Below, one piece after another: positions 1 to 64,000 of a stretch of DNA of 64,000 nt. The position numbers and the translations under genes were made by a program. The DNA comes from Gordonia pseudamarae (GTDB lineage: Bacteria; Actinomycetota; Actinomycetes; Mycobacteriales; Mycobacteriaceae). How positions within the stretch are numbered: the first letter of the stretch is position 1; each line of letters starts with the position of its first letter. Location: assembly GCF_025273675.1 (NCBI RefSeq), contig NZ_CP045809.1, forward strand, positions 1,240,001-1,304,000, written 5' to 3'. Below the pieces are notes generated by a model. That model did no database searches and was not told the DNA's origin. It saw nothing but the letters and a program-made list of their open reading frames with translations.

Positions 1-23
1 CGTATACCCCATGGGGGTATACG
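1..23. promoter_or_regulatory. CsoR/RicR-type copper operator
   Basis: A perfect inverted repeat with 10-nt arms (CGTATACCCC / GGGGTATACG) around a 3-nt spacer lies 38 nt before the first gene of the copper operon. TACCCC/GGGGTA arms are typical of Cu(I)-responsive CsoR and RicR repressor sites in actinobacteria. The repressor gene itself is not in the window, so assignment to CsoR or RicR is inferred from arm sequence and operon content. Confidence 0.8.
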
Positions 24-60
24 CTGAAGCCGTTCACGACGACTGGCGAGGAGATTCACG

Positions 61-282
61 ATGACCGGTGCGACCACAAGCGAATACCAGGTGACAGGCA
101 TGACCTGTGGCCACTGCGAAATGTCTGTCCGCGAGGAGGTCGGCGAGATCCCCGGTATCGACGCCATCGAGGTCAGCGCCGCCACCGGCCGGCTCGTGGT
201 GACCGGCGACGGAACCGTCGATGACGCCGCGGTACTCGCGGCGGTCGACGAGGCGGGTTATTCGGCGGTGCGTATCCCATGA
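61..282 (+). CDS. copZ: Copper chaperone, heavy-metal-associated (HMA) domain, CopZ-like
   Basis: This 73-residue protein is a single HMA fold. It carries the metal-binding GMTCGHC motif (Cys16 and Cys19) near the N-terminus, which is the usual layout of cytosolic Cu(I) chaperones that pass copper to a P-type ATPase. It is the first gene after the copper operator and overlaps the next gene by 4 nt (ATGA), so the two are probably translationally coupled. A GAGGAG-like ribosome site precedes the ATG. The family is clear; delivery to the CopA encoded downstream is inferred from context. Confidence 0.9.
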   Translation: MTGATTSEYQVTGMTCGHCEMSVREEVGEIPGIDAIEVSAATGRLVVTGDGTVDDAAVLAAVDEAGYSAVRIP

Positions 283-1199
283 GCACCTGGCGGCGCCTGG
301 CGTTGTTCGCCGGCGTGCTCGTCGCGGTCTTCGCGGTCGCGTTGGGCGTCGCGGCGGTGACGGTGCCCGACAGCGCCGTCGACTCGTGGCAGCAACGTGC
401 CCGGGATTCCCATCAGGAGATGTCCGGCGGTCATGACTCCGGCGACGACCACGCCGCGGCGTACAACGGGGCGCCGGCCGAGATACTCGATGGGACCGTA
501 CTGAGCCGCGACGGATACACGCTCGGGCCGGTGCGCGCGCCGTCGACGGTGGATCGGCCCGGCGAACTACGGTTCACCATCACCACCGCCGGCGGCGAGC
601 CGGTTCGCGACTATGTCCGGACCCACGACAAGGACCTGCACCTGATCGTGGTCCGGTCCGACGGGAGCCATTTCCGCCACGTGCATCCGGTGTTCGACGC
701 GTCTTCCGGCGAGTGGGCGTTGCCGTGGCGGTGGGAGGCCGCCGGCAGCTACCGGGTGTTCGCCGATTTCACGCCGGATACCGGCAGCGGTGTGGTGCTG
801 GCCCGGACCGTGGACGTCGCCGGCGCGGTGACGCCGGTGCCGGTGTCACCGCGCACCGCCGATCACGTCGACGGTTTCGACGTCACGTTGACCGGGGTGC
901 CCGCTGTCGGCCACGACACCCGGCTCGCGATCACCGTCACCCGCGCCGGAGCGCCGGTGACCGGTCTGCAGCCGTACCTGGGTGCGTTCGGTCATCTGGT
1001 GGCGTTGCGCGAGGGCGACCTCGCCTACCTGCATGTCCATCCCGAGGGTGCCGAACCCCAAGTCGGGCAGACCTCGGGCCCATGTGTCGACTTCAACACC
1101 CGGGCGCCGAGCGCCGGACGCTACCTACTGTATTTCGACTTCCAGGTCGACGGTGTCGTCCGGACAGCCACATTTGTCACCGACGCGGGCGTCGACTGA
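279..1199 (+). CDS. Membrane-anchored His-rich protein of the copper operon
   Basis: The 306-residue product has one N-terminal hydrophobic segment (about residues 5-28) that works as a signal or anchor, followed by a hydrophilic extracytoplasmic part. The first 60 residues contain a His/Asp/Met-rich stretch (HQEM...GGHDSGDDH), and two HVHP motifs occur later (about residues 129 and 251), all plausible copper ligands. The gene sits between the chaperone (4-nt overlap) and the CopA ATPase, the same position as the uncharacterised membrane proteins next to actinobacterial copper ATPases. A periplasmic copper-binding role is inferred; I do not recognise a characterised homologue. Confidence 0.75.
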
Positions 1200-1242
1200 G
1201 TCACCGACCCACCGATCGGTTCGGAAAAGAGAGGTCCTCGCG

Positions 1243-3549
1243 ATGAGTACCACCGCATCCACACAACCCGGCGCATCCACACAACCCGGCGCATCCACAC
1301 AACCCGGCGCATCCACACAACCCGGCACCGGGGCGAGCTATGACCTCGACATCACCGGGATGACGTGTGCCTCATGCGCCAATCGCATCGAACGCAAACT
1401 CAACAAGCTCGACGGCGTCGAGGCCACCGTCAACTACGCCACCGAGAAGGCGAAGGTGCGCGCGCCCGCCGACCTCGATCCCGACGTGCTGATCGGTACC
1501 GTCCGGGATGCCGGCTACGACGCGAGTCTGCCCGCACCGCGGTCGCCCGCGACCTCCGAGGAGGTCGCGGACCCGGCGGACAGGGAGCTGGAGTCGTTGC
1601 GGCACAGGCTCATCGGTGCTGTCGTGCTGACAGTGCCGGTGATCGCGATGGCGATGGTCCCGGCGTGGCAGTTCACCAACTGGCAGTGGGCCTCGCTGAC
1701 ATTGGCCGCGCCCGTGGTGATCTGGGGCGCCTGGCCGTTCCACCGGGCCGCGGCGATCAACCTGCGTCACGGCGAGGCCACCATGGACACGCTCATCTCG
1801 CTGGGCACGCTCGCCGCGTTCGGCTGGTCGCTGTACGCCCTGTTCTTCGGTGACGCGGGCGAACCCGGCATGACGCACGGCTTCGAGTTCTCGTTACAGC
1901 CGTCCGACGGGGCGTCGAACATCTATCTGGAGGCGGCCGCCGGGGTGACGATGTTCATCCTCGCCGGACGCTACTTCGAGAAGCGGTCCAAGAAGCAGGC
2001 CGGTGCCGCGCTCTGTGCGTTGCTCGAACTGGGCGCCAAGGACGTCGCGGTGCTGCGCGACGGTACCGAGGTCACGATCCCTGTCGAGGAACTGTCGGTC
2101 GGTGACTCGTTCGTGGTGCGGCCGGGGGAGAAGGTCGCCACCGACGGTGTGGTGGTCTCCGGCGAATCCGCCCTGGATATGGCGATGATCACCGGCGAGT
2201 CGGTGCCGGTGGAGGCCGGGCCCGGCGACCAGGTGGTCGGCGCGACCGTCAACGCGGGCGGACGGCTGGTGGTGCGCGCCACGCGCATCGGTGCCGACAC
2301 CCAGCTCGCACAGATGGCACGCCTGGTGGAGGACGCCCAGAGCGGCAAGGCGCCGGTGCAGCGGCTGGCCGACCGCATCTCGGGCGTTTTCGTGCCCATC
2401 GTCATCGTGATCGCCGTCGGCACGCTCGGCGCGTGGCTGGGTGCCGGTTTCGGCGTGACGGCCGCATTCACCGCCGCCGTCTCGGTGCTGGTGATCGCCT
2501 GCCCCTGCGCACTCGGCCTGGCCACCCCGACGGCGCTGCTGGTGGGTACCGGCCGCGGCGCACAGCTCGGCATCCTCATCAAGGGCCCGGAGGTGCTGGA
2601 GTCGACACGCCAGGTAGACACCGTCGTCCTCGACAAGACCGGCACCGTCACCACCGGTGTCATGACGCTGGTCGACGCCGTGTGCGAGCCGGGTGTCGAG
2701 CGCACCGAACTGCTGCGGTTGGCCGGAGCGCTGGAGGACGCGTCCGAGCATCCGATCGCCGCCGCCGTCGCCGCCGGTGCCCGCGCCGAGGTCGGCGAAC
2801 TGCCCGCGGTCGAGGGTTTCACCAACCTGGAAGGCCGGGGGGTGCGGGGTGTCGTCGACGGCAAGGCCGTCGTCGTCGGCCGGGAGGCGTTGCTGGCCGA
2901 CTGGTCGCAGACGTTGAGCGCCGAGGTGGCCGCGGCCAAGGCGGACGCCGAACACGGCGGCAAGACGGTCGTCGCCGTCGGCTGGGACGGCGCGGCCCGC
3001 GGCATCCTGGTGGTTGCCGACACCGTCAAACCGACCAGCGCCCAGGCGATCACCCGGTTCACCGAACTCGGTCTGACACCGGTGCTGTTGACCGGCGACA
3101 ACACCGCCGTCGCCCGGCAGATCGCGGCCGAGGTGGGGATCGAGCAGGTGCACGCCGAGGTGCTGCCCGCCGACAAGGTGTCGGTGATCGCGGCGCTGCA
3201 GGCCGACGGCAAGACGGTCGCGATGGTCGGCGACGGCGTCAACGATGCGCCCGCCCTGGCGCAGGCCGACCTCGGCCTGGCGATGGGCACCGGCACCGAC
3301 GTGGCGATAGCCGCCTCCGACATCACCCTGGTGCGCGGTGACCTGCGCAGCGCGGCCGATGCGATCCGGTTGTCCCGTAAGACCCTGCGCACCATCAAGT
3401 CGAACCTGTTCTGGGCCTTCGCCTACAACGTGGCGGCCATCCCGGTCGCCGCGCTCGGCATGCTCAACCCGATGCTCGCCGGTGCCGCGATGGCCTTCTC
3501 CAGTGTCTTCGTCGTCGCCAACAGCCTCCGGCTGCGCACCTTCCGCTGA
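1243..3549 (+). CDS. copA: Copper-exporting P1B-type ATPase
   Basis: This 768-residue heavy-metal ATPase pumps Cu(I) out of the cytoplasm at the cost of ATP. In order it has one N-terminal HMA domain (GMTCASC, Cys42/Cys45), transmembrane helices, an actuator loop with ITGESVP, the transmembrane CPC motif (Cys420-Pro-Cys422), the phosphorylated Asp464 in DKTGT, an SEHP nucleotide-binding motif and GDGVND (Asp664, Asp668). The ATG at 1243 follows AGAGAGG at good spacing; the open frame extends upstream to 982 but that part overlaps the preceding gene. Residues 5-28 are four exact ASTQPG repeats ahead of the HMA domain. A CPC-class Cu(I) exporter is well supported. Confidence 0.95.
1255..1326 (+). 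repeat. 18-bp tandem repeat, 4 exact copies, in copA
   Basis: Four identical 18-bp units (GCATCCACACAACCCGGC) encode ASTQPG four times at the CopA N-terminus. Identity at the DNA level suggests recent slippage expansion; copy number may vary between strains. Confidence 0.95.
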
Positions 3550-3580
3550 TCGCGACGCGAGAGTCATCCGTTCGTGATCG

Positions 3581-4207
3581 TCAAGGTTTACTCGGACGAG
3601 ATGGAGGTCGAGGAAGGCTCGGTCGTCGCGCCTTCCGTAGCTTGCTGACGTACTGGGCGGGCGACACGACGTCCACATACGTCCCGATGGAAGGTGCGTT
3701 TTGGCGGAACGGCCCATCCTTTGTCACGATCACCTTGCGTGACATGTGGTCGTCGCCGGCGTCGACCGCCGTTCGGTATACGCATCCATCTTCGTGATCA
3801 AGTGGTGGGTTGCCCATCGGGATGGTGATGTCACCGACAGTGCCGCCGCCGGTGTCTTCGAGTACCTCATATAGGAAGTCTTCGACAAGACCTTCGGCGG
3901 TGGCCTGTGTCCAACGGCGCCCTGTCTTGTCACGGACAACTTCGATAGCCTTCGAAATCACCAACCGGTCGATGTGGGCGCTGGTCCACACTTCGAGTCG
4001 CTGAGTCCCTGAATCGTAGAACCCTGTGCGGCTCATCGCGATTGCGCGTAGGCAGTCGTATCGAACGTCGGGGTGGGGCACGGGCAGACTATTGACGCTA
4101 CCTGCGATGGCATCAAACTCATCCCAACTGAAGGGCTGGGTGATCAGAGTCGCGACATCAAGCCACACGTTGACGTCGAAGACGACGATGCACTCGGGTA
4201 TCGGCAC
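3581..4207 (-). CDS. PIN-domain protein, putative toxin/RNase
   Basis: The 208-residue protein opens with VVFDVNVWLD, a PIN-domain start with the first catalytic Asp at residue 11. Acidic residues Asp152/153 and Asp164 lie in a DDHMSRKVIVTKDGPF segment that resembles the usual C-terminal PIN motif. PIN domains are metal-dependent RNases, often VapC-type toxins. At 208 residues it is longer than a classical VapC (about 130-150), and the tail is Pro/Arg-rich. It starts with GTG 9 nt after the stop of a 77-residue gene and is the last gene of a three-gene minus-strand operon. The toxin role is inferred. The flanking region looks less GC-rich than the core genes, suggesting transfer. Confidence 0.75.
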   Translation of the reverse strand: MPIPECIVVFDVNVWLDVATLITQPFSWDEFDAIAGSVNSLPVPHPDVRYDCLRAIAMSRTGFYDSGTQRLEVWTSAHIDRLVISKAIEVVRDKTGRRWTQATAEGLVEDFLYEVLEDTGGGTVGDITIPMGNPPLDHEDGCVYRTAVDAGDDHMSRKVIVTKDGPFRQNAPSIGTYVDVVSPAQYVSKLRKARRPSLPRPPSRPSKP

Positions 4208-4216
4208 TGTCCCGGC

Positions 4217-4450
4217 CTACGACCGGCGGCTCCCGAATCGTCGGCGCTGGGTGTGAACAACCCCGTAGTTGAAGTCCGGGTTCGGCACCTCATATTGGCC
4301 ATAACCCACGACCGGTGCTTCGGCGTCGCCGGTGGTTCTCGCAGATCCAAGGTCTTCACGCGCTCGGAGGAGATATGCGGATGTCAGCTGCCAACTGTCA
4401 TCCGGATCGTGGCGCGCGGACGTAGTCCGCGACACGTCCACTGAACTCAT
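4217..4450 (-). CDS. Small hypothetical protein upstream of the PIN gene
   Basis: This 77-residue ORF starts at an ATG that overlaps the stop of the preceding 272-residue gene (ATGA, 4 nt) and ends 9 nt before the PIN gene. That tight packing is the main evidence that it is real. The sequence is polar, with a C-terminal basic tail (QRRRFGSRR). I recognise no domain. Size and position would fit an antitoxin for the PIN protein, but no DNA-binding fold is evident, so this is only a hypothesis. Confidence 0.6.
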   Translation of the reverse strand: MSSVDVSRTTSARHDPDDSWQLTSAYLLRAREDLGSARTTGDAEAPVVGYGQYEVPNPDFNYGVVHTQRRRFGSRRS

Positions 4451-5265
4451 CGATCCCCCTCGTCTCGTCCTGATACGTAGTCGCTGAGTAACGCTTCGGC
4501 AATCTGCGTCGTGGTGTTCTGGAGAGCGGCGATACTTGCCGTCACATCTCCGGCCGAGCCGACGTGCGCAGTTGCCATGTGGCGAATCCAGATATTTGAG
4601 TATAGGCCAACCGGGGGTGCGGTCCACCGGGGAGGCACCAGGTGAAGGGTATCGGTGTCCAGCGCGTGTCCGTTCACACGTGACTGCTCTGGGTGCCGTA
4701 TGCGAGTCAAGAGCTCGTCGTCGCATACGACTCCCCACTCAACTTGCACCCGCAAGTCGGCGCTGGTGAGATCGATCAGATTGGAGCCGTCCGCCGGTTC
4801 CAGACCGATCGATGTGATCGCAGCTGCTCCGCCGAGCGCTGACCGTGCGGCGTACGAAGCTCGCTCAGCGTCGTAGTCCCGGCCGTCGAGGGGGGAGACG
4901 CCTGCAGACGTGTAGCTGTCCAGGATCACGTCTTTGGGTGACAGGACTTCCAGCACACCTTCAATCGCGGTCGACAGTTCGATCAGATCCAACCCCCCGA
5001 GACCGGAGTCCACCGTGAACCCCTGCCTCGTAACAGCGATGCGCAGATCAGGCGACAACACGGCGACACCGATCTTTTCGCCGTCGTCAAGGCTGGCAAC
5101 TGGCTCAAGGTGTGTCTCGAACCATTCGAGCAGATCTGCGCAGCGCCGCGTGTAGGTAAGGATCGGTGGCCAGAGGAACCGGCAACTCGTCACCCACCTG
5201 CGGTACATACCTCCAGAGGCTACCTGCCTGCCGAACGGTGATAGCAACCTCGGTGCGACTCGCAC
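4447..5265 (-). CDS. Hypothetical protein, first gene of the PIN operon
   Basis: This 272-residue soluble protein has no motif I can name. From about residue 40 onward it has ordinary globular composition (for example a stretch ending in TTQIAEALLSDYV near the C-terminus). The N-terminal 40 residues look atypical, and an overlapping open frame (5105-5296, minus strand) is equally protein-like, so the true start may lie further in or a frameshift may be present. It is coupled to the next gene by a 4-nt overlap. The IS982 element begins 70 nt upstream and may have separated it from its original promoter. Confidence 0.6.
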   Translation of the reverse strand: MRVAPRLLSPFGRQVASGGMYRRWVTSCRFLWPPILTYTRRCADLLEWFETHLEPVASLDDGEKIGVAVLSPDLRIAVTRQGFTVDSGLGGLDLIELSTAIEGVLEVLSPKDVILDSYTSAGVSPLDGRDYDAERASYAARSALGGAAAITSIGLEPADGSNLIDLTSADLRVQVEWGVVCDDELLTRIRHPEQSRVNGHALDTDTLHLVPPRWTAPPVGLYSNIWIRHMATAHVGSAGDVTASIAALQNTTTQIAEALLSDYVSGRDEGDR

Positions 5266-5335
5266 CTGCTCCGAGAATGTCAGAGGTGGCCGTCACAATG
5301 GGCGCGTCCAGCTACCGCCTGACGCGGTGGCGTGT

Positions 5336-6318
5336 CTAGATGGTTGATTCCTTGGACGCGGTCAGTGGTCGTACGCGATCAGGGATCGTTTGGTGGTGAT
5401 GCCGGTGGTCCAGTTGTGCCAGATGCCGGCGGACATCGCCAGGAGGCGTTGACTCACTCGGGCGAACACTCCGTGGGTGGTCCGGCCGCCGTGTTTCTCC
5501 AGGCCGAGCTGCCCTTTGAGGGTCTGGTTGACCGATTCGATCCACTGCCGCACCCCGCCGAGGTTGCCGTTGCGGTAGGTCTCGTCCTTGCGGTCCGGGC
5601 GCAGCAACCGCAGGCCCATCGCGGCGGTTGTGGCAGCGAACGTCTTTCCGGAGAAGCCCTTGTCGGCGAGCAGCACCTGCCCGGAGCGGATGAGGTGGTG
5701 ATCGCGTTCGAGCAGCGCGGTCACCACCTCGCGTTCACCGATCTTCGGATGCGCCAGGCACCACATGATCGGCATCCCGTCGCCGGCGCACACCAGATAC
5801 AACTTCAAGCCCCAGTAGAAACGCGAGTGTGACGCGCAGTAGCCGTATCCGGCGTGCCCGGCCAGGCCGGACCGCTTGACCGTTTCCCTTGACATGCCAC
5901 ACGGAACCGGGGTGGCGTCGGTGATCCACAGGTCGTCGAACCACGACGGTGAGAGCCGTGCCACCGCCTGAATTGTCTTGCACAGCAACCCTCGTGCAGC
6001 CCTGACACGCTTGTTGTAGTCGGACTGGCCCGGCAGATACGGGAACAGTGCGCGCAGTTGCTCGTTGCCGTGGACGTGCCGGATCCAACGCCGTTCACTG
6101 TCGAACCCGAGCAACACCTGCGCTACCGCGAGCGTGAGCAGTTCGGCATCGGAGAGCAGCGGGCGCCAGCCGCGTCCCGAGCGGGGTTCGACGACGTGGT
6201 CGTCGATGAGGACATAGAGTTCAGTCAGGAGGGTTTCGAGTTCTTTCGTCACACATTGATCTTGAAGCCCTCCGCCTACCTCGTTGCCGACGGCACCTTC
6301 AAGGAATCAACCATCTAG
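5336..6318 (-). mobile_element. IS982-family insertion sequence
   Basis: About 983 bp bounded by perfect 19-bp inverted repeats: CTAGATGGTTGATTCCTTG at 5336-5354 and its complement at 6300-6318. It contains one transposase gene on the minus strand. The right end has been invaded by an IS630 element at the TA of its terminal CTAG. No clear target duplication is visible between the left flank (before 5336) and the re-joined right flank (after 7954), suggesting later rearrangement. Confidence 0.85.
5362..6252 (-). CDS. IS982-family transposase
   Basis: The 296-residue DDE transposase has the features expected for IS982: an N-terminal LLSDAELLTLAVAQ segment, the first Asp in WITDATPVPC, the second in LLADKGFSGK, and a Glu in RQWIESVNQTLKGQ. 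Length is normal for the family (about 290-300) and the frame is intact, so it may be active. It fills nearly the whole element between the 19-bp terminal repeats. Confidence 0.92.
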   Translation of the reverse strand: MTKELETLLTELYVLIDDHVVEPRSGRGWRPLLSDAELLTLAVAQVLLGFDSERRWIRHVHGNEQLRALFPYLPGQSDYNKRVRAARGLLCKTIQAVARLSPSWFDDLWITDATPVPCGMSRETVKRSGLAGHAGYGYCASHSRFYWGLKLYLVCAGDGMPIMWCLAHPKIGEREVVTALLERDHHLIRSGQVLLADKGFSGKTFAATTAAMGLRLLRPDRKDETYRNGNLGGVRQWIESVNQTLKGQLGLEKHGGRTTHGVFARVSQRLLAMSAGIWHNWTTGITTKRSLIAYDH

Positions 6319-7951
6319 TGGTCATCTCCGTTAGTTCGTCGGGGGTCACGCCGCTTGGCGGAGGGTGCCGTCGTTGTTGAGTCGGTTGAGGTGGCGGTTG
6401 AGGTGGTCGCGGGTGTATTTCCAGCCGAAGGGTTCAGCGTTCTGGTTGTAGCGGTCCTCGAAGGCGAGGATTCGTTGCGCGAGGTCATCGAGGTCGGTGA
6501 AGTCGCCGGTGGTGATGGCTTTGCGTTGCAGGATCGAGAAGTAGATCTCGACTTGGTTGAGCCACGAAGCGTGTACGGGCAGGTGCACCAGGACCGCGCT
6601 GGGGAACGCCTCACGCATCCGGTCGATCGATGCCTGCCCGGCGTGGGAGGAACCGTTGTCGACGATCCAGAACACCCGCTTCGCTGAGGCATACGGTTCC
6701 TGGGTCATCACTTGTTTCACGAGGTGGGTGAACGGCACGATCCCGGTCTTCGGTGCTGTCATTCCATGCACCTGGGCGTGGTGGACGTCGTAGGCAGCGA
6801 AGTAGGCCAGCGTGCCACCGCGGCGGTACTCGAACTCGACTCTGCGTGGTTGCCCTGGTGCCGCGGGTGTTTCGGGGTGACGCCGCCTGAGGGCTTGCAG
6901 CTGGGACTTCTCATCGGCGCTGATCACGTATTCATCAGCGCCGAGCTCGACACCGTTGTACTGCCGTTGGTACAGGTCCAGCACCGGACTTGCTTTGACC
7001 GCGAAGTCGGGGTCGCGGGGAAAGATCCAGGACCGATGCTGCCACGGCTTGATCGCATCGGCGGCCAACCACCGGCCGATCGTGGACGGCGAGACTGGCC
7101 GCACCAGCCCGGCCGCAACCGCGTGTGTGCTGAGTTCGGCGGTCGACCACCTCGTTAACGGCAGATCGTGGTCGGCCGGTCGCGTGCACGCGAGTGCTTT
7201 GACCTCGGCAACCTCGACCGGGGTGAACACCGGTGGCCGCCCTGATCGGGGCCGGTCCTTAAGCCCGTCAAGACGCTGCACGCAGAAGCGATGTCGCCAG
7301 CGGCGGGCGGTGTCCTCGCAGACCCCCACGTCGCGGGCAATCTGGGCGTTCGCGACACCGTCAGCAGCAGCGAGCACGATCCGGGCACGCAGCAGATCGC
7401 GATGGGGGCATTTCGCGGCGTTCGCGCGGCGTGTCAGGACATGTCGTTCTTCATCGGTGAGGACCACGACGTCAGCACTGGTGAGAGTCACATCCATTTC
7501 TGACGCTCCGAGCCGCCGGAGGCCAAGACGCCACGCCGACACCGAACAGATCAAGGCAGCACATGACGATGCCACGATGATGAGAATCATGGCGAAGATC
7601 CCCGACTCGACCCAGACCTCGCTACGGCAAAAGCTCCTGGCCCGCGCCGCCGAACGCTGGCCCCAGATCCAGACCCTGCACACCCGCTACCGTGCGGGGT
7701 TCGCCTACATCGACGCCACCCTCACCGACGGCGAGGAGGTGAAGCTATGCCGGCTGCGCTACGCCGGATCGGCCAACCAATGGGGCTTCGCGATCTACCG
7801 CGCCAGCCACAACGACTACGAACAAGCCGTCCTCCCCACCGGCTGGCCCTCAGGCACCCCCGAGCAAGCCCTCGACACCGCCTGCGGCCTCTACCTCAAC
7901 GACCCCACCACCTGGCTCCCAGACCCCCGACGAACTAACGGCGATACCCAC
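6318..7951 (-). mobile_element. IS630-family insertion sequence with a passenger gene
   Basis: About 1.63 kb flanked by duplicated TA dinucleotides (6316-6317 and 7952-7953), the IS630/Tc1 hallmark. The ends are about 30-bp inverted repeats matching at 27 of 30 positions: GTGGTCATCTCCGTTAGTTC on the left and GTGGGTATCGCCGTTAGTTC on the complementary right end. It carries a minus-strand transposase and a divergent plus-strand passenger gene. It inserted into the TA within the last four bases (CTAG) of the IS982 element, so IS982 arrived first. Confidence 0.85.
6346..7497 (-). CDS. IS630-family transposase
   Basis: The 383-residue DDE transposase begins at the ATG at 7497; the open frame runs further upstream but that part is not protein-like. 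It has an N-terminal helix-turn-helix (about residues 20-75, DVGVCEDTARRWRHRF), then the catalytic Asp in ISADEKSQ, the second Asp in WIVDNGSSH and the Glu in NQVEIYFS. The DDE spacing and the TA target place it in IS630. The frame is intact and the C-terminus ends just inside the left terminal repeat. Confidence 0.92.
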   Translation of the reverse strand: MDVTLTSADVVVLTDEERHVLTRRANAAKCPHRDLLRARIVLAAADGVANAQIARDVGVCEDTARRWRHRFCVQRLDGLKDRPRSGRPPVFTPVEVAEVKALACTRPADHDLPLTRWSTAELSTHAVAAGLVRPVSPSTIGRWLAADAIKPWQHRSWIFPRDPDFAVKASPVLDLYQRQYNGVELGADEYVISADEKSQLQALRRRHPETPAAPGQPRRVEFEYRRGGTLAYFAAYDVHHAQVHGMTAPKTGIVPFTHLVKQVMTQEPYASAKRVFWIVDNGSSHAGQASIDRMREAFPSAVLVHLPVHASWLNQVEIYFSILQRKAITTGDFTDLDDLAQRILAFEDRYNQNAEPFGWKYTRDHLNRHLNRLNNDGTLRQAA

Positions 7952-7954
7952 TAG
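7589..7954 (+). CDS. IS-associated passenger protein of unknown function
   Basis: A 121-residue protein (ATG at 7589; in-frame ATGs at 7577 and 7580 are alternatives) reads divergently from the transposase. It has the compact signature KLCRLRYAGSANQWGFAIYR and ends in DPRRTNGDTH. To my knowledge similar small proteins accompany insertion sequences in many actinobacteria, but no function is known to me. Its last codons lie in the IS right terminal repeat, and its TAG stop is made from the duplicated target TA plus the next host base. Confidence 0.7.
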   Translation: MAKIPDSTQTSLRQKLLARAAERWPQIQTLHTRYRAGFAYIDATLTDGEEVKLCRLRYAGSANQWGFAIYRASHNDYEQAVLPTGWPSGTPEQALDTACGLYLNDPTTWLPDPRRTNGDTH

Positions 7955-7969
7955 TGGGAGGTGTGGGAC

Positions 7970-8824
7970 ATGTTTTCCTCAACGGGAGTGGTGGTGCATC
8001 CGCGCAGGTGGCAGTGGGTGTTGGCGAAATGCGCGATCGTGATGGACATGATGGCCGTAGGCGCGCTCATCGTGGTGATGCTGATACGCGCTGTACTACT
8101 GATGTTGCCCTTCCAACTGCCGGAGCAGTTCGGGTGGGTTGCCTGGTACCTGGCCGCATTTGCGGCCTTGACCGTCCAACTTGCTGCCATCGCACTACAG
8201 GTCGTGCTGTCCACGGTGCTCGTCAGTGGTGTTCCCGGCACGGCGCCCGGCACCTGGCGAGAACAGATCGTAACTGTGATTCGCGTGCGCGAGATTCAGT
8301 TGATGGTGCTGGCGTACGGCGGGATGTCCGTGGGGGCTCTGGTGCACTCCCATGCCGGTCACCCGGCGGCAGTCGTGGCGGCGGTGATCCCATTTCTGGT
8401 GTCGTTGAATGCGTTCAAACTGTTGCTCGATGATGTGCGAACCGAAGAGCCACTGCGGAAACATCCCTCGATCATCGATCCCCGAGTGGGGCTGGCCTAC
8501 GATCCGTCGCCGGAGTTCGTCGGGTCTTTCTGGTACGATCCCGCGCAGATCCGGACCCTGTCGACGGCCAAAGCGTGCTTGTCGATGGTTGAGCAAGCGC
8601 GTGTCGTCAGGTGGGCGGTGCACGGGACGACGCTGGTGATTTCGGCGGTGGTTGTGCGCGAAGTAACGGGTGCGGAAACGTGGGCCGACTCGTTCTGGCT
8701 CTTGGGTGCGGTCGTTGCGACTTCGCTCGTATCGCACGTAGCTGACGGACATACCGAACTCAGAGACCTCCGTAGACGATACCGCGAATGTGTAATTCGG
8801 TTAGAACGGGAAGCGGTCGAGTAG
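7970..8824 (+). CDS. Hypothetical multi-pass membrane protein
   Basis: The 284-residue protein has about five to six hydrophobic segments (roughly residues 20-45, 55-85, 105-125, 130-150, 215-235 and 240-260), a central cytosolic stretch and a basic C-terminal helix. I recognise no family. The ATG at 7970 has GGGAGG at ideal spacing (7955-7960); GTG 7961 is the alternative. That ribosome site begins directly at the IS630 junction, so the gene has lost its native upstream promoter and, if expressed, depends on the IS. Confidence 0.65.
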   Translation: MFSSTGVVVHPRRWQWVLAKCAIVMDMMAVGALIVVMLIRAVLLMLPFQLPEQFGWVAWYLAAFAALTVQLAAIALQVVLSTVLVSGVPGTAPGTWREQIVTVIRVREIQLMVLAYGGMSVGALVHSHAGHPAAVVAAVIPFLVSLNAFKLLLDDVRTEEPLRKHPSIIDPRVGLAYDPSPEFVGSFWYDPAQIRTLSTAKACLSMVEQARVVRWAVHGTTLVISAVVVREVTGAETWADSFWLLGAVVATSLVSHVADGHTELRDLRRRYRECVIRLEREAVE

Positions 8825-8897
8825 GTACCCCGCCTGGGTCGCGCGTGTCCACGAACGTAGGTCAATCACAGAGAATCGCGAGGGAGCAATCGAACTG

Positions 8898-11800
8898 TCA
8901 GAACAGTTCTTCGGGCAGTGTGGTTCCTGGGATGTGGCCGACCGATCCTCCGTGTCCCTGTAGCTCATCGACCTGCTCTTCGAGTCCGCGGGTGCCCCTG
9001 ACAGCTACCCATGTGACCAGGCGTACTTCGTGTTTTTCGATGTCCGGCAATGGGTCCCGAGGAGGTGGGGGAGTAATGCCGGCCTCGTCGAGGATTTCGG
9101 CGATCAGCTGGATGCGCTGTTCGTCGGTGGCACCCTGGTTGAGCGCACTGCGCACCTGCCGCGTGACCTTCGCGGTGGGAACGGTGCGTAGTCGGTTCGC
9201 CAATGATGACTGCTCATCCTTGCCGAGGTAGCGGCCCTTCCTGAGCACCAGTTCGTAGGCGTTGCGGAACGAGAGGGGTAGGTCGGGTTGAAAGGCGTTG
9301 GGGTCGGTGAGTTCCTTCCATGTCGCGTAGGCGTCGTCACGCGCGGCCTCCCAAGCATCGAAGGCGCGGTCGTAGACTTCGTCGGGCAGCCAGCGCTCGG
9401 CCGTGGAGCTCTGTGGGTCGGCGACGCGCAGTGACAGTAGCGTGTCGGGCGAGATGATCGGCCGACCCTGGTCGTTGTGTCGTACGGTCCAGTCGTTGTC
9501 GACCGCGACGTACCGGAACCACGGCGTGGTGCTGCTGCCCATCTTGACGCAGAAGACGTAGCCGTTTCCCTGGACGGCTGGGTTCACAAACCCGCTGCCC
9601 GACGTGAAGGGGAGTGAAAGGACTTCCGCTCTCAGGCTGCGTTCCATGGTGAATGATCTGGAGAGGCGACGCCGGTACTCCTCGCCGGACAGTGACGCAC
9701 TGGCTCCGCCGGCGTCGAGGAGCTTCTCGAACTCATCGATCACCTGATCGTCGGTCAGGTTCACTTCGTGGCCGGGGCCGCGCCCCGGCAGAACCTGGCC
9801 CGCACCGACAGCGGCGTCGGCGAGGGCCAATTTGGCTTCCAGTCGCGCTTCGAGGGCGAGCAGCGCATCGAGACGCTCGGCAGGAAAGAACAGGCCCAGG
9901 CGGACGTAGTCGTGTTTCGAGCCGATCCGGTCCACGCGGCCGTGACGCTGGACGATCCGCATCGGATTCCACGGCAGGTCGTAGTTGATCATCTGACCGG
10001 CCTGCTGGAGGTTGACGCCTTCGGCCAGCACATCGGTGGCGAAGAGGAGATCGAATGCATCCTTGGCGGTCGGTTGACCCGCGGCATTCTGAGGCCCGGC
10101 TGTCACGGGCGCGAATCCGGCGATCGTCGCGGCACGACCGCCCTGGTCGACGCCGCCGCTCGCGCCACGTTCGTGTGTCTTGGCGTACGAGCCCATGATC
10201 GGCGGTGCCACGCGCCCCTTGTAGTCCGCCAATGGTGATTCGGCTGGTGCGTTCTCGATCGCGGTCACTACCGCTTCGTGGACGGGCAGGATCGTGTCGG
10301 TGAAGGCTGAGAAGATGATCACCTTGCGACGGTCGCTGTGCGAAAGCCCGCGAGGATCGATTCGCCTCGCGTCTGTCGCGATTGCTGTCAGTTGCTTGAT
10401 CAGCGTCCTGATCTTCGGCTCGGTGCCCTGGACGACGGACTCGGCGAGATCGCGGAGCCCCCTGAGCAACGCGATGTCGGAGGCGACATCCGTCTCGAGT
10501 GCGTCGAGGTGATAGTCGTCGGTAGATTCGATTTGCTGGTCGTTGTCGAACTCGGTGACGAAGGCGTCGAGGTCGTCGGACTCCGAGGACACCCATTCGC
10601 TGAGCGCATCGCCTCTGAGTACGTATCCCTTGTCGAGTACGTCCAGGAATACTTCATGTGACTCGATCATCTTCGTCAGCGAGGCATACAGTGCTTGCGG
10701 ACTGGACTCGAGCCGCTTGAGCAGACCGGACCGCAGCAGGCCGGCATTGGTGATCTGGTACTCCTGCAGATCGTGTTCGACGGTGTACATGCTCGACAGG
10801 TAGCGCGCGAGCATCAGCCGCCCGGGGTCGCGGCTGCGCACCTCCCACGCTCTCGGTGCCGAAGGGTCGGTGGGATCGTCGAGGGCGTAGACCATCGCGT
10901 CGATGAGTGCGAGACCGTTGTCGTCGAGGTCGTAGTCGATGCGGCGGACCTTGGCCTGCGGGAACCTGATCGGGGTGAGCTTGCCGTCGGGACTGGTGAT
11001 CAGTTCGTTGGTGTAGTGCTCCTTGACGAACTTCCTGGTGCGTCGGACGGCCACCTGGTCCATCAGATCGAACAGATGCTCCGGAGTTAGATTGGCCGGG
11101 TCGACGTTCTGGGCGTGCTTGATGTACTCGTGAATACTTGGGATTCCGAGTGAGGCGAAACGTGCGTCGTCGCGAATGAAGTACTTGACGAGGGTTTCCA
11201 GGTCGTTGAGTGAGTTGTTCACGGGTGTGGCGGTCAACAACACCACCCGCTTCGGACTTCCGGCCGTGATGACCCGATCGACCGCGCCTGAACGCTGAGC
11301 CCCCGAATTGCGCAGGTTATGCGCCTCGTCGATGACCACCAGCGAGTAGTCCTCCACCTCCTGAAGGAATGCGTCGGTCGAACCCTTGTCGGGATCGAGG
11401 CGGTTGCGGATCTCCTCGTAGGAATAGACATCAACCCATCGACTGAAATCATGTGCCTTCAGGAACGGCTCCCACATCGACGACTTCAATGCCGCCGGCG
11501 CGACGATGAGAACCCGCTGCCGGTTCACATTCGCAGTGCGATAGATGACCTCGCCGGCGAGAAAGGTCTTGCCGAGGCCGACCTCATCGGCCACGAGCAC
11601 ACCACCATGCTCCTCAAGTAGACGTTCCATCCGGACGACGCCGTCAGCCTGAAAACGTGTGAGGTTCAGGCCCGTTCGGATGAGCGGGTCCTCGTCGGCA
11701 TCGAGGTGCTCGCCGTACAACTCCCACAGCATGCGCAGGTAAATCAGCCACGGCGTATGCGGATCCCAGCGACGGCTGTAGAGCGCGGCCAAATCGTACG

Positions 11801-12425
11801 GCTCGCTCTGCTCCCAGAAGTGATCGAACCACTCGCGCACCTTGCCGGCCGCCCGTGTCCCGCCACCCGTGCCGAGGTTCAGTTCGGCGTTGTGGGCCAG
11901 ACCCGCATAGGTCATGTTCGATGACCCCGCGATCGCCGCCTGCGTTGACGCGTCCTCGACGAGGTACGTCTTACCATGCAGGAACCCGTTCGTGTAGCGC
12001 CGCACCTCGACCTTGGCGACTCCATCGAGGTCCACGCTTTGGAGCCATTCGACCATCCGCCTGCACTCCGCAGACGGCACGCGCGCGAATCCCATGGTGT
12101 CACGTTCGGCTTCCAGCCATGCCTGGTGATGCTGAATAGCGGTATCGCGGCGGGCATCCTGGTCGGAATCACCCGACGTGATCGCACGAACCGAATCCTC
12201 CTCCGGCTCGGCACCCAACAGTAGCCGCACCCGAGGTGCGGTCTCCAACTCATCTGCGAGGAGCGCGAATCCGGCCGGGTTGATGTAGGCCGTGGCGATC
12301 GCGATCGGTGGTGCCGTGACCTTATTCTGCCGCAGCAACCGAAACAACTCGTTAACCGTGTCAGCAACCGTGGTCGCCGCATCGCTCGGAGCGTGATTGG
12401 TGGCGAAATCGGGCAACTGGGTCAC
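8898..12425 (-). CDS. PLD-nuclease/SNF2-type helicase fusion (defence-type)
   Basis: The 1175-residue protein joins an N-terminal phospholipase-D-like domain (HGK at His150/Lys152, Asn170 in GSSNMTYAGL) to a superfamily 2 helicase. The helicase has motif I GLGKT (283-287), DEAH (366-369), TATPVNN (398-404), and a C-terminal RecA domain with LAEGVNLQQA and QRHGRVDRIG, followed by about 350 further residues. PLD domains with one HxK usually act as dimers in nucleases. It starts at a GTG overlapping the methyltransferase stop by 4 nt (GTGA), so the two are co-translated. DISARM combines the same activities (helicase, PLD protein, adenine methylase) as separate genes. A DNA-defence role is likely but inferred. 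Confidence 0.85.
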   Translation of the reverse strand: MTQLPDFATNHAPSDAATTVADTVNELFRLLRQNKVTAPPIAIATAYINPAGFALLADELETAPRVRLLLGAEPEEDSVRAITSGDSDQDARRDTAIQHHQAWLEAERDTMGFARVPSAECRRMVEWLQSVDLDGVAKVEVRRYTNGFLHGKTYLVEDASTQAAIAGSSNMTYAGLAHNAELNLGTGGGTRAAGKVREWFDHFWEQSEPYDLAALYSRRWDPHTPWLIYLRMLWELYGEHLDADEDPLIRTGLNLTRFQADGVVRMERLLEEHGGVLVADEVGLGKTFLAGEVIYRTANVNRQRVLIVAPAALKSSMWEPFLKAHDFSRWVDVYSYEEIRNRLDPDKGSTDAFLQEVEDYSLVVIDEAHNLRNSGAQRSGAVDRVITAGSPKRVVLLTATPVNNSLNDLETLVKYFIRDDARFASLGIPSIHEYIKHAQNVDPANLTPEHLFDLMDQVAVRRTRKFVKEHYTNELITSPDGKLTPIRFPQAKVRRIDYDLDDNGLALIDAMVYALDDPTDPSAPRAWEVRSRDPGRLMLARYLSSMYTVEHDLQEYQITNAGLLRSGLLKRLESSPQALYASLTKMIESHEVFLDVLDKGYVLRGDALSEWVSSESDDLDAFVTEFDNDQQIESTDDYHLDALETDVASDIALLRGLRDLAESVVQGTEPKIRTLIKQLTAIATDARRIDPRGLSHSDRRKVIIFSAFTDTILPVHEAVVTAIENAPAESPLADYKGRVAPPIMGSYAKTHERGASGGVDQGGRAATIAGFAPVTAGPQNAAGQPTAKDAFDLLFATDVLAEGVNLQQAGQMINYDLPWNPMRIVQRHGRVDRIGSKHDYVRLGLFFPAERLDALLALEARLEAKLALADAAVGAGQVLPGRGPGHEVNLTDDQVIDEFEKLLDAGGASASLSGEEYRRRLSRSFTMERSLRAEVLSLPFTSGSGFVNPAVQGNGYVFCVKMGSSTTPWFRYVAVDNDWTVRHNDQGRPIISPDTLLSLRVADPQSSTAERWLPDEVYDRAFDAWEAARDDAYATWKELTDPNAFQPDLPLSFRNAYELVLRKGRYLGKDEQSSLANRLRTVPTAKVTRQVRSALNQGATDEQRIQLIAEILDEAGITPPPPRDPLPDIEKHEVRLVTWVAVRGTRGLEEQVDELQGHGGSVGHIPGTTLPEELF

Positions 12426-15400
12426 ACCGCTACCGCACTTTCAGTGAGCTTGGCGCAGGCTGCCAGGAAAATGTCATCGGGGTAGCCCTTGCTGGTGAAA
12501 TCCTCACGAATGGCTGAGAAGTCGGTGAGGGTCAGTCCGTATCCGTGCGCGACGACCGCATCTATCCCCGCGATGAGATCGTTCTTCGTGCAACCGTTGT
12601 ACGGGGACTTTTGGGCTCGCTCGGCGACGTCAATATCGCCAGCCAGACGAGTAAATCCCGAATGGGTGAGGAGTACGGCTACACGGCTTGAAATCGCAGC
12701 GATATCGCTGGGACTAAGGTTCGGTACCGGAAGATTGTTGATCACCGGTGCCGTCACGTGACGGTCCACGAACCTTCGTGCCCACCAATCTTCGACAACG
12801 GAATTGAATAGACCGAGGACGGCGAGCCTTACGTCTTCGGAAGTTCCGGGCAGGTGGGCGAATGCGTGAACATATCCCTTATTGTAGATCCACCCTTCGT
12901 TCGGCAGCGCCGTCGCGATCAGTGTGCGAGTGTCATCGGACCGACTGGGGTGGCGGAACAAGACCACCGGGTGATCTGCGCTGATGGTGGCGCACCTGTT
13001 GGAATTGGTGTTAATTCCCCGATCTTTGTTGGCGATGCCGTCGAAGTCAGTGATGAACTGCTTTATGGCAGCAGGGCGCAATTCGTATGCGTCTGCGTGT
13101 CGAGTCATCATTACCTTCCATGCTCCAGGTTCATCGATCCTGGACGCAAGCCCTCGGTCCGGACCGCTTCCTCGGAAATCCCACCGAGCGTCGTGCACTC
13201 CTTGCGCCCACGATCCAGGTCTGGAGATTCGGGGATACTTGCGCATTTTGTCGAACACCTCGCGGTCGCCAGGATTGTTGAACCACGGGATTGCTTTCGA
13301 GTCCGACATTGACGTTAGCTCATCGCGTGTAAAAGCCAGAACGGAGTTGTCTCCAATGGCACGAAGGTCCTTCGCGGATTGGACTACCCCGACTCGGATC
13401 GGATCTCCTTGAATTTTGGAGGCATTAAGCAGAACGACTGCGTAGCGGGGTTCGACCTTCTCGAAGAGCCATTCTGCCTTGTTTCGCGCTTGGACCACCA
13501 GGACGTCGTGTCGGTCCAGAATCTCTTTCCGGAGATTCTTCCACCCGCTGAGCACTGAGAACTGTCGTGGAAGCACCAGTCCGATCTCGCCGGATGCAGA
13601 CACAGTCTTTAACGCGCGCTCAAGGAAGAGCTGTGCGAGTTCGAGGTGGGTGCCGCCCCTCCATGCGAATGACTTCTTGAAGAATTCCTGAAGCTCCTGG
13701 CGTGAGCGTGCTTCCGCATCCTCCTCGGCTGCTTCTACAGGGCGAGACGTGCGGAGATGTTTAATGCGCTCGGCTCGCTTCACGTCAGGCAGTGCGATGA
13801 GGCCAGGGTCGCGCACTGCCCAGAACGAGGTGGGTTCATGCCTGACTTTCTCCCATGGCGGGTTTCCGAGTACGACATCGAAGCCGCAGGTGGCGCGTAG
13901 AAATACCTCGGGGAAGAGGTAGGGCAAGTGCGCTGGGACCAATGGGTGGAGAACCTCACCGGGTGCTGTGGCCTGAGTCAGTCGGCTGACGTGCTCCGGC
14001 CGAGTGATACTTGTCGACCATCTTCCCATGCGGACGGCGACAGCTGCGTCGAAAATGCGCTTGGCTGGTTCAGCTGCATTGCGTGCACGCTCGAGGAGGT
14101 CGGCGGACTTCTGGACTTCCGATTTCGTTGCTTCCGCCGCATTTGCCATGTCCAGGAGCAAGGGTTTGGATGACTCAAGGTAGTCGGTGAGGATCGTTCT
14201 TAGCCATAGCTGGTAGCCTCCGCGATTTGGCTTCTGCGTGGAGTGCTCGGAGAACAGCGAGTCAGCGGGTTCGAAGAGTCCATCTCCAAGACCGGCAGCA
14301 CTGAGGGCGGAGCCATCAAATGAAGCTGACACACCTACAAGTGCATCGACCGCTTCATCGATGGACCCAATACCCGTGAGGCTGTTCGCGTTCACGAGAC
14401 CGTGGTCGAGGTTGCTCATGGGAAGGCCCGGAACGAAGGTGTGAATCCAGAGGGCGAGACGAGCAAGCTCAACGGCCATGGGGTTGATGTCGAGGCCGTA
14501 GATGCAGCGCCGGGCAACCTGACGACGGAGCAAGCCGACTTCATCGACCTCGGACTTGGCGACTTCGTCGGTGCCGAGTGCGTCTCGAGCAACAGTGCGG
14601 AGCCGGAGAAGCTCTTCGGTCACGCCGGGCACAGTGTGTTCGGTGAGGAAGTCCCGCATGAGGGCTTCGATCTTGTCGACGGCGGCGACCAGGAAATGGC
14701 CCGAACCCATCGCGAGGTCGGCAACGCGGAAGTCAAAGAAGTCACGGGCGGCGGCAGCCGCATCACCGTCTTTGAGATATGTGGCGATCTTGTCGAGGTG
14801 CGTTGTGAGCGCGGGTACGATTGAGCGTTCGATCAGGTGATCGACGACAATCTTGGGTGTGAAGTACGAACCTGTCGCTTTTCGCTCACCGGAGGCAGTG
14901 TGGAAGTAGACGGAACCTTTCGGTGCGGTGACGGCATCGCCCCGCTTGGCAGGTGCCCATGCACCGTTCTTGTCGACTGTGAGGTCTTCCGCTGCGAACG
15001 ATAGGGAACTTTCCAGCAGACCCTCGTAGATGGTGCCGAACTCACGGACGCTCAATGACCGGAAATCGACCGGCCCGAGCGCATCGTCGGAGCTGACATC
15101 TATGAGCAAGCTGCGCAATGCTGGCCCGAGCACGTTGTCGGGTAGCGCGATCTTGCTGATGAGCGCCCCTTCAGGCGACCGAGCGGGGTCATTCGAAAAC
15201 AATCCACCGTTGTAAGCCGGGATCTGCCACTGCGGGTTGCCCTGGTCGATGGCATTCCACACCTGTACAAGGTCGAGCCAGATTGTCGAAGCATCGCCGA
15301 ATGTATGGATCTCGGAGTCGAGGAGACGTTTCGCATTCGTCTTTAGGCTATTCGCGTCGAATCCCGCGTTGCGTCTTGCGGGCAGGAGGCCACGATCCTC

Positions 15401-16503
15401 CGCGTATGCCTGGAACAGGAGCCGGAACAGGATTCGCAGCGTCACACGATAGGCCATCGCCAACCCGTCGGCGTCGAGGGTGACGCCGGCGTGCTTGGTG
15501 AGCCGACCCGCGACGTCGACCGCGAGCGGTGGCACGATCTCGTCGTAGACGCGCTCCCGGAGTCGGGCGCCAAGGTCAGATGCGTAGCGCGCACTGTCGC
15601 GTAGCAGCTCGTCGGCGGTCCCGTCGGCGGCGAGAGCATCTGCGGAGAAGACCAGCGGCAGGAGTGCGGCGTAGTTCGAGTCGATGGCGGAGAGGTCGAT
15701 CTCAAAGAACGTTTCCGACTGCCCTTTGGACCCGACACCGACACCATCGCGGCCGGGGTAGAGCCGAATCTGGTCCTTCCGGAGTACAACGAGCCACGGT
15801 GTCTCCTGCCGGGATGCGACAGCAAGGCCGAAAGCTACCGGTGAAAGCTGGAATCGGGGAGTCTTCGCGTCGAACTGTTCGGAGTCATCGAGCAGAACGG
15901 CAACTGCGCGGGGAGGTCCGGGGGGGGGCTTACCGTCAACAGCATGGTGCCGTTCGGGCCGGGTTGAGTACCGAAACCGAGCGCATCGATGAGTGGTTTT
16001 CCACGTTTGCTCAGAAGCGGAGCGGCTCGCTTGCGTTTGGACTCCCAGTCTGTGCGCTCGGGGGCGTTCTGGGTGACGTGATGTGATGCGAACAGGCCGC
16101 TGTTGGTGAAACCTGCGACACCGGTCGAATCGTCGGCCTTGCGGAAACCGGCGTATCGTTCCGTGGCGTCGAAGAGGTCGGGTTCATCGAGTACGGATTG
16201 GAGCTGTCGCTCGGCTTGATCGACCGGGAGCTGGACGGCCTGCGCGTGTGGGTCTGGACCGAACAGGTGGACAGTGTCACGATCGATCACCGCGACCACG
16301 AGTTGGATCGACATCTTGCCCTTCCGAGCGATGAAGAGTTCGCGGAGCTTACCGCGTGTTGGCGTGCTTGCCGACGTGGCGACGGCGACCTGGAAGCCGC
16401 CATGTCCCTGGGGGTCGGGGCCTATGTACACCTGGCCCAGGGAGATGTCGCTGGGAGCGGCTGCTTCCTTCCAAGTCACGACCATATCGGCGGTCAGGCG
16501 CAC
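12422..16503 (-). pseudogene. Eco57I-type N6-adenine DNA methyltransferase, frameshifted at a G9 tract
   Basis: Two frames together encode one large methyltransferase. The first (GTG 16503, behind GAGGGG) gives an N-terminal domain ending in LTVSPP near 15925. The second continues without internal stop from about 15920 to the TGA at 12422, with motif I AMGSGHF near 14713, GLDINP, and catalytic NPPW near 13860. Protein-like sequence continues upstream of the first canonical start in the second frame (GTG 15535) right up to the G9 run, so that start is not the real one. Ten Gs (or seven) would restore a single frame, about 1360 residues with ten. The state may be phase-OFF, a true mutation or a sequencing error. 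N6-adenine specificity is inferred from NPPW. Confidence 0.85.
15920..15928. repeat. Poly-G tract (9 G) at the methyltransferase frameshift
   Basis: Nine consecutive G on the plus strand (nine C in the coding strand) coincide exactly with the point where the methyltransferase coding frame switches. Homopolymer tracts of this length are prone to slippage, and poly-G tracts are classic phase-variation switches in restriction-modification genes. Confidence 0.9.
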
Positions 16504-16701
16504 AGCTCATCCCCTCAACTCATTGCCGTTCAGTACGGCCGCACTGAGACGAACACTAGCAATCGACGAACTGGGTGTGCAGAACTCTCGACGCAAAGTC
16601 TCAGCAGCGTGGTGCGGGGGCACGCTATGCACCCCGCAGTCCTCGCGTACACTCCATGAGACTGAATGCGATGGGCATGCCCGCGCCTTCCGTCAGTACC
16701 C

Positions 16702-16774
16702 GCTCTCGTAGCTCAGGGGATAGAGCACGGCTCTCCTAAAGCCGGTGTCGCAGGTTCGAATCCTGCCGGGAGCA
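16702..16774 (+). tRNA. tRNA-Arg (CCT anticodon)
   Basis: A complete cloverleaf is visible: acceptor GCTCTCG pairs with CGGGAGC, D-arm GCTC/GAGC, anticodon stem CGGCT/AGCCG around loop CTCCTAA with anticodon CCT at 16735-16737, T-arm with GGTTCGAATCC, and discriminator A at 16774. CCA is not encoded. It borders the accessory block, but I see no second copy of its 3' end that would mark an integration event. Confidence 0.97.
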
Positions 16775-16844
16775 CTCTCGCGTTCGTGCCGGCACCCGGT
16801 CGGCGCGCCACCATCAGGCGTCGGAGCGCACCGAACAGTCCGGA

Positions 16845-17669
16845 GTGCAGGTGCGCGCAGCCTCATCACAGATCGTTCTCGTCACCGGCGCGTCCAGCGG
16901 GATCGGTGCCGCCGTCGCGCGGGAGTTCGTCGCCAGGGGACACACCGTGTACGGCACCAGCCGTAATCCCGATACCGTCGCCGACCCGGTGCCCGGTGTC
17001 ACCTACGTGCGTCTGGACAACGCCGACTACGCGACCGCCGACGCCGCGGTCGAGCAGATCGGGCGCATCGACATCCTCATCAACAACGCCGGAGAGTCGC
17101 AGGCGGGCGCCATCGAGGACACGCCGATGGACGCGGTCGAGGGTCTGTTCGCCAAGAACGTTTTCGGGCCGATAGCCCTCACCAAGGCGGTACTGCCGGG
17201 GATGCGTGAACGCCGGCACGGCACGGTGGTCATGGTCGGCTCCATGCTCGCGAGCTTCCCGGTGGCCTTCCGGTCGACGTATTCGGCGGCCAAGGCCGCG
17301 CTCAAGGCGTTCGCCCTGGCCACCCGGCGCGAGGTGGCGCCGTACGGGATCAGGATGATCAGCTTTGAACCGGGCACCATCGCCACCGGGATCGGCGGGC
17401 GGCGCAGCGTCCACATCGGCGAGCATTCCCCGTACGCGGACGAGTACGCCGTCGTCGCGGCCGCCACCGCCCGCAACGAGCAGTCCGGCATCACCGCCGA
17501 GGCCACTGCGCGGGCGATCGTCGAGGCGGCGCTCGCCGACCATCCGAAACCGTTCTACGCCAAGGGAAATTCTGCTCCACTGGTGTTCCTGGCGAGTCGT
17601 CTCCTGCCGCGTGAGCTGATCCTGTCGATGACCGCCCGCAAACACGGACTGTCCTGGATCAGGCCGTGA
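16845..17669 (+). CDS. Short-chain dehydrogenase/reductase
   Basis: A 274-residue classical SDR with the NAD(P) motif TGASSGIG (about residues 14-21), NNAG (about 80-83), a catalytic Ser in VMVGSML and YSAAK (Tyr and Lys of the active site). The substrate cannot be read from sequence. It starts at GTG 16845 or the in-frame GTG 16851. Its stop overlaps the cobF start by 4 nt (GTGA), so the two are co-transcribed, but a metabolic link to cobalamin is not evident. Confidence 0.85.
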   Translation: MQVRAASSQIVLVTGASSGIGAAVAREFVARGHTVYGTSRNPDTVADPVPGVTYVRLDNADYATADAAVEQIGRIDILINNAGESQAGAIEDTPMDAVEGLFAKNVFGPIALTKAVLPGMRERRHGTVVMVGSMLASFPVAFRSTYSAAKAALKAFALATRREVAPYGIRMISFEPGTIATGIGGRRSVHIGEHSPYADEYAVVAAATARNEQSGITAEATARAIVEAALADHPKPFYAKGNSAPLVFLASRLLPRELILSMTARKHGLSWIRP

Positions 17670-18442
17670 GCGTCCCGGTTGCGATACGGGTCATCGGCAT
17701 CGGCCCGGGTGGTCCCGGACATGTCACCTTCGCGGCCGCCGAGGCGATGGCCGGTGTCGACGCATTCCTGTTCCTGGACAAGGGATCGGCCAAGCATTCA
17801 CTGCTCGATGCCCGCCGGGAGATCCTCGATCGGTATGCGCCGCAAGGGTACCGGATGATCGAGATAGCCGACCCGCCGCGGGACCGCGACCCCGACGACT
17901 ACGCGACGGAGGTGCGGCGCTGGCATGGTGCGCGGGCCTCGGTCGTCGAACGGGTGCTGCTCGAAGAAGTGGGTGCCGGTGGGGTCGCGGCATTCCTGGT
18001 GTGGGGTGACCCGGCCCTCTACGACAGCACGTTGCGCATCGTCGAGGACATCACCGGGCGCGGTGTCCTCGCACCCGAGGTCACCGTGCTCCCCGGCGTC
18101 ACCAGCATCAGCGCGTTGACCGCGGCGCACCGCATTCCGCTCAACCGGATCGGGGAGCCGATCCACATCACCACCGGCAGGCTCCTGGCCGACACCCCCG
18201 CGGGTGCCGACACCAACCAGGTGGTGATGCTGGACTCGTACCTGGCCTTCCGGGAGACCGCCGATCCCGACGACCACATCTGGTGGGGTGCCTACGTGGG
18301 CACCCCCGACGAGATCCTGATCAGCGGCCGCGTCGCCGACGTCGCCGACCGGATCGCCGAAACCCGCGCCAAGGCAAGGGAATCGACCGGTTGGTTGATG
18401 GATGTCTATTTGCTGCGCAAGGAATCCCGCTTCGCCGGTTGA
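17666..18442 (+). CDS. cobF: Precorrin-6A synthase (deacetylating)
   Basis: The 258-residue protein is a tetrapyrrole methylase: N-terminal VIGIGPGGPGHVT, then LVWGDPALYDST and VLPGVTSIS, which match CobF. CobF methylates C-1 of precorrin-5 and releases the C-20/C-2 unit as acetate in aerobic cobalamin synthesis. Length is typical. It starts with GTG overlapping the SDR stop. Its TGA lies within a short copy (18433-18450) of a palindromic repeat whose main copy follows, so the repeat supplies the gene end. No other cob gene is in the window. Confidence 0.9.
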   Translation: MSVPVAIRVIGIGPGGPGHVTFAAAEAMAGVDAFLFLDKGSAKHSLLDARREILDRYAPQGYRMIEIADPPRDRDPDDYATEVRRWHGARASVVERVLLEEVGAGGVAAFLVWGDPALYDSTLRIVEDITGRGVLAPEVTVLPGVTSISALTAAHRIPLNRIGEPIHITTGRLLADTPAGADTNQVVMLDSYLAFRETADPDDHIWWGAYVGTPDEILISGRVADVADRIAETRAKARESTGWLMDVYLLRKESRFAG

Positions 18443-18600
18443 GGTGCGAGTCTCGCGCTTGTTCCGGAAGTGGCCAACTCCGCCCGACTCCGCCGGTTGA
18501 GGTGCGAGCTTGCGAGCCTCGAAACCTGGCGAGACGACATTGTCATCTCACGGGGGTTTCGAGGCTCGTCGCTTGCGCTCCTCGCACCTCAACCGGCGGA
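18433..18600. repeat. Long palindromic intergenic repeat, copy 1
   Basis: The main unit at 18489-18600 has perfect 20-bp outer arms (18489-18508 and 18581-18600) and inner arms containing GAGCCTCGAAACC and its complement around a GACGACATTGTCATC centre. A partial copy of the outer arm (CGCCGGTTGAGGTGCGAG) lies at 18433-18450, overlapping the cobF stop. A related copy occurs near 63300-63400. It can fold into a long hairpin and may act as a terminator between cobF and the convergent cysQ-like gene. Confidence 0.85.
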
Positions 18601-18680
18601 GGGGACTCAATCGGCGGAGGGGCTCGACCGGCTGGGTGGGACCTGACCCTGAGGAGGGGACATCCACGCGGGGAGGAGAG

Positions 18681-19454
18681 CTACCAGATCTCGGCGAGTG
18701 AGGCGAGCATCTGCTCACGCAATTCGCCGCGGCAGATGACGAAGTCGGGCATGTACGGGTACGGCTGGTTGTAGACGATCGGGGTGCCGTCTAGCCTGCT
18801 GCAATGCAGGCCGGCGGCCAGCGCCACGCCGACGGGGGCGCAGTTGTCCCACTCGTACTGTCCGCCGGCGTGCACATAGGCGTCCGCCTCGCCGGACACC
18901 ACCGCCATCGCCTTGGCGCCGGCCGAACCGATCAGGACGGGCCGCAACCCGAGTTCCCGCGACACCCACGACACCTCGTACGAGGCGTACCGTGATGTCG
19001 CCAATCGGCCGGTGAGCGGCCCGTCGGCCGGCGCGACCGTGTCGGACCGGAACACCTGGCCGCGGGCGGGCAACGATACCGCCGCCTGCGTGACCTTCCC
19101 GTTCTCGGTGAGTGCCACGTGCACTGCCCACTCGTCGCTGCCCGCGGCGAACTGCCGGGTACCGTCGAGCGGATCGATGATCCACACCCGGTCGGCGGTG
19201 GCCCGGTCGCCGACGTCGGCCGCCTCCTCCGACAAGACCGCGTCGGCGGGCCGGTGCCGGGCCAGCACCGCCGCGATCCACGCCTGCGCCATGGTGTCGC
19301 CGACGTCGCCGAGGTGACGCGCCGTCAACAATTCACCGTGCCGGACCCCGAGCAGGATCTCACCGGCACCCCGCGCGATCCGTGCGGCGAGTTCGGCATC
19401 GGAGAGCCCGGACCCGGGGTATCGCGGGTCCGACGACGAAGACGCTGAGTGCAT
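18681..19454 (-). CDS. Inositol monophosphatase/CysQ-family phosphatase
   Basis: The 257-residue protein has the lithium-sensitive phosphatase motifs: VLSEEAAD (metal-ligand Glu), WIIDPLDGTRQF (DPLDGT metal site, about residues 92-98) and a C-terminal YVHAGGQYEWDNCAPVGVA segment (WD metal-ligand Asp). These Mg-dependent enzymes hydrolyse 3'-phosphoadenosine-5'-phosphate or inositol phosphates; the sequence fits a mycobacterial CysQ-type enzyme, but substrate choice is inferred. It is convergent with cobF and divergent from the Fpg/Nei gene. Confidence 0.85.
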   Translation of the reverse strand: MHSASSSSDPRYPGSGLSDAELAARIARGAGEILLGVRHGELLTARHLGDVGDTMAQAWIAAVLARHRPADAVLSEEAADVGDRATADRVWIIDPLDGTRQFAAGSDEWAVHVALTENGKVTQAAVSLPARGQVFRSDTVAPADGPLTGRLATSRYASYEVSWVSRELGLRPVLIGSAGAKAMAVVSGEADAYVHAGGQYEWDNCAPVGVALAAGLHCSRLDGTPIVYNQPYPYMPDFVICRGELREQMLASLAEIW

Positions 19455-19480
19455 CCCCTAACTAGAGCACACTGGTGGAC

Positions 19481-20410
19481 ATGCCCGAACTACCCGAGGT
19501 CGGCGCGATCGCCGCCTTTCTCGACGATCACATCACCGGACTGCCCATCCGCCGGGTCGACGTCGCCTCCTTGGCGGTGCTCAAGACCGCCGACCCGCCG
19601 TACACGGCGCTGACCGGCCGGACCGTCGTATCGGTGAGCCGGATCGGCAAGTACCTGCTCATCCGCACCGTCCCGGGCGACTACGACGCAGGGGACGATG
19701 AGATGGGGGATGACGGAGCAGGGGGCGGCGATCATGATGCGGTGATCTACCTGGTCATCCATCTGTCGCGGGCCGGTTGGCTGCGCTGGAGTGAGAAGCT
19801 GTCGCGGGTGCCGCCCAGGCCCGGAGGTAAGGGCCCGATCGCGTTGCGCGTGCATTGCGGGCTGCCCGGTGAGGGGTTCGACGTCACCGAGGCCGGTACC
19901 CAGAAGAGGCTGGCGGTCTGGGTGGTGCGGGACCCGAAGGACGTCGACCGGATCGCGACGCTGGGCCCGGACGCGCTCGGCGTCGGGCGCGAACGGTTCG
20001 GAGAGATCCTTGCCGGGTCGCACGCCCGGATCAAGAACCTGCTCACCGATCAGCGTGTGATCGCCGGCATCGGCAACGCCTACTCCGACGAGATCCTGCA
20101 CGTGGCCGCCCTGTCACCGTTCGCGAACGCGAACGCCCTCGACGACGCCGGGGTCGACGTGTTGTACGCCGCGATGCGGTCGGTGCTCACCGATGCCGTG
20201 GCCCGGCTCGGCGATGCGTCGGTGGCGACGATGAAATCGGAGAAGAGGACGGGGTTGCGGGTGCACGCCCGCACCGGCTTACCGTGCCCGGAATGCGGCG
20301 ACACCATCCGTGAGGTGTCCTTCGCCGACCGGTCGTTCCAGTACTGCCCGGCGTGTCAGACCGGCGGCAAGGTCCTCGCCGACCGCAGGATGTCGCGGCT
20401 TCTCAAATAG
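19481..20410 (+). CDS. Fpg/Nei-family DNA glycosylase
   Basis: The 309-residue protein starts MPELPEV, so Pro2 and Glu3 of the glycosylase/AP-lyase active site follow Met directly. This fixes the start at ATG 19481 rather than the GTG 6 nt upstream. The C-terminus has a zinc finger CPEC...CPAC (about residues 264-287). Such enzymes excise oxidised bases in base-excision repair. An acidic Gly/Asp-rich insert (DAGDDEMGDDGAGGGDHD) lies near residue 70. The position before an SDR and pgi matches Rv0944 of M. tuberculosis. Confidence 0.9.
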   Translation: MPELPEVGAIAAFLDDHITGLPIRRVDVASLAVLKTADPPYTALTGRTVVSVSRIGKYLLIRTVPGDYDAGDDEMGDDGAGGGDHDAVIYLVIHLSRAGWLRWSEKLSRVPPRPGGKGPIALRVHCGLPGEGFDVTEAGTQKRLAVWVVRDPKDVDRIATLGPDALGVGRERFGEILAGSHARIKNLLTDQRVIAGIGNAYSDEILHVAALSPFANANALDDAGVDVLYAAMRSVLTDAVARLGDASVATMKSEKRTGLRVHARTGLPCPECGDTIREVSFADRSFQYCPACQTGGKVLADRRMSRLLK

Positions 20411-20454
20411 CCATCGGTCAGATGTCGATGCTTACCGGCGGGTAACATTGCCGC

Positions 20455-21198
20455 ATGACCACCCGCGACAAAATCCTGATCACCGGTGCCAGCTCGGGCC
20501 TCGGCGAGGGCATGGCCCGCCGGTACGCGGCGCAGGGCCGTTCGCTCGCGCTCGCCGCTCGCCGACTCGAGCGCCTCGACGCACTGGCCGCGGAACTGCG
20601 GCCCACCGCGGCGCAGGTGGCCGTGAGCGAGCTGGACGTCACCGATACCGACTCCGTCCCCGTCGTCTTCGGCAAGCTGCGCGACGAACTCGGCGGCCTT
20701 GACCGGGTCATCGTCAACGCGGGCCTGGGCAAGGGCGCCCCGATGGGTACCGGGAAGGCACACGCGAACCTCGAGACGGTGCAGACCAACCTGATCGGCG
20801 GTATCGCGCAGGTCGAGGCGGCGCTGGAGATCTTCCGGGAGCAGAACCACGGCCATCTCGTGCTCATCAGCTCCATTGCCGGTGTGCGCGGACAGCCGAA
20901 GTCGCAGACCGCGTACTCGGCGTCGAAGGCCGGGCTGACGGCGGTCGGCGAGGGACTGCAGACCGAGTTCGCGGGCACACCGATCAGGGTGTCGGTGATC
21001 GCTCCCGGCTACATCGAGACCGCCATCAATCGTGGCGTCAAGACGTCACTCAAGGCGGACCTCGACGGCGGTGTCGACGCGCTGGTCAAGGCGATCGACA
21101 ATGAAAAGCAGTGGGCGCCGGTGCCGGCCTGGCCGTGGCTGCCCATCGCCTCGGCCCTGCGGCACCTCCCACAGTCGATCACCCGCCATCTGGGCTGA
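20455..21198 (+). CDS. Short-chain dehydrogenase/reductase (Rv0945-like)
   Basis: A 247-residue classical SDR with TGASSGLG (about 10-17), VIVNAG, a catalytic Ser in ISSIAG and YSASK (Tyr/Lys). Cofactor preference is probably NADP(H), because Arg residues follow the second strand (ALAARRLER), but this is inference. It is preceded by the Fpg/Nei gene and converges on pgi, with a strong bidirectional terminator between, the same order as Rv0944-Rv0946c. Confidence 0.88.
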   Translation: MTTRDKILITGASSGLGEGMARRYAAQGRSLALAARRLERLDALAAELRPTAAQVAVSELDVTDTDSVPVVFGKLRDELGGLDRVIVNAGLGKGAPMGTGKAHANLETVQTNLIGGIAQVEAALEIFREQNHGHLVLISSIAGVRGQPKSQTAYSASKAGLTAVGEGLQTEFAGTPIRVSVIAPGYIETAINRGVKTSLKADLDGGVDALVKAIDNEKQWAPVPAWPWLPIASALRHLPQSITRHLG

Positions 21199-21211
21199 GT
21201 CATCCGCGAAC

Positions 21212-21271
21212 TTCTTCCGATATAGGGGCTGGCTCGGGTATATGCCCGAGCCAGCCCCTATATCGGAAGAA
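21212..21271. terminator. Bidirectional terminator between the SDR gene and pgi
   Basis: Perfect 27-bp inverted arms (21212-21238 and 21245-21271) surround a 6-nt loop, with A/T-rich ends (TTCTTCC...GGAAGAA) on both sides. It lies between two convergent genes and can terminate in both directions. Confidence 0.9.
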
Positions 21272-21280
21272 ATTATCGGG

Positions 21281-22963
21281 TCAGGAACTGCGGCCCCGGT
21301 GCGTGCGGTACCAGCGGACCAGGTCGTCGGTGGAGGAGTCACCTTGTGCCGGAGGGGCTTCGGAATCGGTGATCACCCCGAGCAACTCCTTGGCCTGGGT
21401 CTTGCCCAGTTCCACGCCCCACTGGTCGAACGGGTTGATGCCCCAGATCATGCCCTCGACGAACACCTGATGCTCGTACAGGGCGATCAGCTGGCCGATC
21501 ACCGACGGCGTCAGCTCCGGCGCCAGGATCGATGTCGACGGCCGGTTGCCGGGCATCACCTTGTGGGCCACCACGTGCGGGTCGACGCCCTCGGCGGCGA
21601 TCTCGTCGGCGGTCTTACCGAAGGCGAGCACCTTGGTCTGCGCGAAGAAGTTACTCATCAGCAGGTCGTGCATCGACCCCGCTGTGTCGTCGACGATATC
21701 GTCGGTGGATTCGGCGAATCCGATGAAATCCGACGGCACGATCCGGGTGCCCTGGTGCAGCAACTGGTAGAAGGCGTGCTGGCCGTTGGTGCCCGGTTCG
21801 CCCCAGAAGATCTCGCCGGTGTCGGTGGCGACGTGGTGGCCGTGGGCGGTCACCGACTTGCCGTTGGACTCCATCGTGAGCTGCTGCAGGTAGGCGGCGA
21901 AGCGCGCCATGTCGTTGGAGTAGGGCAGGACCACCCGCGACTGCATATCCCAGAAGTTGGTGTACCACAAGCCGATCAGGCCCAGGATCACCGGCGCGTT
22001 CTGCTCCAGCGGTTGGGTGCGGAAGTGTTCGTCGACCAGATGGAAGCCACTGAGGAACTCGGCGAACCTGTCTTTGCCGACCGCCGCCATCACCGACAGC
22101 CCGATCGCCGAATCCACCGAATACCGGCCGCCGACCCAATCCCAGAAGCCGAACATGTTGTGCGTGTCGATGCCGAACGCCGACACCTTGTCGGCATTGG
22201 TGGAGACCGCGACGAAGTGTTTGGCGACGGCGTCGGTGGTGTCGGTACCCAGCCGTGTCAGCAACCAGGTGCGGGCCGCCGCGGCGTTGGTGAGGGTTTC
22301 CAGGGTGGTGAACGTCTTGGAGGCGATGACGAACAGGGTGGTCTCGGCGTCGAGGTCGGCGAGCGTGCCCACCAGGTCGGCGGGGTCGACGTTCGAGACG
22401 AAATGGCAGCGCGGACCGTCGGCGTAGTGCCGTAGCGCCTGGTAGACCATGGCCGGCCCGAGGTCGGAACCGCCGATCCCGATGTTGACCACATCGGTGA
22501 TGGGCTTGCCGGTGTGGCCCTTCCAGTCGCCGCTGCGCAGCCGGTCGGTGAATTCACCCATCGCGCCGAGCACCTGATGCACGTCGTGCACCACGTCCTG
22601 TCCGTCGACGCTGAGCCGCGCGCCGGCGGGCAACCGCAGCGCGGTGTGCAGCACCGCCCGATCCTCGGAGGTGTTGATGTGCTTGCCGGCGAACATGTCG
22701 TCGCGCAGATCCTCCAGCCCCACCTCGCGGGCCAGGCTCATCAGCAGTTCGAGGGTTTCGCGCAGCACCCGGTGCTTGGAGTAGTCGATGTGCAGGTCGC
22801 CCACGTCGACGGTGAGGTCGCTGCCGCGCCCGGGATCGACCGCGAACACCTCGCGCAGGTGCATGGCGTACACGTGCGGCTGGTGGGCGGCGAGCGCCTG
22901 CCAGGATTGTGTCGCGGTGATGTCGTCGTTGCCGCTGCCGATGAACCCGGAGACCTCGCTCAT
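21281..22963 (-). CDS. pgi: Glucose-6-phosphate isomerase
   Basis: The 560-residue enzyme interconverts glucose-6-phosphate and fructose-6-phosphate. It shows the family signatures [24 protein letters not shown] and, near the C-terminus, [10 protein letters not shown]. The ATG at 22963 (MSEVSGF) is preferred over the longer open frame to 23005. It is followed on the same strand direction by the chorismate mutase gene upstream, the arrangement seen in mycobacteria. Confidence 0.95.
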
Positions 22964-23053
22964 GGCGTCCACCCTATGTGGTGCGGGACTCCCTCGCGCG
23001 GGCACGGCGCTACTGGCCGGTAGGCGACGTGCCCGATCCGGGGCGCCGTGATC

Positions 23054-23422
23054 TCAGCGGCCGAGGGGTCCCCGGCCGAGCCGCAGCAGCAGCATGGCCA
23101 GGGTGTGTCCTTCTTGGCCGAGGTCGCTGAACCTGTCGAGGACCTTCACCTCGCGCGAATGGACCAGCCGCGGTCCGCCGGAGGCCATCCTGGCCGCGCC
23201 GATCTTCTTGGACACCGCCGACCTGCGCTTGACCGCGGCCAGGATGACCGCGTCCATCCGGTCGATCTCCTGGCGCAGCACGTCGATATCGTCGGGAAGG
23301 TCGGCCACCCCGCTGCCCAGGTCGTACGCGGCCACGGCGTAGGAGGCGGTTTCGTCGACCGATCCGGGACCGTCGGCGGCGGAACTGTCGGCGGGGCCGG
23401 TAGGGCTGGGAGTCTCGGTCAC
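23054..23422 (-). CDS. Chorismate mutase, AroQ type
   Basis: The 122-residue protein carries an all-helical AroQ chorismate mutase core: VLRQEIDRMDAVILAAVKRR, then SKKIGAARM and a C-terminal helical segment. It converts chorismate to prephenate, the entry to Phe and Tyr synthesis. An acidic disordered stretch of about 35 residues precedes the core. The start is GTG 23422; the open frame continues upstream but is not protein-like. It sits between pgi and uvrD like Rv0948c, which needs DAHP synthase for full activity; that dependence is inferred here. Confidence 0.88.
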   Translation of the reverse strand: MTETPSPTGPADSSAADGPGSVDETASYAVAAYDLGSGVADLPDDIDVLRQEIDRMDAVILAAVKRRSAVSKKIGAARMASGGPRLVHSREVKVLDRFSDLGQEGHTLAMLLLRLGRGPLGR

Positions 23423-23561
23423 GCCGCTGATTTTGCCACGCCCGGTGTGCGCCTGATCGCAGGAGTCCGGAACAGCCGCCGCCGAACGCGCCCGCACCGC
23501 GGGCGATTGTGGACGATGTCCGAAAAGTCTTGTCGCAGGTGCCCGGTAACCTGGTCGGACG

Positions 23562-25997
23562 ATGACCATCTCCGCGCGCACCCCAGCTTCCACCGACACC
23601 TCCGACCCGGGCGCACACCTGCTCGAAGGGCTCAACCCGCAGCAGCGGGAAGCCGTTCTGCATGCGGGCGCGCCGCTGCTGATCGTCGCCGGTGCCGGTT
23701 CGGGCAAGACGTCGGTACTCACCCGGCGCATCGCGTACCTGCTGGCGGCACGCGATGTCACGCCCGGACAGGTGCTGGCCATCACTTTCACCAACAAGGC
23801 CGCCGCCGAGATGCGCGAGCGGGTGATCGACCTCGTCGGCCCGCGTGCCACGTACATGTGGGTCTCCACGTTCCACTCGACGTGCGTGCGGATTCTGCGG
23901 GCGCAGTCGTCGCTGCTGGCCCCCATCAACTCGAATTTCTCCATCTACGACGCCGACGATTCCAAACGGCTGCTCGGCATGATCATCGGCGACCTCAACC
24001 TCGACCCGAAGAAGTTCAGCCCGCGCGGGGTCGGGGCGGCGATCTCCAACTTCAAGAACGAGCTCATCTCGCCCGAGGACGCGATCGACGCCGCGCCCGA
24101 CGACCAGCCCTCGGCCGCCGACATCGCCCGCATCTACGCCGAGTATCAGCGCAGGCTGCGTGCGGCCAACGCCTTCGACTTCGATGACCTGATCGGGGAG
24201 ACGGTGGCCCTGTTGCAGCGCCATCCGGAGGTCGCCGAATACTATCGCCGCCGTTTCCGGCATGTGCTGGTCGACGAGTATCAGGACACCAACCACGCCC
24301 AGTACGTGCTGATCCGCGAACTCGTCGGCAGCGACGGGGGAACGGTCGCCCCGTCGGAGTTGTGCGTGGTCGGCGACGCCGACCAGTCGATCTATGCCTT
24401 CCGCGGTGCGACGATCCGCAACATCGAGGAGTTCGAGCGCGACTTCCCCGATGCCGAAACGATTCTGCTGGAACAGAATTACCGATCGACGCAGACCATC
24501 CTGTCGGCCGCCAACGCGGTCATCGCCCGCAACGAGGGGCGGCGCGAGAAGCGTTTGTGGACCGACTCGGGAGACGGTGAGCTGATCGTCGGCTACGTCG
24601 CCGACAGCGATCGGGACGAGGCCGCGTTCATCGGCAAGGAGATCGAGTCGCTCACCGACTACTCGATCGGCGGCTCCTCGAGTTGTTCGTACGGCGATGT
24701 CGCGGTCTTCTACCGCACCAACACCGGCTCCCGGCCGCTCGAAGAGGTCTTCGTGCGCCACGGCATTCCGTACAAGGTGGTCGGCGGCACCCGATTCTAT
24801 GAGCGTAAAGAGGTGCGCGATGTGGTGGCCTACCTGCGGGTGGTGGCCAACCCCGAGGACACGGTGAGCCTGCGCCGCATCATCAACACCCCGCGCCGCG
24901 GTATCGGCGACCGTGCGCAGGCGTGTGTCGCGGTGCATTCGGAGAACCTGGGCATCTCCTTCTACGCGGCCCTGCTGGACGCGGCCGAGGGCCGGGTACC
25001 GCTGCTCAACACACGTGCGAACAAGCAGATCGCGGCGTTCGTCGAACTGATCGAGTCGTTGCGCGCCGAGCATCTGGAGGCGTTCGGCGTCGACGATCAG
25101 GGCGCCGTCGATGCGACCGCCGAGGCCGGTGACATCGGCGATCTCGTCGAGGCGATCGTCGAACGTACCGGATATCGCGGCGAACTCGCCGCCTCCAACG
25201 ATCCGCAGGATGCGGCCCGACTGGACAACCTCGACGAACTGGTGTCGGTGGCCAGGGAGTTCAGCCTCGACGCGGCACAGCTGGCCGGGCGCGACGGCGA
25301 GCAGGACGAGGATCCCGAGGGCTTGCGCGAGGGCGAGCCCGAGCCGGGGTCGCTGGCGGCGTTCCTGGAGCGGGTGTCGCTGGTGGCCGATGCCGACCAG
25401 ATCCCCGACGAGGGGGAGGGTGTGGTGACGCTCATGACGCTGCACACAGCGAAGGGGCTGGAGTTTCCGGTGGTGTTCGTGACCGGCTGGGAGGACGGGC
25501 ATTTCCCGCATATGCGGGCTCTGGGCGATCCGGCCGAACTCAGCGAGGAACGCCGTCTGGCCTATGTCGGTATCACCCGGGCCAAAGAACGCCTGTACGT
25601 GACCCGGTCACTGATGCGCGCCTCCTGGGGTCAACCGGTGAGCAATCCGGAATCGCGCTTTCTGCAAGAGATCCCGCAGCATCTGGTTGACTGGCGGCGC
25701 ACCGAACCGAAGCGGCAGGCGCGACGCGAGTGGGCGTCCACCGGTGGCGTGTTCGGGGATTCGCCGGGGCGAGCGCAGCGTGGTTCGTCCTCGTGGTCGC
25801 CCGACCCCGCCAGGCGTACGAGTCGTTCGGTGGTGAACTACGAGGTCGGTGACCGCAACAATCACCCGAAGTACGGTCTGGGCAAGGTTGTTTCCAAGGA
25901 GGGCAGCGGGCCCACCGAACGGTTGGTCATCGACTACGGCCCGGGGGTCGGCCGGATGACATTCATGGCGATCGGGCTGCCCGGCGACAAACTCTGA
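23562..25997 (+). CDS. uvrD: ATP-dependent DNA helicase UvrD1/PcrA
   Basis: This 811-residue superfamily 1A helicase has motif I GAGSGKT (about residues 46-52), motif II DEYQDTN, motif III VGDADQSIYAFRGA, QNYRST, TLHTAKGLEF and VGITRAKERLY. The C-terminus has the Tudor-like tail ending in YGLGKVV...IDYGPGVGRMTF. It unwinds DNA 3'-5' in excision repair; in mycobacteria UvrD1 works with Ku. It is divergent from the chorismate mutase gene, as for Rv0949. Confidence 0.95.
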   Translation: MTISARTPASTDTSDPGAHLLEGLNPQQREAVLHAGAPLLIVAGAGSGKTSVLTRRIAYLLAARDVTPGQVLAITFTNKAAAEMRERVIDLVGPRATYMWVSTFHSTCVRILRAQSSLLAPINSNFSIYDADDSKRLLGMIIGDLNLDPKKFSPRGVGAAISNFKNELISPEDAIDAAPDDQPSAADIARIYAEYQRRLRAANAFDFDDLIGETVALLQRHPEVAEYYRRRFRHVLVDEYQDTNHAQYVLIRELVGSDGGTVAPSELCVVGDADQSIYAFRGATIRNIEEFERDFPDAETILLEQNYRSTQTILSAANAVIARNEGRREKRLWTDSGDGELIVGYVADSDRDEAAFIGKEIESLTDYSIGGSSSCSYGDVAVFYRTNTGSRPLEEVFVRHGIPYKVVGGTRFYERKEVRDVVAYLRVVANPEDTVSLRRIINTPRRGIGDRAQACVAVHSENLGISFYAALLDAAEGRVPLLNTRANKQIAAFVELIESLRAEHLEAFGVDDQGAVDATAEAGDIGDLVEAIVERTGYRGELAASNDPQDAARLDNLDELVSVAREFSLDAAQLAGRDGEQDEDPEGLREGEPEPGSLAAFLERVSLVADADQIPDEGEGVVTLMTLHTAKGLEFPVVFVTGWEDGHFPHMRALGDPAELSEERRLAYVGITRAKERLYVTRSLMRASWGQPVSNPESRFLQEIPQHLVDWRRTEPKRQARREWASTGGVFGDSPGRAQRGSSSWSPDPARRTSRSVVNYEVGDRNNHPKYGLGKVVSKEGSGPTERLVIDYGPGVGRMTFMAIGLPGDKL

Positions 25998-26008
25998 CCT
26001 GGCGGGAC

Positions 26009-26048
26009 GCAGAAGGCGCCGGGACCATGCGGTCCTGGCGCCTTCTGC
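26009..26048. terminator. Terminator between uvrD and the M23 peptidase gene
   Basis: An 18-bp inverted repeat (26009-26026 / 26031-26048, one G-T wobble) with a 4-nt loop lies just after the uvrD stop, between convergent genes. There is no clear T-run, which is usual in GC-rich actinobacteria. Confidence 0.85.
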
Positions 26049-26070
26049 ATGGTCCTGGTTCTGCTGATTG

Positions 26071-27273
26071 CTAGCCGGTGTAGTTGGCCAGCTGGACGCC
26101 GTGGCGGGCGAGCCACGGGGCCGGGTCGATCTTGGTGGTGCCGTTCTTCCAGACCTCGAAGTGCACGTGCGGTCCGGTGGAGAAGCCTTCGTTGCCGACC
26201 AGGGCGATGACATCGCCGGCGGTGACCCGCTGGCCCGCGTGAACCAGAACGCCCGAGGAGGACATGTGTCCGTACATCGTGATGGTGCCGTCGTCGGCCT
26301 CCAACTGCACCCAGTTGCCGTAGCCGGAGGCCGGGCCGGCCTCCTTGATGACACCGTCGGTGACCGCGTGGATCGGGGTGCCGAGCGGTGCGGCCAGGTC
26401 GATGCCGCCGTGGAAGCTGCCCCAGCGGTTGGCGTAGGCGGAGGTGAGTTGGTAGGCGCCGAGGGGGAGTGGCGACTCGAACATCGGGCGACGGGCCAGT
26501 GCCTCGCGCCGGGCCTGTTCGGCGGCGCGGGCCTCACCGAGGGCGAGTTGGTCGGTGAAGACGCCGAGATCGGCGGTGGGTGCGGCGGCGGCCACGCCGG
26601 GGCCGAGGTCGGGAAGGGTGGTGGTGATCGCCGGGCCGGAGACGCTGGCGGCGTTGGCCGGGGCGGGGGCGTCGGTGGAGGCCGAGCCCGACTGGGAGAC
26701 GGCGGCGACCGCGGCACCGGCGGCCATCGCGAACAGTGCGGCGCGACCGCCCTTGAGCGCGGTGGGCGGTGCGGCGATGCGATGGCGTCCGCGGTCGCGG
26801 CGGGTGTTGCCGGTGTTGGTGCGGAACGGCTTGTCGACGGTCGTGCGCGGCAGCCGGATCTCGCCGCTGCTTTCGAGACTGTAGTTGTCGAGGTGGGCGC
26901 CGGTGACATCGGACGGGTCGGTGGGCTCGTCGTCGACGAACTCGGCTTCCGGCAGGAAGATGTCCTGGGTGACCTCGGAGCTGGTCGGACGGTAGTCGTC
27001 GTACTGTCCGGGGTCGTACTGTCCGGCGTCGTGCTGTCCGGGGTCGTGCTGTCTGGGGCCGTACCTCCGGCGGTCTGAGGATTTCCAGCCCGTCTCGGTG
27101 TCCGCCGCTGCCCGCAGATCATCAATCGGGATGATCGTGGTCATGGCCTCGTCGAAGTCGTAACCGTCGATCAGATCGGTCGCTGCCGAACCCGTCGGGT
27201 CCGTGGCTGTCGGGTCGACTCGGAACCTGCGTCCTGCCAAGTCGTCCACCTTCTCTCTCGTTACCGCCGGCAC
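26071..27273 (-). CDS. M23-family peptidoglycan endopeptidase (LytM domain)
   Basis: The protein is up to 400 residues. The N-terminal half is a long acidic cytosolic or disordered region with Asp/Gln/Tyr-rich repeats. A single membrane segment (about residue 180, ALFAMAAGAAVAAV) follows, then the extracytoplasmic C-terminal M23 zinc peptidase domain with HGGIDLAAP (His and Asp ligands) and HVHFEVW (HxH). Such enzymes cut peptide cross-links of the cell wall or activate hydrolases. The start is uncertain: GTG 27273 is the longest, but GAGAAGG sits just before a later TTG/GTG. It is the counterpart of Rv0950c. Confidence 0.85.
   Translation of the reverse strand: MPAVTREKVDDLAGRRFRVDPTATDPTGSAATDLIDGYDFDEAMTTIIPIDDLRAAADTETGWKSSDRRRYGPRQHDPGQHDAGQYDPGQYDDYRPTSSEVTQDIFLPEAEFVDDEPTDPSDVTGAHLDNYSLESSGEIRLPRTTVDKPFRTNTGNTRRDRGRHRIAAPPTALKGGRAALFAMAAGAAVAAVSQSGSASTDAPAPANAASVSGPAITTTLPDLGPGVAAAAPTADLGVFTDQLALGEARAAEQARREALARRPMFESPLPLGAYQLTSAYANRWGSFHGGIDLAAPLGTPIHAVTDGVIKEAGPASGYGNWVQLEADDGTITMYGHMSSSGVLVHAGQRVTAGDVIALVGNEGFSTGPHVHFEVWKNGTTKIDPAPWLARHGVQLANYTG
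26998..27057 (-). repeat. 15-bp tandem repeat, 4 units, in the M23 peptidase gene
   Basis: Four near-identical 15-bp units (GTCGTACTGTCCGGG type, read on the plus strand) encode PGQ(H/Y)D-like pentapeptides in the N-terminal disordered region of the peptidase. Copy number may vary between strains. Confidence 0.85.
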
Positions 27274-27745
27274 TACGTGTCACGGCTCGCGCCGGACCGT
27301 GACGACGGTGTGGTACCGATGGGGTTGGTACCGATGGGGCTGGTTTCGGGTGCCTCACGTCGCAACGGTCCGTGATCGTTCTGTGACCTGAGGTATGACG
27401 GTAACGAAATGGTGGAGACAAGTCCAACGTTCGGCCGTATTCGTCATCATCATGTGATTGTCATCACACCATCCACGACTGGTGGGTTGCTGTACGCAAT
27501 ATCGAGTACGGGATAGGCAAGTCGGGACTGTGATCGGTGCGTTCCCGGTAACCTGCGGTGTGCCCGCGTTGAGGGCCATGCGGACGACGACGCCCGGCCA
27601 ACCGGCCGGCCGGAACCCCGACCGACCGAGTGATCTGTCGCACAAGGTGCCGAGGTGGTGGATTCAATGACAAGGGGCAGGTTTAGAGTCCGATATGGCC
27701 CGCGTTACACCCACATGCGGGCAAACCTACGAGACGGTGAGCTGA
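27274..27745. other. Divergent intergenic region of 472 bp (M23 peptidase / sucC)
   Basis: No gene is evident. It holds a 15-bp direct repeat (27312-27341, GGTACCGATGGGG twice), a perfect CRP-type palindrome at 27453-27468, and presumably the promoters of both flanking genes. Short open frames here show no protein-like composition. Confidence 0.7.
27453..27468. promoter_or_regulatory. CRP/GlxR-type binding site
   Basis: TGTGATTGTCATCACA is an exact match to the TGTGA-N6-TCACA consensus bound by cAMP-receptor proteins (CRP Rv3676, GlxR). It lies 278 bp before sucC and about 180 bp before the M23 peptidase start, so either gene could be controlled. Confidence 0.75.
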
Positions 27746-28909
27746 ATGGATCTCTTCGAATACCAGGCGAAGGAACTGTTCGCCAAGCACGGGGTACCCA
27801 CCTCCGCTGGACGTGTGACCGATACCGCCGCAGACGCGCGGGCGATTGCCGAGGAAATCGGCAAGCCCGTGATGGTCAAGGCGCAGGTCAAGGTCGGTGG
27901 ACGTGGCAAGGCAGGCGGCGTCAAATACGCCGCGACCCCGGATGACGCGCAGACCCACGCCGACAACATCCTTGGCCTCGACATCAAGGGCCATATTGTC
28001 AAGAAGTTGCTGGTCGCCGAGGCCAGCGACATCGCCGAGGAGTACTACATCTCCTTCCTGCTCGATCGCGCCAACCGCACCTATCTGGCCATGTGCTCGG
28101 TCGAAGGCGGCATGGAGATCGAAGAGGTCGCCGCGACCAAGCCCGAACGGCTGGCCAAGGTTCCCGTCGACGCCGTCAAGGGTGTCGACGTCGCCACCGC
28201 CCGCTCCATCGCCGAGCAGGGCCACCTGCCCGCCGAGGTGCTCGACGCGGCGGCGGTCACCATCGCCAAGCTGTGGGAGGTCTTCGTCAAGGAAGACGCC
28301 ACCCTGGTCGAGGTGAACCCGCTCGTGCGTACGCCCGACGATCAGATCCTTGCCCTCGACGGCAAGGTCACCCTCGACGGCAACGCCGACTTCCGGCAGC
28401 CCGGCCACGCTGAGTTCGAGGACAAGGAAGCCACCGACCCGCTGGAACTCAAGGCCAAGCAGCACGACCTGAACTACGTCAAGCTCGACGGCCAGGTCGG
28501 CATCATCGGCAACGGCGCGGGTCTGGTCATGTCGACCCTCGACGTCGTCGCCTATGCCGGCGAGAACCACGGCGGAGTCAAGCCCGCCAACTTCCTCGAC
28601 ATCGGTGGTGGCGCCTCGGCCGAGGTCATGGCCGCCGGCCTCGACGTCATCCTCGGTGACTCGCAGGTCAAGAGCGTGTTCGTCAACGTCTTCGGCGGCA
28701 TCACCGCCTGTGACGCGGTCGCCAACGGTATCGTCGGCGCACTCGACAAGCTCGGTGACACCGCCAGCAAGCCACTGGTCGTTCGTCTGGACGGCAACAA
28801 GGTCGAAGAAGGCCGCAAGATCCTCGCCGATGCGAACCACCCGCTGGTGACGCTGGCCGAGACCATGGACGCCGGCGCCGACAAGGCCGCCGAACTGGCG
28901 AGCAAGTAA
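27746..28909 (+). CDS. sucC: Succinyl-CoA synthetase, beta subunit (ADP-forming)
   Basis: The 387-residue subunit starts [12 protein letters not shown], has the ATP-grasp fold with [15 protein letters not shown], and the conserved FLDIGGGA and [13 protein letters not shown] segments. With SucD it converts succinyl-CoA, ADP and phosphate to succinate, CoA and ATP in the TCA cycle. sucD follows 12 nt later, so they form one operon (Rv0951-Rv0952). Confidence 0.97.
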
Positions 28910-28921
28910 GGAACGCTGGAC

Positions 28922-29824
28922 ATGTCGATTTTTCTGAACAAAGACAACAAGGTCATCGTCCAGGGCATCACCGGTGGTGAGGGCACCAAGCACACCGCAC
29001 TCATGCTCAAGGCCGGCACCAATGTCGTCGGCGGCGTCAACGCGCGCAAGGCGGGCACCACCGTCAGCCACGTCGACGCCGACGGCAACGCCGTGGAACT
29101 GCCGGTGTTCGGGAGTGTCGCCGAGGCCATCGAGAAGACCGGTGCCGACACCTCGATCGCGTTCGTGCCCCCGGCCTTCTCCAAGGACGCCATCATCGAG
29201 GCCATCGACGCGGAGATCCCGCTGCTCGTGGTCATCACCGAGGGCATCCCGGTGCAGGACTCGGCCTATGCGTGGGCCTACAACCTGGACAAGGGCGCCA
29301 AGACCCGGATCATCGGCCCCAACTGCCCCGGCATCATCACCCCGGGTGAGGCGCTGGTGGGCATCACGCCCAACAACATCACCGGCAAGGGCCCGATCGG
29401 CCTGGTGTCCAAGTCGGGCACGCTGACCTACCAGATGATGTACGAGCTGCGTGACCTCGGCTTCTCCACCGCCATCGGCATCGGCGGCGACCCGGTCATC
29501 GGCACCACCCACATCGACGCCATCGAGGCGTTCGAGAAGGATCCCGAGACCAAGCTGATCGTCATGATCGGTGAGATCGGCGGCGATGCCGAGGAGCGGG
29601 CGGCCGACTACATCAAGGCCAACGTGTCCAAGCCGGTCGTCGGCTACGTCGCGGGCTTCACCGCGCCGGAAGGCAAGACGATGGGCCACGCCGGCGCCAT
29701 CGTGTCGGGCAGCTCGGGCACCGCCCAGGCCAAGAAGGAAGCCCTCGAGGCCGCCGGGGTCAAGGTCGGCAAGACGCCGAGCGAGACCGCGCGCCTGGCC
29801 CGCGAGTTGTTCGAAGCGCTCTAA
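28922..29824 (+). CDS. sucD: Succinyl-CoA synthetase, alpha subunit
   Basis: The 300-residue subunit has the CoA-binding fold ([13 protein letters not shown]), [11 protein letters not shown], and the phosphorylated His in [10 protein letters not shown] near residue 260. Length and order after sucC are typical. A hairpin terminator follows 33 nt after the stop. Confidence 0.97.
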
Positions 29825-29857
29825 GGGACACGTGCCCGTCAGGGCGGACACCTGAGA

Positions 29858-29889
29858 CGAACCCGGTCACCGTTCGGTGACCGGGTTCG
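29858..29889 (+). terminator. Rho-independent-type terminator after sucCD
   Basis: Perfect 13-bp arms (29858-29870 and 29877-29889, CGAACCCGGTCAC) with a 6-nt loop lie 33 nt after sucD. The T-run is weak, as usual in this group. Confidence 0.88.
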
Positions 29890-29902
29890 CTGCTACAGTC
29901 GG

Positions 29903-29962
29903 CCCGGAACCCGGAACCCGGAACCCTGGGGAACGACCGGGGGGACGACCGGGGAACGACCG
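29903..29962. repeat. Short tandem repeats upstream of the nitroreductase gene
   Basis: Three 7-bp CCCGGAA units (29903-29923) are followed by imperfect GGGGAACGACC/GGGGACGACC units up to 29962, ending just before the nitroreductase ribosome site. They could affect spacing or folding of the leader; no known element is recognised. Confidence 0.7.
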
Positions 29963-29973
29963 AAAGGACTCGC

Positions 29974-30612
29974 ATGTCCGAGCTTTTGCCGCTGAACCCG
30001 GACGAACTGCTGACCGGTACCCGGTCGGTGCGCAAACGACTCGACCTGTCCCGGCCCGTGCCGTTGGAGATCGTCCGGGAGTCGCTTGAGGTGGCTCTGC
30101 AGGCGCCCACCGGCAGCAACAGTCAGACCTGGCACTGGATCGTCGTCACCGATCCGGAGAAGAAGCGCAAGATCGCCGACCTGTACCGCGCCTCGTTCGC
30201 GCCCTACATCGCGATGCAGAACGAGGCCGCCGAGAAGCGTGGTGATGAGACCGGCAAACGTGTGGCCGCCAGCGCGAGCTACCTGGCCGAGATTCTGCAC
30301 GAAGTGCCGGTGCTGGTGATCGGCGCGATCTTCGTGGGCAAGGGCGGACTGCCCACCGGCAATCAGGCCGGGGTGTGGGGATCGCTGCTGCCCGGTGCTT
30401 GGAGCCTGCAACTCGCGCTGCGGGCGCGCGGCCTCGGTTCGGCGTGGACGACGCTGCACCTGGCCTACGAGCGGGAGGTCGCCGAGATCCTCGGCATCCC
30501 CGACACCGTCGCGCAGGGTGTCCTGTTGCCGGTGGCGTATTACACCGGCAACACCTTCAAGCCCGCGCCGCGCAAACCGCTCGACGAGGTCCTGCACGTC
30601 GACGGTTGGTGA
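29974..30612 (+). CDS. Nitroreductase-family FMN oxidoreductase
   Basis: The 212-residue protein has the nitroreductase fold: TRSVRKRLD near the N-terminus (phosphate-binding Arg pair), ALQAPTGSNSQTWHW, a GSLLPGAWSLQLALRARGLGSAWTT core and a C-terminal basic KPAPRKPLDEV. These enzymes reduce nitro or quinone compounds with NAD(P)H and FMN. The natural substrate is unknown. The gene stands alone behind a repetitive leader. Confidence 0.87.
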   Translation: MSELLPLNPDELLTGTRSVRKRLDLSRPVPLEIVRESLEVALQAPTGSNSQTWHWIVVTDPEKKRKIADLYRASFAPYIAMQNEAAEKRGDETGKRVAASASYLAEILHEVPVLVIGAIFVGKGGLPTGNQAGVWGSLLPGAWSLQLALRARGLGSAWTTLHLAYEREVAEILGIPDTVAQGVLLPVAYYTGNTFKPAPRKPLDEVLHVDGW

Positions 30613-30696
30613 CCGCCGCACGCGCGCGCCGGTGGCCCGTGCGCGACTGCGGCCGATCAGGCGGGCAAACCCATCCCGCCGTGAAATGATTGTGCG

Positions 30697-31443
30697 GTGA
30701 CCGACGGTGGGCTGGGGTGGGTGCTCGGGATGCCCGGGCGGATCGTGTCGGGTGCGCGCGGGATCGCGGCCGTCGGTGCCGATCTGATCGTGCGGGCCGC
30801 CGACGCGGTGATCACCGAGATCGATCCCACCGGTCTGCTCCTCGCGGCCGTCGACGTCAACCGGATCGTGACGGCCATCGACATCGACCGGGCGGTCAGG
30901 ACCATCGACGTCGACGCGGTGGTCGCCGGCATCTCGATCAATGACGTCGTCGGCCGCATCGACCTGAACGCGGTCCTCGCCGAGATCGATATCGGCCGCC
31001 TGCTGGACACGATCGATCTTGACCGCGTGCTCGCCGGGCTCGATCTCGACGCCCTGCTCGCCGGAGTGGATCTCGATGCGCTGCTCGCCCGGATCGACCT
31101 GAACGCCGTCCTGGCCGGCCTCGATCTGGACGTAGTGCTCGCCGGGCTCGATCTGGACGGTCTGCTCGGCACCCTCGACCTCGACGCGCTGCTGGCCGGG
31201 CTCGACCTGAACGCGCTGATCGGGCGAGTGGATCTCGACGCGGTCCTGGCCGGTGTGGATCTTGTCGGGATCGCCGGGATCGTCATCGACGGAGTCGATC
31301 TGCCCGAGATCATTCGCGGCGCGAGTACGTCGGTCACCGGCGACGTTGTGACCGACGTGCGGAGCACGGGCGAGCGTGCCGACGACGCGGTCGCCCACGC
31401 GGTGTCCCGGCTGCTCCGGCGCGGGTCCGGTGCGAATGAGTGA
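30697..31443 (+). CDS. Nonapeptide-repeat (LDLDALLAG) protein
   Basis: The 248-residue protein is built mainly of about 17 tandem 9-residue units of the type [LIV]-D-[LIV]-[DN]-x-x-[LIV]-x-x (for example LDLDALLAG, IDLNAVLAG) between residues 45 and 205. The period predicts a regular solenoid-like surface. There is no signal peptide or evident catalytic motif. It starts at GTG 30697 and overlaps the following RDD membrane-protein gene by 8 nt. In my recollection similar VDVNALL repeats are attached to RDD proteins in other actinobacteria, suggesting a membrane-associated partner. Function is unknown. Confidence 0.75.
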   Translation: MTDGGLGWVLGMPGRIVSGARGIAAVGADLIVRAADAVITEIDPTGLLLAAVDVNRIVTAIDIDRAVRTIDVDAVVAGISINDVVGRIDLNAVLAEIDIGRLLDTIDLDRVLAGLDLDALLAGVDLDALLARIDLNAVLAGLDLDVVLAGLDLDGLLGTLDLDALLAGLDLNALIGRVDLDAVLAGVDLVGIAGIVIDGVDLPEIIRGASTSVTGDVVTDVRSTGERADDAVAHAVSRLLRRGSGANE

Positions 31444-31912
31444 GCGTGCCGCGCGGGACCGGCCACCCGCCGCCGACGGTCGCGCCGTACGCGACAGCGA
31501 CAGGCCCGCAGGCATCGTCAGCCGTGGAATCGCGGCGATCGTCGACGTCGTCGTGGTCATGCTGATACTTGTGGGCTGCTATTTCGTCGTGGTGGTGTGG
31601 CGTCTGCTCACCTCGGTCAGGCACTTCGCCTTCCCCCAGATGGACTCGGTGTTCACCGTCGCCGGGTTCGTGGTCATCTCGGTGGTGTATCTCGCCTCCT
31701 GCTGGGCGGTTTCCGGCCGCACGCCCGGCGCGGTATTGATGGGTCTGCGGGTGGTCGACCGGCGCGGAAAGACGCCGCGGCCGATGACCGCCGTCCTGCG
31801 GGCCCTGTTCTGCACGTTTTTCGCGGCCGGGCTGTTCTGGTCGGCGATCGACGCGCGCAGAAGATCGGTGCCCGACGTGGTCATGCGTACTCGGGTCGTC
31901 TACTCGCGTTGA
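31436..31912 (+). CDS. RDD-family membrane protein
   Basis: The 158-residue protein has an N-terminal hydrophilic segment and RDD-type helices: GIVSRGIAAIVDVVVVMLIL (Arg/Asp of the first helix), a second near residues 80-100, and SGRTPGAVLMGLRVVDRRG, the characteristic loop. RDD proteins are small membrane proteins of mostly unknown role. The ATG at 31436 overlaps the repeat-protein stop, so the pair is translated together. Confidence 0.8.
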   Translation: MSERAARDRPPAADGRAVRDSDRPAGIVSRGIAAIVDVVVVMLILVGCYFVVVVWRLLTSVRHFAFPQMDSVFTVAGFVVISVVYLASCWAVSGRTPGAVLMGLRVVDRRGKTPRPMTAVLRALFCTFFAAGLFWSAIDARRRSVPDVVMRTRVVYSR

Positions 31913-32045
31913 GAGGCCGTCGGTCATCGTCCTGCTACGGTCTCGGCAGAAGCCGGACGCGGCAGAGGGGACAATGGTCCGATGATGGCTGTACTGTTGC
32001 CGCCCGACCCTCGCTGACGGTGGAACCCGTGATGGTGCTGGACGA

Positions 32046-32702
32046 ATGACGACAGATCAGGTGAACGAGCCGGGCGCTGAGCGTCCGATGACCCGGCGCG
32101 GTCGGGCGAAGGCGGCACGTCGGGCCGGGTTGCTGGAGGCAGCGGCCGAACAGATCTCCGCGAAGGGCTTCACGGCCGTCCGGCTTGAGGACATCGCGGC
32201 CGCGGCCGGGATCAGCGGGCCGGGCATGTACCGGCACTTCTCGTCCAAATCCGAGTTGCTCGACGAGCTGCTCATCGACATCAGCCGGCGGTTGTATGAG
32301 GGCGGGGAGCAGGTGGTGGCCCGGTGCGGGGTCGCGCAGGCGGATCCGGCCGCGACGATGCGGGCGCTCATCGAGTTCCACATCGACGTCCTGGTCACCA
32401 AACCCGACCTGATCGCGGTGCAGGACCGTGACCTGTCCTCGCTCAGCGCCGCCGCCAATCACGAGGTTCGTTCGCTGCAGCGCCGGTACGTGGAACGGTG
32501 GGTGGACGTGCTGGTAGGCGTCGGCCGGGCGCAGGACGGGACGCCGATCGATCGGGACGAGGCCCGAGTCCGTGTACACGCGGTGTTCGGTCTGCTCAAC
32601 TCCTCGCCCCGGCTTCCCGACCATCCGCGCGACCGGTTGCGCCGGTTGTTGGTGTCGATGGCCGGCTCGGCGTTGCTCGCACCTCCCGGAAATGCGCTCT
32701 GA
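32046..32702 (+). CDS. TetR-family transcriptional regulator
   Basis: The 218-residue regulator has an N-terminal TetR helix-turn-helix (about residues 20-65: LLEAAAEQISAKGF, DIAAAAGISGPGMYRHF) and a ligand-binding C-terminal half. A TetR at this position with the ATG at 32046 is well supported. Its ligand and targets are unknown; nearby palindromes before the glycosyltransferase operon and the LLM oxidoreductase are candidate sites. Confidence 0.9.
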   Translation: MTTDQVNEPGAERPMTRRGRAKAARRAGLLEAAAEQISAKGFTAVRLEDIAAAAGISGPGMYRHFSSKSELLDELLIDISRRLYEGGEQVVARCGVAQADPAATMRALIEFHIDVLVTKPDLIAVQDRDLSSLSAAANHEVRSLQRRYVERWVDVLVGVGRAQDGTPIDRDEARVRVHAVFGLLNSSPRLPDHPRDRLRRLLVSMAGSALLAPPGNAL

Positions 32703-32784
32703 ACTGCGCAGATATCCAATCTGCCTGCGATAGGCAAATTTTTGCGCACGACGTTGTAACGCCGATGTGCGGTGTGTCGATACA

Positions 32785-32893
32785 CCTGATGACGGCAGCG
32801 GCGGGAAATCCCCCGTTCCCGCAGTCCCCCGACGTGCTGCCGTCACAAGCTCGGTGCCCTCGCGCGAATCCCCCCGTGGCGCGAGGGCACCGT
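32785..32893 (+). ncRNA. 6C RNA-like small RNA
   Basis: Two adjacent hairpins each expose a cytosine run. The first has outer arms TGACGGCAGC (32790-32799 / 32836-32845) and inner GCGGGAA/TTCCCGC, with CCCCC in the loop. The second has 13-bp arms (32853-32865 / 32879-32891) and CCCCCC in its loop. The linker reads CACAAGCTC. Two stem-loops with C-runs are the definition of the actinobacterial 6C RNA (B11/ncRv13660c type). The location between a tetR and an S4-domain gene, and the lack of a T-tail, leave some doubt. Confidence 0.72.
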
Positions 32894-32991
32894 CATGTCC
32901 GGGGCCGTGCGTGTGTGTCCGGGCACACCGGCATGCGCGGGGTTGTCGCTACAGTGGATGCCGTTAGCCGTGTGTGGGACGGAGGAGCCGG

Positions 32992-33888
32992 ATGACGACG
33001 CGCGTCGACAGTTGGATCTGGGCGATCCGTCTCACCAAGACCAGGTCGGCGGCGGGTGCCGCCTGCCGGGCCGGTCATGTGCGGGTCAACTCGGCCACCG
33101 CCAAACCCTCCACCGCGGTCGCCGTCGGCGACGAGGTCCGGGTGCGGCTGGGCGGGCGGGAACGTGTCGTCGAGGTCACCCGGCTCATCAGTAAGCGGGT
33201 GTCGGCGCCGATGGCCGGCGAATGCTACATCGACAACAGCCCGCCCCCGCCGCCTCGAGAACTCGCCGGCGCCGTCCCGCAGCGTGATCGCGGAACGGGC
33301 AGACCCACCAAGCGCGACCGACGTGACCTGGAAAAGCTGCGGATGCGGTCCGGGTTCCTGGTGGCTTCGGCAGCATTGCTGCTGGCCCTGGCGACAGGAT
33401 GTTCCGGTGACGACGACAACGGCTCCGACGATCCCGCACGGACGACGGCGGCAGCGGCCCCCGGCCCGTTCTTCGGGCCCTGCGGCGGCGTCACCGTCGA
33501 CGACGTCTCCCGCATCACCGGATTCGCGGGCCTGACACAGACGGTCAACAACACCTCCGCCTGCGAATGGGACGCCAGTGCGGACCGCACCGGAAAGGTG
33601 GCCTCGTTCAACTGGTATCGGGGGTCACCGATCGGCCGTGAGGAGGCCAACGTCAAACTGTCCCGCGCCACGGCCAAGAACATCGAGATCAACGGTCACA
33701 AGGGCTTCATCGGCTACGACCAGACGCAGGGCATCTGCGAGATCGGTATCGGATTCGGCGGTGACTTCTTCGAATGGTCGGTCAGTGCGGCCGAACGAGG
33801 ATCCACCGTCGCGACCCTGCCGCCGATCGACACCGTGTGCGACTCGGCCCGTCAGCTCGCCGGACTGGTGATCGAGCGTGCGTCATGA
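32992..33888 (+). CDS. S4-domain RNA-binding protein running in frame into a DUF3558 lipoprotein
   Basis: The 298-residue frame begins as an S4 RNA-binding protein (VDSWIWAIRLTKTRSAA...GHVRVN, residues 5-60, HSP15/RqcP-like) and a basic tail GRPTKRDRRDLEKLR, where such proteins normally end. Without a stop it continues at ATG 33343 into MRSGFLVASAALLL with the lipobox LATGC and a DUF3558-like secreted domain. A signal peptide in mid-protein would be non-functional, so the second half is probably translated separately from 33343 (GGAAAAG upstream). A lost stop codon or a sequencing error is also possible. SD GGAGGAG supports the first start. Confidence 0.75.
   Translation: MTTRVDSWIWAIRLTKTRSAAGAACRAGHVRVNSATAKPSTAVAVGDEVRVRLGGRERVVEVTRLISKRVSAPMAGECYIDNSPPPPPRELAGAVPQRDRGTGRPTKRDRRDLEKLRMRSGFLVASAALLLALATGCSGDDDNGSDDPARTTAAAAPGPFFGPCGGVTVDDVSRITGFAGLTQTVNNTSACEWDASADRTGKVASFNWYRGSPIGREEANVKLSRATAKNIEINGHKGFIGYDQTQGICEIGIGFGGDFFEWSVSAAERGSTVATLPPIDTVCDSARQLAGLVIERAS
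33328..33345 (+). promoter_or_regulatory. Putative internal ribosome site and start of the DUF3558 lipoprotein
   Basis: GGAAAAG about 7 nt before ATG 33343, inside the S4 reading frame, could start a separate 181-residue lipoprotein with its own signal peptide and LATGC lipobox. Supported by the protein logic, not by experiment. Confidence 0.5.
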
Positions 33889-34427
33889 CGACGCGCTTCG
33901 TTCCCGCGGTGACCGCGCTGCTGGCGGCGATGCTGCTGCTCGCCGGATGTTCCGTCGACGGGGAGCCCGTCGCGGTGGGTCAGCGCGACACCGGCGGCGA
34001 CAGCCAGGTCGACACCGATCGCTACGACAATCTCCTGCTCGAATGCGACATACTCTCCGACGCGACGATCTCCAAGGTGCTCGGCGGCGGTTCCGTCCAG
34101 GGGACGTTCGTCGGCGCGATCTGCCGGTGGATCGTCACCGGTGCGACCACCACGTCGGTGACCTTCACCTGGTACGAGTCGGGCAGCCTCAACTCGGAGA
34201 AGCAGATCGCCAAGAAGTTCGGGTACACCACCGAGAACATCAAGATCGCCAGCCAGACCGGCTTCACCCAGCGCGACCCGAAGGACCCGGGCAAATGCGG
34301 GGTCACCGCACGCGCCCCGAGCCGGGGGGTCTTCACCTGGTGGACCGAACCGCGCGGCGGTGCTGCGGCCGACCCCTGCGCGGCGCCCACGAAGCTGATG
34401 GAATTGGTGCTCAGCGGCGGGCAATGA
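33885..34427 (+). CDS. DUF3558-family lipoprotein
   Basis: The 180-residue product has a lipoprotein signal peptide (PAVTALLAAMLLLAGC, lipid-modified Cys about residue 22) and a secreted domain with paired Cys and a SVTFTWYESGSLNSE segment like its neighbour. It appears to be a tandem paralogue of the preceding DUF3558 domain; M. tuberculosis has the similar LprB/LprC pair. It starts at an ATG overlapping the previous stop (ATGA). Function of DUF3558 lipoproteins is not established. Confidence 0.82.
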   Translation: MTTRFVPAVTALLAAMLLLAGCSVDGEPVAVGQRDTGGDSQVDTDRYDNLLLECDILSDATISKVLGGGSVQGTFVGAICRWIVTGATTTSVTFTWYESGSLNSEKQIAKKFGYTTENIKIASQTGFTQRDPKDPGKCGVTARAPSRGVFTWWTEPRGGAAADPCAAPTKLMELVLSGGQ

Positions 34428-34556
34428 TAATTACCGGGCTCCGGTCGGCCCTTGGTCGCCGTCGTCCTCCCTCGTTCACGCGGGCCCGTACCTCGTCCGG
34501 TTCACTCGGTCGTCCAGAGGCCGGCTTGTCCCGGGACTGGTACAGTCTCCGCTAAC

Positions 34557-34570
34557 TAGAACACGTTCTA
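34557..34570. promoter_or_regulatory. KstR-like operator before the glycosyltransferase operon
   Basis: TAGAACACGTTCTA fits the TnnAACnnGTTnnA motif of the TetR-type steroid-catabolism regulator KstR. It lies 40 nt before the start codon. No kstR gene is in the window, and another TetR protein with the same specificity is possible. Confidence 0.6.
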
Positions 34571-34583
34571 GACAGGTGTCCAG
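34568..34583. promoter_or_regulatory. Palindrome CTAGACA-N2-TGTCCAG, site A
   Basis: CTAGACAGGTGTCCAG directly overlaps the KstR-like site. A nearly identical element (site B) precedes the LLM oxidoreductase, and the TetR gene at 38650 is flanked by related GTAGACA/TGTCTAC arms. Probable TetR operator. Confidence 0.6.
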
Positions 34584-34609
34584 AACAATCGGCGAAAGGT
34601 AACGCACCG

Positions 34610-35920
34610 ATGCGAGTGGCTCTGCTGTCATACCGGAGCAAGCCGCACTGCGGCGGACAGGGTGTTTACGTCCGGCATCTCAGCCGCGAACTGGCGCTGC
34701 TCGGTCACCAGGTGGAGATCTTCTCCGGAGCCCCGTATCCCGAACTCGACCAGGCTGCCGCCGACGCCGGGGTGACCGTCACGAAGGTACCCAGCCTCGG
34801 CCTCTATGACGAGCCGAATCTGTTCCGTACGCCCCGACCGCGGGAGTATCGCGACTGGATCGACGTGATCGAGGTGCTCTCGATGTGGACCGCGAGCTTC
34901 GCCGAACCCCTCACCTTCAGCCTGCGTGCGGCACGACTGCTCAAGTCCCGCCGCGCCGACTTCGACGTCGTACACGACAACCAGTGCCTCGGTTACGGGC
35001 TGCTGGGCATCCAGCGCGCCGGGTTCCCGCTGATCGCCACGATCCACCACCCGATCACCCGCGACCGCACCCTGGCGGTCAGGGCCGCCAAGGGGTTCAA
35101 GAAGGTCACGGCCTGGCGCTGGCATTCGTTCCTGGCGATGCAGGGCAGGGTCGCGCGGCGCATTCCCGAACTTCTGACCGTCTCGCGCAGCAGCGAGGTC
35201 GACATCCGCAAGGCCTTCGATATCGATCGGGGCAGGATCACCACCATTCCGCTCGGCGTCGACACCGAGGTGTTCACCGCGGACTGCGCGCCCGCGCGGA
35301 TTCCGGGCCGGATCGTGTGCGTGGCCAGCGCCGACGCCCCGCTCAAGGGCGTGTCGTATCTGCTGGAGGCCGTCGCCAAGCTCGGTGCCGAGCGCGATGT
35401 GTCGCTGACCCTGGTGTCCCGGCTCGATCCCGACGGTCCGTCGGCCACGCTGATCGACCAGCTCGCGATCAGGGATCGGGTGACCGTGGTCTCCGGTCTG
35501 GAGGACGGCGAGCTGGCCGAACTGCTGGCGTCGGCAGAGGTGGCATGCGTGCCGTCGCTGTACGAGGGATTCTCGCTGCCGGCGGTGGAGGCGATGAGCT
35601 GCTCGACACCGCTGGTGGCCACCCGCACCGGTGCCATCCCGGAGGTGGTCGGGGCGACCGATCCGGAGGACGCCGGCCGGGGAGCCGACGGGCCGGCCGC
35701 TCTCCTTGTGCCGCCGCGTGATTCGGAGAAGCTGGCGCAGGCGATCGGTGGCTTGCTCGATGACGCCGGTCTGCGTGCGCGGATCGGTGCGCGCGGCCGG
35801 GCCCGCGTCGAGGAATTCTATAGTTGGGCGGCTGTTGCCGCCCGGACCGCCGCGCACTATGAGACGGTGTTGCGGCAGTCGGCCGCGGTGGAGACGATCA
35901 AGGAGGCAGGCGAGTGCTGA
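34610..35920 (+). CDS. Glycosyltransferase family 4
   Basis: The 436-residue GT-B enzyme has the N-terminal GT4 domain (YRSKPHCGGQGVYVRHLSREL, glycine-rich acceptor loop) and the C-terminal nucleotide-sugar domain with VPSLYEGFSLPAVEAMSC, the EX7E-type signature (Glu in YEGF and in VEAM). It transfers a sugar from a nucleotide donor to an unknown acceptor. It heads a tightly packed operon with a methyltransferase (7-nt overlap) and a prenyltransferase-like gene, suggesting synthesis of a methylated glycolipid or polyprenyl glycoside. That pathway is inferred. Confidence 0.88.
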   Translation: MRVALLSYRSKPHCGGQGVYVRHLSRELALLGHQVEIFSGAPYPELDQAAADAGVTVTKVPSLGLYDEPNLFRTPRPREYRDWIDVIEVLSMWTASFAEPLTFSLRAARLLKSRRADFDVVHDNQCLGYGLLGIQRAGFPLIATIHHPITRDRTLAVRAAKGFKKVTAWRWHSFLAMQGRVARRIPELLTVSRSSEVDIRKAFDIDRGRITTIPLGVDTEVFTADCAPARIPGRIVCVASADAPLKGVSYLLEAVAKLGAERDVSLTLVSRLDPDGPSATLIDQLAIRDRVTVVSGLEDGELAELLASAEVACVPSLYEGFSLPAVEAMSCSTPLVATRTGAIPEVVGATDPEDAGRGADGPAALLVPPRDSEKLAQAIGGLLDDAGLRARIGARGRARVEEFYSWAAVAARTAAHYETVLRQSAAVETIKEAGEC

Positions 35921-36642
35921 CAGTGGATTTCGACCGACTGGGTGTCGGCGTGGGTACCAAGGCCATCGACATCGGCGCGGGGCAGGGCAGGCATTCGTTC
36001 GAGATGTTCCGGCGTGGCGCCGACGTGATCGCCTTCGACATGTCCGAATCCGACATGACCGACGTGGGCGTGATGTTCGACGCGATGATGGCCGAGGGGC
36101 AGGTTCCGGCCTCGGCCAAGGCACGCTCCGAGGTGGGGGATGCGCTGCATCTTCCCTATGCGGACAACAGCTTCGACGTCGTGCTCATGTCCGAGATCCT
36201 CGAGCACATTCCGTCCGACGACGCCGCGATCGCCGAGATGGTGCGCGTGTTGCGGCCGGGTGGCGTTGCTGCGGTGACCGTTCCGCGGTATTGGCCGGAA
36301 AAGGTCTGCTGGGCGCTGTCCACGCCGTATCACGAGGTCGAAGGTGGGCACGTGCGTATCTACAAGGCCTCCGAACTCGCGGCGAAGCTGGGCAAGGCCG
36401 GCTTGGAGGTGACCGGCACTGATCACGCCCATGCTCTGCACTCACCGTATTGGTGGCTCAAATGCGCTGTGGGCGTGGAGAACAACGGCAACCCTCTGGT
36501 CAAGGCGTACCACAAGCTGCTGGTGTGGGACATGATGAGCGCACCCGCGCTCACCAGGGTCGGCGAGCAGGTTCTCAATCCGGTGATCGGCAAGTCGGTG
36601 GCGCTGTACCTGCGCAAACCCGGCGTCACCGAAGCGGTCTGA
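35914..36642 (+). CDS. Class I SAM-dependent methyltransferase
   Basis: The 242-residue enzyme has motif I AIDIGAGQGRHSFEMFR (about residues 13-29), post-I acidic DMSES, and motif VVLMSEILEHIPSDDAAI. This is a Methyltransf_11-type fold. The start is GTG 35914 inside the end of the glycosyltransferase gene; the stop overlaps the next start by 1 nt (TGATG). It is likely to act on the product of the same operon. Substrate is unknown. Confidence 0.87.
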   Translation: MLTVDFDRLGVGVGTKAIDIGAGQGRHSFEMFRRGADVIAFDMSESDMTDVGVMFDAMMAEGQVPASAKARSEVGDALHLPYADNSFDVVLMSEILEHIPSDDAAIAEMVRVLRPGGVAAVTVPRYWPEKVCWALSTPYHEVEGGHVRIYKASELAAKLGKAGLEVTGTDHAHALHSPYWWLKCAVGVENNGNPLVKAYHKLLVWDMMSAPALTRVGEQVLNPVIGKSVALYLRKPGVTEAV

Positions 36643-37676
36643 TGGAGATCCCCGCGATCGCGGGCGTCCTCACCGCCGAGCAGGTCCTCGCCACCGGCGC
36701 GGCGATCGTCGGAATGCAGGAGGATTCGGGTGCGCTGCCGTGGTTCCCCGGCGGCCACACCGATCCGTGGGACCACATCGAGTCGGCGATGGCCTTGTCG
36801 GTGACGGGCTTTCACGCCGAGGCCGAGGCGGCCTACGATTGGTCACGCCGTCATCAGCGGGCTGACGGATCGTGGCCCATCCGCACCGTCGCGGGCCGGG
36901 TCGAAGACGCGAACATCGATAGCAACTTCTGTGCCTATATCGCGGTGGGGGTGTGGCATCACTACCGGATAACCGGTGACACAGGGTTTTTGAACCGGAT
37001 GTGGCCGGTGGTGTGGTCGGCCCTGGAACTGGTACTGACGTACCAGCGTCCCGACGGTGCTTTCCGGTGGGGCGGTGACCAGTCGGGGGCCAAGTTCGCC
37101 GAGGCCCAGATCACCGGCAACGCCAGCATCTTTCAGGCGCTGGACTGTGCCATTCGCATAGCCGTCGAGATGGGGCAGCCGGAGGAGGATTTCATCCTCG
37201 CGCACGCGGCCCTGGGCGCGGCATTCGCCGAGCGGATGGACACCGCGTTCGAGCCGCCGTCGGAACATTCGATGGATTGGTACTACCCGATTCTGGGCGG
37301 TGCGATGCGTGGGGAACGCGCGCAGCAGCACATCGCCGAACGCTGGGACGAGTTCGTGGTGCCCGGCTGGGGGGCGCGGTGCGTGCACCACCGGCCGTGG
37401 GTGACCGGCGCCGAGACGAGCGAGCTGGCGCTGGCGCTGGAGGCGCTCGGCGACACCGCCGACGCGATCGGGCTCATCGAGTCGATTCAGCATCTGCGCG
37501 ACCCGGACGGCTCGTACTGGACGGGTCTGGTGTTCTCCGACGGCAAGCGGTGGCCGGTGGAGAAGTCGAGTTGGACGTCGGCGGCCGTCGTGCTGGCCGC
37601 CGACGCGATCTCGCGCACCAGTGCGGCCAACGGCATCTTCCGGGACGTCCGGCAGACCGTGCTGGATCTGCGGTGA
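36642..37676 (+). CDS. Prenyltransferase/squalene-cyclase-like alpha-barrel protein
   Basis: The 344-residue protein is rich in alpha/alpha-barrel features: repeated aromatic segments (SWPIRTVAGRV, YQRPDGAFRWGGD, DPDGSYWTGLV) like QW-type repeats of terpene cyclase/prenyltransferase folds. I see no complete DxDD catalytic motif of a squalene cyclase, so a glycoside-processing six-hairpin fold is an alternative. It starts at ATG 36642, sharing one base with the methyltransferase stop. Co-translation suggests it acts in the same pathway. Confidence 0.7.
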   Translation: MEIPAIAGVLTAEQVLATGAAIVGMQEDSGALPWFPGGHTDPWDHIESAMALSVTGFHAEAEAAYDWSRRHQRADGSWPIRTVAGRVEDANIDSNFCAYIAVGVWHHYRITGDTGFLNRMWPVVWSALELVLTYQRPDGAFRWGGDQSGAKFAEAQITGNASIFQALDCAIRIAVEMGQPEEDFILAHAALGAAFAERMDTAFEPPSEHSMDWYYPILGGAMRGERAQQHIAERWDEFVVPGWGARCVHHRPWVTGAETSELALALEALGDTADAIGLIESIQHLRDPDGSYWTGLVFSDGKRWPVEKSSWTSAAVVLAADAISRTSAANGIFRDVRQTVLDLR

Positions 37677-37739
37677 CATCGGGCCGCGTCGGGTCCACCG
37701 TCCGGAGATTGCCTGGTAGATCACCCTGGGCGAGCTGAA

Positions 37740-37753
37740 TAGAACGTGTTACA
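37740..37753. promoter_or_regulatory. KstR-like operator before the LLM oxidoreductase
   Basis: TAGAACGTGTTACA fits TnnAACnnGTTnnA, 36 nt before the start codon. It is the second such site in the window. Confidence 0.55.
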
Positions 37754-37763
37754 GTTCTATCGA

Positions 37764-37779
37764 CTAGACACCTGTCCAG
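37764..37779. promoter_or_regulatory. Palindrome CTAGACA-N2-TGTCCAG, site B
   Basis: CTAGACACCTGTCCAG is the counterpart of site A at 34568; they differ only in the two central bases. Its right arm runs into the AGGAGG ribosome site of the LLM gene, so a bound repressor could also block translation. Confidence 0.6.
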
Positions 37780-37788
37780 GAGGCTTTG

Positions 37789-38646
37789 ATGGAGTTCGGG
37801 ATCGTACAGTTCACCAGTGACCGAGGGCTCACGCCGCAGATCCTGGCCCCGTTGATCGAGGATGCGGGTTTCGCCTCGTACTACGTGCCCGAACACGGAC
37901 ACATACCCACCCGCCGCGACGCCGCCCACCCGCAGACCGGCGACTCGTCGCTGCCCGACGACCGGTACATGCGCACCCTGGATCCGTGGACCACCCTGGC
38001 TGCCGCCGCGGCGGTCACCACGCGTATCCGGTTGGCCACCGCGGTGGCGCTGCCGGTACAGTCCGACCCCATCACTTTAGCCAAAACCCTTGCGACGCTG
38101 GACCACATCTCCGGCGGCCGGGTCACTCTCGGCGTGGGATTCGGCTGGAACCTCGATGAACTCGGCGACCACGGCGTGCCATCGGGCCGGCGCCGCACGA
38201 TGCTGCGCGAATACCTGGAGGCGATGCGCGTGCTGTGGACCGACGAGGAAGCCGAATATCATGGTGAGTTCGTCGATTTCGGCACCAGCTGGGCGTGGCC
38301 GAAGCCGCCGCAGGGGCTGATCCCGACACTGGTCGGCGCCGCGGGTAACGAGAAGAACTTCACATGGATCGCCCGCAGCGCCGACGGCTGGATCACCACG
38401 CCCGGGGAGGCCGACATCGAGGGCTCGGTGGACCTGCTCAAGCAGATCTGGACCGATGCCGGGCGTGCGGGCGACCCGCAGATCGTCGTCCTCGATTTCC
38501 GGCCGGTGCCCGAGAAGCTGGAGCGCTGGCGCGAGATCGGTGTCTCCACGGTCTTGTACGGCCTGCCCGACGATTCGGTGGAGAAGGCGAGTGCCTACCT
38601 CGCCAAGCTCGCCGGCAGGCTCGGCATCGCACCCGCCGTCGTCTGA
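37789..38646 (+). CDS. LLM-class F420-dependent oxidoreductase
   Basis: The 285-residue TIM-barrel protein opens MEFGIVQFTSD and has the family blocks LATAVALPVQSDPITLAKTLATLDHISGGRVTLGVGFGWN. It belongs to the luciferase-like monooxygenases, which in mycolic-acid actinobacteria mostly use coenzyme F420. Substrate unknown. ATG 37789 follows CAGGAGG; the TTG 3 nt earlier is less likely. It stands alone, convergent with a TetR gene, and its promoter carries two palindromes shared with the glycosyltransferase operon. Confidence 0.9.
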   Translation: MEFGIVQFTSDRGLTPQILAPLIEDAGFASYYVPEHGHIPTRRDAAHPQTGDSSLPDDRYMRTLDPWTTLAAAAAVTTRIRLATAVALPVQSDPITLAKTLATLDHISGGRVTLGVGFGWNLDELGDHGVPSGRRRTMLREYLEAMRVLWTDEEAEYHGEFVDFGTSWAWPKPPQGLIPTLVGAAGNEKNFTWIARSADGWITTPGEADIEGSVDLLKQIWTDAGRAGDPQIVVLDFRPVPEKLERWREIGVSTVLYGLPDDSVEKASAYLAKLAGRLGIAPAVV

Positions 38647-38649
38647 CCA

Positions 38650-39258
38650 CTAGTCCGGCACCGTGCCCAGGCCCGGCAGGATGTAGCGGTGGATGTAGCG
38701 GGACACATCCGCCGGGTCGTCCGGATTGATCGTCGGGCTCGGGGTGGTGCCGATGCTGATCATCACCCGCGCAACCCATTCCGAGGTTTCCTCCGGGTCG
38801 TGGCCGGCGGCGATGTCGCCGCGGGCGACGGCCGCGTCGACGAAGGGCCGCCAGAACGCGGCCAGCCCGGGAATCAGGCCGGCGACCCCCGGCCCGATGC
38901 ACGCCGCGTATGCCTCCGGCTCGGTGAGCTGGAGGCGGATCAGCACCGGCCCCGGATCGTCATAGGCGCCGCGGCCCACCCGGACGCCGACGATCATCTG
39001 TTCGGCGAACGAATCCAGTCGCTCGAGCTCGGATCGGGCGTCGCTCCAGAAGGCGTCGGTGGTGGCCACGATTGCGGCGCCGACCATGGCCTGCTTGTCG
39101 GGAAACTGTCGATAGAGCCAGGCCCGGGAGATGCCGGCGAGGTCGGCCACCTCGGCGACGGTGAGCGCCCGTATTCCTTTGACCGCCAGCAGCTTCTGGG
39201 TGGCGGCGACGATCCTTTCCCGGGTGTCCGCGGCGGATGTGTCGGCTGCGCTCTTCAC
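38650..39258 (-). CDS. TetR-family regulator of the monooxygenase/hydrolase operon
   Basis: The 202-residue regulator has a TetR helix-turn-helix (ERIVAATQKLLAVKGI, VAEVADLAGISRAWLYRQFPDK, about residues 11-55). The start is GTG 39258 (AAGG 8 nt upstream); GTG 39267 is an alternative. It is divergent from a flavin monooxygenase gene, and two GTAGACA-N12-TGTCTA operators lie between them, so it probably represses itself and that operon. Confidence 0.87.
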   Translation of the reverse strand: MKSAADTSAADTRERIVAATQKLLAVKGIRALTVAEVADLAGISRAWLYRQFPDKQAMVGAAIVATTDAFWSDARSELERLDSFAEQMIVGVRVGRGAYDDPGPVLIRLQLTEPEAYAACIGPGVAGLIPGLAAFWRPFVDAAVARGDIAAGHDPEETSEWVARVMISIGTTPSPTINPDDPADVSRYIHRYILPGLGTVPD

Positions 39259-39280
39259 GATGGGCACCTTACCAAAAGTG

Positions 39281-39306
39281 GTAGACAAAGAATGGAAAGT
39301 GTCTAC
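39281..39306. promoter_or_regulatory. TetR operator candidate 1 (GTAGACA-N12-TGTCTAC)
   Basis: Perfect 7-bp arms with a 12-nt spacer, in the divergent region between the TetR gene and the monooxygenase. A second element of identical architecture lies 45 bp on. Confidence 0.7.
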
Positions 39307-39325
39307 ACTGAGGTCGCGGAGTGAT

Positions 39326-39351
39326 GTAGACAGCTCTGTGAATCTGTCTAG
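39326..39351. promoter_or_regulatory. TetR operator candidate 2 (GTAGACA-N12-TGTCTAG)
   Basis: Same arms and spacing as candidate 1 (one end base differs), immediately before the GGAGAAGGG ribosome site of the monooxygenase gene. Confidence 0.7.
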
Positions 39352-39366
39352 GAGAAGGGTGTGGGT

Positions 39367-40746
39367 GTGGCACAGGACCTCCCCACGGTCGCCGTCATCG
39401 GGGCCGGCATCAGCGGTCTGACGGCCGGAAAGCAGCTCAAGGACTACGGAGTGAGCTATGTCTGCTTCGAGTCGTCCGACCGGATCGGCGGCAACTGGGC
39501 GTTCGGCAATCCCAATGGGCACAGCAGCGCCTACCGGTCGCTGCACATCGACACCTCCAAGTATCGGCTGTCGTTCCGCGATTTCCCGATGCCCGACGAG
39601 TATCCGGATTTCCCGCACCACACGCAGATCAAGGCCTACCTCGATGCGTATGCCGAGGCTTTCGGGCTGCTGGAGAACATCGAGTTCACCAACGGGGTCG
39701 TACGCGCCGAACGACTGCCCGGCGGCGGCTGGGAACTGACCACCCAGCGCGGCGAGCAACGGCGGTTCGATCTGCTGGTGGTGGCCAACGGCCATCACTG
39801 GGATCCCCGGATGCCCGACTTCCCGGGCGAATTCGACGGCATCGAGATGCACGTGCACGACTACGTCGACCCGCGAACCCCCTACGAATTCTTCGACAAA
39901 CGCATCCTGGTCGTCGGCCTGGGCAACAGTGCCGCCGACGTCGCGGTCGAACTGTCGTCGAAGGCGTTGGGCAACACACTGACCCTGTCGACGCGGTCCG
40001 GGGCGTGGATCGTGCCCAAGTACTACGGCAGCGTGCCCGCCGACCGCCTATATCGCACGTTCCCGCACGTGCCGGCGGCCTGGCAACGCAAGGTGCTGCA
40101 GGCAATGATCCCGATGGTGGGAAGGCCCGAGAGTTTCGGCCTGCCCAAGCCGAATCACAAGTTCTTCGAGGCCCATCCCACGCAATCGGTGGAACTGCCG
40201 TTCCGGTTGGGTGCGGGCGATGTGATCCCCAAACCGAATGTCGCCCGATTGGACGGGGACACGGTGCATTTCGAGGACGGCACGCAGGCCGATTTCGACA
40301 TCATCATCTACGCGACCGGCTACAATATCACCTTCCCGTTCTTCGATCCGGAGTTCATCAGCGCGCCGGACAACAGGATCGACCTGTACAGGCGGATGTT
40401 CTACCCGGGTATCGACGATCTGATCTTCCACGGTTTCGCACAGGCCACCCCCACGCTGTTCCCGTTCGTGGAATGCCAGGCCCGGCTGATCGGCGCCTAC
40501 GCGGTGGGCAGGTATGCACTGCCGACCGTCGATCGGATGCGTGCCGACATCGCCGCCGACGACGCCCACGATCGCGGTCACATGCAGAAGTCGGCCCGGC
40601 ACACCCAGCAACTCGACTACTTCCTGTACGAGCACCATATGCGCACGAAGGAACTGCCGGCGGGTTACGAGCGGGCACGCACCGCGGGCCCGCCGAGATG
40701 GGCGGGCGTCGCGGACGAACCGGTCGCGGCGGGAGAGCGCTCATGA
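39367..40746 (+). CDS. Flavin-containing monooxygenase
   Basis: The 459-residue protein has the FAD-binding GAGISG near the N-terminus (about 12-17), a second dinucleotide motif GLGNSAADVAV for NADPH and YATGYNITFPFF, as in FMO and Baeyer-Villiger-type enzymes. The FMO fingerprint FxGxxxHxxx(Y/F) appears as FPGEFDGIEMHVHDY. GTG 39367 is preferred because GGAGAAGGG lies 7 nt upstream; GTG 39361 is possible. A hydrolase gene overlaps its end by 4 nt, so oxygenation followed by ester cleavage is plausible. Confidence 0.87.
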   Translation: MAQDLPTVAVIGAGISGLTAGKQLKDYGVSYVCFESSDRIGGNWAFGNPNGHSSAYRSLHIDTSKYRLSFRDFPMPDEYPDFPHHTQIKAYLDAYAEAFGLLENIEFTNGVVRAERLPGGGWELTTQRGEQRRFDLLVVANGHHWDPRMPDFPGEFDGIEMHVHDYVDPRTPYEFFDKRILVVGLGNSAADVAVELSSKALGNTLTLSTRSGAWIVPKYYGSVPADRLYRTFPHVPAAWQRKVLQAMIPMVGRPESFGLPKPNHKFFEAHPTQSVELPFRLGAGDVIPKPNVARLDGDTVHFEDGTQADFDIIIYATGYNITFPFFDPEFISAPDNRIDLYRRMFYPGIDDLIFHGFAQATPTLFPFVECQARLIGAYAVGRYALPTVDRMRADIAADDAHDRGHMQKSARHTQQLDYFLYEHHMRTKELPAGYERARTAGPPRWAGVADEPVAAGERS

Positions 40747-41696
40747 GCGCGGTTCAGGGCGCGGTGCCGCGCGGGGCGGTCCGCCTGCGGTTCGACTCGG
40801 CCGGGACCGATTGTGATGCATGGTTTTTCGAGGGATCGAAGAGTTCTCCGTTCGAGATCGGCGGCAGACGGCCGGTGGTGGTGATGGCACACGGTTTCGC
40901 CGGCACCAAGGACTCGGGACTGGCGCCGTTCGCGCAGCGGTTCGCCGATGCCGGCCTGGCGGTGTTCGCGTTCGACTATCGGGGCTTCGGACACTCGGAC
41001 GGCGTACCGCGACAGCGGGTCTCGATGGCCGGGCAGGCCCGCGACTACGCCTCGGCGATCGAGGCGGCGGCCACCCTGCCCGGCGTCGACCCGGGGCGCA
41101 TCATCATCTGGGGAGTGTCGCTCGGTGGCGGACTGGCGCTCAAGGTCGCGCAGGGCCGCGCCGACATCGCGGCGGTGGTCGCGGTGGTTCCGCTGGTCAG
41201 CGGCATCGCCGCGGGCAAACACGCCCGCACGCACGTCAGCGGCGCGGGCATGGCACGCTCCACGGTCGCCGCGATCGGCAGCACGGTGGCCACCAAGGTC
41301 GGCCGGACGCCCACCATGATGCGGGTCGTCGGCTACCCGGGTGACACCGGCGCCGCGCTCAGCGCACCCGGCTTCTTCGAGAGCTACCGGGCCATCGCCG
41401 GTCCCTCGTGGCGCAACGAGATCGACGCCGCGATCGGCATGGAGATCGGTTCGTTCCGGGTTGGCAGGGGAGTCGGCGACATAGGCGCACCGGTGTTGGT
41501 GCAGATCGCCGACTTCGATTCCGGTGCCCCGCCCGAGGCCGCCGCCAAGGTCGCCTTCCTTGCCCGTGCCGAGGTCCGGCACTATCCGTGCGACCACTTC
41601 GACGTCTTTGCCGGCAACGACTGGTACGAGGCCACCGTGCGGCACGAGATCGACTTCTTGACAAGGCATCTGGTACCGCAGCCGGTCGCCGGGTGA
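40743..41696 (+). CDS. Alpha/beta hydrolase
   Basis: The 317-residue enzyme has the oxyanion segment VVMAHGFAGTKDSGL, the nucleophile elbow GVSLGG (Ser126) and a C-terminal catalytic His in HYPCDHFDVF. It is close to dienelactone-hydrolase/acyl-peptidase-like serine hydrolases. It starts at ATG overlapping the monooxygenase stop (ATGA), and may hydrolyse the ester formed by the monooxygenase; that is inferred. Confidence 0.87.
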   Translation: MSAVQGAVPRGAVRLRFDSAGTDCDAWFFEGSKSSPFEIGGRRPVVVMAHGFAGTKDSGLAPFAQRFADAGLAVFAFDYRGFGHSDGVPRQRVSMAGQARDYASAIEAAATLPGVDPGRIIIWGVSLGGGLALKVAQGRADIAAVVAVVPLVSGIAAGKHARTHVSGAGMARSTVAAIGSTVATKVGRTPTMMRVVGYPGDTGAALSAPGFFESYRAIAGPSWRNEIDAAIGMEIGSFRVGRGVGDIGAPVLVQIADFDSGAPPEAAAKVAFLARAEVRHYPCDHFDVFAGNDWYEATVRHEIDFLTRHLVPQPVAG

Positions 41697-41763
41697 CCGG
41701 GGAGTTACCCCTCGGGTGCCGGGTGGGCAGGGATCGGGCGCACGGGGAGTAGACGGGCGGGGA

Positions 41764-42456
41764 TCAGGCGGGCGGTTGCGGCAGCGGGGTGCCCGGCACG
41801 CCGCCGTCGCGGCGCAAGACCCGCAGCGAACCCTCGACGCGGACCTCGGTGAACTGGCCGGACGCGAGCGCCTGGCAATAGATCTCGTACGGCGGACGGC
41901 CGCCGTCGGCGGGGTCGGGGAAGACGTCGTGGATCAGCAGCGCGCCGCCGATCCGCACCCACGGCGCCCAGCCGTCGAGATCGTCCTGCGCGGCCCGCAT
42001 GCTGTGGCCTCCGTCGATGAACACGAAGTCGGCCGGTGTGCCCCAGGCGCGGGCGGCGGTCGTGGACGGCGCGAGCATGCCGATCACGGTGCGCTCCAGA
42101 CCCGCGTCGAACATGGTGCGCCGGAAGCGGGCCGAGGTGTCCAGCGTGCCGCTGTGCGGGTCGACCAGCGTCGGGTCGTGGTACTCCCAGCCGGGCTGGT
42201 GCTCCTCGGAGCCGCGGTGATGGTCGACGGTCACCAGTACCGCGTCCGCGGCTTCGGCCGCCGCGCCGAGAAACACCGTGGACTTGCCGCAGTAGGTGCC
42301 GATCTCGATCCCGACCTTCGTCGAATCGGTGTGTGTCAGATACTCACCCGCGATCTCGTACAGGGTCTGTGCCTCGTCGAGGGGCATGAATCCGGGCGCC
42401 TCGGCTGCGACGGCGAGTCGCTCGGGCGAAGGGGACGGGGCCGGGGATGCGGTCAT
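41764..42456 (-). CDS. SAM-dependent methyltransferase, Methyltransf_24-like
   Basis: The 230-residue protein has a glycine-rich motif I VGIEIGTYCGKSTVFLG (about residues 47-63), an acidic post-I LVTVDHHRGSEEHQPG and DFVFIDGGHS, typical of the small Methyltransf_24/O-methyltransferase-like group. Substrate unknown. It stands alone on the minus strand, divergent from the quinone oxidoreductase gene. Confidence 0.85.
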   Translation of the reverse strand: MTASPAPSPSPERLAVAAEAPGFMPLDEAQTLYEIAGEYLTHTDSTKVGIEIGTYCGKSTVFLGAAAEAADAVLVTVDHHRGSEEHQPGWEYHDPTLVDPHSGTLDTSARFRRTMFDAGLERTVIGMLAPSTTAARAWGTPADFVFIDGGHSMRAAQDDLDGWAPWVRIGGALLIHDVFPDPADGGRPPYEIYCQALASGQFTEVRVEGSLRVLRRDGGVPGTPLPQPPA

Positions 42457-42535
42457 ACCGTGATCCTAACTATGGGTCCGACCATGGTCGCATTCCCGTC
42501 ACCGCGCCCGCACCGGGCGGCGTAGGGTGGGCTGG

Positions 42536-43510
42536 ATGAAGGCGCAACTGCTCACCGAGGAGTCCGGGCCCGCCGGCCTGGCACTGACCGAGATCGCGGA
42601 TCCGATACCGGGACCGGGGCAACTGCTCGTCGACATCAAGTCGTGCGGGGTGTGTTTTCCCGATCTGCTGATCGCCCAGGGCAAGTATCAGATCCGTCCG
42701 CCGTTGCCGTTCATCCCGGGCACCGAGGTGTCCGGCGTCGTCCGCGAGGCCCCGGACGGAGGGCAGTACCGGCCGGGCGACAAGGTGCTGGTCACCCCGA
42801 TGATTGGTGGATTCGCCGAACAGATCCTCGTTGTCCCCGAGATGTTGCTGCCGATGCCCGAGGGCCTGAGTTTCGACGAGGGTGCCGCGTTGGGCATCAA
42901 CTTCCAGACCGCGGTGTTCGCGCTCAAGATGCGCGCACAGACCGCGCCCGGCGAGGTGGTGGGTGTCCTCGGCGCCGCCGGCGGCATCGGGGTGGCCTCG
43001 ATCCTGGTGGCCAAGGCGATGGGGGCGACGGTGGTGGCCATCGTGCATCGCACCGGTGCCGACGACCTGCTCAAGAGTCTCGGTGCCGATCACATCGTGC
43101 AACTCACCGACGGCTGGGGCGACAGACTCCGGGAGTTCGCGCCCGACGGTGTCGACGTGATGATCGACCCGTCCGGCGGCGACGTGTTCGACGAGGCGCT
43201 GCGCCAGGTGGCGCCCGACGGCCGTTACGTGGTGGTCGGTTTCGCCGCCGGCGGCATCCCCACCGTCAAACTCAATCGGGTGTTGTTCCGCAATATCGCG
43301 ATCGTCGGTGCCGCGTGGGGCGAGTACCTGCGGTCCCACCCGAACGACAACATTCCCGGACTCATCCACGACGAGATCATCGAGATGATCGACGCCGGGC
43401 TGCGCCCGCCGGTCACCGCGCGCTATCCACTGGCCGATGCCGGACAGGCGTTGACGGACATGGCCGCCGGGAAGATCCTGGGCAAGGCGGTCATCACGAT
43501 CGCGGAGTGA
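42536..43510 (+). CDS. NADPH:quinone oxidoreductase (MDR superfamily)
   Basis: The 324-residue medium-chain reductase has no catalytic zinc site, an N-terminal GroES-like domain (FIPGTEVSGVV) and a Rossmann GVLGAAGGIGVAS for NADPH (about residues 140-152). This layout is that of quinone oxidoreductases. ATG 42536 is chosen; the open frame begins 9 nt earlier at a GTG. Confidence 0.88.
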   Translation: MKAQLLTEESGPAGLALTEIADPIPGPGQLLVDIKSCGVCFPDLLIAQGKYQIRPPLPFIPGTEVSGVVREAPDGGQYRPGDKVLVTPMIGGFAEQILVVPEMLLPMPEGLSFDEGAALGINFQTAVFALKMRAQTAPGEVVGVLGAAGGIGVASILVAKAMGATVVAIVHRTGADDLLKSLGADHIVQLTDGWGDRLREFAPDGVDVMIDPSGGDVFDEALRQVAPDGRYVVVGFAAGGIPTVKLNRVLFRNIAIVGAAWGEYLRSHPNDNIPGLIHDEIIEMIDAGLRPPVTARYPLADAGQALTDMAAGKILGKAVITIAE

Positions 43511-43537
43511 GCCGCCCCCACCGACATCGGAGCCGCC

Positions 43538-43801
43538 ATGTGCCGAAACATCACTGAACTGCGTGGCCTGGAGCCACCGGCCACCACCGACGAGGTGGAG
43601 GCCGCCGCGCGCCAGTACGTGCGCAAGGTGAGCGGGATCCGGCATCCGTCGGCCGCCACCGAGGTCGCGTTCGAGGAGGCCGTCGCAACCGTCGCCGCGG
43701 CCACCAGGGACCTGCTCGGTGTGCTGCCGCAGCGTCGGCAACCACCCAGGACGGTGCCGCCGCTGCGGCGCCCCGAGGTGATCGCCCGGCTCGGCCGCTG
43801 A
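43538..43801 (+). CDS. DUF2277 family protein
   Basis: The 87-residue protein starts MCRNITELRGLEPPAT and contains AARQYVRKVSGI and TRDLLGVL, which match the DUF2277 family of small conserved actinobacterial proteins. Function unknown. It follows the quinone oxidoreductase by 27 nt, probably in one transcript, and a hairpin follows. Confidence 0.88.
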   Translation: MCRNITELRGLEPPATTDEVEAAARQYVRKVSGIRHPSAATEVAFEEAVATVAAATRDLLGVLPQRRQPPRTVPPLRRPEVIARLGR

Positions 43802-43809
43802 ACATCGCC

Positions 43810-43838
43810 GTATAAGTCGTCCGCGGGCCGACTTATAC
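43810..43838 (+). terminator. Hairpin terminator after the DUF2277 gene
   Basis: Perfect 10-bp arms GTATAAGTCG/CGACTTATAC around a 9-nt GC loop directly follow the DUF2277 stop and precede the ABC transporter gene. Confidence 0.8.
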
Positions 43839-43884
43839 GCGCACCTGGGGAAAGCCTCGGTTCCGCCGGTACCGACTGGGTAGG

Positions 43885-45717
43885 GTGCGATTCGTGCGCA
43901 TCTCACAGATTGCGGTACCTGTCCGGCTGCCGGCGGTTGTGGTGATCCTGCTGCTGACCGCACTGCTCTCGCTGGTCGCCGCGGCGCCCCCGGTCGCACA
44001 CGCGGCTCCGGACAACTGCGTCCCGCCCGGCCTGTCGTCGGCCTCGGCCGCGCCGGTCAACCTCGCCGCGGCCGAGGAGGGCGGTGAGGACAGATTCACC
44101 ACCGTGACCACCACCCCGGTCGATCAGATCGACATCGGTGCGCTGGAACTGATCAATCGCGGTGTCATCTCCGTGGGCACCCTTTCCGATGCCGGACCGA
44201 GTATCTGCGTCAACCGCAAGGGCGTGTTCACCGGCTTCGACAACGAACTGCTCAAGGCGATCGCCGCCAAGATCGGCCTCAAGATCACCTTCGCCGGAAC
44301 CGAATTCGCGGGACTGCTCGCCCAGGTGTCCAACAATCGTTTCGACATCGGGTCGTCGTCGATCACCACCACCGACGAACGCAGGCAGACGGTCGACTTC
44401 ACCAACGGCTACGACTTCGGCTACTTCTCGCTCGTCGCACCTCCCGGCGGCAAGGCGACCAGCTTCTCCGACCTCGGTCCGGGGCAGCGGATCGGCGTGG
44501 TGCAGGGCACCGTGCAGGACGACTACGTCGTCAACACCCTCAAGCTCGACCCGGTGAAGTTCCCCGACTACGCCACCGCCTACGCCAATCTCAAGACCGG
44601 GCAGATCGATGCCTGGGTGGCGCCGTCCCAGCAGGCCGAAGGCGCGGTGCGGCCGGGTGACGGGGTGACGATCACCGAGAACACCTTCAGCGTCAACAAC
44701 TTCGTCGCCTGGGCAGTGGGCAAGAACAAGCCGAAACTGGTGGCCGCGCTCAACTCGGGACTCGACGCGATCATAGCCGACGGTACCTATGCCACGCTGT
44801 ACGCCGACTGGGTTCCGCGGGAACTGCCCGCCGGCTGGAAGCCCGGCAGCAAGGCCGCGCCGACGCCCGAACTGCCCGACATCGCCACGATTGCCCGCGA
44901 GAACGCCGCCGGAAAGGAAGACGACACCGGCAGTCGCAAGGGCACCCTCGCGCAGTTGAGCGACACCTTCTTCAACTGGGAGCTGTACAAGGATTCGTTC
45001 CCGGATCTGTTCAAGACGGGTCTGCCCAACACACTGCTGCTGGCGTTGGTGTCCGGCGTGCTGGGCACGTTGCTGGGTCTGCTGCTGGCCGTTGCCGGCA
45101 TCTCCCGTTCGCGCTGGCTGCGTTGGCCCGCCCGCATCTACACCGACATCTTCCGTGGTCTGCCGGCCGTGGTGGTGATCCTGATCGTCGGCCTCGGTAT
45201 CGGCCCGGTGGTCAGTGACATCACCGGCAACAACCCGTACTGGCTCGGCGCGGTGGCCCTGGCCCTGCTGGCCGCCGCCTACATCGGTGAGATCTTCCGC
45301 TCCGGCATCCAAAGCGTGGAAGCCGGGCAGATGGAGGCCTCGCGCGCGATCGGCTTCTCCTACGGGCAGTCGATGCGGCTGGTGGTGATCCCGCAGGGTG
45401 TGCGGCGGGTGCTGCCGGCGCTGATGAACCAGTTCATCAGCCTCATCAAGGACAGTTCGCTGGTGTACTTCCTAGGTCTGCTGGCCAGCCAGCGCGAACT
45501 GTTCGCCGTCGGGCGGGACCTGAACGCGCAGACCGGAAATCTGTCCCCGCTGGTTGCCGCGGGCCTGGTCTACCTGCTGCTCACCATCCCGCTGACCCAC
45601 CTGGTCAACTACATCGACCACAGGTTGCGCACCGGCCGTCCGGCACCGGCGGAGGACGATCCCGGACCGCTGGTGACCAGCGGCGGCGCGGTCCCCGGGC
45701 CGCCCACTAAGCCATAG
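43885..45717 (+). CDS. Polar amino-acid ABC transporter, substrate-binding/permease fusion
   Basis: The 610-residue protein joins a signal peptide (cleavage near AHA-AP, about residue 35), a family-3 solute-binding domain (residues about 80-330, with VCVNRKGVFTGFDNELLKAIA-type start and TTDERRQTVDFTNGY), and a C-terminal HisM-like permease domain (about 370-600) with the EAA loop EASRAIGFSYGQSMRLVVIPQG. Such fusions are known in Gram-positives (GlnP type). The start is GTG 43885 or GTG 43894. The ATPase gene follows 24 nt later. Glutamine/glutamate-type specificity is inferred. Confidence 0.9.
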   Translation: MRFVRISQIAVPVRLPAVVVILLLTALLSLVAAAPPVAHAAPDNCVPPGLSSASAAPVNLAAAEEGGEDRFTTVTTTPVDQIDIGALELINRGVISVGTLSDAGPSICVNRKGVFTGFDNELLKAIAAKIGLKITFAGTEFAGLLAQVSNNRFDIGSSSITTTDERRQTVDFTNGYDFGYFSLVAPPGGKATSFSDLGPGQRIGVVQGTVQDDYVVNTLKLDPVKFPDYATAYANLKTGQIDAWVAPSQQAEGAVRPGDGVTITENTFSVNNFVAWAVGKNKPKLVAALNSGLDAIIADGTYATLYADWVPRELPAGWKPGSKAAPTPELPDIATIARENAAGKEDDTGSRKGTLAQLSDTFFNWELYKDSFPDLFKTGLPNTLLLALVSGVLGTLLGLLLAVAGISRSRWLRWPARIYTDIFRGLPAVVVILIVGLGIGPVVSDITGNNPYWLGAVALALLAAAYIGEIFRSGIQSVEAGQMEASRAIGFSYGQSMRLVVIPQGVRRVLPALMNQFISLIKDSSLVYFLGLLASQRELFAVGRDLNAQTGNLSPLVAAGLVYLLLTIPLTHLVNYIDHRLRTGRPAPAEDDPGPLVTSGGAVPGPPTKP

Positions 45718-45741
45718 CCGCGCGAACCCGAAAGAGACACT

Positions 45742-46494
45742 GTGTCAACCACATCCACCACCACCAAGCAGGCGGTCTCGCTCACCGGTACCGGCCTGCA
45801 CCTGGCGTTCGGGAACAACAAGGTTCTCAAGGGCGTCGATATCCACGTCGACGCCGGCACCACCACCACCGTCATCGGGCCGTCGGGATCGGGCAAGTCG
45901 ACGCTGCTGCGGGTGCTCAACCGGCTGCACGAACCCGACAGCGGCGACATCGCCCTCGACGGCCGGTCGGTGCTCCAGGACAACCCCGACGACCTGCGCA
46001 AACGCATCGGAATGGTGTTTCAGCAGTTCAACCTGTTCCCGCACAAGAGCGTCGCCGACAACATCGCCCTCGGTCCGCGCAAACTCAGAGGTGTGAGCAA
46101 GGAGGAGGCACGGTCGGTGGCGCTGCGCCAGCTTGAGCTGGTAGGTCTGGCGCACAAGGCCGATGCGCGGCCGGCCAATCTGTCCGGTGGGCAGCAGCAG
46201 CGGGTGGCCATCGCACGGGCGCTCGCGATGGAGCCACAGGTGATGTTCTTCGACGAGGCCACCTCCGCCCTGGACCCCGAACTGGTCAAGGGCGTGCTGG
46301 CGCTGATGGCCGAGCTGGCCTCCGGCGGTATGACAATGGTGGTTGTGACCCACGAAATGGGTTATGCCCGAAACGTTTCCGATCACGTCGTGTTCATGGA
46401 CCGGGGTGTGGTGGTGGAGACCGGCAAGCCGGAGCAGATCTTCACCGCCGCCGAGTCCGAGCGGCTGCGGACGTTCCTGTCGCAGGTGCTCTGA
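45742..46494 (+). CDS. Polar amino-acid ABC transporter ATP-binding protein
   Basis: The 250-residue ATPase has Walker [10 protein letters not shown] (about residues 50-58), Q-loop FQQFNLF, signature LSGGQQQR, Walker B VMFFDEAT and the H-loop THEM. It energises the fused binding protein/permease upstream. It starts at GTG 45742 with GAAAGAGA upstream. Confidence 0.93.
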
Positions 46495-46513
46495 TCCCGG
46501 CGACGGTCACGGC

Positions 46514-46966
46514 TCAGCCCGCGGCCAGTGCCTTGAGCGCGGTGTCCGCGTGCACGTTCATGTTGATCTCGCTGCGCACGGCCGCGACCACGGTGCCGTC
46601 GGCGCCGATCGCGAAGGTGGCCCGCTGGTTGGGCAGCAGGCCGATACGCCGACTCACCCCGTACGCCTTGGCCACCGATTTGTCGGTGTCCGAGAGCAGT
46701 GGGTAGCCGAGATTGTGGGTGGTGTCGAACTGCTTCTGCTTGGCCACGTCGTCGGCGCTGATGCCCAGCACACGCGCTCCGGCGGCGGTGAACTCGCCGA
46801 CGATGTCGCGGAAGTGGCATGCCTCCTTGGTGCATCCGGGGGTCAGTGCGGCCGGATAGAAGAACAGCACGACCGGACCCTGTGCCAGTACCGATGACAG
46901 TGTGACGGGATTGCCGTCCTGGTCCGGGAGGGTGAAATCGGGTGCGGTGTCGCCGGTGTTCAGCAC
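46514..46966 (-). CDS. bcp: Thioredoxin-dependent thiol peroxidase (BCP/PrxQ)
   Basis: The 150-residue peroxiredoxin has the PxxxTxxC active site (PAALTPGCTKEAC, peroxidatic Cys about 47; second Cys 5 residues on) and GISADDVAKQKQF. It reduces H2O2 and organic hydroperoxides. The start is GTG 46966 with AGGAGA 5 nt upstream; the longer open frame upstream is not coding-like. It converges on the ABC ATPase gene. Confidence 0.92.
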   Translation of the reverse strand: MLNTGDTAPDFTLPDQDGNPVTLSSVLAQGPVVLFFYPAALTPGCTKEACHFRDIVGEFTAAGARVLGISADDVAKQKQFDTTHNLGYPLLSDTDKSVAKAYGVSRRIGLLPNQRATFAIGADGTVVAAVRSEINMNVHADTALKALAAG

Positions 46967-47031
46967 GGTGTCTCCTGTGGGGTCCGATGGCACGGGGCCG
47001 GCGGGTCGGGGCCGGGCACGTGCCCGCCAGC

Positions 47032-47700
47032 TTAGCCGGGCGCCCGCCGGGTGCTGCCGTCCACGCTGGTGAGGGGGCGTGCGTTGGTTTCCCGGGGGAG
47101 GATGAAGACGCCTTCGGCGACGACGGTGTCGCCGTGTTCGTCGGCGATGGATCCGCGCACGATCTTCTTGCGGCCGGATCGTTCGGTCACCTCGGCGCTC
47201 GCGGTGAGCGGGGTGAACAGCATCGTCGGCCGTAGGAAACGCACGGTGATGGTGCCGGTGTAGGCGGCCGTCTCGTCGGAGGCTGCTGCCGAGCCGAGTA
47301 GCGCGTCGAGCACCATCATGCAGATTCCGCCGTGTACGCAACCGGGCGGACCCTCATACGGTGCGCCGAGGTTGAACTCGGCCCGCGTTCCGCCGGTCGG
47401 CGGGTAGTGCAGGGTGATCGGGGGCGCCACCCCGTTGGCCAGGCCGACGACGGCGTTTCCCCAGGCCATCCCGGTGCCGCTCGCGTTGTATCGCACGCCG
47501 AACGCGCCGTCGATCTGCCGGGCGCGCAGACCGGCTGCGATGTCGGAGATCTGGGTGGTGGCGGTGCGGATGGTGTCGTCGTCGACCTCGGTACGGATCG
47601 CCGCGTCGATCAGTTCGCGCACCGCCGCTCCCAGCGGTCCGTACAGTTCCGCGCGCCGGCGAATCTCGTCATCGGACAGGTCGTGCTGTTTGAAATCCAT
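47032..47700 (-). CDS. PaaI-family thioesterase (hotdog fold)
   Basis: The 222-residue protein has a hotdog domain in its C-terminal half with GCVHGGICMMVLDALLG, the helix and catalytic region of PaaI/THEM4-like acyl-CoA thioesterases. An N-terminal helical extension of about 80 residues precedes it. Substrate unknown, presumably acyl-CoA. It is divergent from the lipid operon. Confidence 0.85.
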   Translation of the reverse strand: MDFKQHDLSDDEIRRRAELYGPLGAAVRELIDAAIRTEVDDDTIRTATTQISDIAAGLRARQIDGAFGVRYNASGTGMAWGNAVVGLANGVAPPITLHYPPTGGTRAEFNLGAPYEGPPGCVHGGICMMVLDALLGSAAASDETAAYTGTITVRFLRPTMLFTPLTASAEVTERSGRKKIVRGSIADEHGDTVVAEGVFILPRETNARPLTSVDGSTRRAPG

Positions 47701-47772
47701 ACGGTAAGCCTATCTGTAAGGTGACCACGGTTGTGTGCCTATTTCGCGGCGAACTCGGGATTAGGCCAAAAC

Positions 47773-47786
47773 TGTAACGTGTTCTA
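47773..47786. promoter_or_regulatory. KstR-like operator before the lipid operon
   Basis: TGTAACGTGTTCTA fits TnnAACnnGTTnnA in the divergent region between the thioesterase and the acyltransferase operon, 104 nt before the acyltransferase start. It is the third such site in the window. Confidence 0.6.
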
Positions 47787-47889
47787 ACTTACGATGTAGT
47801 GACGGCAACATCGGCTGCACCGACAATGATCGCGGCGGATGGCCGCGCGCGCGAGCGCCGCGGTGGGCGTGGAGGATGACGAGAGAACA

Positions 47890-48765
47890 ATGGCAGACAA
47901 ACCAACCGTAACGGCCGACGGGACGGGCCCGGATGGTCCGGACTCCGGCGACAAGGACGCGGCCCCCGCGGACGGGCTGCGCACCGACCTGGTCGCCCGC
48001 GATGAGGACTGGGTCAAACGCGTCCTGCCGTTGCTGCGGCTCATCGCCAAGAACTACTTCCGGTCCGAGGTCACCGGCATGGAGAAGGTTCCCGACGGCG
48101 GTGTTCTGCTGGTGTCCAACCACTCCGGCGGGATAACCGCGTTCGACGTGCCGGTGATCGGCGTCGCGTTCGCCGAGCAGTTCGGTGAGAACCGACCGCT
48201 CTACACCCTCGCTCACGACTTGGTGTTCACCGGCCCCGGCAAAGACATCTTCGGCAAGGTCGGCTTCTTGCCGGCCCACCCCAAGAACGCGGTCCGCGCG
48301 CTCAAGGAGGGTGCCGCCACGCTGGTCTTTCCCGGCGGCACCTGGGACGCGATGCGTCCCACCTCCCAGAGTGCCAACGTCGACTTCGGCGGCCGTACCG
48401 GCTACATCAGGACCGCGCTCAAAGCCGGGGTGCCGATCGTGCCCATCGTGACGATCGGCGGGCAGGAAACGCAGTGGTACATCAACCGCGGCGACACCCT
48501 GGCCAAACTTCTGCGGCTGGACAAGCTGGTGCGCGCCGATTCCGTGCCGTTCGTCTTCGGTTTCCCATTCGGCCTGAGCCTCGGTGTCTCACTGAATATT
48601 CCGCTGCCGTCCAAGTTGATCACCCGGGTGCTCGACCCGGTCGACATCGCCGCTGAGTTCGGCGACGACCCCGACATCGACATGGTCGACGCGGAGATCC
48701 GCGCACGGATGCAGCATGCCCTCGACGAGCTCGCGGACAAACGCAGGTTCCCGATTTTGGGCTGA
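47890..48765 (+). CDS. Lysophospholipid acyltransferase (PlsC-like)
   Basis: The 291-residue protein has the acyltransferase motif NHSGGITAFD (NHx4D-type) and VFPGGTWDAM, as in glycerolipid acyltransferases of mycolic-acid actinobacteria. It probably acylates a lipid acceptor from acyl-CoA. ATG 47890 with GAGAG upstream is preferred; an in-frame ATG at 47839 gives 17 more residues. It heads a four-gene set with an acyl-CoA ligase, WS/DGAT and a hydrolase. Confidence 0.87.
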   Translation: MADKPTVTADGTGPDGPDSGDKDAAPADGLRTDLVARDEDWVKRVLPLLRLIAKNYFRSEVTGMEKVPDGGVLLVSNHSGGITAFDVPVIGVAFAEQFGENRPLYTLAHDLVFTGPGKDIFGKVGFLPAHPKNAVRALKEGAATLVFPGGTWDAMRPTSQSANVDFGGRTGYIRTALKAGVPIVPIVTIGGQETQWYINRGDTLAKLLRLDKLVRADSVPFVFGFPFGLSLGVSLNIPLPSKLITRVLDPVDIAAEFGDDPDIDMVDAEIRARMQHALDELADKRRFPILG

Positions 48766-48826
48766 ATGCGCGGGACACCGCGGGGTGGGTAGGTAAAAGG
48801 TCCGACGAACAGACGGTGGTGAGGGT

Positions 48827-50488
48827 ATGAACTTCTCAGGTGTGGCGGCCGCGGTTCGCGGCCGGATCGCGGCGTTGATCTGGGTGATCCGTGAACTGGT
48901 CGGCAGTGGGTTTCTTACGGTGCTGCGGCCCGACCGGTACGTCCGGATGGGTCTGGCCATGCGCAGGCACGGCGGAGCATCACCGGTCAGTGGTATCGGT
49001 CTGGCCGCCGTGCGCGCGCCGAACGGCACCGCGATCATCGACGAGGCCGGACCGGTCACCTGGGGCGAACTCGACCGGCGGGCCGACGCGCTGGCCGCAG
49101 CGCTGGCGGCCATCCCAGATGTGGCGACCGTCGCCGTCATGTGCCGTAACCATCGTGGCCTGGTCGAGTCGATCGCGGCGGTGTCCCGGCTCGGCGCGGA
49201 CTCGGTGCTGCTCAACACAGGTTTCGCGGCTCCGCAGCTCGCCGACGTGCTTGAGCGTGAACAGGCCGACGTACTCATCGCCGACGACGAGTTCGACGCG
49301 CTCCTCGGCCCGGCCGTCCAGCGGCTCCCGAAGTTGCGCGTGGTGCGTGCGTGGATCGAGGACCCCGCCGCCCCGGTCGCCGGCACCGACTCCCTCGACG
49401 GTCTGATCGAGGCGCACTGGGGCCATCGCGCGCGCCGGCCCACCAAAGCCGGCCGGATCGTGCTGCTCACCTCCGGCACCACCGGCACGCCGAAGGGCGC
49501 CCGCCGGGGAGGCAGTACCGACATCTCGTCGCTGGCCGCGATGTTCGAGCGCATCCCGTGGCGCGCGGGAGAGTCGACGGTGATCGCCGCGCCCATCTTC
49601 CACGCCTGGGGTTTCGGTCAGATGGCCATCTCGTCGACCATGACCTGCACCATGATCATGGAGCGCCGCTTCGACCCGAAGGGCACCCTCGACCTGGTGC
49701 GCAGACATGCGGCCACCGGTCTCGCGGTGGTGCCGGTGATGATCGAACGCATCATCGATCTGCCCGCCGAGGTGCTCGACGCCCGGCCCATGCCGTCACT
49801 GCGTTTTGTCACCGCGAGCGGCTCCCGGATGCGCACCGAGGCGCTGCTGGCTTTCATGGACCGCTACGGCGACATCATCTACAACAGCTACAACGCCACC
49901 GAGGCCGGACTTATCAGCACTGCCACCCCCGCCGACATGCGCATCGCACCCGAGACCGCCGGTCGCCCGCTGACCGGCACCAGCGTGCGCATTCTCGACG
50001 ATGACGACCGCGAACTCGGCACCGACGAGATCGGCCGGATCGTGGTGCAGAGCAACTCCGGTTTCGATGGCTACACCTCCTCGGATACCAAGGCGTTCGC
50101 CGGCAACCACATGGTCTCCGGCGATGTCGGCCGCATTGACCACAACGGTCTCCTGTTCGTGGTGGGCCGCGACGACGAGATGATCGTTTCCGGCGGCGAG
50201 AACGTCTACCCGTTGGAGGTCGAGGAGGTGCTCGGTGCGTATCCGGGGGTCGGTGAGGTGGCGGTGATCGGCGTCGACGACGAGAAGTTCGGTCAGCGGC
50301 TGGCAGCGTACGTGGTGGCCCGTCCCGGTTTCGAACTCGGCGAAGCCGACCTCAAGCAGCACGTCAAGCAGCAGCTCGCCGGGTACAAGGTGCCGCGAGA
50401 GGTTCACTTCCTCGACGAACTGCCCCGCAACGCCACCGGCAAGGTTCTCAAACGTGCGCTCGGCGGCCCTGAATCGAAAGTTGGGTGA
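48827..50488 (+). CDS. Acyl-CoA synthetase (FadD-like, AMP-binding)
   Basis: The 553-residue enzyme has the AMP-binding P-loop LTSGTTGTPKGA (about residues 215-226), a YNSYNATEAG adenine motif, SGDVGRID and a C-terminal NATGKVLKR with the catalytic Lys. It activates fatty acids to acyl-CoA through acyl-AMP. It resembles FadD12-type enzymes of mycobacteria, but I do not assign a number. It lies between the acyltransferase and WS/DGAT genes and supplies acyl donors for both. Confidence 0.9.
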   Translation: MNFSGVAAAVRGRIAALIWVIRELVGSGFLTVLRPDRYVRMGLAMRRHGGASPVSGIGLAAVRAPNGTAIIDEAGPVTWGELDRRADALAAALAAIPDVATVAVMCRNHRGLVESIAAVSRLGADSVLLNTGFAAPQLADVLEREQADVLIADDEFDALLGPAVQRLPKLRVVRAWIEDPAAPVAGTDSLDGLIEAHWGHRARRPTKAGRIVLLTSGTTGTPKGARRGGSTDISSLAAMFERIPWRAGESTVIAAPIFHAWGFGQMAISSTMTCTMIMERRFDPKGTLDLVRRHAATGLAVVPVMIERIIDLPAEVLDARPMPSLRFVTASGSRMRTEALLAFMDRYGDIIYNSYNATEAGLISTATPADMRIAPETAGRPLTGTSVRILDDDDRELGTDEIGRIVVQSNSGFDGYTSSDTKAFAGNHMVSGDVGRIDHNGLLFVVGRDDEMIVSGGENVYPLEVEEVLGAYPGVGEVAVIGVDDEKFGQRLAAYVVARPGFELGEADLKQHVKQQLAGYKVPREVHFLDELPRNATGKVLKRALGGPESKVG

Positions 50489-50492
50489 TGTC

Positions 50493-51917
50493 ATGGAACG
50501 GCTGAGTGGGCCCGATGCCCTCATGCTGAATATGGAGACACGCACGACGCCGATGCACACGCTCAAGATCGCGGTCATCGATACCTCACGTCGGGGTAAA
50601 CCGGTGTCGTTGACCGAACTGGTGGACATCCTGCCGCGATACCTGGGCAGATTCCCGCGCTCCACACAGCATCTCGAGCGGCTGCCCGCATATCAGGCCC
50701 GGCCGTTCTGGGTACGTGACAAGGACTTCGACATCCGTAACCACCTCGATGAGGTGACGCTGCCTGAGCCGGGCGGACGCGCCGAACTTGACGCGGTGCT
50801 CGCTGAACTCGCTGTGCGGCAATTGGATCGGCATCGTCCACTGTGGGCATTGACCCTGATACACGGGGTCACCGGCGGCCGTCAGGCGGTGGTGGTGCGC
50901 ATCCACCATGCGGTGGCCGACGGGCTGGCCGCGCTCAACACCTTTATGGGTGCCACCTCGGAGGAGGGCGGGGTCATCGAACCCGCGCCCATCGACCCGG
51001 TGTCCGCTCCGGTCGACCGGCGGGTGCTGGGAAGGATGGCGCGCGAGGAATCGCGCCGCCTGCTGCGGGCCATTCCGGGAATGGTGGGCGGTTTCGCCCG
51101 GGCCGCACGTATCAAGAGCGGCACGCCCACCCTACCCAGGCCGTTGACGGTGCCGCGCAACAGTTTCAACACTCCGAGCGGTGCGGTCCGGGTATGTGCC
51201 AGCGGTGAGATCCCGCTGGCGGCGGTGCAACGGATCGCGGTGGCCACCGAGACCACCGTCAACGGTGCGCTCCACGGAGTGATAGCCGGTGCCATGCGCG
51301 CCGAACTGCTTTCCCGCGGTGAGAATCCGGGAGCACAGGTCAGCGTGTTCGGGGTGTGTAAGGACATCACCTCACCCCGTACGTGGGGCAACGAGATCGC
51401 CACCGCCTCAGCGTATCTGCGCGCCGATCTGGACGATCCGGTGGAGCGGGTCGTCCGGACCGCGGCCAGCTGTCATGAGGCGGTCGCCTACCGCCGGCAG
51501 GTAGGTTTCGAACTGACGGAGAAGACCTCGGCCTATACCGGCCGCCTCGGGCCGGTGTTCCGGATCCTCGCGGCGCACCGGATGCCGCGCGTGATGAACA
51601 ACATCACCACGGCAAACATGCCGGGCCCCAAGAAAACCCGGTGGGTCGGCGACATCGAGGTGGTCGACTGGGTGTCGTTCGCACTGGCGATCGCACCCGC
51701 CGATGTGAACCTGACCGCCTACAGCTATGCCGGCCGGATCACGATGGGTCTGGTGTCCACGCCTGAGTCGATGCCTGACCCGCGCAGTTTCCTTGAGCGC
51801 GTGCATGAGTCGCTCAACGAGGTATCCCGGACGCTGGGCCTGCCGGAAAGTCCGCAACGGCAATGGCTGGCGGACGGCACGGATCAGAGTGTGCGAAAGG
51901 TTGAGGAAAAGCAGTGA
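50493..51917 (+). CDS. Wax ester synthase/diacylglycerol acyltransferase (WS/DGAT)
   Basis: The 474-residue enzyme begins MERLSGPDALMLNMETRTTPMH-like and has the catalytic HHAVADG motif at residues 138-144. The C-terminal part has the conserved NMPGP and GRITMGLVST-type segments. These enzymes make triacylglycerol or wax esters from acyl-CoA in actinobacterial storage lipid synthesis. ATG 50493 is chosen from the family start; it lies 4 nt after the acyl-CoA synthetase stop, and the downstream hydrolase overlaps by 4 nt. Confidence 0.9.
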   Translation: MERLSGPDALMLNMETRTTPMHTLKIAVIDTSRRGKPVSLTELVDILPRYLGRFPRSTQHLERLPAYQARPFWVRDKDFDIRNHLDEVTLPEPGGRAELDAVLAELAVRQLDRHRPLWALTLIHGVTGGRQAVVVRIHHAVADGLAALNTFMGATSEEGGVIEPAPIDPVSAPVDRRVLGRMAREESRRLLRAIPGMVGGFARAARIKSGTPTLPRPLTVPRNSFNTPSGAVRVCASGEIPLAAVQRIAVATETTVNGALHGVIAGAMRAELLSRGENPGAQVSVFGVCKDITSPRTWGNEIATASAYLRADLDDPVERVVRTAASCHEAVAYRRQVGFELTEKTSAYTGRLGPVFRILAAHRMPRVMNNITTANMPGPKKTRWVGDIEVVDWVSFALAIAPADVNLTAYSYAGRITMGLVSTPESMPDPRSFLERVHESLNEVSRTLGLPESPQRQWLADGTDQSVRKVEEKQ

Positions 51918-53065
51918 AAAGCTGGGAAGCCGGGTTCAGCAGGGCCTTCATGTTCGCCGAGGTGGTGCCACGGTCGCTGCGCAGTGCCCGGATCGCGCAC
52001 ATCCGTGATACCCGCAGCGGTCGGCCCCGGTCGGGCTGGGGGCCGCGGGCGGTCGGTGAAACGGTCTTCGATGAGTTCTTCATCGCCCTCAATTCGGTGC
52101 TGCGTGACATTCCCGCCGACGAGGCGGTGGCCGACTACGTCGACAGGTGCGCGACGATCGCCGACGAGTTCGTCGCACTCGGTGTCCAGGGCGCCAGCCG
52201 CGATCCCGGGCCACCCGCGATCCTCAGGCGCCAATCACGCCGATTCATGACCACACCGTACGAGCAGATCTCCTTCCAGGTGGCCGATCCGCTGCCCGCA
52301 TCGGTGGCGGAGTTCGACCCGGGTGCCGCCAACGAGGCGTCGGCGCGGGTGCTCAGCCACGGCGGCACCCGCCGTCGGTGGCTGATCTGGGTGCATGGCG
52401 CCTCTCAGGGCAGGCCCGACGACCTGTTCACCTTCCGCGCGGCGCATCTGCACAACGATCTCGACTTCGAGGTGGTCATGCCGGTGTTGCCGGCGCACGG
52501 CCCGCGCAGTCTGCCGGGGGTCGCGTATCCGGGTTTTGACCCGATCCTCAACGTGCTGATCACCATGCGGGCGGTTGCCGAGATCCGGTCGCTGATCGGC
52601 TGGATCCACACGCACGACCCGATCGATATCACGATCGCCGGTACCTCACTCGGCGGGCCCATCGCCGCGCTGGTGGCCTCGCTCGATCCGCGGGTGTCGT
52701 CGGTCCTGGCGACAGTACCGATGCTCGACATGCACCGTACGCTCACCCATCACATGGCGCGCGGCGGTATCCGGGGCAAACTGATGGCTGAACTGCTCAG
52801 TAGCGAGCCCGTGCGGACGGTGTCGGCGGTCATGGACCCATTGAGTGTCGAACCGCACGCGGAGCCCGACCGGAGGATGGTGATCGCGGCGCTCAACGAC
52901 CGGATCACCTCGGTGACCGCCGCCCAGCAGCTACACCAGCACTGGAACGGCCGGGTGCACTGGTATCAGGGCAGCCACGTGGGTTCGGTCTTCGCCGGCG
53001 ACGTCAAGGCGGTGGCCGACAGTTTCCTGCTCGGCAGGCCCACGAAGTCGGCTCCCTCGGTATAG
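51914..53065 (+). CDS. Alpha/beta hydrolase of the lipid operon
   Basis: The 383-residue hydrolase has WVHGASQGRPDDL (oxyanion region), the nucleophile elbow GTSLGG (Ser245) and a C-terminal His in GSHVGSVFAG. It starts at GTG 51914 inside the WS/DGAT stop (GTGA). It may be a lipase or esterase acting on the operon's product; substrate is not evident. Confidence 0.82.
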   Translation: MKSWEAGFSRAFMFAEVVPRSLRSARIAHIRDTRSGRPRSGWGPRAVGETVFDEFFIALNSVLRDIPADEAVADYVDRCATIADEFVALGVQGASRDPGPPAILRRQSRRFMTTPYEQISFQVADPLPASVAEFDPGAANEASARVLSHGGTRRRWLIWVHGASQGRPDDLFTFRAAHLHNDLDFEVVMPVLPAHGPRSLPGVAYPGFDPILNVLITMRAVAEIRSLIGWIHTHDPIDITIAGTSLGGPIAALVASLDPRVSSVLATVPMLDMHRTLTHHMARGGIRGKLMAELLSSEPVRTVSAVMDPLSVEPHAEPDRRMVIAALNDRITSVTAAQQLHQHWNGRVHWYQGSHVGSVFAGDVKAVADSFLLGRPTKSAPSV

Positions 53066-53107
53066 GTAGGGCACGAGGGCGCCGAATCAGTCGGGTTGCC
53101 GCCCTAC

Positions 53108-53168
53108 TCGGGCGTGTCTCCCAATTCTTCCGCAGAGGGCGGCACAGGGAATTGGGAGACACGCCCGA
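53108..53168. terminator. Bidirectional terminator between the hydrolase gene and mscL
   Basis: Perfect 19-bp arms (53108-53126 and 53150-53168, TCGGGCGTGTCTCCCAATT) with a 23-nt loop lie between two convergent genes. Confidence 0.85.
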
Positions 53169-53198
53169 AGTGCCTCGTTCAGTTGTGGAGGTGATGCG

Positions 53199-54134
53199 TC
53201 AGCGTGAGTGCCTGCCCGGACCGTCGGGGTCGTTCGGGTACTCGCCGCCCTCCGGTGGGTACTGGCCGGGATAGGCGCCCGGGGCCGGATAGTTGCCTTG
53301 CGCGGGCGGCGGTGTCGGGTAACCACCGGCGGGCGGCTGCTGCTGGTACGGCGACGGCTGGTGCGGTTGCTGCTTATACGGAGACGGGGCACCGTAGCGC
53401 GGCGGGTTGGTGTACAGCGGCTGGCTCGGCGGACCGCCGGGGGCGTCGTAACCCGGGCCACCAGGAGGCGGTCCCTGCGGTGCACCGGGCTGGGGAGCCT
53501 GCGGTGCGGCCGGCGGCGGTGCGGTGAAGCGCTGTGTGGCGCCGACCGGAGCTCCGAGCGGATCACCGCCGAGCCTGCCGAGCCGGTTGGCGGCTTCGCG
53601 CTCGGCGGCCTCCTTGTCGGCTGCTTCCTTCTCCGCTGCTTCCTTCTCGTCCGCGGCCTTCTTGGCGGCGGCCTTCTTCTCGGCGATCTTGCCGTCTGGA
53701 TCGAGCAGGTCGCGGATCTCGGTGAGCAGCGAGATCTCGTCGTCGTCGGCCTCGTCCTCGGGCTTCTTCCGCAGCTCGGAGAGCTTGGTGTACGGCATGA
53801 TGATGAGGAAGTAGATGACCGCGGCGATGATCAGGAAGTTGATGATCGCGGTCAGCAGCGCGCCGAAGTCCATGAAGGTCGCTTCGTTGTCGCTGAGGAT
53901 CCTGAACCCGAGTGGACAGCTCTGGATCGGTCCGGCGACCGTCCCGTCCGCGGCGGCCGTCGCGGTGGCGCCGTCGTCGCAACCACTGCCGACCGGAATG
54001 GCGGCGAACAACGGTTCGATGATGCTGGAGGTGAAAGCGGTGACGATCGCGGTGAAAGCTCCACCGATGATCACCGCTGTGGCCAGCTCGACCACGTTAC
54101 CTCTGAGTATGAATTCCTTGAAGCCCTTGAGCAC
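53199..54134 (-). CDS. mscL: Large-conductance mechanosensitive channel, long C-terminal tail
   Basis: Residues 1-145 are a normal MscL: MLKGFKEFILRGNVVELATAV, TM1 about 15-45, a periplasmic loop with Cys pair, TM2 about 90-115, then the cytoplasmic helix. The channel opens under membrane tension to release solutes. The protein is 311 residues, about twice the usual length, owing to an Ala/Glu/Lys coiled segment and a Pro/Gln/Tyr-rich tail. GTG 54134 follows GAGAGGA. It matches Rv0985c in context. Confidence 0.92.
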   Translation of the reverse strand: MLKGFKEFILRGNVVELATAVIIGGAFTAIVTAFTSSIIEPLFAAIPVGSGCDDGATATAAADGTVAGPIQSCPLGFRILSDNEATFMDFGALLTAIINFLIIAAVIYFLIIMPYTKLSELRKKPEDEADDDEISLLTEIRDLLDPDGKIAEKKAAAKKAADEKEAAEKEAADKEAAEREAANRLGRLGGDPLGAPVGATQRFTAPPPAAPQAPQPGAPQGPPPGGPGYDAPGGPPSQPLYTNPPRYGAPSPYKQQPHQPSPYQQQPPAGGYPTPPPAQGNYPAPGAYPGQYPPEGGEYPNDPDGPGRHSR

Positions 54135-54443
54135 GGCTGTCCTCTCGTGATGGTCGATACATGCTCGTCAGTACGTCGGTAATTTGTACGTCGGTTCTCG
54201 TTGCGTCGGTGAGGTCACCGCGACTCCCGTGACGGAAGCGCACTCGGGCGAAGCCTATCCAGGATGATAAACGAGCGACAGTGCTTTCACCGGCTCTCTC
54301 CGCGTGTCGGAATACTTTTGCCAAATACTTGATTATCTTGTGGTTGGCAAAGAATTGACTGTATGTGTGCCCGGGATCACGCCGTTGACCTGTGCTTTTC
54401 GGAGGGTGGCACCAGCGGCATCGACAGTGATGTAGAGCACTAT
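54135..54443. other. Intergenic region of 309 bp between mscL and the SAF gene
   Basis: No gene is seen. The middle (54240-54360) is strikingly AT-richer than its surroundings and carries an inverted repeat TTTGCCAA-N19-TTGGCAAA (54317-54324 / 54344-54351). It probably contains the mscL promoter and a regulator site of unknown identity. Confidence 0.6.
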
Positions 54444-55109
54444 TCAGTGCAGGACCATGGCAAGTGCCGAATCCAGGCCGACGGTTGCCACCCGGTGCGC
54501 CTCCCGTTCCGCCATCGCCAACAGGATCGGCGCCGACGTCGAACCGCCTCCCGACAACGGGCCGGAGACCTGCGTGAGTCCCGTCGTGAGCGCCACGACC
54601 GCACCCCGCGCCAGCACCGCCGAATCCGGCCCCAGCACGTCGACGACATCACCCTCGCGCAGTATCGAGCCCACCGAGGCGTCGGCCGGACGGACCGGTA
54701 CCAGCCGGGCCGACGCCCGCCCGGTGAGCTGCCGGGGGAGTCGGGAGGTGAGCACCCGGGCGTCGGTCAGGATCTCGCCGGAACGGATGTGGGACACCAC
54801 CGTGCGGCCCACGCAGTCGGCCGACAGGCGCATCGCACCCTTCGGTACCAGCCGGCCCGGAACCCGGCTCACCGACAGGTCCTCGGCGGACAGTCGCGCC
54901 CCGGGGTGCAGATCGCGTGCGGCGACGATGACCGGCCGGTCGGCGTCGGCGGCCTGCCCGGACAGCCCGACCACGATCGCGGTGAGCACCAGGGCGATGG
55001 CGGCGACCCGGCGAACGACCACCGAACGGGTCCACGACGGCCGGGCGAGGTGGCGGATGCGGTCGAGGACTCGGGGCGCGAGCGGGTCGCGGGGCGATAG
55101 TACGGGCAT
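54444..55109 (-). CDS. SAF-domain protein (CpaB/RcpC-like)
   Basis: The 221-residue protein has one N-terminal membrane segment (about residues 33-52, VAAIALVLTAIVVGL) followed by an SAF domain (VIVAARDLHPGARLSAEDLSVSRVP). Mycobacteria have a similar protein beside mscL. SAF domains occur in Flp pilus assembly proteins (CpaB/RcpC), but no pilus gene is nearby, so the function is open. Confidence 0.82.
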   Translation of the reverse strand: MPVLSPRDPLAPRVLDRIRHLARPSWTRSVVVRRVAAIALVLTAIVVGLSGQAADADRPVIVAARDLHPGARLSAEDLSVSRVPGRLVPKGAMRLSADCVGRTVVSHIRSGEILTDARVLTSRLPRQLTGRASARLVPVRPADASVGSILREGDVVDVLGPDSAVLARGAVVALTTGLTQVSGPLSGGGSTSAPILLAMAEREAHRVATVGLDSALAMVLH

Positions 55110-55382
55110 ACGACGACGCTAGGGGTGTCCGGGCGCCTCGCGCGCCGCCGGAGACGATCTGTGGACAACCGGCTGACCTGGGGAAACCAAGGTTGACAGC
55201 GTTCCGTCGGTGGCGCCGGTGCCGGTCGGCTGTTACTGTATGGACCCGGTGTGCCGGGAAGTCTGGTCGGCGGGTAACAGAACTGTGCTCCGCGACCGGC
55301 GGAGCCGCCCGCAGGTGGGAGCCACGCCATTCAGGAACAACACACCGGGCACAACCCGAACGACGGTGCCGGCCGTCGTACC

Positions 55383-56657
55383 TTGTTCGGCCGCGGCTCC
55401 TGGCCCGAGGCGGGCCGGGTGGCCGACATTCTCCGCAAGGAGACGATCGGCGGAATGCTGGTCCTGCTGGCCGCACTCGCCGCCGTGGTCGCGGCCAACA
55501 CCCCCGCGCAGGACCGGTACCACCGGCTGATGGCCACCGAGGTCGGCCCGGCATCGCTGCACCTGGACCTGACGGTGGCACAGTGGGCCGCCGACGGACT
55601 GCTCGCGCTGTTCTTCTTCGTCGTCGGCCTCGAACTCAAACGCGAATTCATCGCCGGCGATCTGCGCGATCCGGCTCGCGCGGTGCTGCCAGTACTCGCC
55701 GCGGTCGGTGGCATGGTGGTTCCGGCGCTGGTCTTCCTGGCCGTCAACACCGCCGCCGGGTCGGGCGCACTGCGCGGCTGGGCGATCCCGACCGCAACCG
55801 ACATCGCCTTCGCGGTGGCCGTGCTGGCGGTTGTCGGCACTCACCTGCCGTCGGCGCTGCGCACATTTTTGCTGACCCTCGCGGTGGTCGACGATCTACT
55901 CGCCATCGTTGTCATCGCCGTGTTTTACGCCTCCGACCTGCACCTTGGCGCACTGGGGCTGGCACTGATCCCGTTGACGGCGTTCGCGGTCGCGGTGCGG
56001 CGCGGTGTGCGGTCGTGGTGGGTACTCGTCCCGCTCGCGGTGTGCACCTGGGCATTCGTGCACTCCTCGGGTATCCACGCCACCGTGGCCGGGGTACTGC
56101 TGGGCTTCACCGTCCCGGTACTCGGCGGTGAACACAGGAGTACGGCCGAACACCTCGAACACCGACTGCGTCCGCTGTCGGCGGGGGTGGCGGTCCCGGT
56201 GTTCGCGTTCTGCGCGGCGGGCGTGACCTTCGGTGGCCTGTCCGGCATCCGCGGCGCCCTGACCGATCCGGTGACGCTCGGGGTGCTGTTGGGGCTGCTG
56301 GTGGGCAAGGCGGTCGGCATCGTCTCGGCCACCGCCGCGTTGGCACGGTTCACCAGGGCCTCGCTCGACGACGGCTTGCGCTGGCCGGACGTCATCGGTA
56401 TCGGCATCCTGGGCGGTGTCGGATTCACGGTATCGCTGCTGATCAGCGAGCTGGCGTATCCGGATGACGCACATACCGCCGAACACGCCAAGATAGGTGT
56501 GCTGCTCGGATCGGTGGCCGCGGCGCTGATCGCGGCGACCGTGCTGCGGATGCGTGAACGGGGATACCGCGAGCTCGCCCGGATCGAACAGATCGACGCC
56601 GACGGCGACGGTGTGCCGGACGTCTATCAGCGGGGCGACCGACCGCCCGGAGGTTGA
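55383..56657 (+). CDS. nhaA: Na+/H+ antiporter
   Basis: The 424-residue membrane protein is NhaA: ILRKETIGGMLVLLAA at the start, FFFVVGLELKREF, PTATDIAFAVAVLAVVG with the unwound helix, LAVVDDLLAIVVIAVFY carrying the two transport Asp residues, and GIGILGGVGFTVSLLIS. It exchanges Na+ for H+ to regulate pH and sodium. Start is uncertain: TTG 55383 is the first canonical codon, but protein-like sequence (HNPNDGAGRRTLFGRG) continues upstream to an ATT at 55329 that has a good GGTGGGAG ahead of it. Confidence 0.9.
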   Translation: MFGRGSWPEAGRVADILRKETIGGMLVLLAALAAVVAANTPAQDRYHRLMATEVGPASLHLDLTVAQWAADGLLALFFFVVGLELKREFIAGDLRDPARAVLPVLAAVGGMVVPALVFLAVNTAAGSGALRGWAIPTATDIAFAVAVLAVVGTHLPSALRTFLLTLAVVDDLLAIVVIAVFYASDLHLGALGLALIPLTAFAVAVRRGVRSWWVLVPLAVCTWAFVHSSGIHATVAGVLLGFTVPVLGGEHRSTAEHLEHRLRPLSAGVAVPVFAFCAAGVTFGGLSGIRGALTDPVTLGVLLGLLVGKAVGIVSATAALARFTRASLDDGLRWPDVIGIGILGGVGFTVSLLISELAYPDDAHTAEHAKIGVLLGSVAAALIAATVLRMRERGYRELARIEQIDADGDGVPDVYQRGDRPPGG

Positions 56658-56671
56658 TTCGGTCCCATGGA

Positions 56672-56698
56672 TTGGCACTCGGAATGAGTGAGTGCCAA
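56672..56698. promoter_or_regulatory. CIRCE element (HrcA operator)
   Basis: TTGGCACTC-N9-GAGTGCCAA has the exact architecture of CIRCE (TTAGCACTC-N9-GAGTGCTAA) and is 49 nt before the start of the FmdB/Ruc-type gene. In M. tuberculosis the homologue Rv0991c belongs to the HrcA regulon. Confidence 0.9.
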
Positions 56699-56746
56699 CA
56701 ACGCGTTAGAATACGCGTCGGCAGATTCAGATCTTCGGAGGTATTG

Positions 56747-57127
56747 GTGCCCACCTACTCATATGCGTGCACGGAATGCGACAACAAGTTCGACATCGTC
56801 CAGTCGTTCTCGGATGACTCGCTGACCGAATGCCCGGCGTGCGCGGGCCGCCTTCGCAAGCTGTTCAACTCCGTCGGCATCGTCTTCAAGGGCAGCGGCT
56901 TCTACCGCACCGACTCGAGGTCGGGCTCCACGGCGTCGGAGAAGGCATCGAGCTCGGACTCCGCGAGCACCTCCTCCTCGTCGGATTCCTCCTCGACGAA
57001 GTCGGAGTCCTCCTCCGGTGGTTCGTCGTCGGGAAGTGGTTCGGCGTCGGGAAGTGGTTCGGCGTCGGGAAGTGGTTCGGCGTCGAGCACCTCGTCCTCG
57101 ACGAGCACCGCGGCGGCCTCGGCCTAG
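56747..57127 (+). CDS. FmdB-family zinc-ribbon protein, Ruc-like redox-regulated chaperone
   Basis: The 126-residue protein starts MPTYSYACTECDNKF and has a C4 zinc ribbon (CTEC...CPAC, about residues 8-36), then a Ser/Gly-rich disordered tail. This is the layout of M. tuberculosis Rv0991c (Ruc), a redox-regulated chaperone in the HrcA heat-shock regulon. GTG 56747 has CGGAGG 6 nt upstream. A CIRCE element precedes it. The tail contains three exact 18-bp repeats. The stop overlaps the convergent folate-ligase gene by 4 nt. Chaperone activity is inferred. Confidence 0.88.
   Translation: MPTYSYACTECDNKFDIVQSFSDDSLTECPACAGRLRKLFNSVGIVFKGSGFYRTDSRSGSTASEKASSSDSASTSSSSDSSSTKSESSSGGSSSGSGSASGSGSASGSGSASSTSSSTSTAAASA
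57029..57082 (+). repeat. 18-bp tandem repeat, 3 exact copies, in the Ruc-like gene
   Basis: Three identical units of TCGGGAAGTGGTTCGGCG encode SGSGSA in the disordered tail. Tail length may vary by slippage. Confidence 0.9.
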
Positions 57128-57723
57128 TTGTCGTCCGCCGCCGGCTCGCAGCGGACGAATCCGCCGCCGGGGGTCAATACCCAGTCGACCGGAACATCGT
57201 GCGGGTCGGCGGGCAGATCGTCGACCAGCTCGTCGTCGTAGACGACCGCGACCAGTTCCGCGGCCGAGGCCGTCGCGATCGAACGGTCGTAGTAGCCGGC
57301 GCCCCGGCCCAGCCGCACCCCGGTGCGAGCGGCGGCCAGCGCCGGCAGAAACACCACCGCTGCCTTGGCGACGGCGTCGGGCCCGAGTCTGTCCCCTCCC
57401 GGTTCATGCAGCCCGAACCGGGCCGAGGTCAGGGTGTCGGCGTCGTCGTAGCGCGCCCAGTCCAACGGTGCGGGCGGGCCGGGCGCGACGATCGGGACCA
57501 GCACACGCACACCCTGGCCGGTCAGCGCCTCGAGCATCGCCCGCGACCCCGGTTCGGTGCCCGTCGGCACATACGCGGCCACCACGACGTCGTATTCGAG
57601 CCGGAACGGTGAGCACGTCATCCATCCCGCGAGATCCTGTGCCGCGCGGGCACGCTCATCCGCCGGCCGGGCCCGGCGGGTGGCCCGGACGGCGGCGCGA
57701 ACCTCATCTTTGGTGCCGGTCAT
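57124..57723 (-). CDS. 5-formyltetrahydrofolate cyclo-ligase
   Basis: The 199-residue enzyme has KDEVRAAVRATRRA, VVFLPALAAARTGVRLGRGAGYYDRSIA (the GxGxGYYDR signature) and an Asp/Glu-rich C-terminus. It converts 5-formyl-THF and ATP to 5,10-methenyl-THF. Length fits. It is the counterpart of Rv0992c, between the Ruc-like gene and galU. Confidence 0.9.
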   Translation of the reverse strand: MTGTKDEVRAAVRATRRARPADERARAAQDLAGWMTCSPFRLEYDVVVAAYVPTGTEPGSRAMLEALTGQGVRVLVPIVAPGPPAPLDWARYDDADTLTSARFGLHEPGGDRLGPDAVAKAAVVFLPALAAARTGVRLGRGAGYYDRSIATASAAELVAVVYDDELVDDLPADPHDVPVDWVLTPGGGFVRCEPAADDN

Positions 57724-57840
57724 CGCATACCTCCCTGGCTCGGATACGTCGGTTGTGGGTCTGCTGGACGGGGCCTGCGAAGTTGTGATCTGTTACCTGT
57801 GGACACACCAACGCCATACATCTCAGCCTAGGGTGGATCT

Positions 57841-58791
57841 ATGGCAGCAACGAGCGCACGCGCGGAACTCACCGCCGAACACGAGTCCGTTCCCGACACC
57901 CCGCCCATCCCGCGGACCGCGGTGGTCCCGGCGGCCGGTCTGGGAACACGATTCCTGCCCGCCACCAAGACCGTCCCCAAAGAACTGCTGCCCGTCGTCG
58001 ACACCCCGGGAATCGAACTCGTCGCCGAAGAGGCCAAGTCCGCCGGCGCCGAACGACTGCTGATCGTCACCTCGCCCGGTAAGGACGGCGTGGTCGCGCA
58101 CTTCGTGGAAGACCTGGTGCTGGAGAACACGCTGTCCAAGCGCGGCAAGGAGGCGATGCTGGCCAAGGTCCGCAAGGCGCCGTCGTTGCTGGAGGTGGCC
58201 TCGGTGGTGCAGGACAAGCCGCTCGGGCTCGGGCACGCCGTCGGCTGCGTCGAGCAATACCTCGACGACGACGAGGACGCGATCGCGGTGCTCCTGCCCG
58301 ACGACCTGGTGCTGCCCGGCGGGGTGCTCGAGGTGATGGCCCGCACCCGCGCCCGGCGCGGCGGCTCGGTGCTGTGCGCCATCGAGGTGCCGGGGGACCG
58401 GATCAGCGCCTACGGCGTGTTCGACGTCGAGGAACTGCCCGACGCCAACAACCCGAACGTCATGCGGCTCAAGGGCATGGTCGAAAAGCCCAGCCCCGAC
58501 CAGGCGCCGTCCAATCTGGCCGCGGCAGGACGATACATCCTCGACCGGAAGATCTTCGACGCGCTGCGCCGGATCACCCCGGGGGCGGGCGGCGAACTGC
58601 AACTCACCGACGCCATCGCGCTGCTGATCGCCGAGGGTGAGCCGGTGCACGTCGTGGTGCATCACGGCACCCGGCATGACCTGGGCAATCCCGGCGGCTA
58701 CCTGAAGGCCGCGGTCGATTTCGCCCTCGACCGCGACGACTACGGCCCCGACCTGCGTGAATGGCTGGTCAACAGGCTTGCCGAGGAGTGA
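57841..58791 (+). CDS. galU: UTP-glucose-1-phosphate uridylyltransferase
   Basis: The 316-residue nucleotidyltransferase has VPAAGLGTRFLPATKTVPKE (GxGTR catalytic loop), DTPGIELVAEEAKSAGAE and VEKP. It makes UDP-glucose for cell-envelope sugars. It starts at ATG 57841, divergent from the folate ligase, matching Rv0993. Confidence 0.95.
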   Translation: MAATSARAELTAEHESVPDTPPIPRTAVVPAAGLGTRFLPATKTVPKELLPVVDTPGIELVAEEAKSAGAERLLIVTSPGKDGVVAHFVEDLVLENTLSKRGKEAMLAKVRKAPSLLEVASVVQDKPLGLGHAVGCVEQYLDDDEDAIAVLLPDDLVLPGGVLEVMARTRARRGGSVLCAIEVPGDRISAYGVFDVEELPDANNPNVMRLKGMVEKPSPDQAPSNLAAAGRYILDRKIFDALRRITPGAGGELQLTDAIALLIAEGEPVHVVVHHGTRHDLGNPGGYLKAAVDFALDRDDYGPDLREWLVNRLAEE

Positions 58792-58894
58792 GGGCCGGTC
58801 CGGCGCACTTGGTGTCCTCTCAGCGCGCCTGCTTTCCCACAGGCCTGCGGCCGGATAGCGTGACACCGGCAGCTCAAGAGGTGCGAGAGGTGAC

Positions 58895-60199
58895 ATGCGT
58901 TCGGTCGAGGATCATCTGACTTTGGTGACCGCTGCGGCGGTGGCACCCAGGCCGGTTCGGGTGGCCATTTCGGAGGCACAGGGCCTCATGTGTGCAGAGG
59001 AAGTGGTGGCCGAGCGGCCTATGCCCGGCTTCGACCAGGCGGCGATCGACGGATACGCGGTACGTGCGGTCGATGTCGCGCTCGCCGGTCAGGACGCTCC
59101 CGACGACCTCGACGACTTCGACCCCGGTGGCGCCGAATTCGTGGACCTGATGGCAGGCGAACCGCTGATCGTCGGACTGCCGGTGGTCGGTGACGTCTCC
59201 CCAGGTGCGCGTACGCCCACCCGGTTGCAGCCGCGTCAGGCGGTGCGGGTCGAGACCGGTGCTCCCATGCCGACGCTCGCCGACGCCGTGGTGCCGTTGC
59301 GCTGGACCGACGGCGGTGAGCAGCGCGTGAAGATCGGGCACGGAGTGGGCAGCGGGGACTACATCCGGCGTGTCGGCGATGATGTGGCGCCCGGCGACGT
59401 CGCGGTGTGCTCGGGGTCGATCATCGGCCCGGCGCAGGTGGGCCTGCTCGCAGCGGTCGGGCAGCCGCGGGTATTGGTCCATCCGCGACCGCGGATGTCG
59501 GTGATCTCCATCGGCAACGAGCTCGTCGACATCGACAGGGCGCCCGGTCCGGGGCAGATCTTCGACGTCAACAGTTACGCACTGGCCGCCGCGGGCCGTG
59601 ATGCGGGAGCCGACGTGAACCGGGTCGGGATCGCCGAACGGGACATCTCCCGGATGCGGGAGGTGGTGGAGGCGCAGCTGATCCGGTCGGAGATCGTGGT
59701 GATCACCGGCGCCGTCGGTGGCAGCGCCTCGCGCGCGGTGGTGGCCGCGCTCAGTGATCTCGGCGACCTGGAGATCGCCCGGATCGCCATGCACCCGGGC
59801 TCGGTGCAGGGATTCGGCAGGCTCGGCCGGGACGAGGTGCCCACGTTCCTGCTCCCGGCCAATCCGGTGAGCGCGCTGGTGGCCTTCGAGGTGATGGTGC
59901 GCCCGCTGATCAGGATCGCGCTCGGCAAGCGCCAACCGATGCGGCGGACGGTGCGGGCACGCACCATCGGGCCGATCGTGTCGGTGGCGGGCCGCAAGGG
60001 CTACCTGCGTGGACAGCTGATGCGTGATGAACGCTCGGGCGAGTACCTGGTGCAGGTGATCGGGGCCTCGCCGACGGGTTCCTCACATCTGCTCGCCGAA
60101 CTCGCCGAGGCCAACTGCCTGATCATCGTCGAACCGGACGTCGAGGAGCTCGGTACCGGCGACGAGGTGGAGGTCGCGTTCCTCGCCCAGCGTGGCTAG
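58895..60199 (+). CDS. MoeA/gephyrin-like protein (Glp type)
   Basis: The 434-residue MoeA-fold protein has MPGFDQAAIDGYAVRA (MoeA signature), SIGNELVDIDRAPGPGQIFDVNSYAL, and the C-terminal domain IV. Classical MoeA inserts molybdate into the cofactor. In Corynebacterium the paralogue Glp is a repurposed MoeA that binds FtsZ and pairs with a membrane receptor GlpR in cell division. The glpR-like gene lies 1.8 kb downstream past rimJ, as in Rv0994-Rv0996, so Glp is the better reading; this rests on synteny and not on a residue I can point to. Confidence 0.85.
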   Translation: MRSVEDHLTLVTAAAVAPRPVRVAISEAQGLMCAEEVVAERPMPGFDQAAIDGYAVRAVDVALAGQDAPDDLDDFDPGGAEFVDLMAGEPLIVGLPVVGDVSPGARTPTRLQPRQAVRVETGAPMPTLADAVVPLRWTDGGEQRVKIGHGVGSGDYIRRVGDDVAPGDVAVCSGSIIGPAQVGLLAAVGQPRVLVHPRPRMSVISIGNELVDIDRAPGPGQIFDVNSYALAAAGRDAGADVNRVGIAERDISRMREVVEAQLIRSEIVVITGAVGGSASRAVVAALSDLGDLEIARIAMHPGSVQGFGRLGRDEVPTFLLPANPVSALVAFEVMVRPLIRIALGKRQPMRRTVRARTIGPIVSVAGRKGYLRGQLMRDERSGEYLVQVIGASPTGSSHLLAELAEANCLIIVEPDVEELGTGDEVEVAFLAQRG

Positions 60200-60400
60200 G
60201 TCTTACAGCCAGGGCATGCTGTCGATGAGTTGGCGGGTGGGATAGGCTCTCGGAGGGCGATTCGATTCGGATTTCGTACGCCGGGCTGACCGAACCGGTG
60301 CGCCCGGTGCGCTAGAGTCTCGGTCGTGTTTCCCACCTCACAGCAGGTATCCGCCGCGGACCCCGCTGTATCCGATAACGTCCATCTCGATCGGAGACTT

Positions 60401-61117
60401 ATGCGTACCGCTTCGCGGATCCTGGTCGCTCTCGCCGGAGTGCTCGCCGTTCTGATTCCCACCGGTCTGATGGCGTCGCCGACGCAGGCGGCTCCCGGCT
60501 ATGCCGTGGGTCCGGGCACGCCGATCGTCGTCGACGGGTCCGCTGCGTGCACGCTGGCCGCCGCCGGCTACGATAAGGGCGGCCGGCTCGTCGGACTGAC
60601 CGCCGGACACTGCGGCAACGTCGGCTCCAAGGTGTCGATCGAGAGCCGCCGCTCGGGTGTCATCGGCACCATCGCGGCCAAGAACAAGAAGGTCGACTAC
60701 TCGGTCATCGTGTTCAACAAGGCGGCCGTGTATCCGGTGCGCACCGTCGGCCGGGCAACGGTGACCGATGTCGCGCAGCATCCGCGGGCGGGTACCCAGG
60801 TCTGCAAGTCGGGCCGGACCACCGGCTTCTCGTGCGGTCAGGTCATCGAGAACAGCGCCCGCAGCTACGAGACCCTCAGCTACGTGTGCGCGGCCCCCGG
60901 CGATTCGGGCGGACCGGTGATCGCCGGCGGCAAGCTCGTCGGCATCCTGACCGGCGGCGCCGGTGTGGCGATCCCGTTCACCAACGCCGGCGTCATCGTC
61001 GAATGCATCCACCCGTCGATCCCGATCTACTCGCCGATGATCGCCACCAAGGTGTCGGTCGTGCTCGACCAGCTCAACTATTACGGAGGCGTCGGCGCCG
61101 GATTCCGTCCGGTCTGA
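60401..61117 (+). CDS. Secreted trypsin-like serine protease (S1)
   Basis: The 238-residue protein has a signal peptide (about residues 1-31, cleavage near TQAAPG) and a chymotrypsin-fold catalytic triad: His70 in TAGHC, Asp99 in KVDYSVI and Ser169 in PGDSGGP. Three or four Cys suggest disulfides. ATG 60401 (MRTASRILVALAG) is preferred to the longer open frame. It lies between glp/moeA and rimJ, where M. tuberculosis has no extra gene, so it is an insertion in an otherwise conserved locus. Confidence 0.88.
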   Translation: MRTASRILVALAGVLAVLIPTGLMASPTQAAPGYAVGPGTPIVVDGSAACTLAAAGYDKGGRLVGLTAGHCGNVGSKVSIESRRSGVIGTIAAKNKKVDYSVIVFNKAAVYPVRTVGRATVTDVAQHPRAGTQVCKSGRTTGFSCGQVIENSARSYETLSYVCAAPGDSGGPVIAGGKLVGILTGGAGVAIPFTNAGVIVECIHPSIPIYSPMIATKVSVVLDQLNYYGGVGAGFRPV

Positions 61118-61178
61118 TCTCCCCGGATCACATGCTGATGCGCCCCGGGCCGACGCGGCCAGTACGGAGAGAGCCGGC

Positions 61179-61829
61179 GTGCTGAATTGGTGGGGGGGAC
61201 CGTACGGCAAGACGTGGCAGTCGACTCTCGGGCCGATCCGGACGTCCGCAGGTCAGGTGAGTGTGCGGCCGATCCGGCTCCGCGACGCCAAGACCTGGAG
61301 TGAGCTGCGTGTGCGCAACGAGCAGACGCTGGTCCCGTGGGAACCGACCGGGATGGGTACCTGGGAGCAGCGACATCACACCAGCCAGTGGGGGCCGCTG
61401 TACTCGGCGCTCAGGTCGGAGGCCAAACGGGGCACGATCCTGCCCTACGTCATCGAGCTCGACGGCCGGTACGTGGGGCAGTTGACGGTCGGCAACATCC
61501 AGCGCGGTGCCGTGCGCAGTGCCTGGATCGGCTACTGGATCGACTCGGAACACTTCGGCGGGGGTATCGCCACCGCCGCGGTGGCGCTGGGTGTCGATCA
61601 CTGCTTCGGCCGGGTGGGGCTGCACCGGCTCGACGCGACGGTGCAGCCCGCCAATCAGGCGTCGCAGGCGGTGCTCGCCAAGGTCGGTTTCCGCAACGAG
61701 GGCCTGCTCAAGCGCTATATGGACGTCAACTCGCAATGGCGCGATCACCTGTTGTTCGCGCTCACCGTGGAGGACCTGCCGACCAGCGCGGTCGAGGCGC
61801 TGGTGCGTTCGGGTCGTGCGAGCTACTGA
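61179..61829 (+). CDS. rimJ: GNAT acetyltransferase, RimJ-like
   Basis: The 216-residue protein is a GNAT of the RimJ/RimL type: RPIRLRDAKTW, the acetyl-CoA loop IDSEHFGGGIATAAVALGVDHCF, and HRLDATVQPANQASQAVLAKVGFRNEG, the family signature. It would N-terminally acetylate a ribosomal protein or another acceptor. The gene name rests on family and the Rv0995 position; acceptor is inferred. Confidence 0.87.
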   Translation: MLNWWGGPYGKTWQSTLGPIRTSAGQVSVRPIRLRDAKTWSELRVRNEQTLVPWEPTGMGTWEQRHHTSQWGPLYSALRSEAKRGTILPYVIELDGRYVGQLTVGNIQRGAVRSAWIGYWIDSEHFGGGIATAAVALGVDHCFGRVGLHRLDATVQPANQASQAVLAKVGFRNEGLLKRYMDVNSQWRDHLLFALTVEDLPTSAVEALVRSGRASY

Positions 61830-61964
61830 ACATTTCCTGAGAACCTGGGCCAATCCGGATGGGCTCGGCGCGTCGGTACCCAGGCATGGGTGATCCGCCA
61901 TAGATTGTTCATGGTGGCAATGTGGCCAGAGTGGCGGTTGCAGCATGAGTGAAGGAGGGACCTG

Positions 61965-63263
61965 ATGCCGAACTCCGTCCTATGGATCTGCCTGGTCGCC
62001 GTCTGGCTGTTCGTCCTGGTGCCGATGGTGATCAACACGGGTCGGCCGCAGGTCCGCAAGGCCACGGCCGCGGCCGCCTCCACGCGCACGCTGCACCGTG
62101 GTGGTGCGCGCGCGTCGGCGGGTCGCAAGAAGGCCGGCGCCCACCCGTCCGATCCCACCCACAAGCCCGCCCGCGTGCCGTCGCCGACGGCGATCGCCTT
62201 GTTGGAGAAGAAGGAAGCCGAACTCAAGGCGGCCGGGCTCAAGGCGTCCGAACCTGCCGCGGACGCCACCGACGAGGCGTTCGAGGAGACCGTCGAGTCG
62301 GAGAATGCCGAGGTCATCGCCGAGGGTCCGGAGTCCACCGCGACCGACCTCGACGAGGCCGAGCCCGGGGAGACCGGCACCGACACAGCCGATATCGGGG
62401 TGTATTCGGCCACTGAGAAGGCCGAGGTCGCCGACGAACCGACGGTGACCACCGCGGGCGTCGCACTCGACGCGGAGACACCCGAGTCCGTCACTCCCGA
62501 ATGTCTCCCGGATGAGGCCGGGGAATCCTCGCCCGACGTGGCGACAGACGATGGTGCGGATGATTACACTGAGGCGGACGATTACACGGAGTCGGATGAG
62601 GCATCCGAGGACGACACCGCCGACGGGTCACGCGACATCGGCCCGGAGGCCGAACTCGACGGCGATGACCTGAGCGATTCCGGACCGGACGATCTGGAAG
62701 AAGATCTGATTGAGGACGACCTGCTCGCCGAGGCGATGCCGGGTACTGCGCGGGTTGAGCAGGTCCCGGTGACCACTGCTGCGCCGCGCAGGCCGTCGCC
62801 GTCGCGGTCGAAGGAAAGCCTGGTCGACAAGCATTCCGACGCCCGGTACAAGGAGCGCCAGCGGGTGCTGCTCGGCTTCCTCGGCGTGCTCCTCGGTTCG
62901 ATCGTGGCCGGTGTGGTTCTCGGACTGATCGGCTGGCTGGTGACGATGCTCGTCGCGGTCTCCCTGGTCGGCTACCTGGCATTCCTTCGTCGGTCCGTCG
63001 TCCGCGAACAGGAGGCCAGGGCACAGCGGATGGCCCGCGCGGCACGGCAGCGCAAGGACGAGGCCCGCCGCCGCGAGCTGGAGGAGCGGCAGTCCCGGAT
63101 CCGTCCGGTGGTGCCCGCACCGCCGCGTCGGCGTCGGCCCGGTGGTGCGGTCGTCCTCGAGATCGATGACGAGGATCCGGTGTTCGAGCATCTGCCCAAC
63201 GGTCCGCGACGCATGTACTTCGACAGCTCTCCCGACGAGCACTACGGCCGCGCCGTCGGCTGA
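61965..63263 (+). CDS. Membrane protein, GlpR-like (Rv0996-type)
   Basis: The 432-residue protein has a hydrophobic N-terminal segment (about residues 5-23, SVLWICLVAVWLFVLVPMVI), a long acidic Asp/Glu/Thr-rich linker (about 100-280), a TM pair near 303-345, and a basic C-terminal tail. This layout and the position after moeA/glp and rimJ match Rv0996/GlpR, the membrane receptor that binds Glp at the corynebacterial divisome. The low-complexity linker carries little information, so the match is mainly by synteny and topology. Confidence 0.82.
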   Translation: MPNSVLWICLVAVWLFVLVPMVINTGRPQVRKATAAAASTRTLHRGGARASAGRKKAGAHPSDPTHKPARVPSPTAIALLEKKEAELKAAGLKASEPAADATDEAFEETVESENAEVIAEGPESTATDLDEAEPGETGTDTADIGVYSATEKAEVADEPTVTTAGVALDAETPESVTPECLPDEAGESSPDVATDDGADDYTEADDYTESDEASEDDTADGSRDIGPEAELDGDDLSDSGPDDLEEDLIEDDLLAEAMPGTARVEQVPVTTAAPRRPSPSRSKESLVDKHSDARYKERQRVLLGFLGVLLGSIVAGVVLGLIGWLVTMLVAVSLVGYLAFLRRSVVREQEARAQRMARAARQRKDEARRRELEERQSRIRPVVPAPPRRRRPGGAVVLEIDDEDPVFEHLPNGPRRMYFDSSPDEHYGRAVG

Positions 63264-63296
63264 TCCTCCGCCGCCGTTCGAGCTTTCCCCTCCGCT

Positions 63297-63402
63297 GGTT
63301 GAGCGGCGAGAAGCGTAAGCGATGAGCCTCGAAACCCGGTGAGACGACAATGTCATCTCACCGGGTTTCGAGGCTCATCGTCTAGCGGCTCTTCGCACCT
63401 CA
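63297..63402. repeat. Long palindromic intergenic repeat, copy 2
   Basis: Perfect 24-bp arms (63321-63344 and 63356-63379) share the core GAGCCTCGAAACCCGGTGAGA with copy 1 at 18489-18600. The centre is GACAATGTCA. Flanking CACCTCAATCGG/GGTTGAG remnants also match copy 1. It lies after the glpR-like gene and before the convergent citE-like gene. Confidence 0.88.
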
Positions 63403-63471
63403 ATCGGCGTAGGGGTGGGCTCTTCGTTCCTCAATCGGAGAGAGGGGTGGGCGTCGGCCGACACGGAGGCC

Positions 63472-64000
63472 TCAGTGGGCCGAAGGGGTACTCACCGAAT
63501 CCGCCTGGGCCAGGACTGCCTGGGCGAGTTTGACGTGTGCGGCGTCGACGAGTTGACCGTCGACGCTGGTGGCTCCGAGTCCGCGGGCCTCGGCGTCGCG
63601 GTAGGCATCCAGGTTGCGCCGGGCCCGCGAGACCTCTTCGGGGGTAGGCGAGTACACGGCGTTGGCGAGGTCGATCTGCGAGGGGTGGATGGCCCATTTG
63701 CCGTTGTAGCCGAGTGATGCCGCGTAGCGGGCCTGCCTCTGGTAGCCGTCGGCGTCGGCGAAATCGGGGTAGGGGGCGTCGATGGCGAGAATCCCCGCGA
63801 TCCGGGCGGCGGTCAGCACGGTCATCCGGGCGTAGTGCCAGAAGTCGCCCGGGTACGGGTCGCGCGGAACGAAGTTGGTGTCGACGCGGGCACCCTGTGA
63901 CACGCTCAGATCGCCGGCGCCGAAGATCAGTGCGTCCAGGCGTGGGCTTGCGGTGGCGATCTCCTCGGCGTGCGCGACGCCGGCGACGTCTTCGATGAGT
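63472..64000 (-). CDS. CitE-like HpcH/HpaI aldolase/citrate lyase family protein (5' end beyond window)
   Basis: The visible 175 residues of the minus-strand gene contain GAGDLSVSQGARVD, NGKWAIHPSQIDLANAVY and YDRxxRxN-like helices, the conserved metal-binding and CoA-lyase core of CitE/HpcH enzymes (CoA-ester lyase). The reading frame is open through base 64000, so the N-terminus lies outside the window. A GTG at 63903 falls within the family core and is not the start. Confidence 0.85.
   Translation of the reverse strand, partial: LIEDVAGVAHAEEIATASPRLDALIFGAGDLSVSQGARVDTNFVPRDPYPGDFWHYARMTVLTAARIAGILAIDAPYPDFADADGYQRQARYAASLGYNGKWAIHPSQIDLANAVYSPTPEEVSRARRNLDAYRDAEARGLGATSVDGQLVDAAHVKLAQAVLAQADSVSTPSAH

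What the first reader, a model, noticed from the sequence alone, without database searches (positions are those of the whole stretch)
15900..15945. Poly-G9 switch interrupts a large DNA methyltransferase gene
The methyltransferase changes reading frame exactly at a run of nine G. Protein-like sequence continues without a stop on both sides (LTVSPP before; PRAVAVLLDDSEQFDAK after). Ten or seven G would give one continuous frame (about 1360 residues with ten). Poly-G phase switches are classic in methyltransferase and restriction genes but are rarely described in actinobacteria. If real, the defence system would be reversibly OFF in this isolate, with the downstream helicase gene, coupled by GTGA, probably affected too.
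Basis: partly seen in the sequence, partly recalled or inferred. Interest (0 to 1): 0.8.

Follow-up and report, generated by a model that had tools for sequence, protein, structure and literature searches.

The report
Slippery C-run silences a defence gene
In this Gordonia genome a run of nine identical bases shifts the reading frame of a probable phage-defence DNA methyltransferase gene, and another strain seems to have a longer run that is also out of frame, so this looks like a slippage-prone off-switch of a kind known from Streptomyces and Campylobacter, although no working copy from this species was found.

Summary
G9 at 15920-15928 (C9 on the coding strand) separates a 5' piece (15835-16503, minus) from a 1,167-codon piece (12422-15919). 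Intact relatives read through this point as one ~1,350-residue Eco57I/type IIG-like methyltransferase, overlapping by four bases a conserved PLD/SNF2 helicase gene. The break falls exactly at the run, which is absent at this site in 14 of 14 related loci read, so it arose in this lineage.

New evidence: a database protein from another contig (P0121) equals the whole 5' piece except for one extra proline in the run, implying a run three bases longer, still out of frame. A second long run in this genome (G000:C1:122300-122310, CHAT/TPR gene) is also a homologue-verified frame break; a near-identical database protein there ends in the third frame. Run length thus appears to differ among strains at both loci.

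Against a working switch: no in-frame copy from this species appeared in a protein search, and the operon is broken by other lesions in a sister species.

Best reading: slippage-driven ON/OFF switching, OFF here (0.5); rival, a recently dead gene with a drifting run (0.35). Poly-G switching of an actinobacterial defence methyltransferase is already known (pglX): new member of a known kind.

The parts
15920..15928 (-). C9 run on the coding strand (G9 on +), site of the frame break
   Evidence: no run of 7 or more at this site in 14 of 14 related loci read (L086 read)
15835..16503 (-). 5' part of the methyltransferase gene: GTG start at 16503, in frame to the run, then 27 out-of-frame residues to a stop at 15835
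   Evidence: start agrees with homologues; relatives match residues 1 to about 195, that is up to the run; PDLC03620 REase_MTase_IIG 1.1e-8
12422..15919 (-). Main part of the methyltransferase gene (Eco57I/N6_Mtase, motifs GSGHF and NPPW); no ATG/GTG/TTG before 15535, which lies inside a conserved region and is unlikely to be a real start
12422..12425 (-). GTGA: stop of the methyltransferase overlapping the GTG start of the helicase; 4-base overlap also in L128, L129, L008, L016, L018
8898..12425 (-). PLD-like (HKD-type) + SNF2 helicase, 1,175 aa, open throughout
   Evidence: 75-86% identical next to the methyltransferase in 13 of 13 close loci (in L009 and L015 only the part on the contig)
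16702..16775 (+). tRNA-Arg (cct) next to the operon start; possible island boundary (inference)

Best explanation
The C9 run is a slippage-prone tract that sets the reading frame of a type IIG/PglX-like adenine methyltransferase, the specificity and protection half of a two-gene defence operon (methyltransferase + PLD/SNF2 helicase). When DNA polymerase slips on the run, the two halves of the gene come into or go out of one frame. In this isolate they are out of frame: translation stops 27 residues after the run, no full-length methyltransferase is made, and because the helicase start overlaps the methyltransferase stop the helicase is probably under-expressed too, so the system is OFF as a unit. 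Shown: run, frame break, open remainder, conserved overlap. Inferred from protein sequence: a different run length in another strain. Inferred only: slippage as cause, polar effect on the helicase, reversibility, phage-defence role.
For: Break exactly at the run, relatives in one frame through it; of six relatives in 401 genomes of the family at E <= 1e-150, five have one open frame of 1,337-1,390 codons. P0121 matches the 5' piece with no amino-acid difference except one extra Pro in the run, an inferred +3 bases. The codons upstream of the start in P0121 differ at 7 of 43 compared positions, against 0 of 221 inside the gene (Fisher 2e-6; 6e-4 if the four changes nearest the start count as one), as expected if the protein is under selection at least at times. 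No stop or second frame break in the 1,167 + 1,175 downstream codons. dN/dS of the window pieces against relatives is 0.04-0.18. A second long run in the genome (122300-122310) is also a homologue-verified frame break and has another inferred length in a near-identical protein, whereas 13 of the 14 runs of 7-8 with clear coding on both sides are in frame, the fourteenth being a gene boundary. Precedents: pglX G-tract; Cj0031, a polyG type IIG gene with an Eco57I domain, where many homologues lack the tract.
Against: No in-frame copy of this species' gene among the hits (5,601 hits from 7,989 scored candidates, best 120 listed; such a copy should rank first): the nearest full-length relative is 78% identical, and the cluster holding this gene (14 members, 12 contigs) is represented by the truncated 1,037-aa form. 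All four alleles read or inferred at the two loci are out of frame. The tract is not conserved in the family (14 of 14 loci lack it). Faster amino-acid change in the 5' piece on this lineage than in G008 (36 vs 18 unique changes with outgroup L012, P = 0.02; 34 vs 19 with L008 or L018, P = 0.05; G028 similar), though the same tendency is seen in the downstream piece (36:26) and helicase (94:70) and the difference from the helicase is not significant (P = 0.26). The same operon is broken in G028 (second frame break, helicase interrupted) and P0145 looks like a deletion remnant. A first-order base model does not make a 9-base run unusual.
Confidence: 0.5

Rival explanations
1. Recent loss of function. 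A short C-rich stretch expanded in this lineage, slipped out of frame and the gene is dead or dying; the run now drifts in length but is not a maintained switch.
For: No in-frame copy listed. Other inferred lengths are also out of frame. Tract absent in relatives. Operon broken independently in G028 and apparently in P0145. Two transposase genes lie downstream at 5362-7683. A third gene that follows the helicase in five relatives is absent here.
Against: No stop or second frame break in 2,342 downstream codons. No amino-acid change in 221 codons between two strains whose upstream DNA differs. Low dN/dS.
Confidence: 0.35
2. Sequencing or assembly error in a long homopolymer.
For: Two of three runs of 9 or more are frame breaks in the same assembly, which is where such errors would fall.
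Against: P0121, from another contig, carries the same out-of-frame tail. The cluster of the truncated downstream form covers 12 contigs, the longest of 5,213,089 bases, not this genome's 5,147,008. 13 of 14 judgeable runs of 7-8 are in frame.
Confidence: 0.08
3. The gene is expressed despite the break, by ribosomal or transcriptional slippage on the run, giving a low constant level of full-length enzyme whatever the length.
For: Both lengths (9 read, 12 inferred) leave the same frame offset; the protein sequence stays conserved.
Against: Relatives need no slippage. No slippage signal was looked for beyond the run. The CHAT gene shows two different offsets.
Confidence: 0.05

Closest known systems
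Phase-variable pglX of the Streptomyces coelicolor Pgl (phage growth limitation) system
   Same: Actinobacterial phage-defence methyltransferase gene with a G tract; phase variation is attributed to its length, and two of three delta-pglZ strains had gone from 8 to 7 G (PMC4365076, passages read)
   Different: Different methyltransferase subfamily (best PADLOC hit PDLC03620 type IIG, 573 bits, against 45 bits for the best PglX profile); the genome's only PglZ match is 3.1 Mb away; switching measured there, not here
Cj0031 type IIG restriction-modification enzyme of Campylobacter jejuni NCTC11168
   Same: Eco57I-domain enzyme of similar length (1,243 aa), polyG tract of nine in the gene, two reading frames when OFF, tract missing in many other strains (PMC4889913, passages read)
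   Different: There the tract sits late (position 2573 of 3732) and ON and OFF colonies were isolated; here it sits about 195 codons from the start, as a C run, and a helicase gene follows
DISARM class 1 (DrmMI + DrmD)
   Same: Methyltransferase and SNF2 helicase score on DrmMI (195 bits) and DrmD (114 bits) profiles
   Different: PF09369, which I recall as the DrmA/DrmB mark, has four places in the genome and none in the window
Bifidobacterium breve pilus replication-slippage switch
   Same: Slippage ON/OFF switch in an actinobacterium (PMC9187656, title and start of abstract in the search listing only)
   Different: Pilus genes, not defence

Membership tests
Homopolymer phase-variable (contingency) locus | Long G/C run inside a coding frame, break exactly at the run | tested here: met
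Homopolymer phase-variable (contingency) locus | Run length differs between isolates of the species | tested here: met
   P0121 has one more Pro in the run, inferred +3 bases; protein-level inference, DNA of that contig not seen, same species assumed from 100% identity
Homopolymer phase-variable (contingency) locus | Both ON and OFF alleles exist in the species | tested here: inconclusive
   No ON allele listed; clustering at 90% and few isolates limit the test
Homopolymer phase-variable (contingency) locus | Reversible switching at high frequency in clones | not testable with these tools
   needs reads or cultures
Pgl / BREX type 2 | PglX with PglZ (and PglW, PglY) in one locus | tested here: not met
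   Only PglZ match (PF08665) is at 4379036-4379560, 3.1 Mb away; PglX profiles score weakly; PglW and PglY not searched
DISARM class 1 | DrmA/DrmB (PF09369, link recalled) beside DrmMI/DrmD | tested here: not met
   four PF09369 places, none in the window
Type IIG restriction-modification enzyme | Adenine methyltransferase motifs and Eco57I/N6_Mtase domain | tested here: met
   PF07669 4e-14, PF02384 5.8e-5; GSGHF and NPPW; PDLC03620 2.8e-172
Type IIG restriction-modification enzyme | Nuclease domain in the same protein | tested here: inconclusive
   No nuclease family in Pfam scans of the pieces; AlphaFold model of a relative's N-terminus too poor beyond residue 125

The most novel reading that the evidence does not exclude
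This Gordonia species keeps a small set of poly-C contingency loci in conflict-type genes, at least the methyltransferase operon and a CHAT/TPR protein. Slippage at these varies the set of active immune genes between sister cells. It would be a defence 'phasome' in a relative of the mycobacteria, with the tracts born in or beside proline codons at variable or C-terminal positions.
Probability: 0.25. Interest if true: 0.7.

Novelty: new member of a known kind. Interest (0 to 1): 0.45.

Why it matters
If the switch is real, it extends poly-G/C switching of phage defence from Streptomyces pglX to Gordonia and to a methyltransferase-helicase operon with overlapping genes, where one slippage event could turn modification and its partner off together without self-damage. 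It would also mean that single reference genomes record as 'pseudogenes' defence systems that are only OFF in the clone sequenced. The two loci make a cheap test: read tract lengths in existing read sets.

Tried and rejected
Lone assembly error: unlikely because another contig carries the same out-of-frame tail and judgeable runs of 7-8 in this genome are in frame. In one search I scored 36 runs: the three of 9 or more, the three of 8, and 30 of the 37 of 7 (seven had no locus). 21 of 36 were 'low', among them the window's own run and the CHAT run, so for those two the homologue comparison was used; 13 were in frame, one was a strand switch (the 10-base run) and one an apparent break (L162), which is a gene boundary.

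Conserved contingency tract of the family: rejected, 14 of 14 loci read at the site have no run of 7 or more there. L015, which lacks the 5' part, was left out, and L086 was first printed in the wrong orientation and read correctly. Two of the 14 (L016, L011) have a 7-base run about 2.8 kb further on. Of the 79 loci only the 13 closest (L006-L018) were used as close relatives.

Close copies on plasmids: one distant match only (Paenarthrobacter plasmid, 74% over 92% of 1,301 bases). Viral contigs: none.

Structure: the N-terminal model of a relative (13 sequences) has mean pLDDT 52, good only to residue 125. The run would fall between two predicted strands, but with low confidence, so no fold search was made.

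No solved structure matches the methyltransferase piece by sequence.

Literature (open-licence PMC library only): Gordonia with phase variation and restriction-modification gave five papers, none by title about a Gordonia switch; Gordonia with homopolymer and phase-variable gave none. The original pglX phase-variation paper (Sumby and Smith 2003) is not held and is known here only through PMC4365076. One search listed five papers, none naming this methyltransferase/PLD-SNF2/HEPN combination in its title.

Full report
WHAT IS THERE. The window is part of a complete 5,147,008-base genome (G000:C1:1240001-1304000). I take it for Gordonia: the closest named protein is from Gordonia sp. JH63, named relatives of the CHAT gene are mostly Gordonia, and same-genus genome G008 has a 5,208,602-base contig, which I recall as the size of G. 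bronchialis. Nine G stand at 15920-15928. The gene runs on the minus strand, so the coding strand has C9. Upstream of the run an open frame starts at GTG 16503, at the same place as the start of its relatives, and reads to ...GPNGTMLLTVSPPP. It then runs 27 residues out of frame to a stop at 15835. Downstream another frame is open from the run to 12422, 1,167 codons, with no ATG/GTG/TTG before 15535.

WHAT THE GENE IS. The downstream piece has Eco57I (PF07669, 4e-14) and N6_Mtase domains, the motifs GSGHF and NPPW, and scores 573 bits on the PADLOC type IIG profile PDLC03620, with DrmMI at 195 and the best PglX profile at 45 bits. The upstream piece matches the N-terminus of the same PDLC03620 profile. 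It is followed, with a GTGA overlap, by an open PLD-like/SNF2 helicase of 1,175 aa. In 13 of 13 close loci (L006-L018, of 79 fetched) the same helicase, 75-86% identical, lies downstream; in L009 and L015 only part of it is on the contig. The 4-base overlap is seen in 5 of 5 relatives for which both ends were read (L128, L129, L008, L016, L018). The C-terminal, probably target-recognising part of the methyltransferase varies strongly (G008: 86% over residues 4-529, 33% over 576-1132 of the downstream piece), while the helicase is conserved. A third gene (HEPN_Swt1 + DUF3320) follows the helicase in 5 loci (L128, L011, L012, L014, L018) of 17 loci searched together with the window, not all of which reach far enough downstream; L006 has only short fragments elsewhere; the window has none. 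The gene is rare: 4 of 59 Gordonia genomes match at E <= 1e-30, one of them distantly (G002), and 7 of 401 family genomes at E <= 1e-150, this one included; of the six others five have a single open frame.

THE BREAK IS AT THE RUN. Relatives read LLS[IT]GGHPPRAVAVLLDDSEQFD or a variant through this point in one frame. In all 14 loci where the site was read there is no G/C run of 7 or more at it. The run is therefore a lineage-specific expansion in a short segment that varies among relatives (IGGH, IDGQ, VDDH, STND). A first-order base model expects about 1.3 runs of 9 or more in such a window, but over-predicts long runs (16 of 7 or more expected, 2 seen). The whole genome has three G/C runs of 9 or more (9, 10 and 11 bases), three of exactly 8 and 37 of exactly 7; the 7-to-8 decline predicts 0.26 of 9 or more (P = 0.0025), an assumed slower decline 1.0 (P = 0.08).

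RUN LENGTH VARIES. A search with the upstream piece returned 27 proteins from 398 candidates. The best, P0121 (266 aa, one member, 2,622-base ENA contig), equals the window's piece, including the out-of-frame tail, except for one extra proline in the run. Codons upstream of the start differ at 7 of 43 positions, against none of 221 inside the gene. That suggests a different strain with the protein sequence under constraint, though a local recombination or a poor contig end cannot be excluded.

A SECOND LOCUS BEHAVES ALIKE. Of the other two long runs, one is intergenic just after a stop (3417597-3417606). The other (122300-122310, C11 on the coding strand) lies near the end of a CHAT/TPR gene. 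Homologues in five other Gordonia genomes (G045, G001, G003, G009, G006) read through a PPP[AT]L motif into a conserved tail in one frame, and a sixth (G025) has the tail. In G000 that tail is in another frame from the body. None of the eight homologue loci examined has a run of 7 or more. A near-identical protein, P0148 (11 members, 7 contigs), differs at one residue before the run and then ends in the third frame, so its run has another length. By contrast, of 36 runs scored, 14 had clear coding on both sides in one strand. These were all of 7-8 bases; 13 are in frame and the other is a gene boundary; 21 could not be judged, the two breaks themselves among them. So long runs seem length-variable in this species, and the assembly is not generally poor at homopolymers.

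AGAINST A WORKING SWITCH. In one search (5,601 hits, 120 listed) a full-length copy of this gene should have ranked above the truncated form. None did, and the best full-length relative is 78% identical. The cluster of the truncated form has 14 members on 12 contigs. Its representative is the 1,037-aa form; for P0148 the representative is the longest of the possible phases, which suggests, but does not prove, that the longest member is chosen. All four alleles read or inferred at the two loci are out of frame. In the sister species G028 the methyltransferase is split near its 3' end, and the helicase frame is lost at residue 341, where a sequence follows that I recognise from memory as transposase-like; the contig ends there. 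P0145 joins the N-terminus directly to helicase sequence. The 5' piece changed faster in this lineage than in G008 (36:18, P = 0.02, outgroup L012; 34:19, P = 0.05, with the other two outgroups; G028 similar), but the downstream piece (36:26) and helicase (94:70) lean the same way, and the difference from the helicase is not significant (P = 0.26). dN/dS of the window pieces is low (0.04-0.18), though synonymous sites are near saturation, so this speaks of the long past rather than of recent time.

MECHANISM. Most likely, replication slippage changes the run. In the OFF state translation ends 27 residues past the run. No full-length methyltransferase is made, and the overlapping helicase start 3.4 kb further on is no longer reached by translating ribosomes. 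Modification and helicase would thus fall silent together, which is safer than losing modification alone. Shown: run, break, overlap. Inferred from proteins: length difference. Inferred only: slippage, polarity, reversibility, defence.

COMPARISON. It works like pglX of Streptomyces coelicolor, whose phase variation is attributed to a G tract that had gone from 8 to 7 G in two of three delta-pglZ strains (PMC4365076, passages). It also works like Cj0031 of Campylobacter, an Eco57I-type IIG enzyme with a G9 tract that many other strains lack (PMC4889913, passages; PMC6321876, passages). It is not a Pgl/BREX locus (PglZ is 3.1 Mb away) and not a full DISARM locus (no PF09369 in the window). Verdict: a new member of a known kind if it switches; otherwise an ordinary frameshifted defence gene.

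Noticed in passing
G000:C1:122300-122310 (L126 2001-2011, L150): Second long C run at a frame break, in a CHAT/TPR protein gene; homologues in five Gordonia genomes are in one frame, and a near-identical database protein ends in yet another frame.
   Followed up: yes
G000:C1:3417597-3417606 (L127 1998-2007): Third long run (10 bases), intergenic, directly after a stop codon of an open frame.
   Followed up: partly
G028:C8 (L129 1-5313): In another Gordonia species the same operon is broken twice: methyltransferase split near its 3' end, and helicase frame lost at residue 341 before what looks (from memory) like transposase sequence at the contig end.
   Followed up: partly
L128 10419-11543; L018 12992-14089; L011, L012, L014: A HEPN_Swt1 + DUF3320 protein gene follows the helicase in five relatives, as a possible third component (RNase-like by recalled knowledge of HEPN); not found in the window.
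   Followed up: partly
P0145 (24.9 kb ENA contig): Methyltransferase N-terminus, 81% identical to the window's over 36% of the piece, running directly into helicase sequence, as after an internal deletion.
   Followed up: no
G000:C1:4777391-4783702 and 4379036-4379560: A PF09369 protein close to another relative of this methyltransferase (perhaps DISARM-like), and a PglZ gene: this genome seems to carry several defence systems.
   Followed up: no
for example G010, G015, G050, G051, G054, G056, G058: Some of the 59 Gordonia genomes have dozens to hundreds of 9-mer G matches, partly from very long G runs (at least 47 G from G015:C1:4858045), while 10 have none; real tracts or sequencing artefact not checked.
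   Followed up: no
window 5362-6252 and 6346-7683: Two transposase genes (DDE_Tnp_1; DDE_3 with HTH) downstream of the helicase, so the island's left side is IS-rich.
   Followed up: partly
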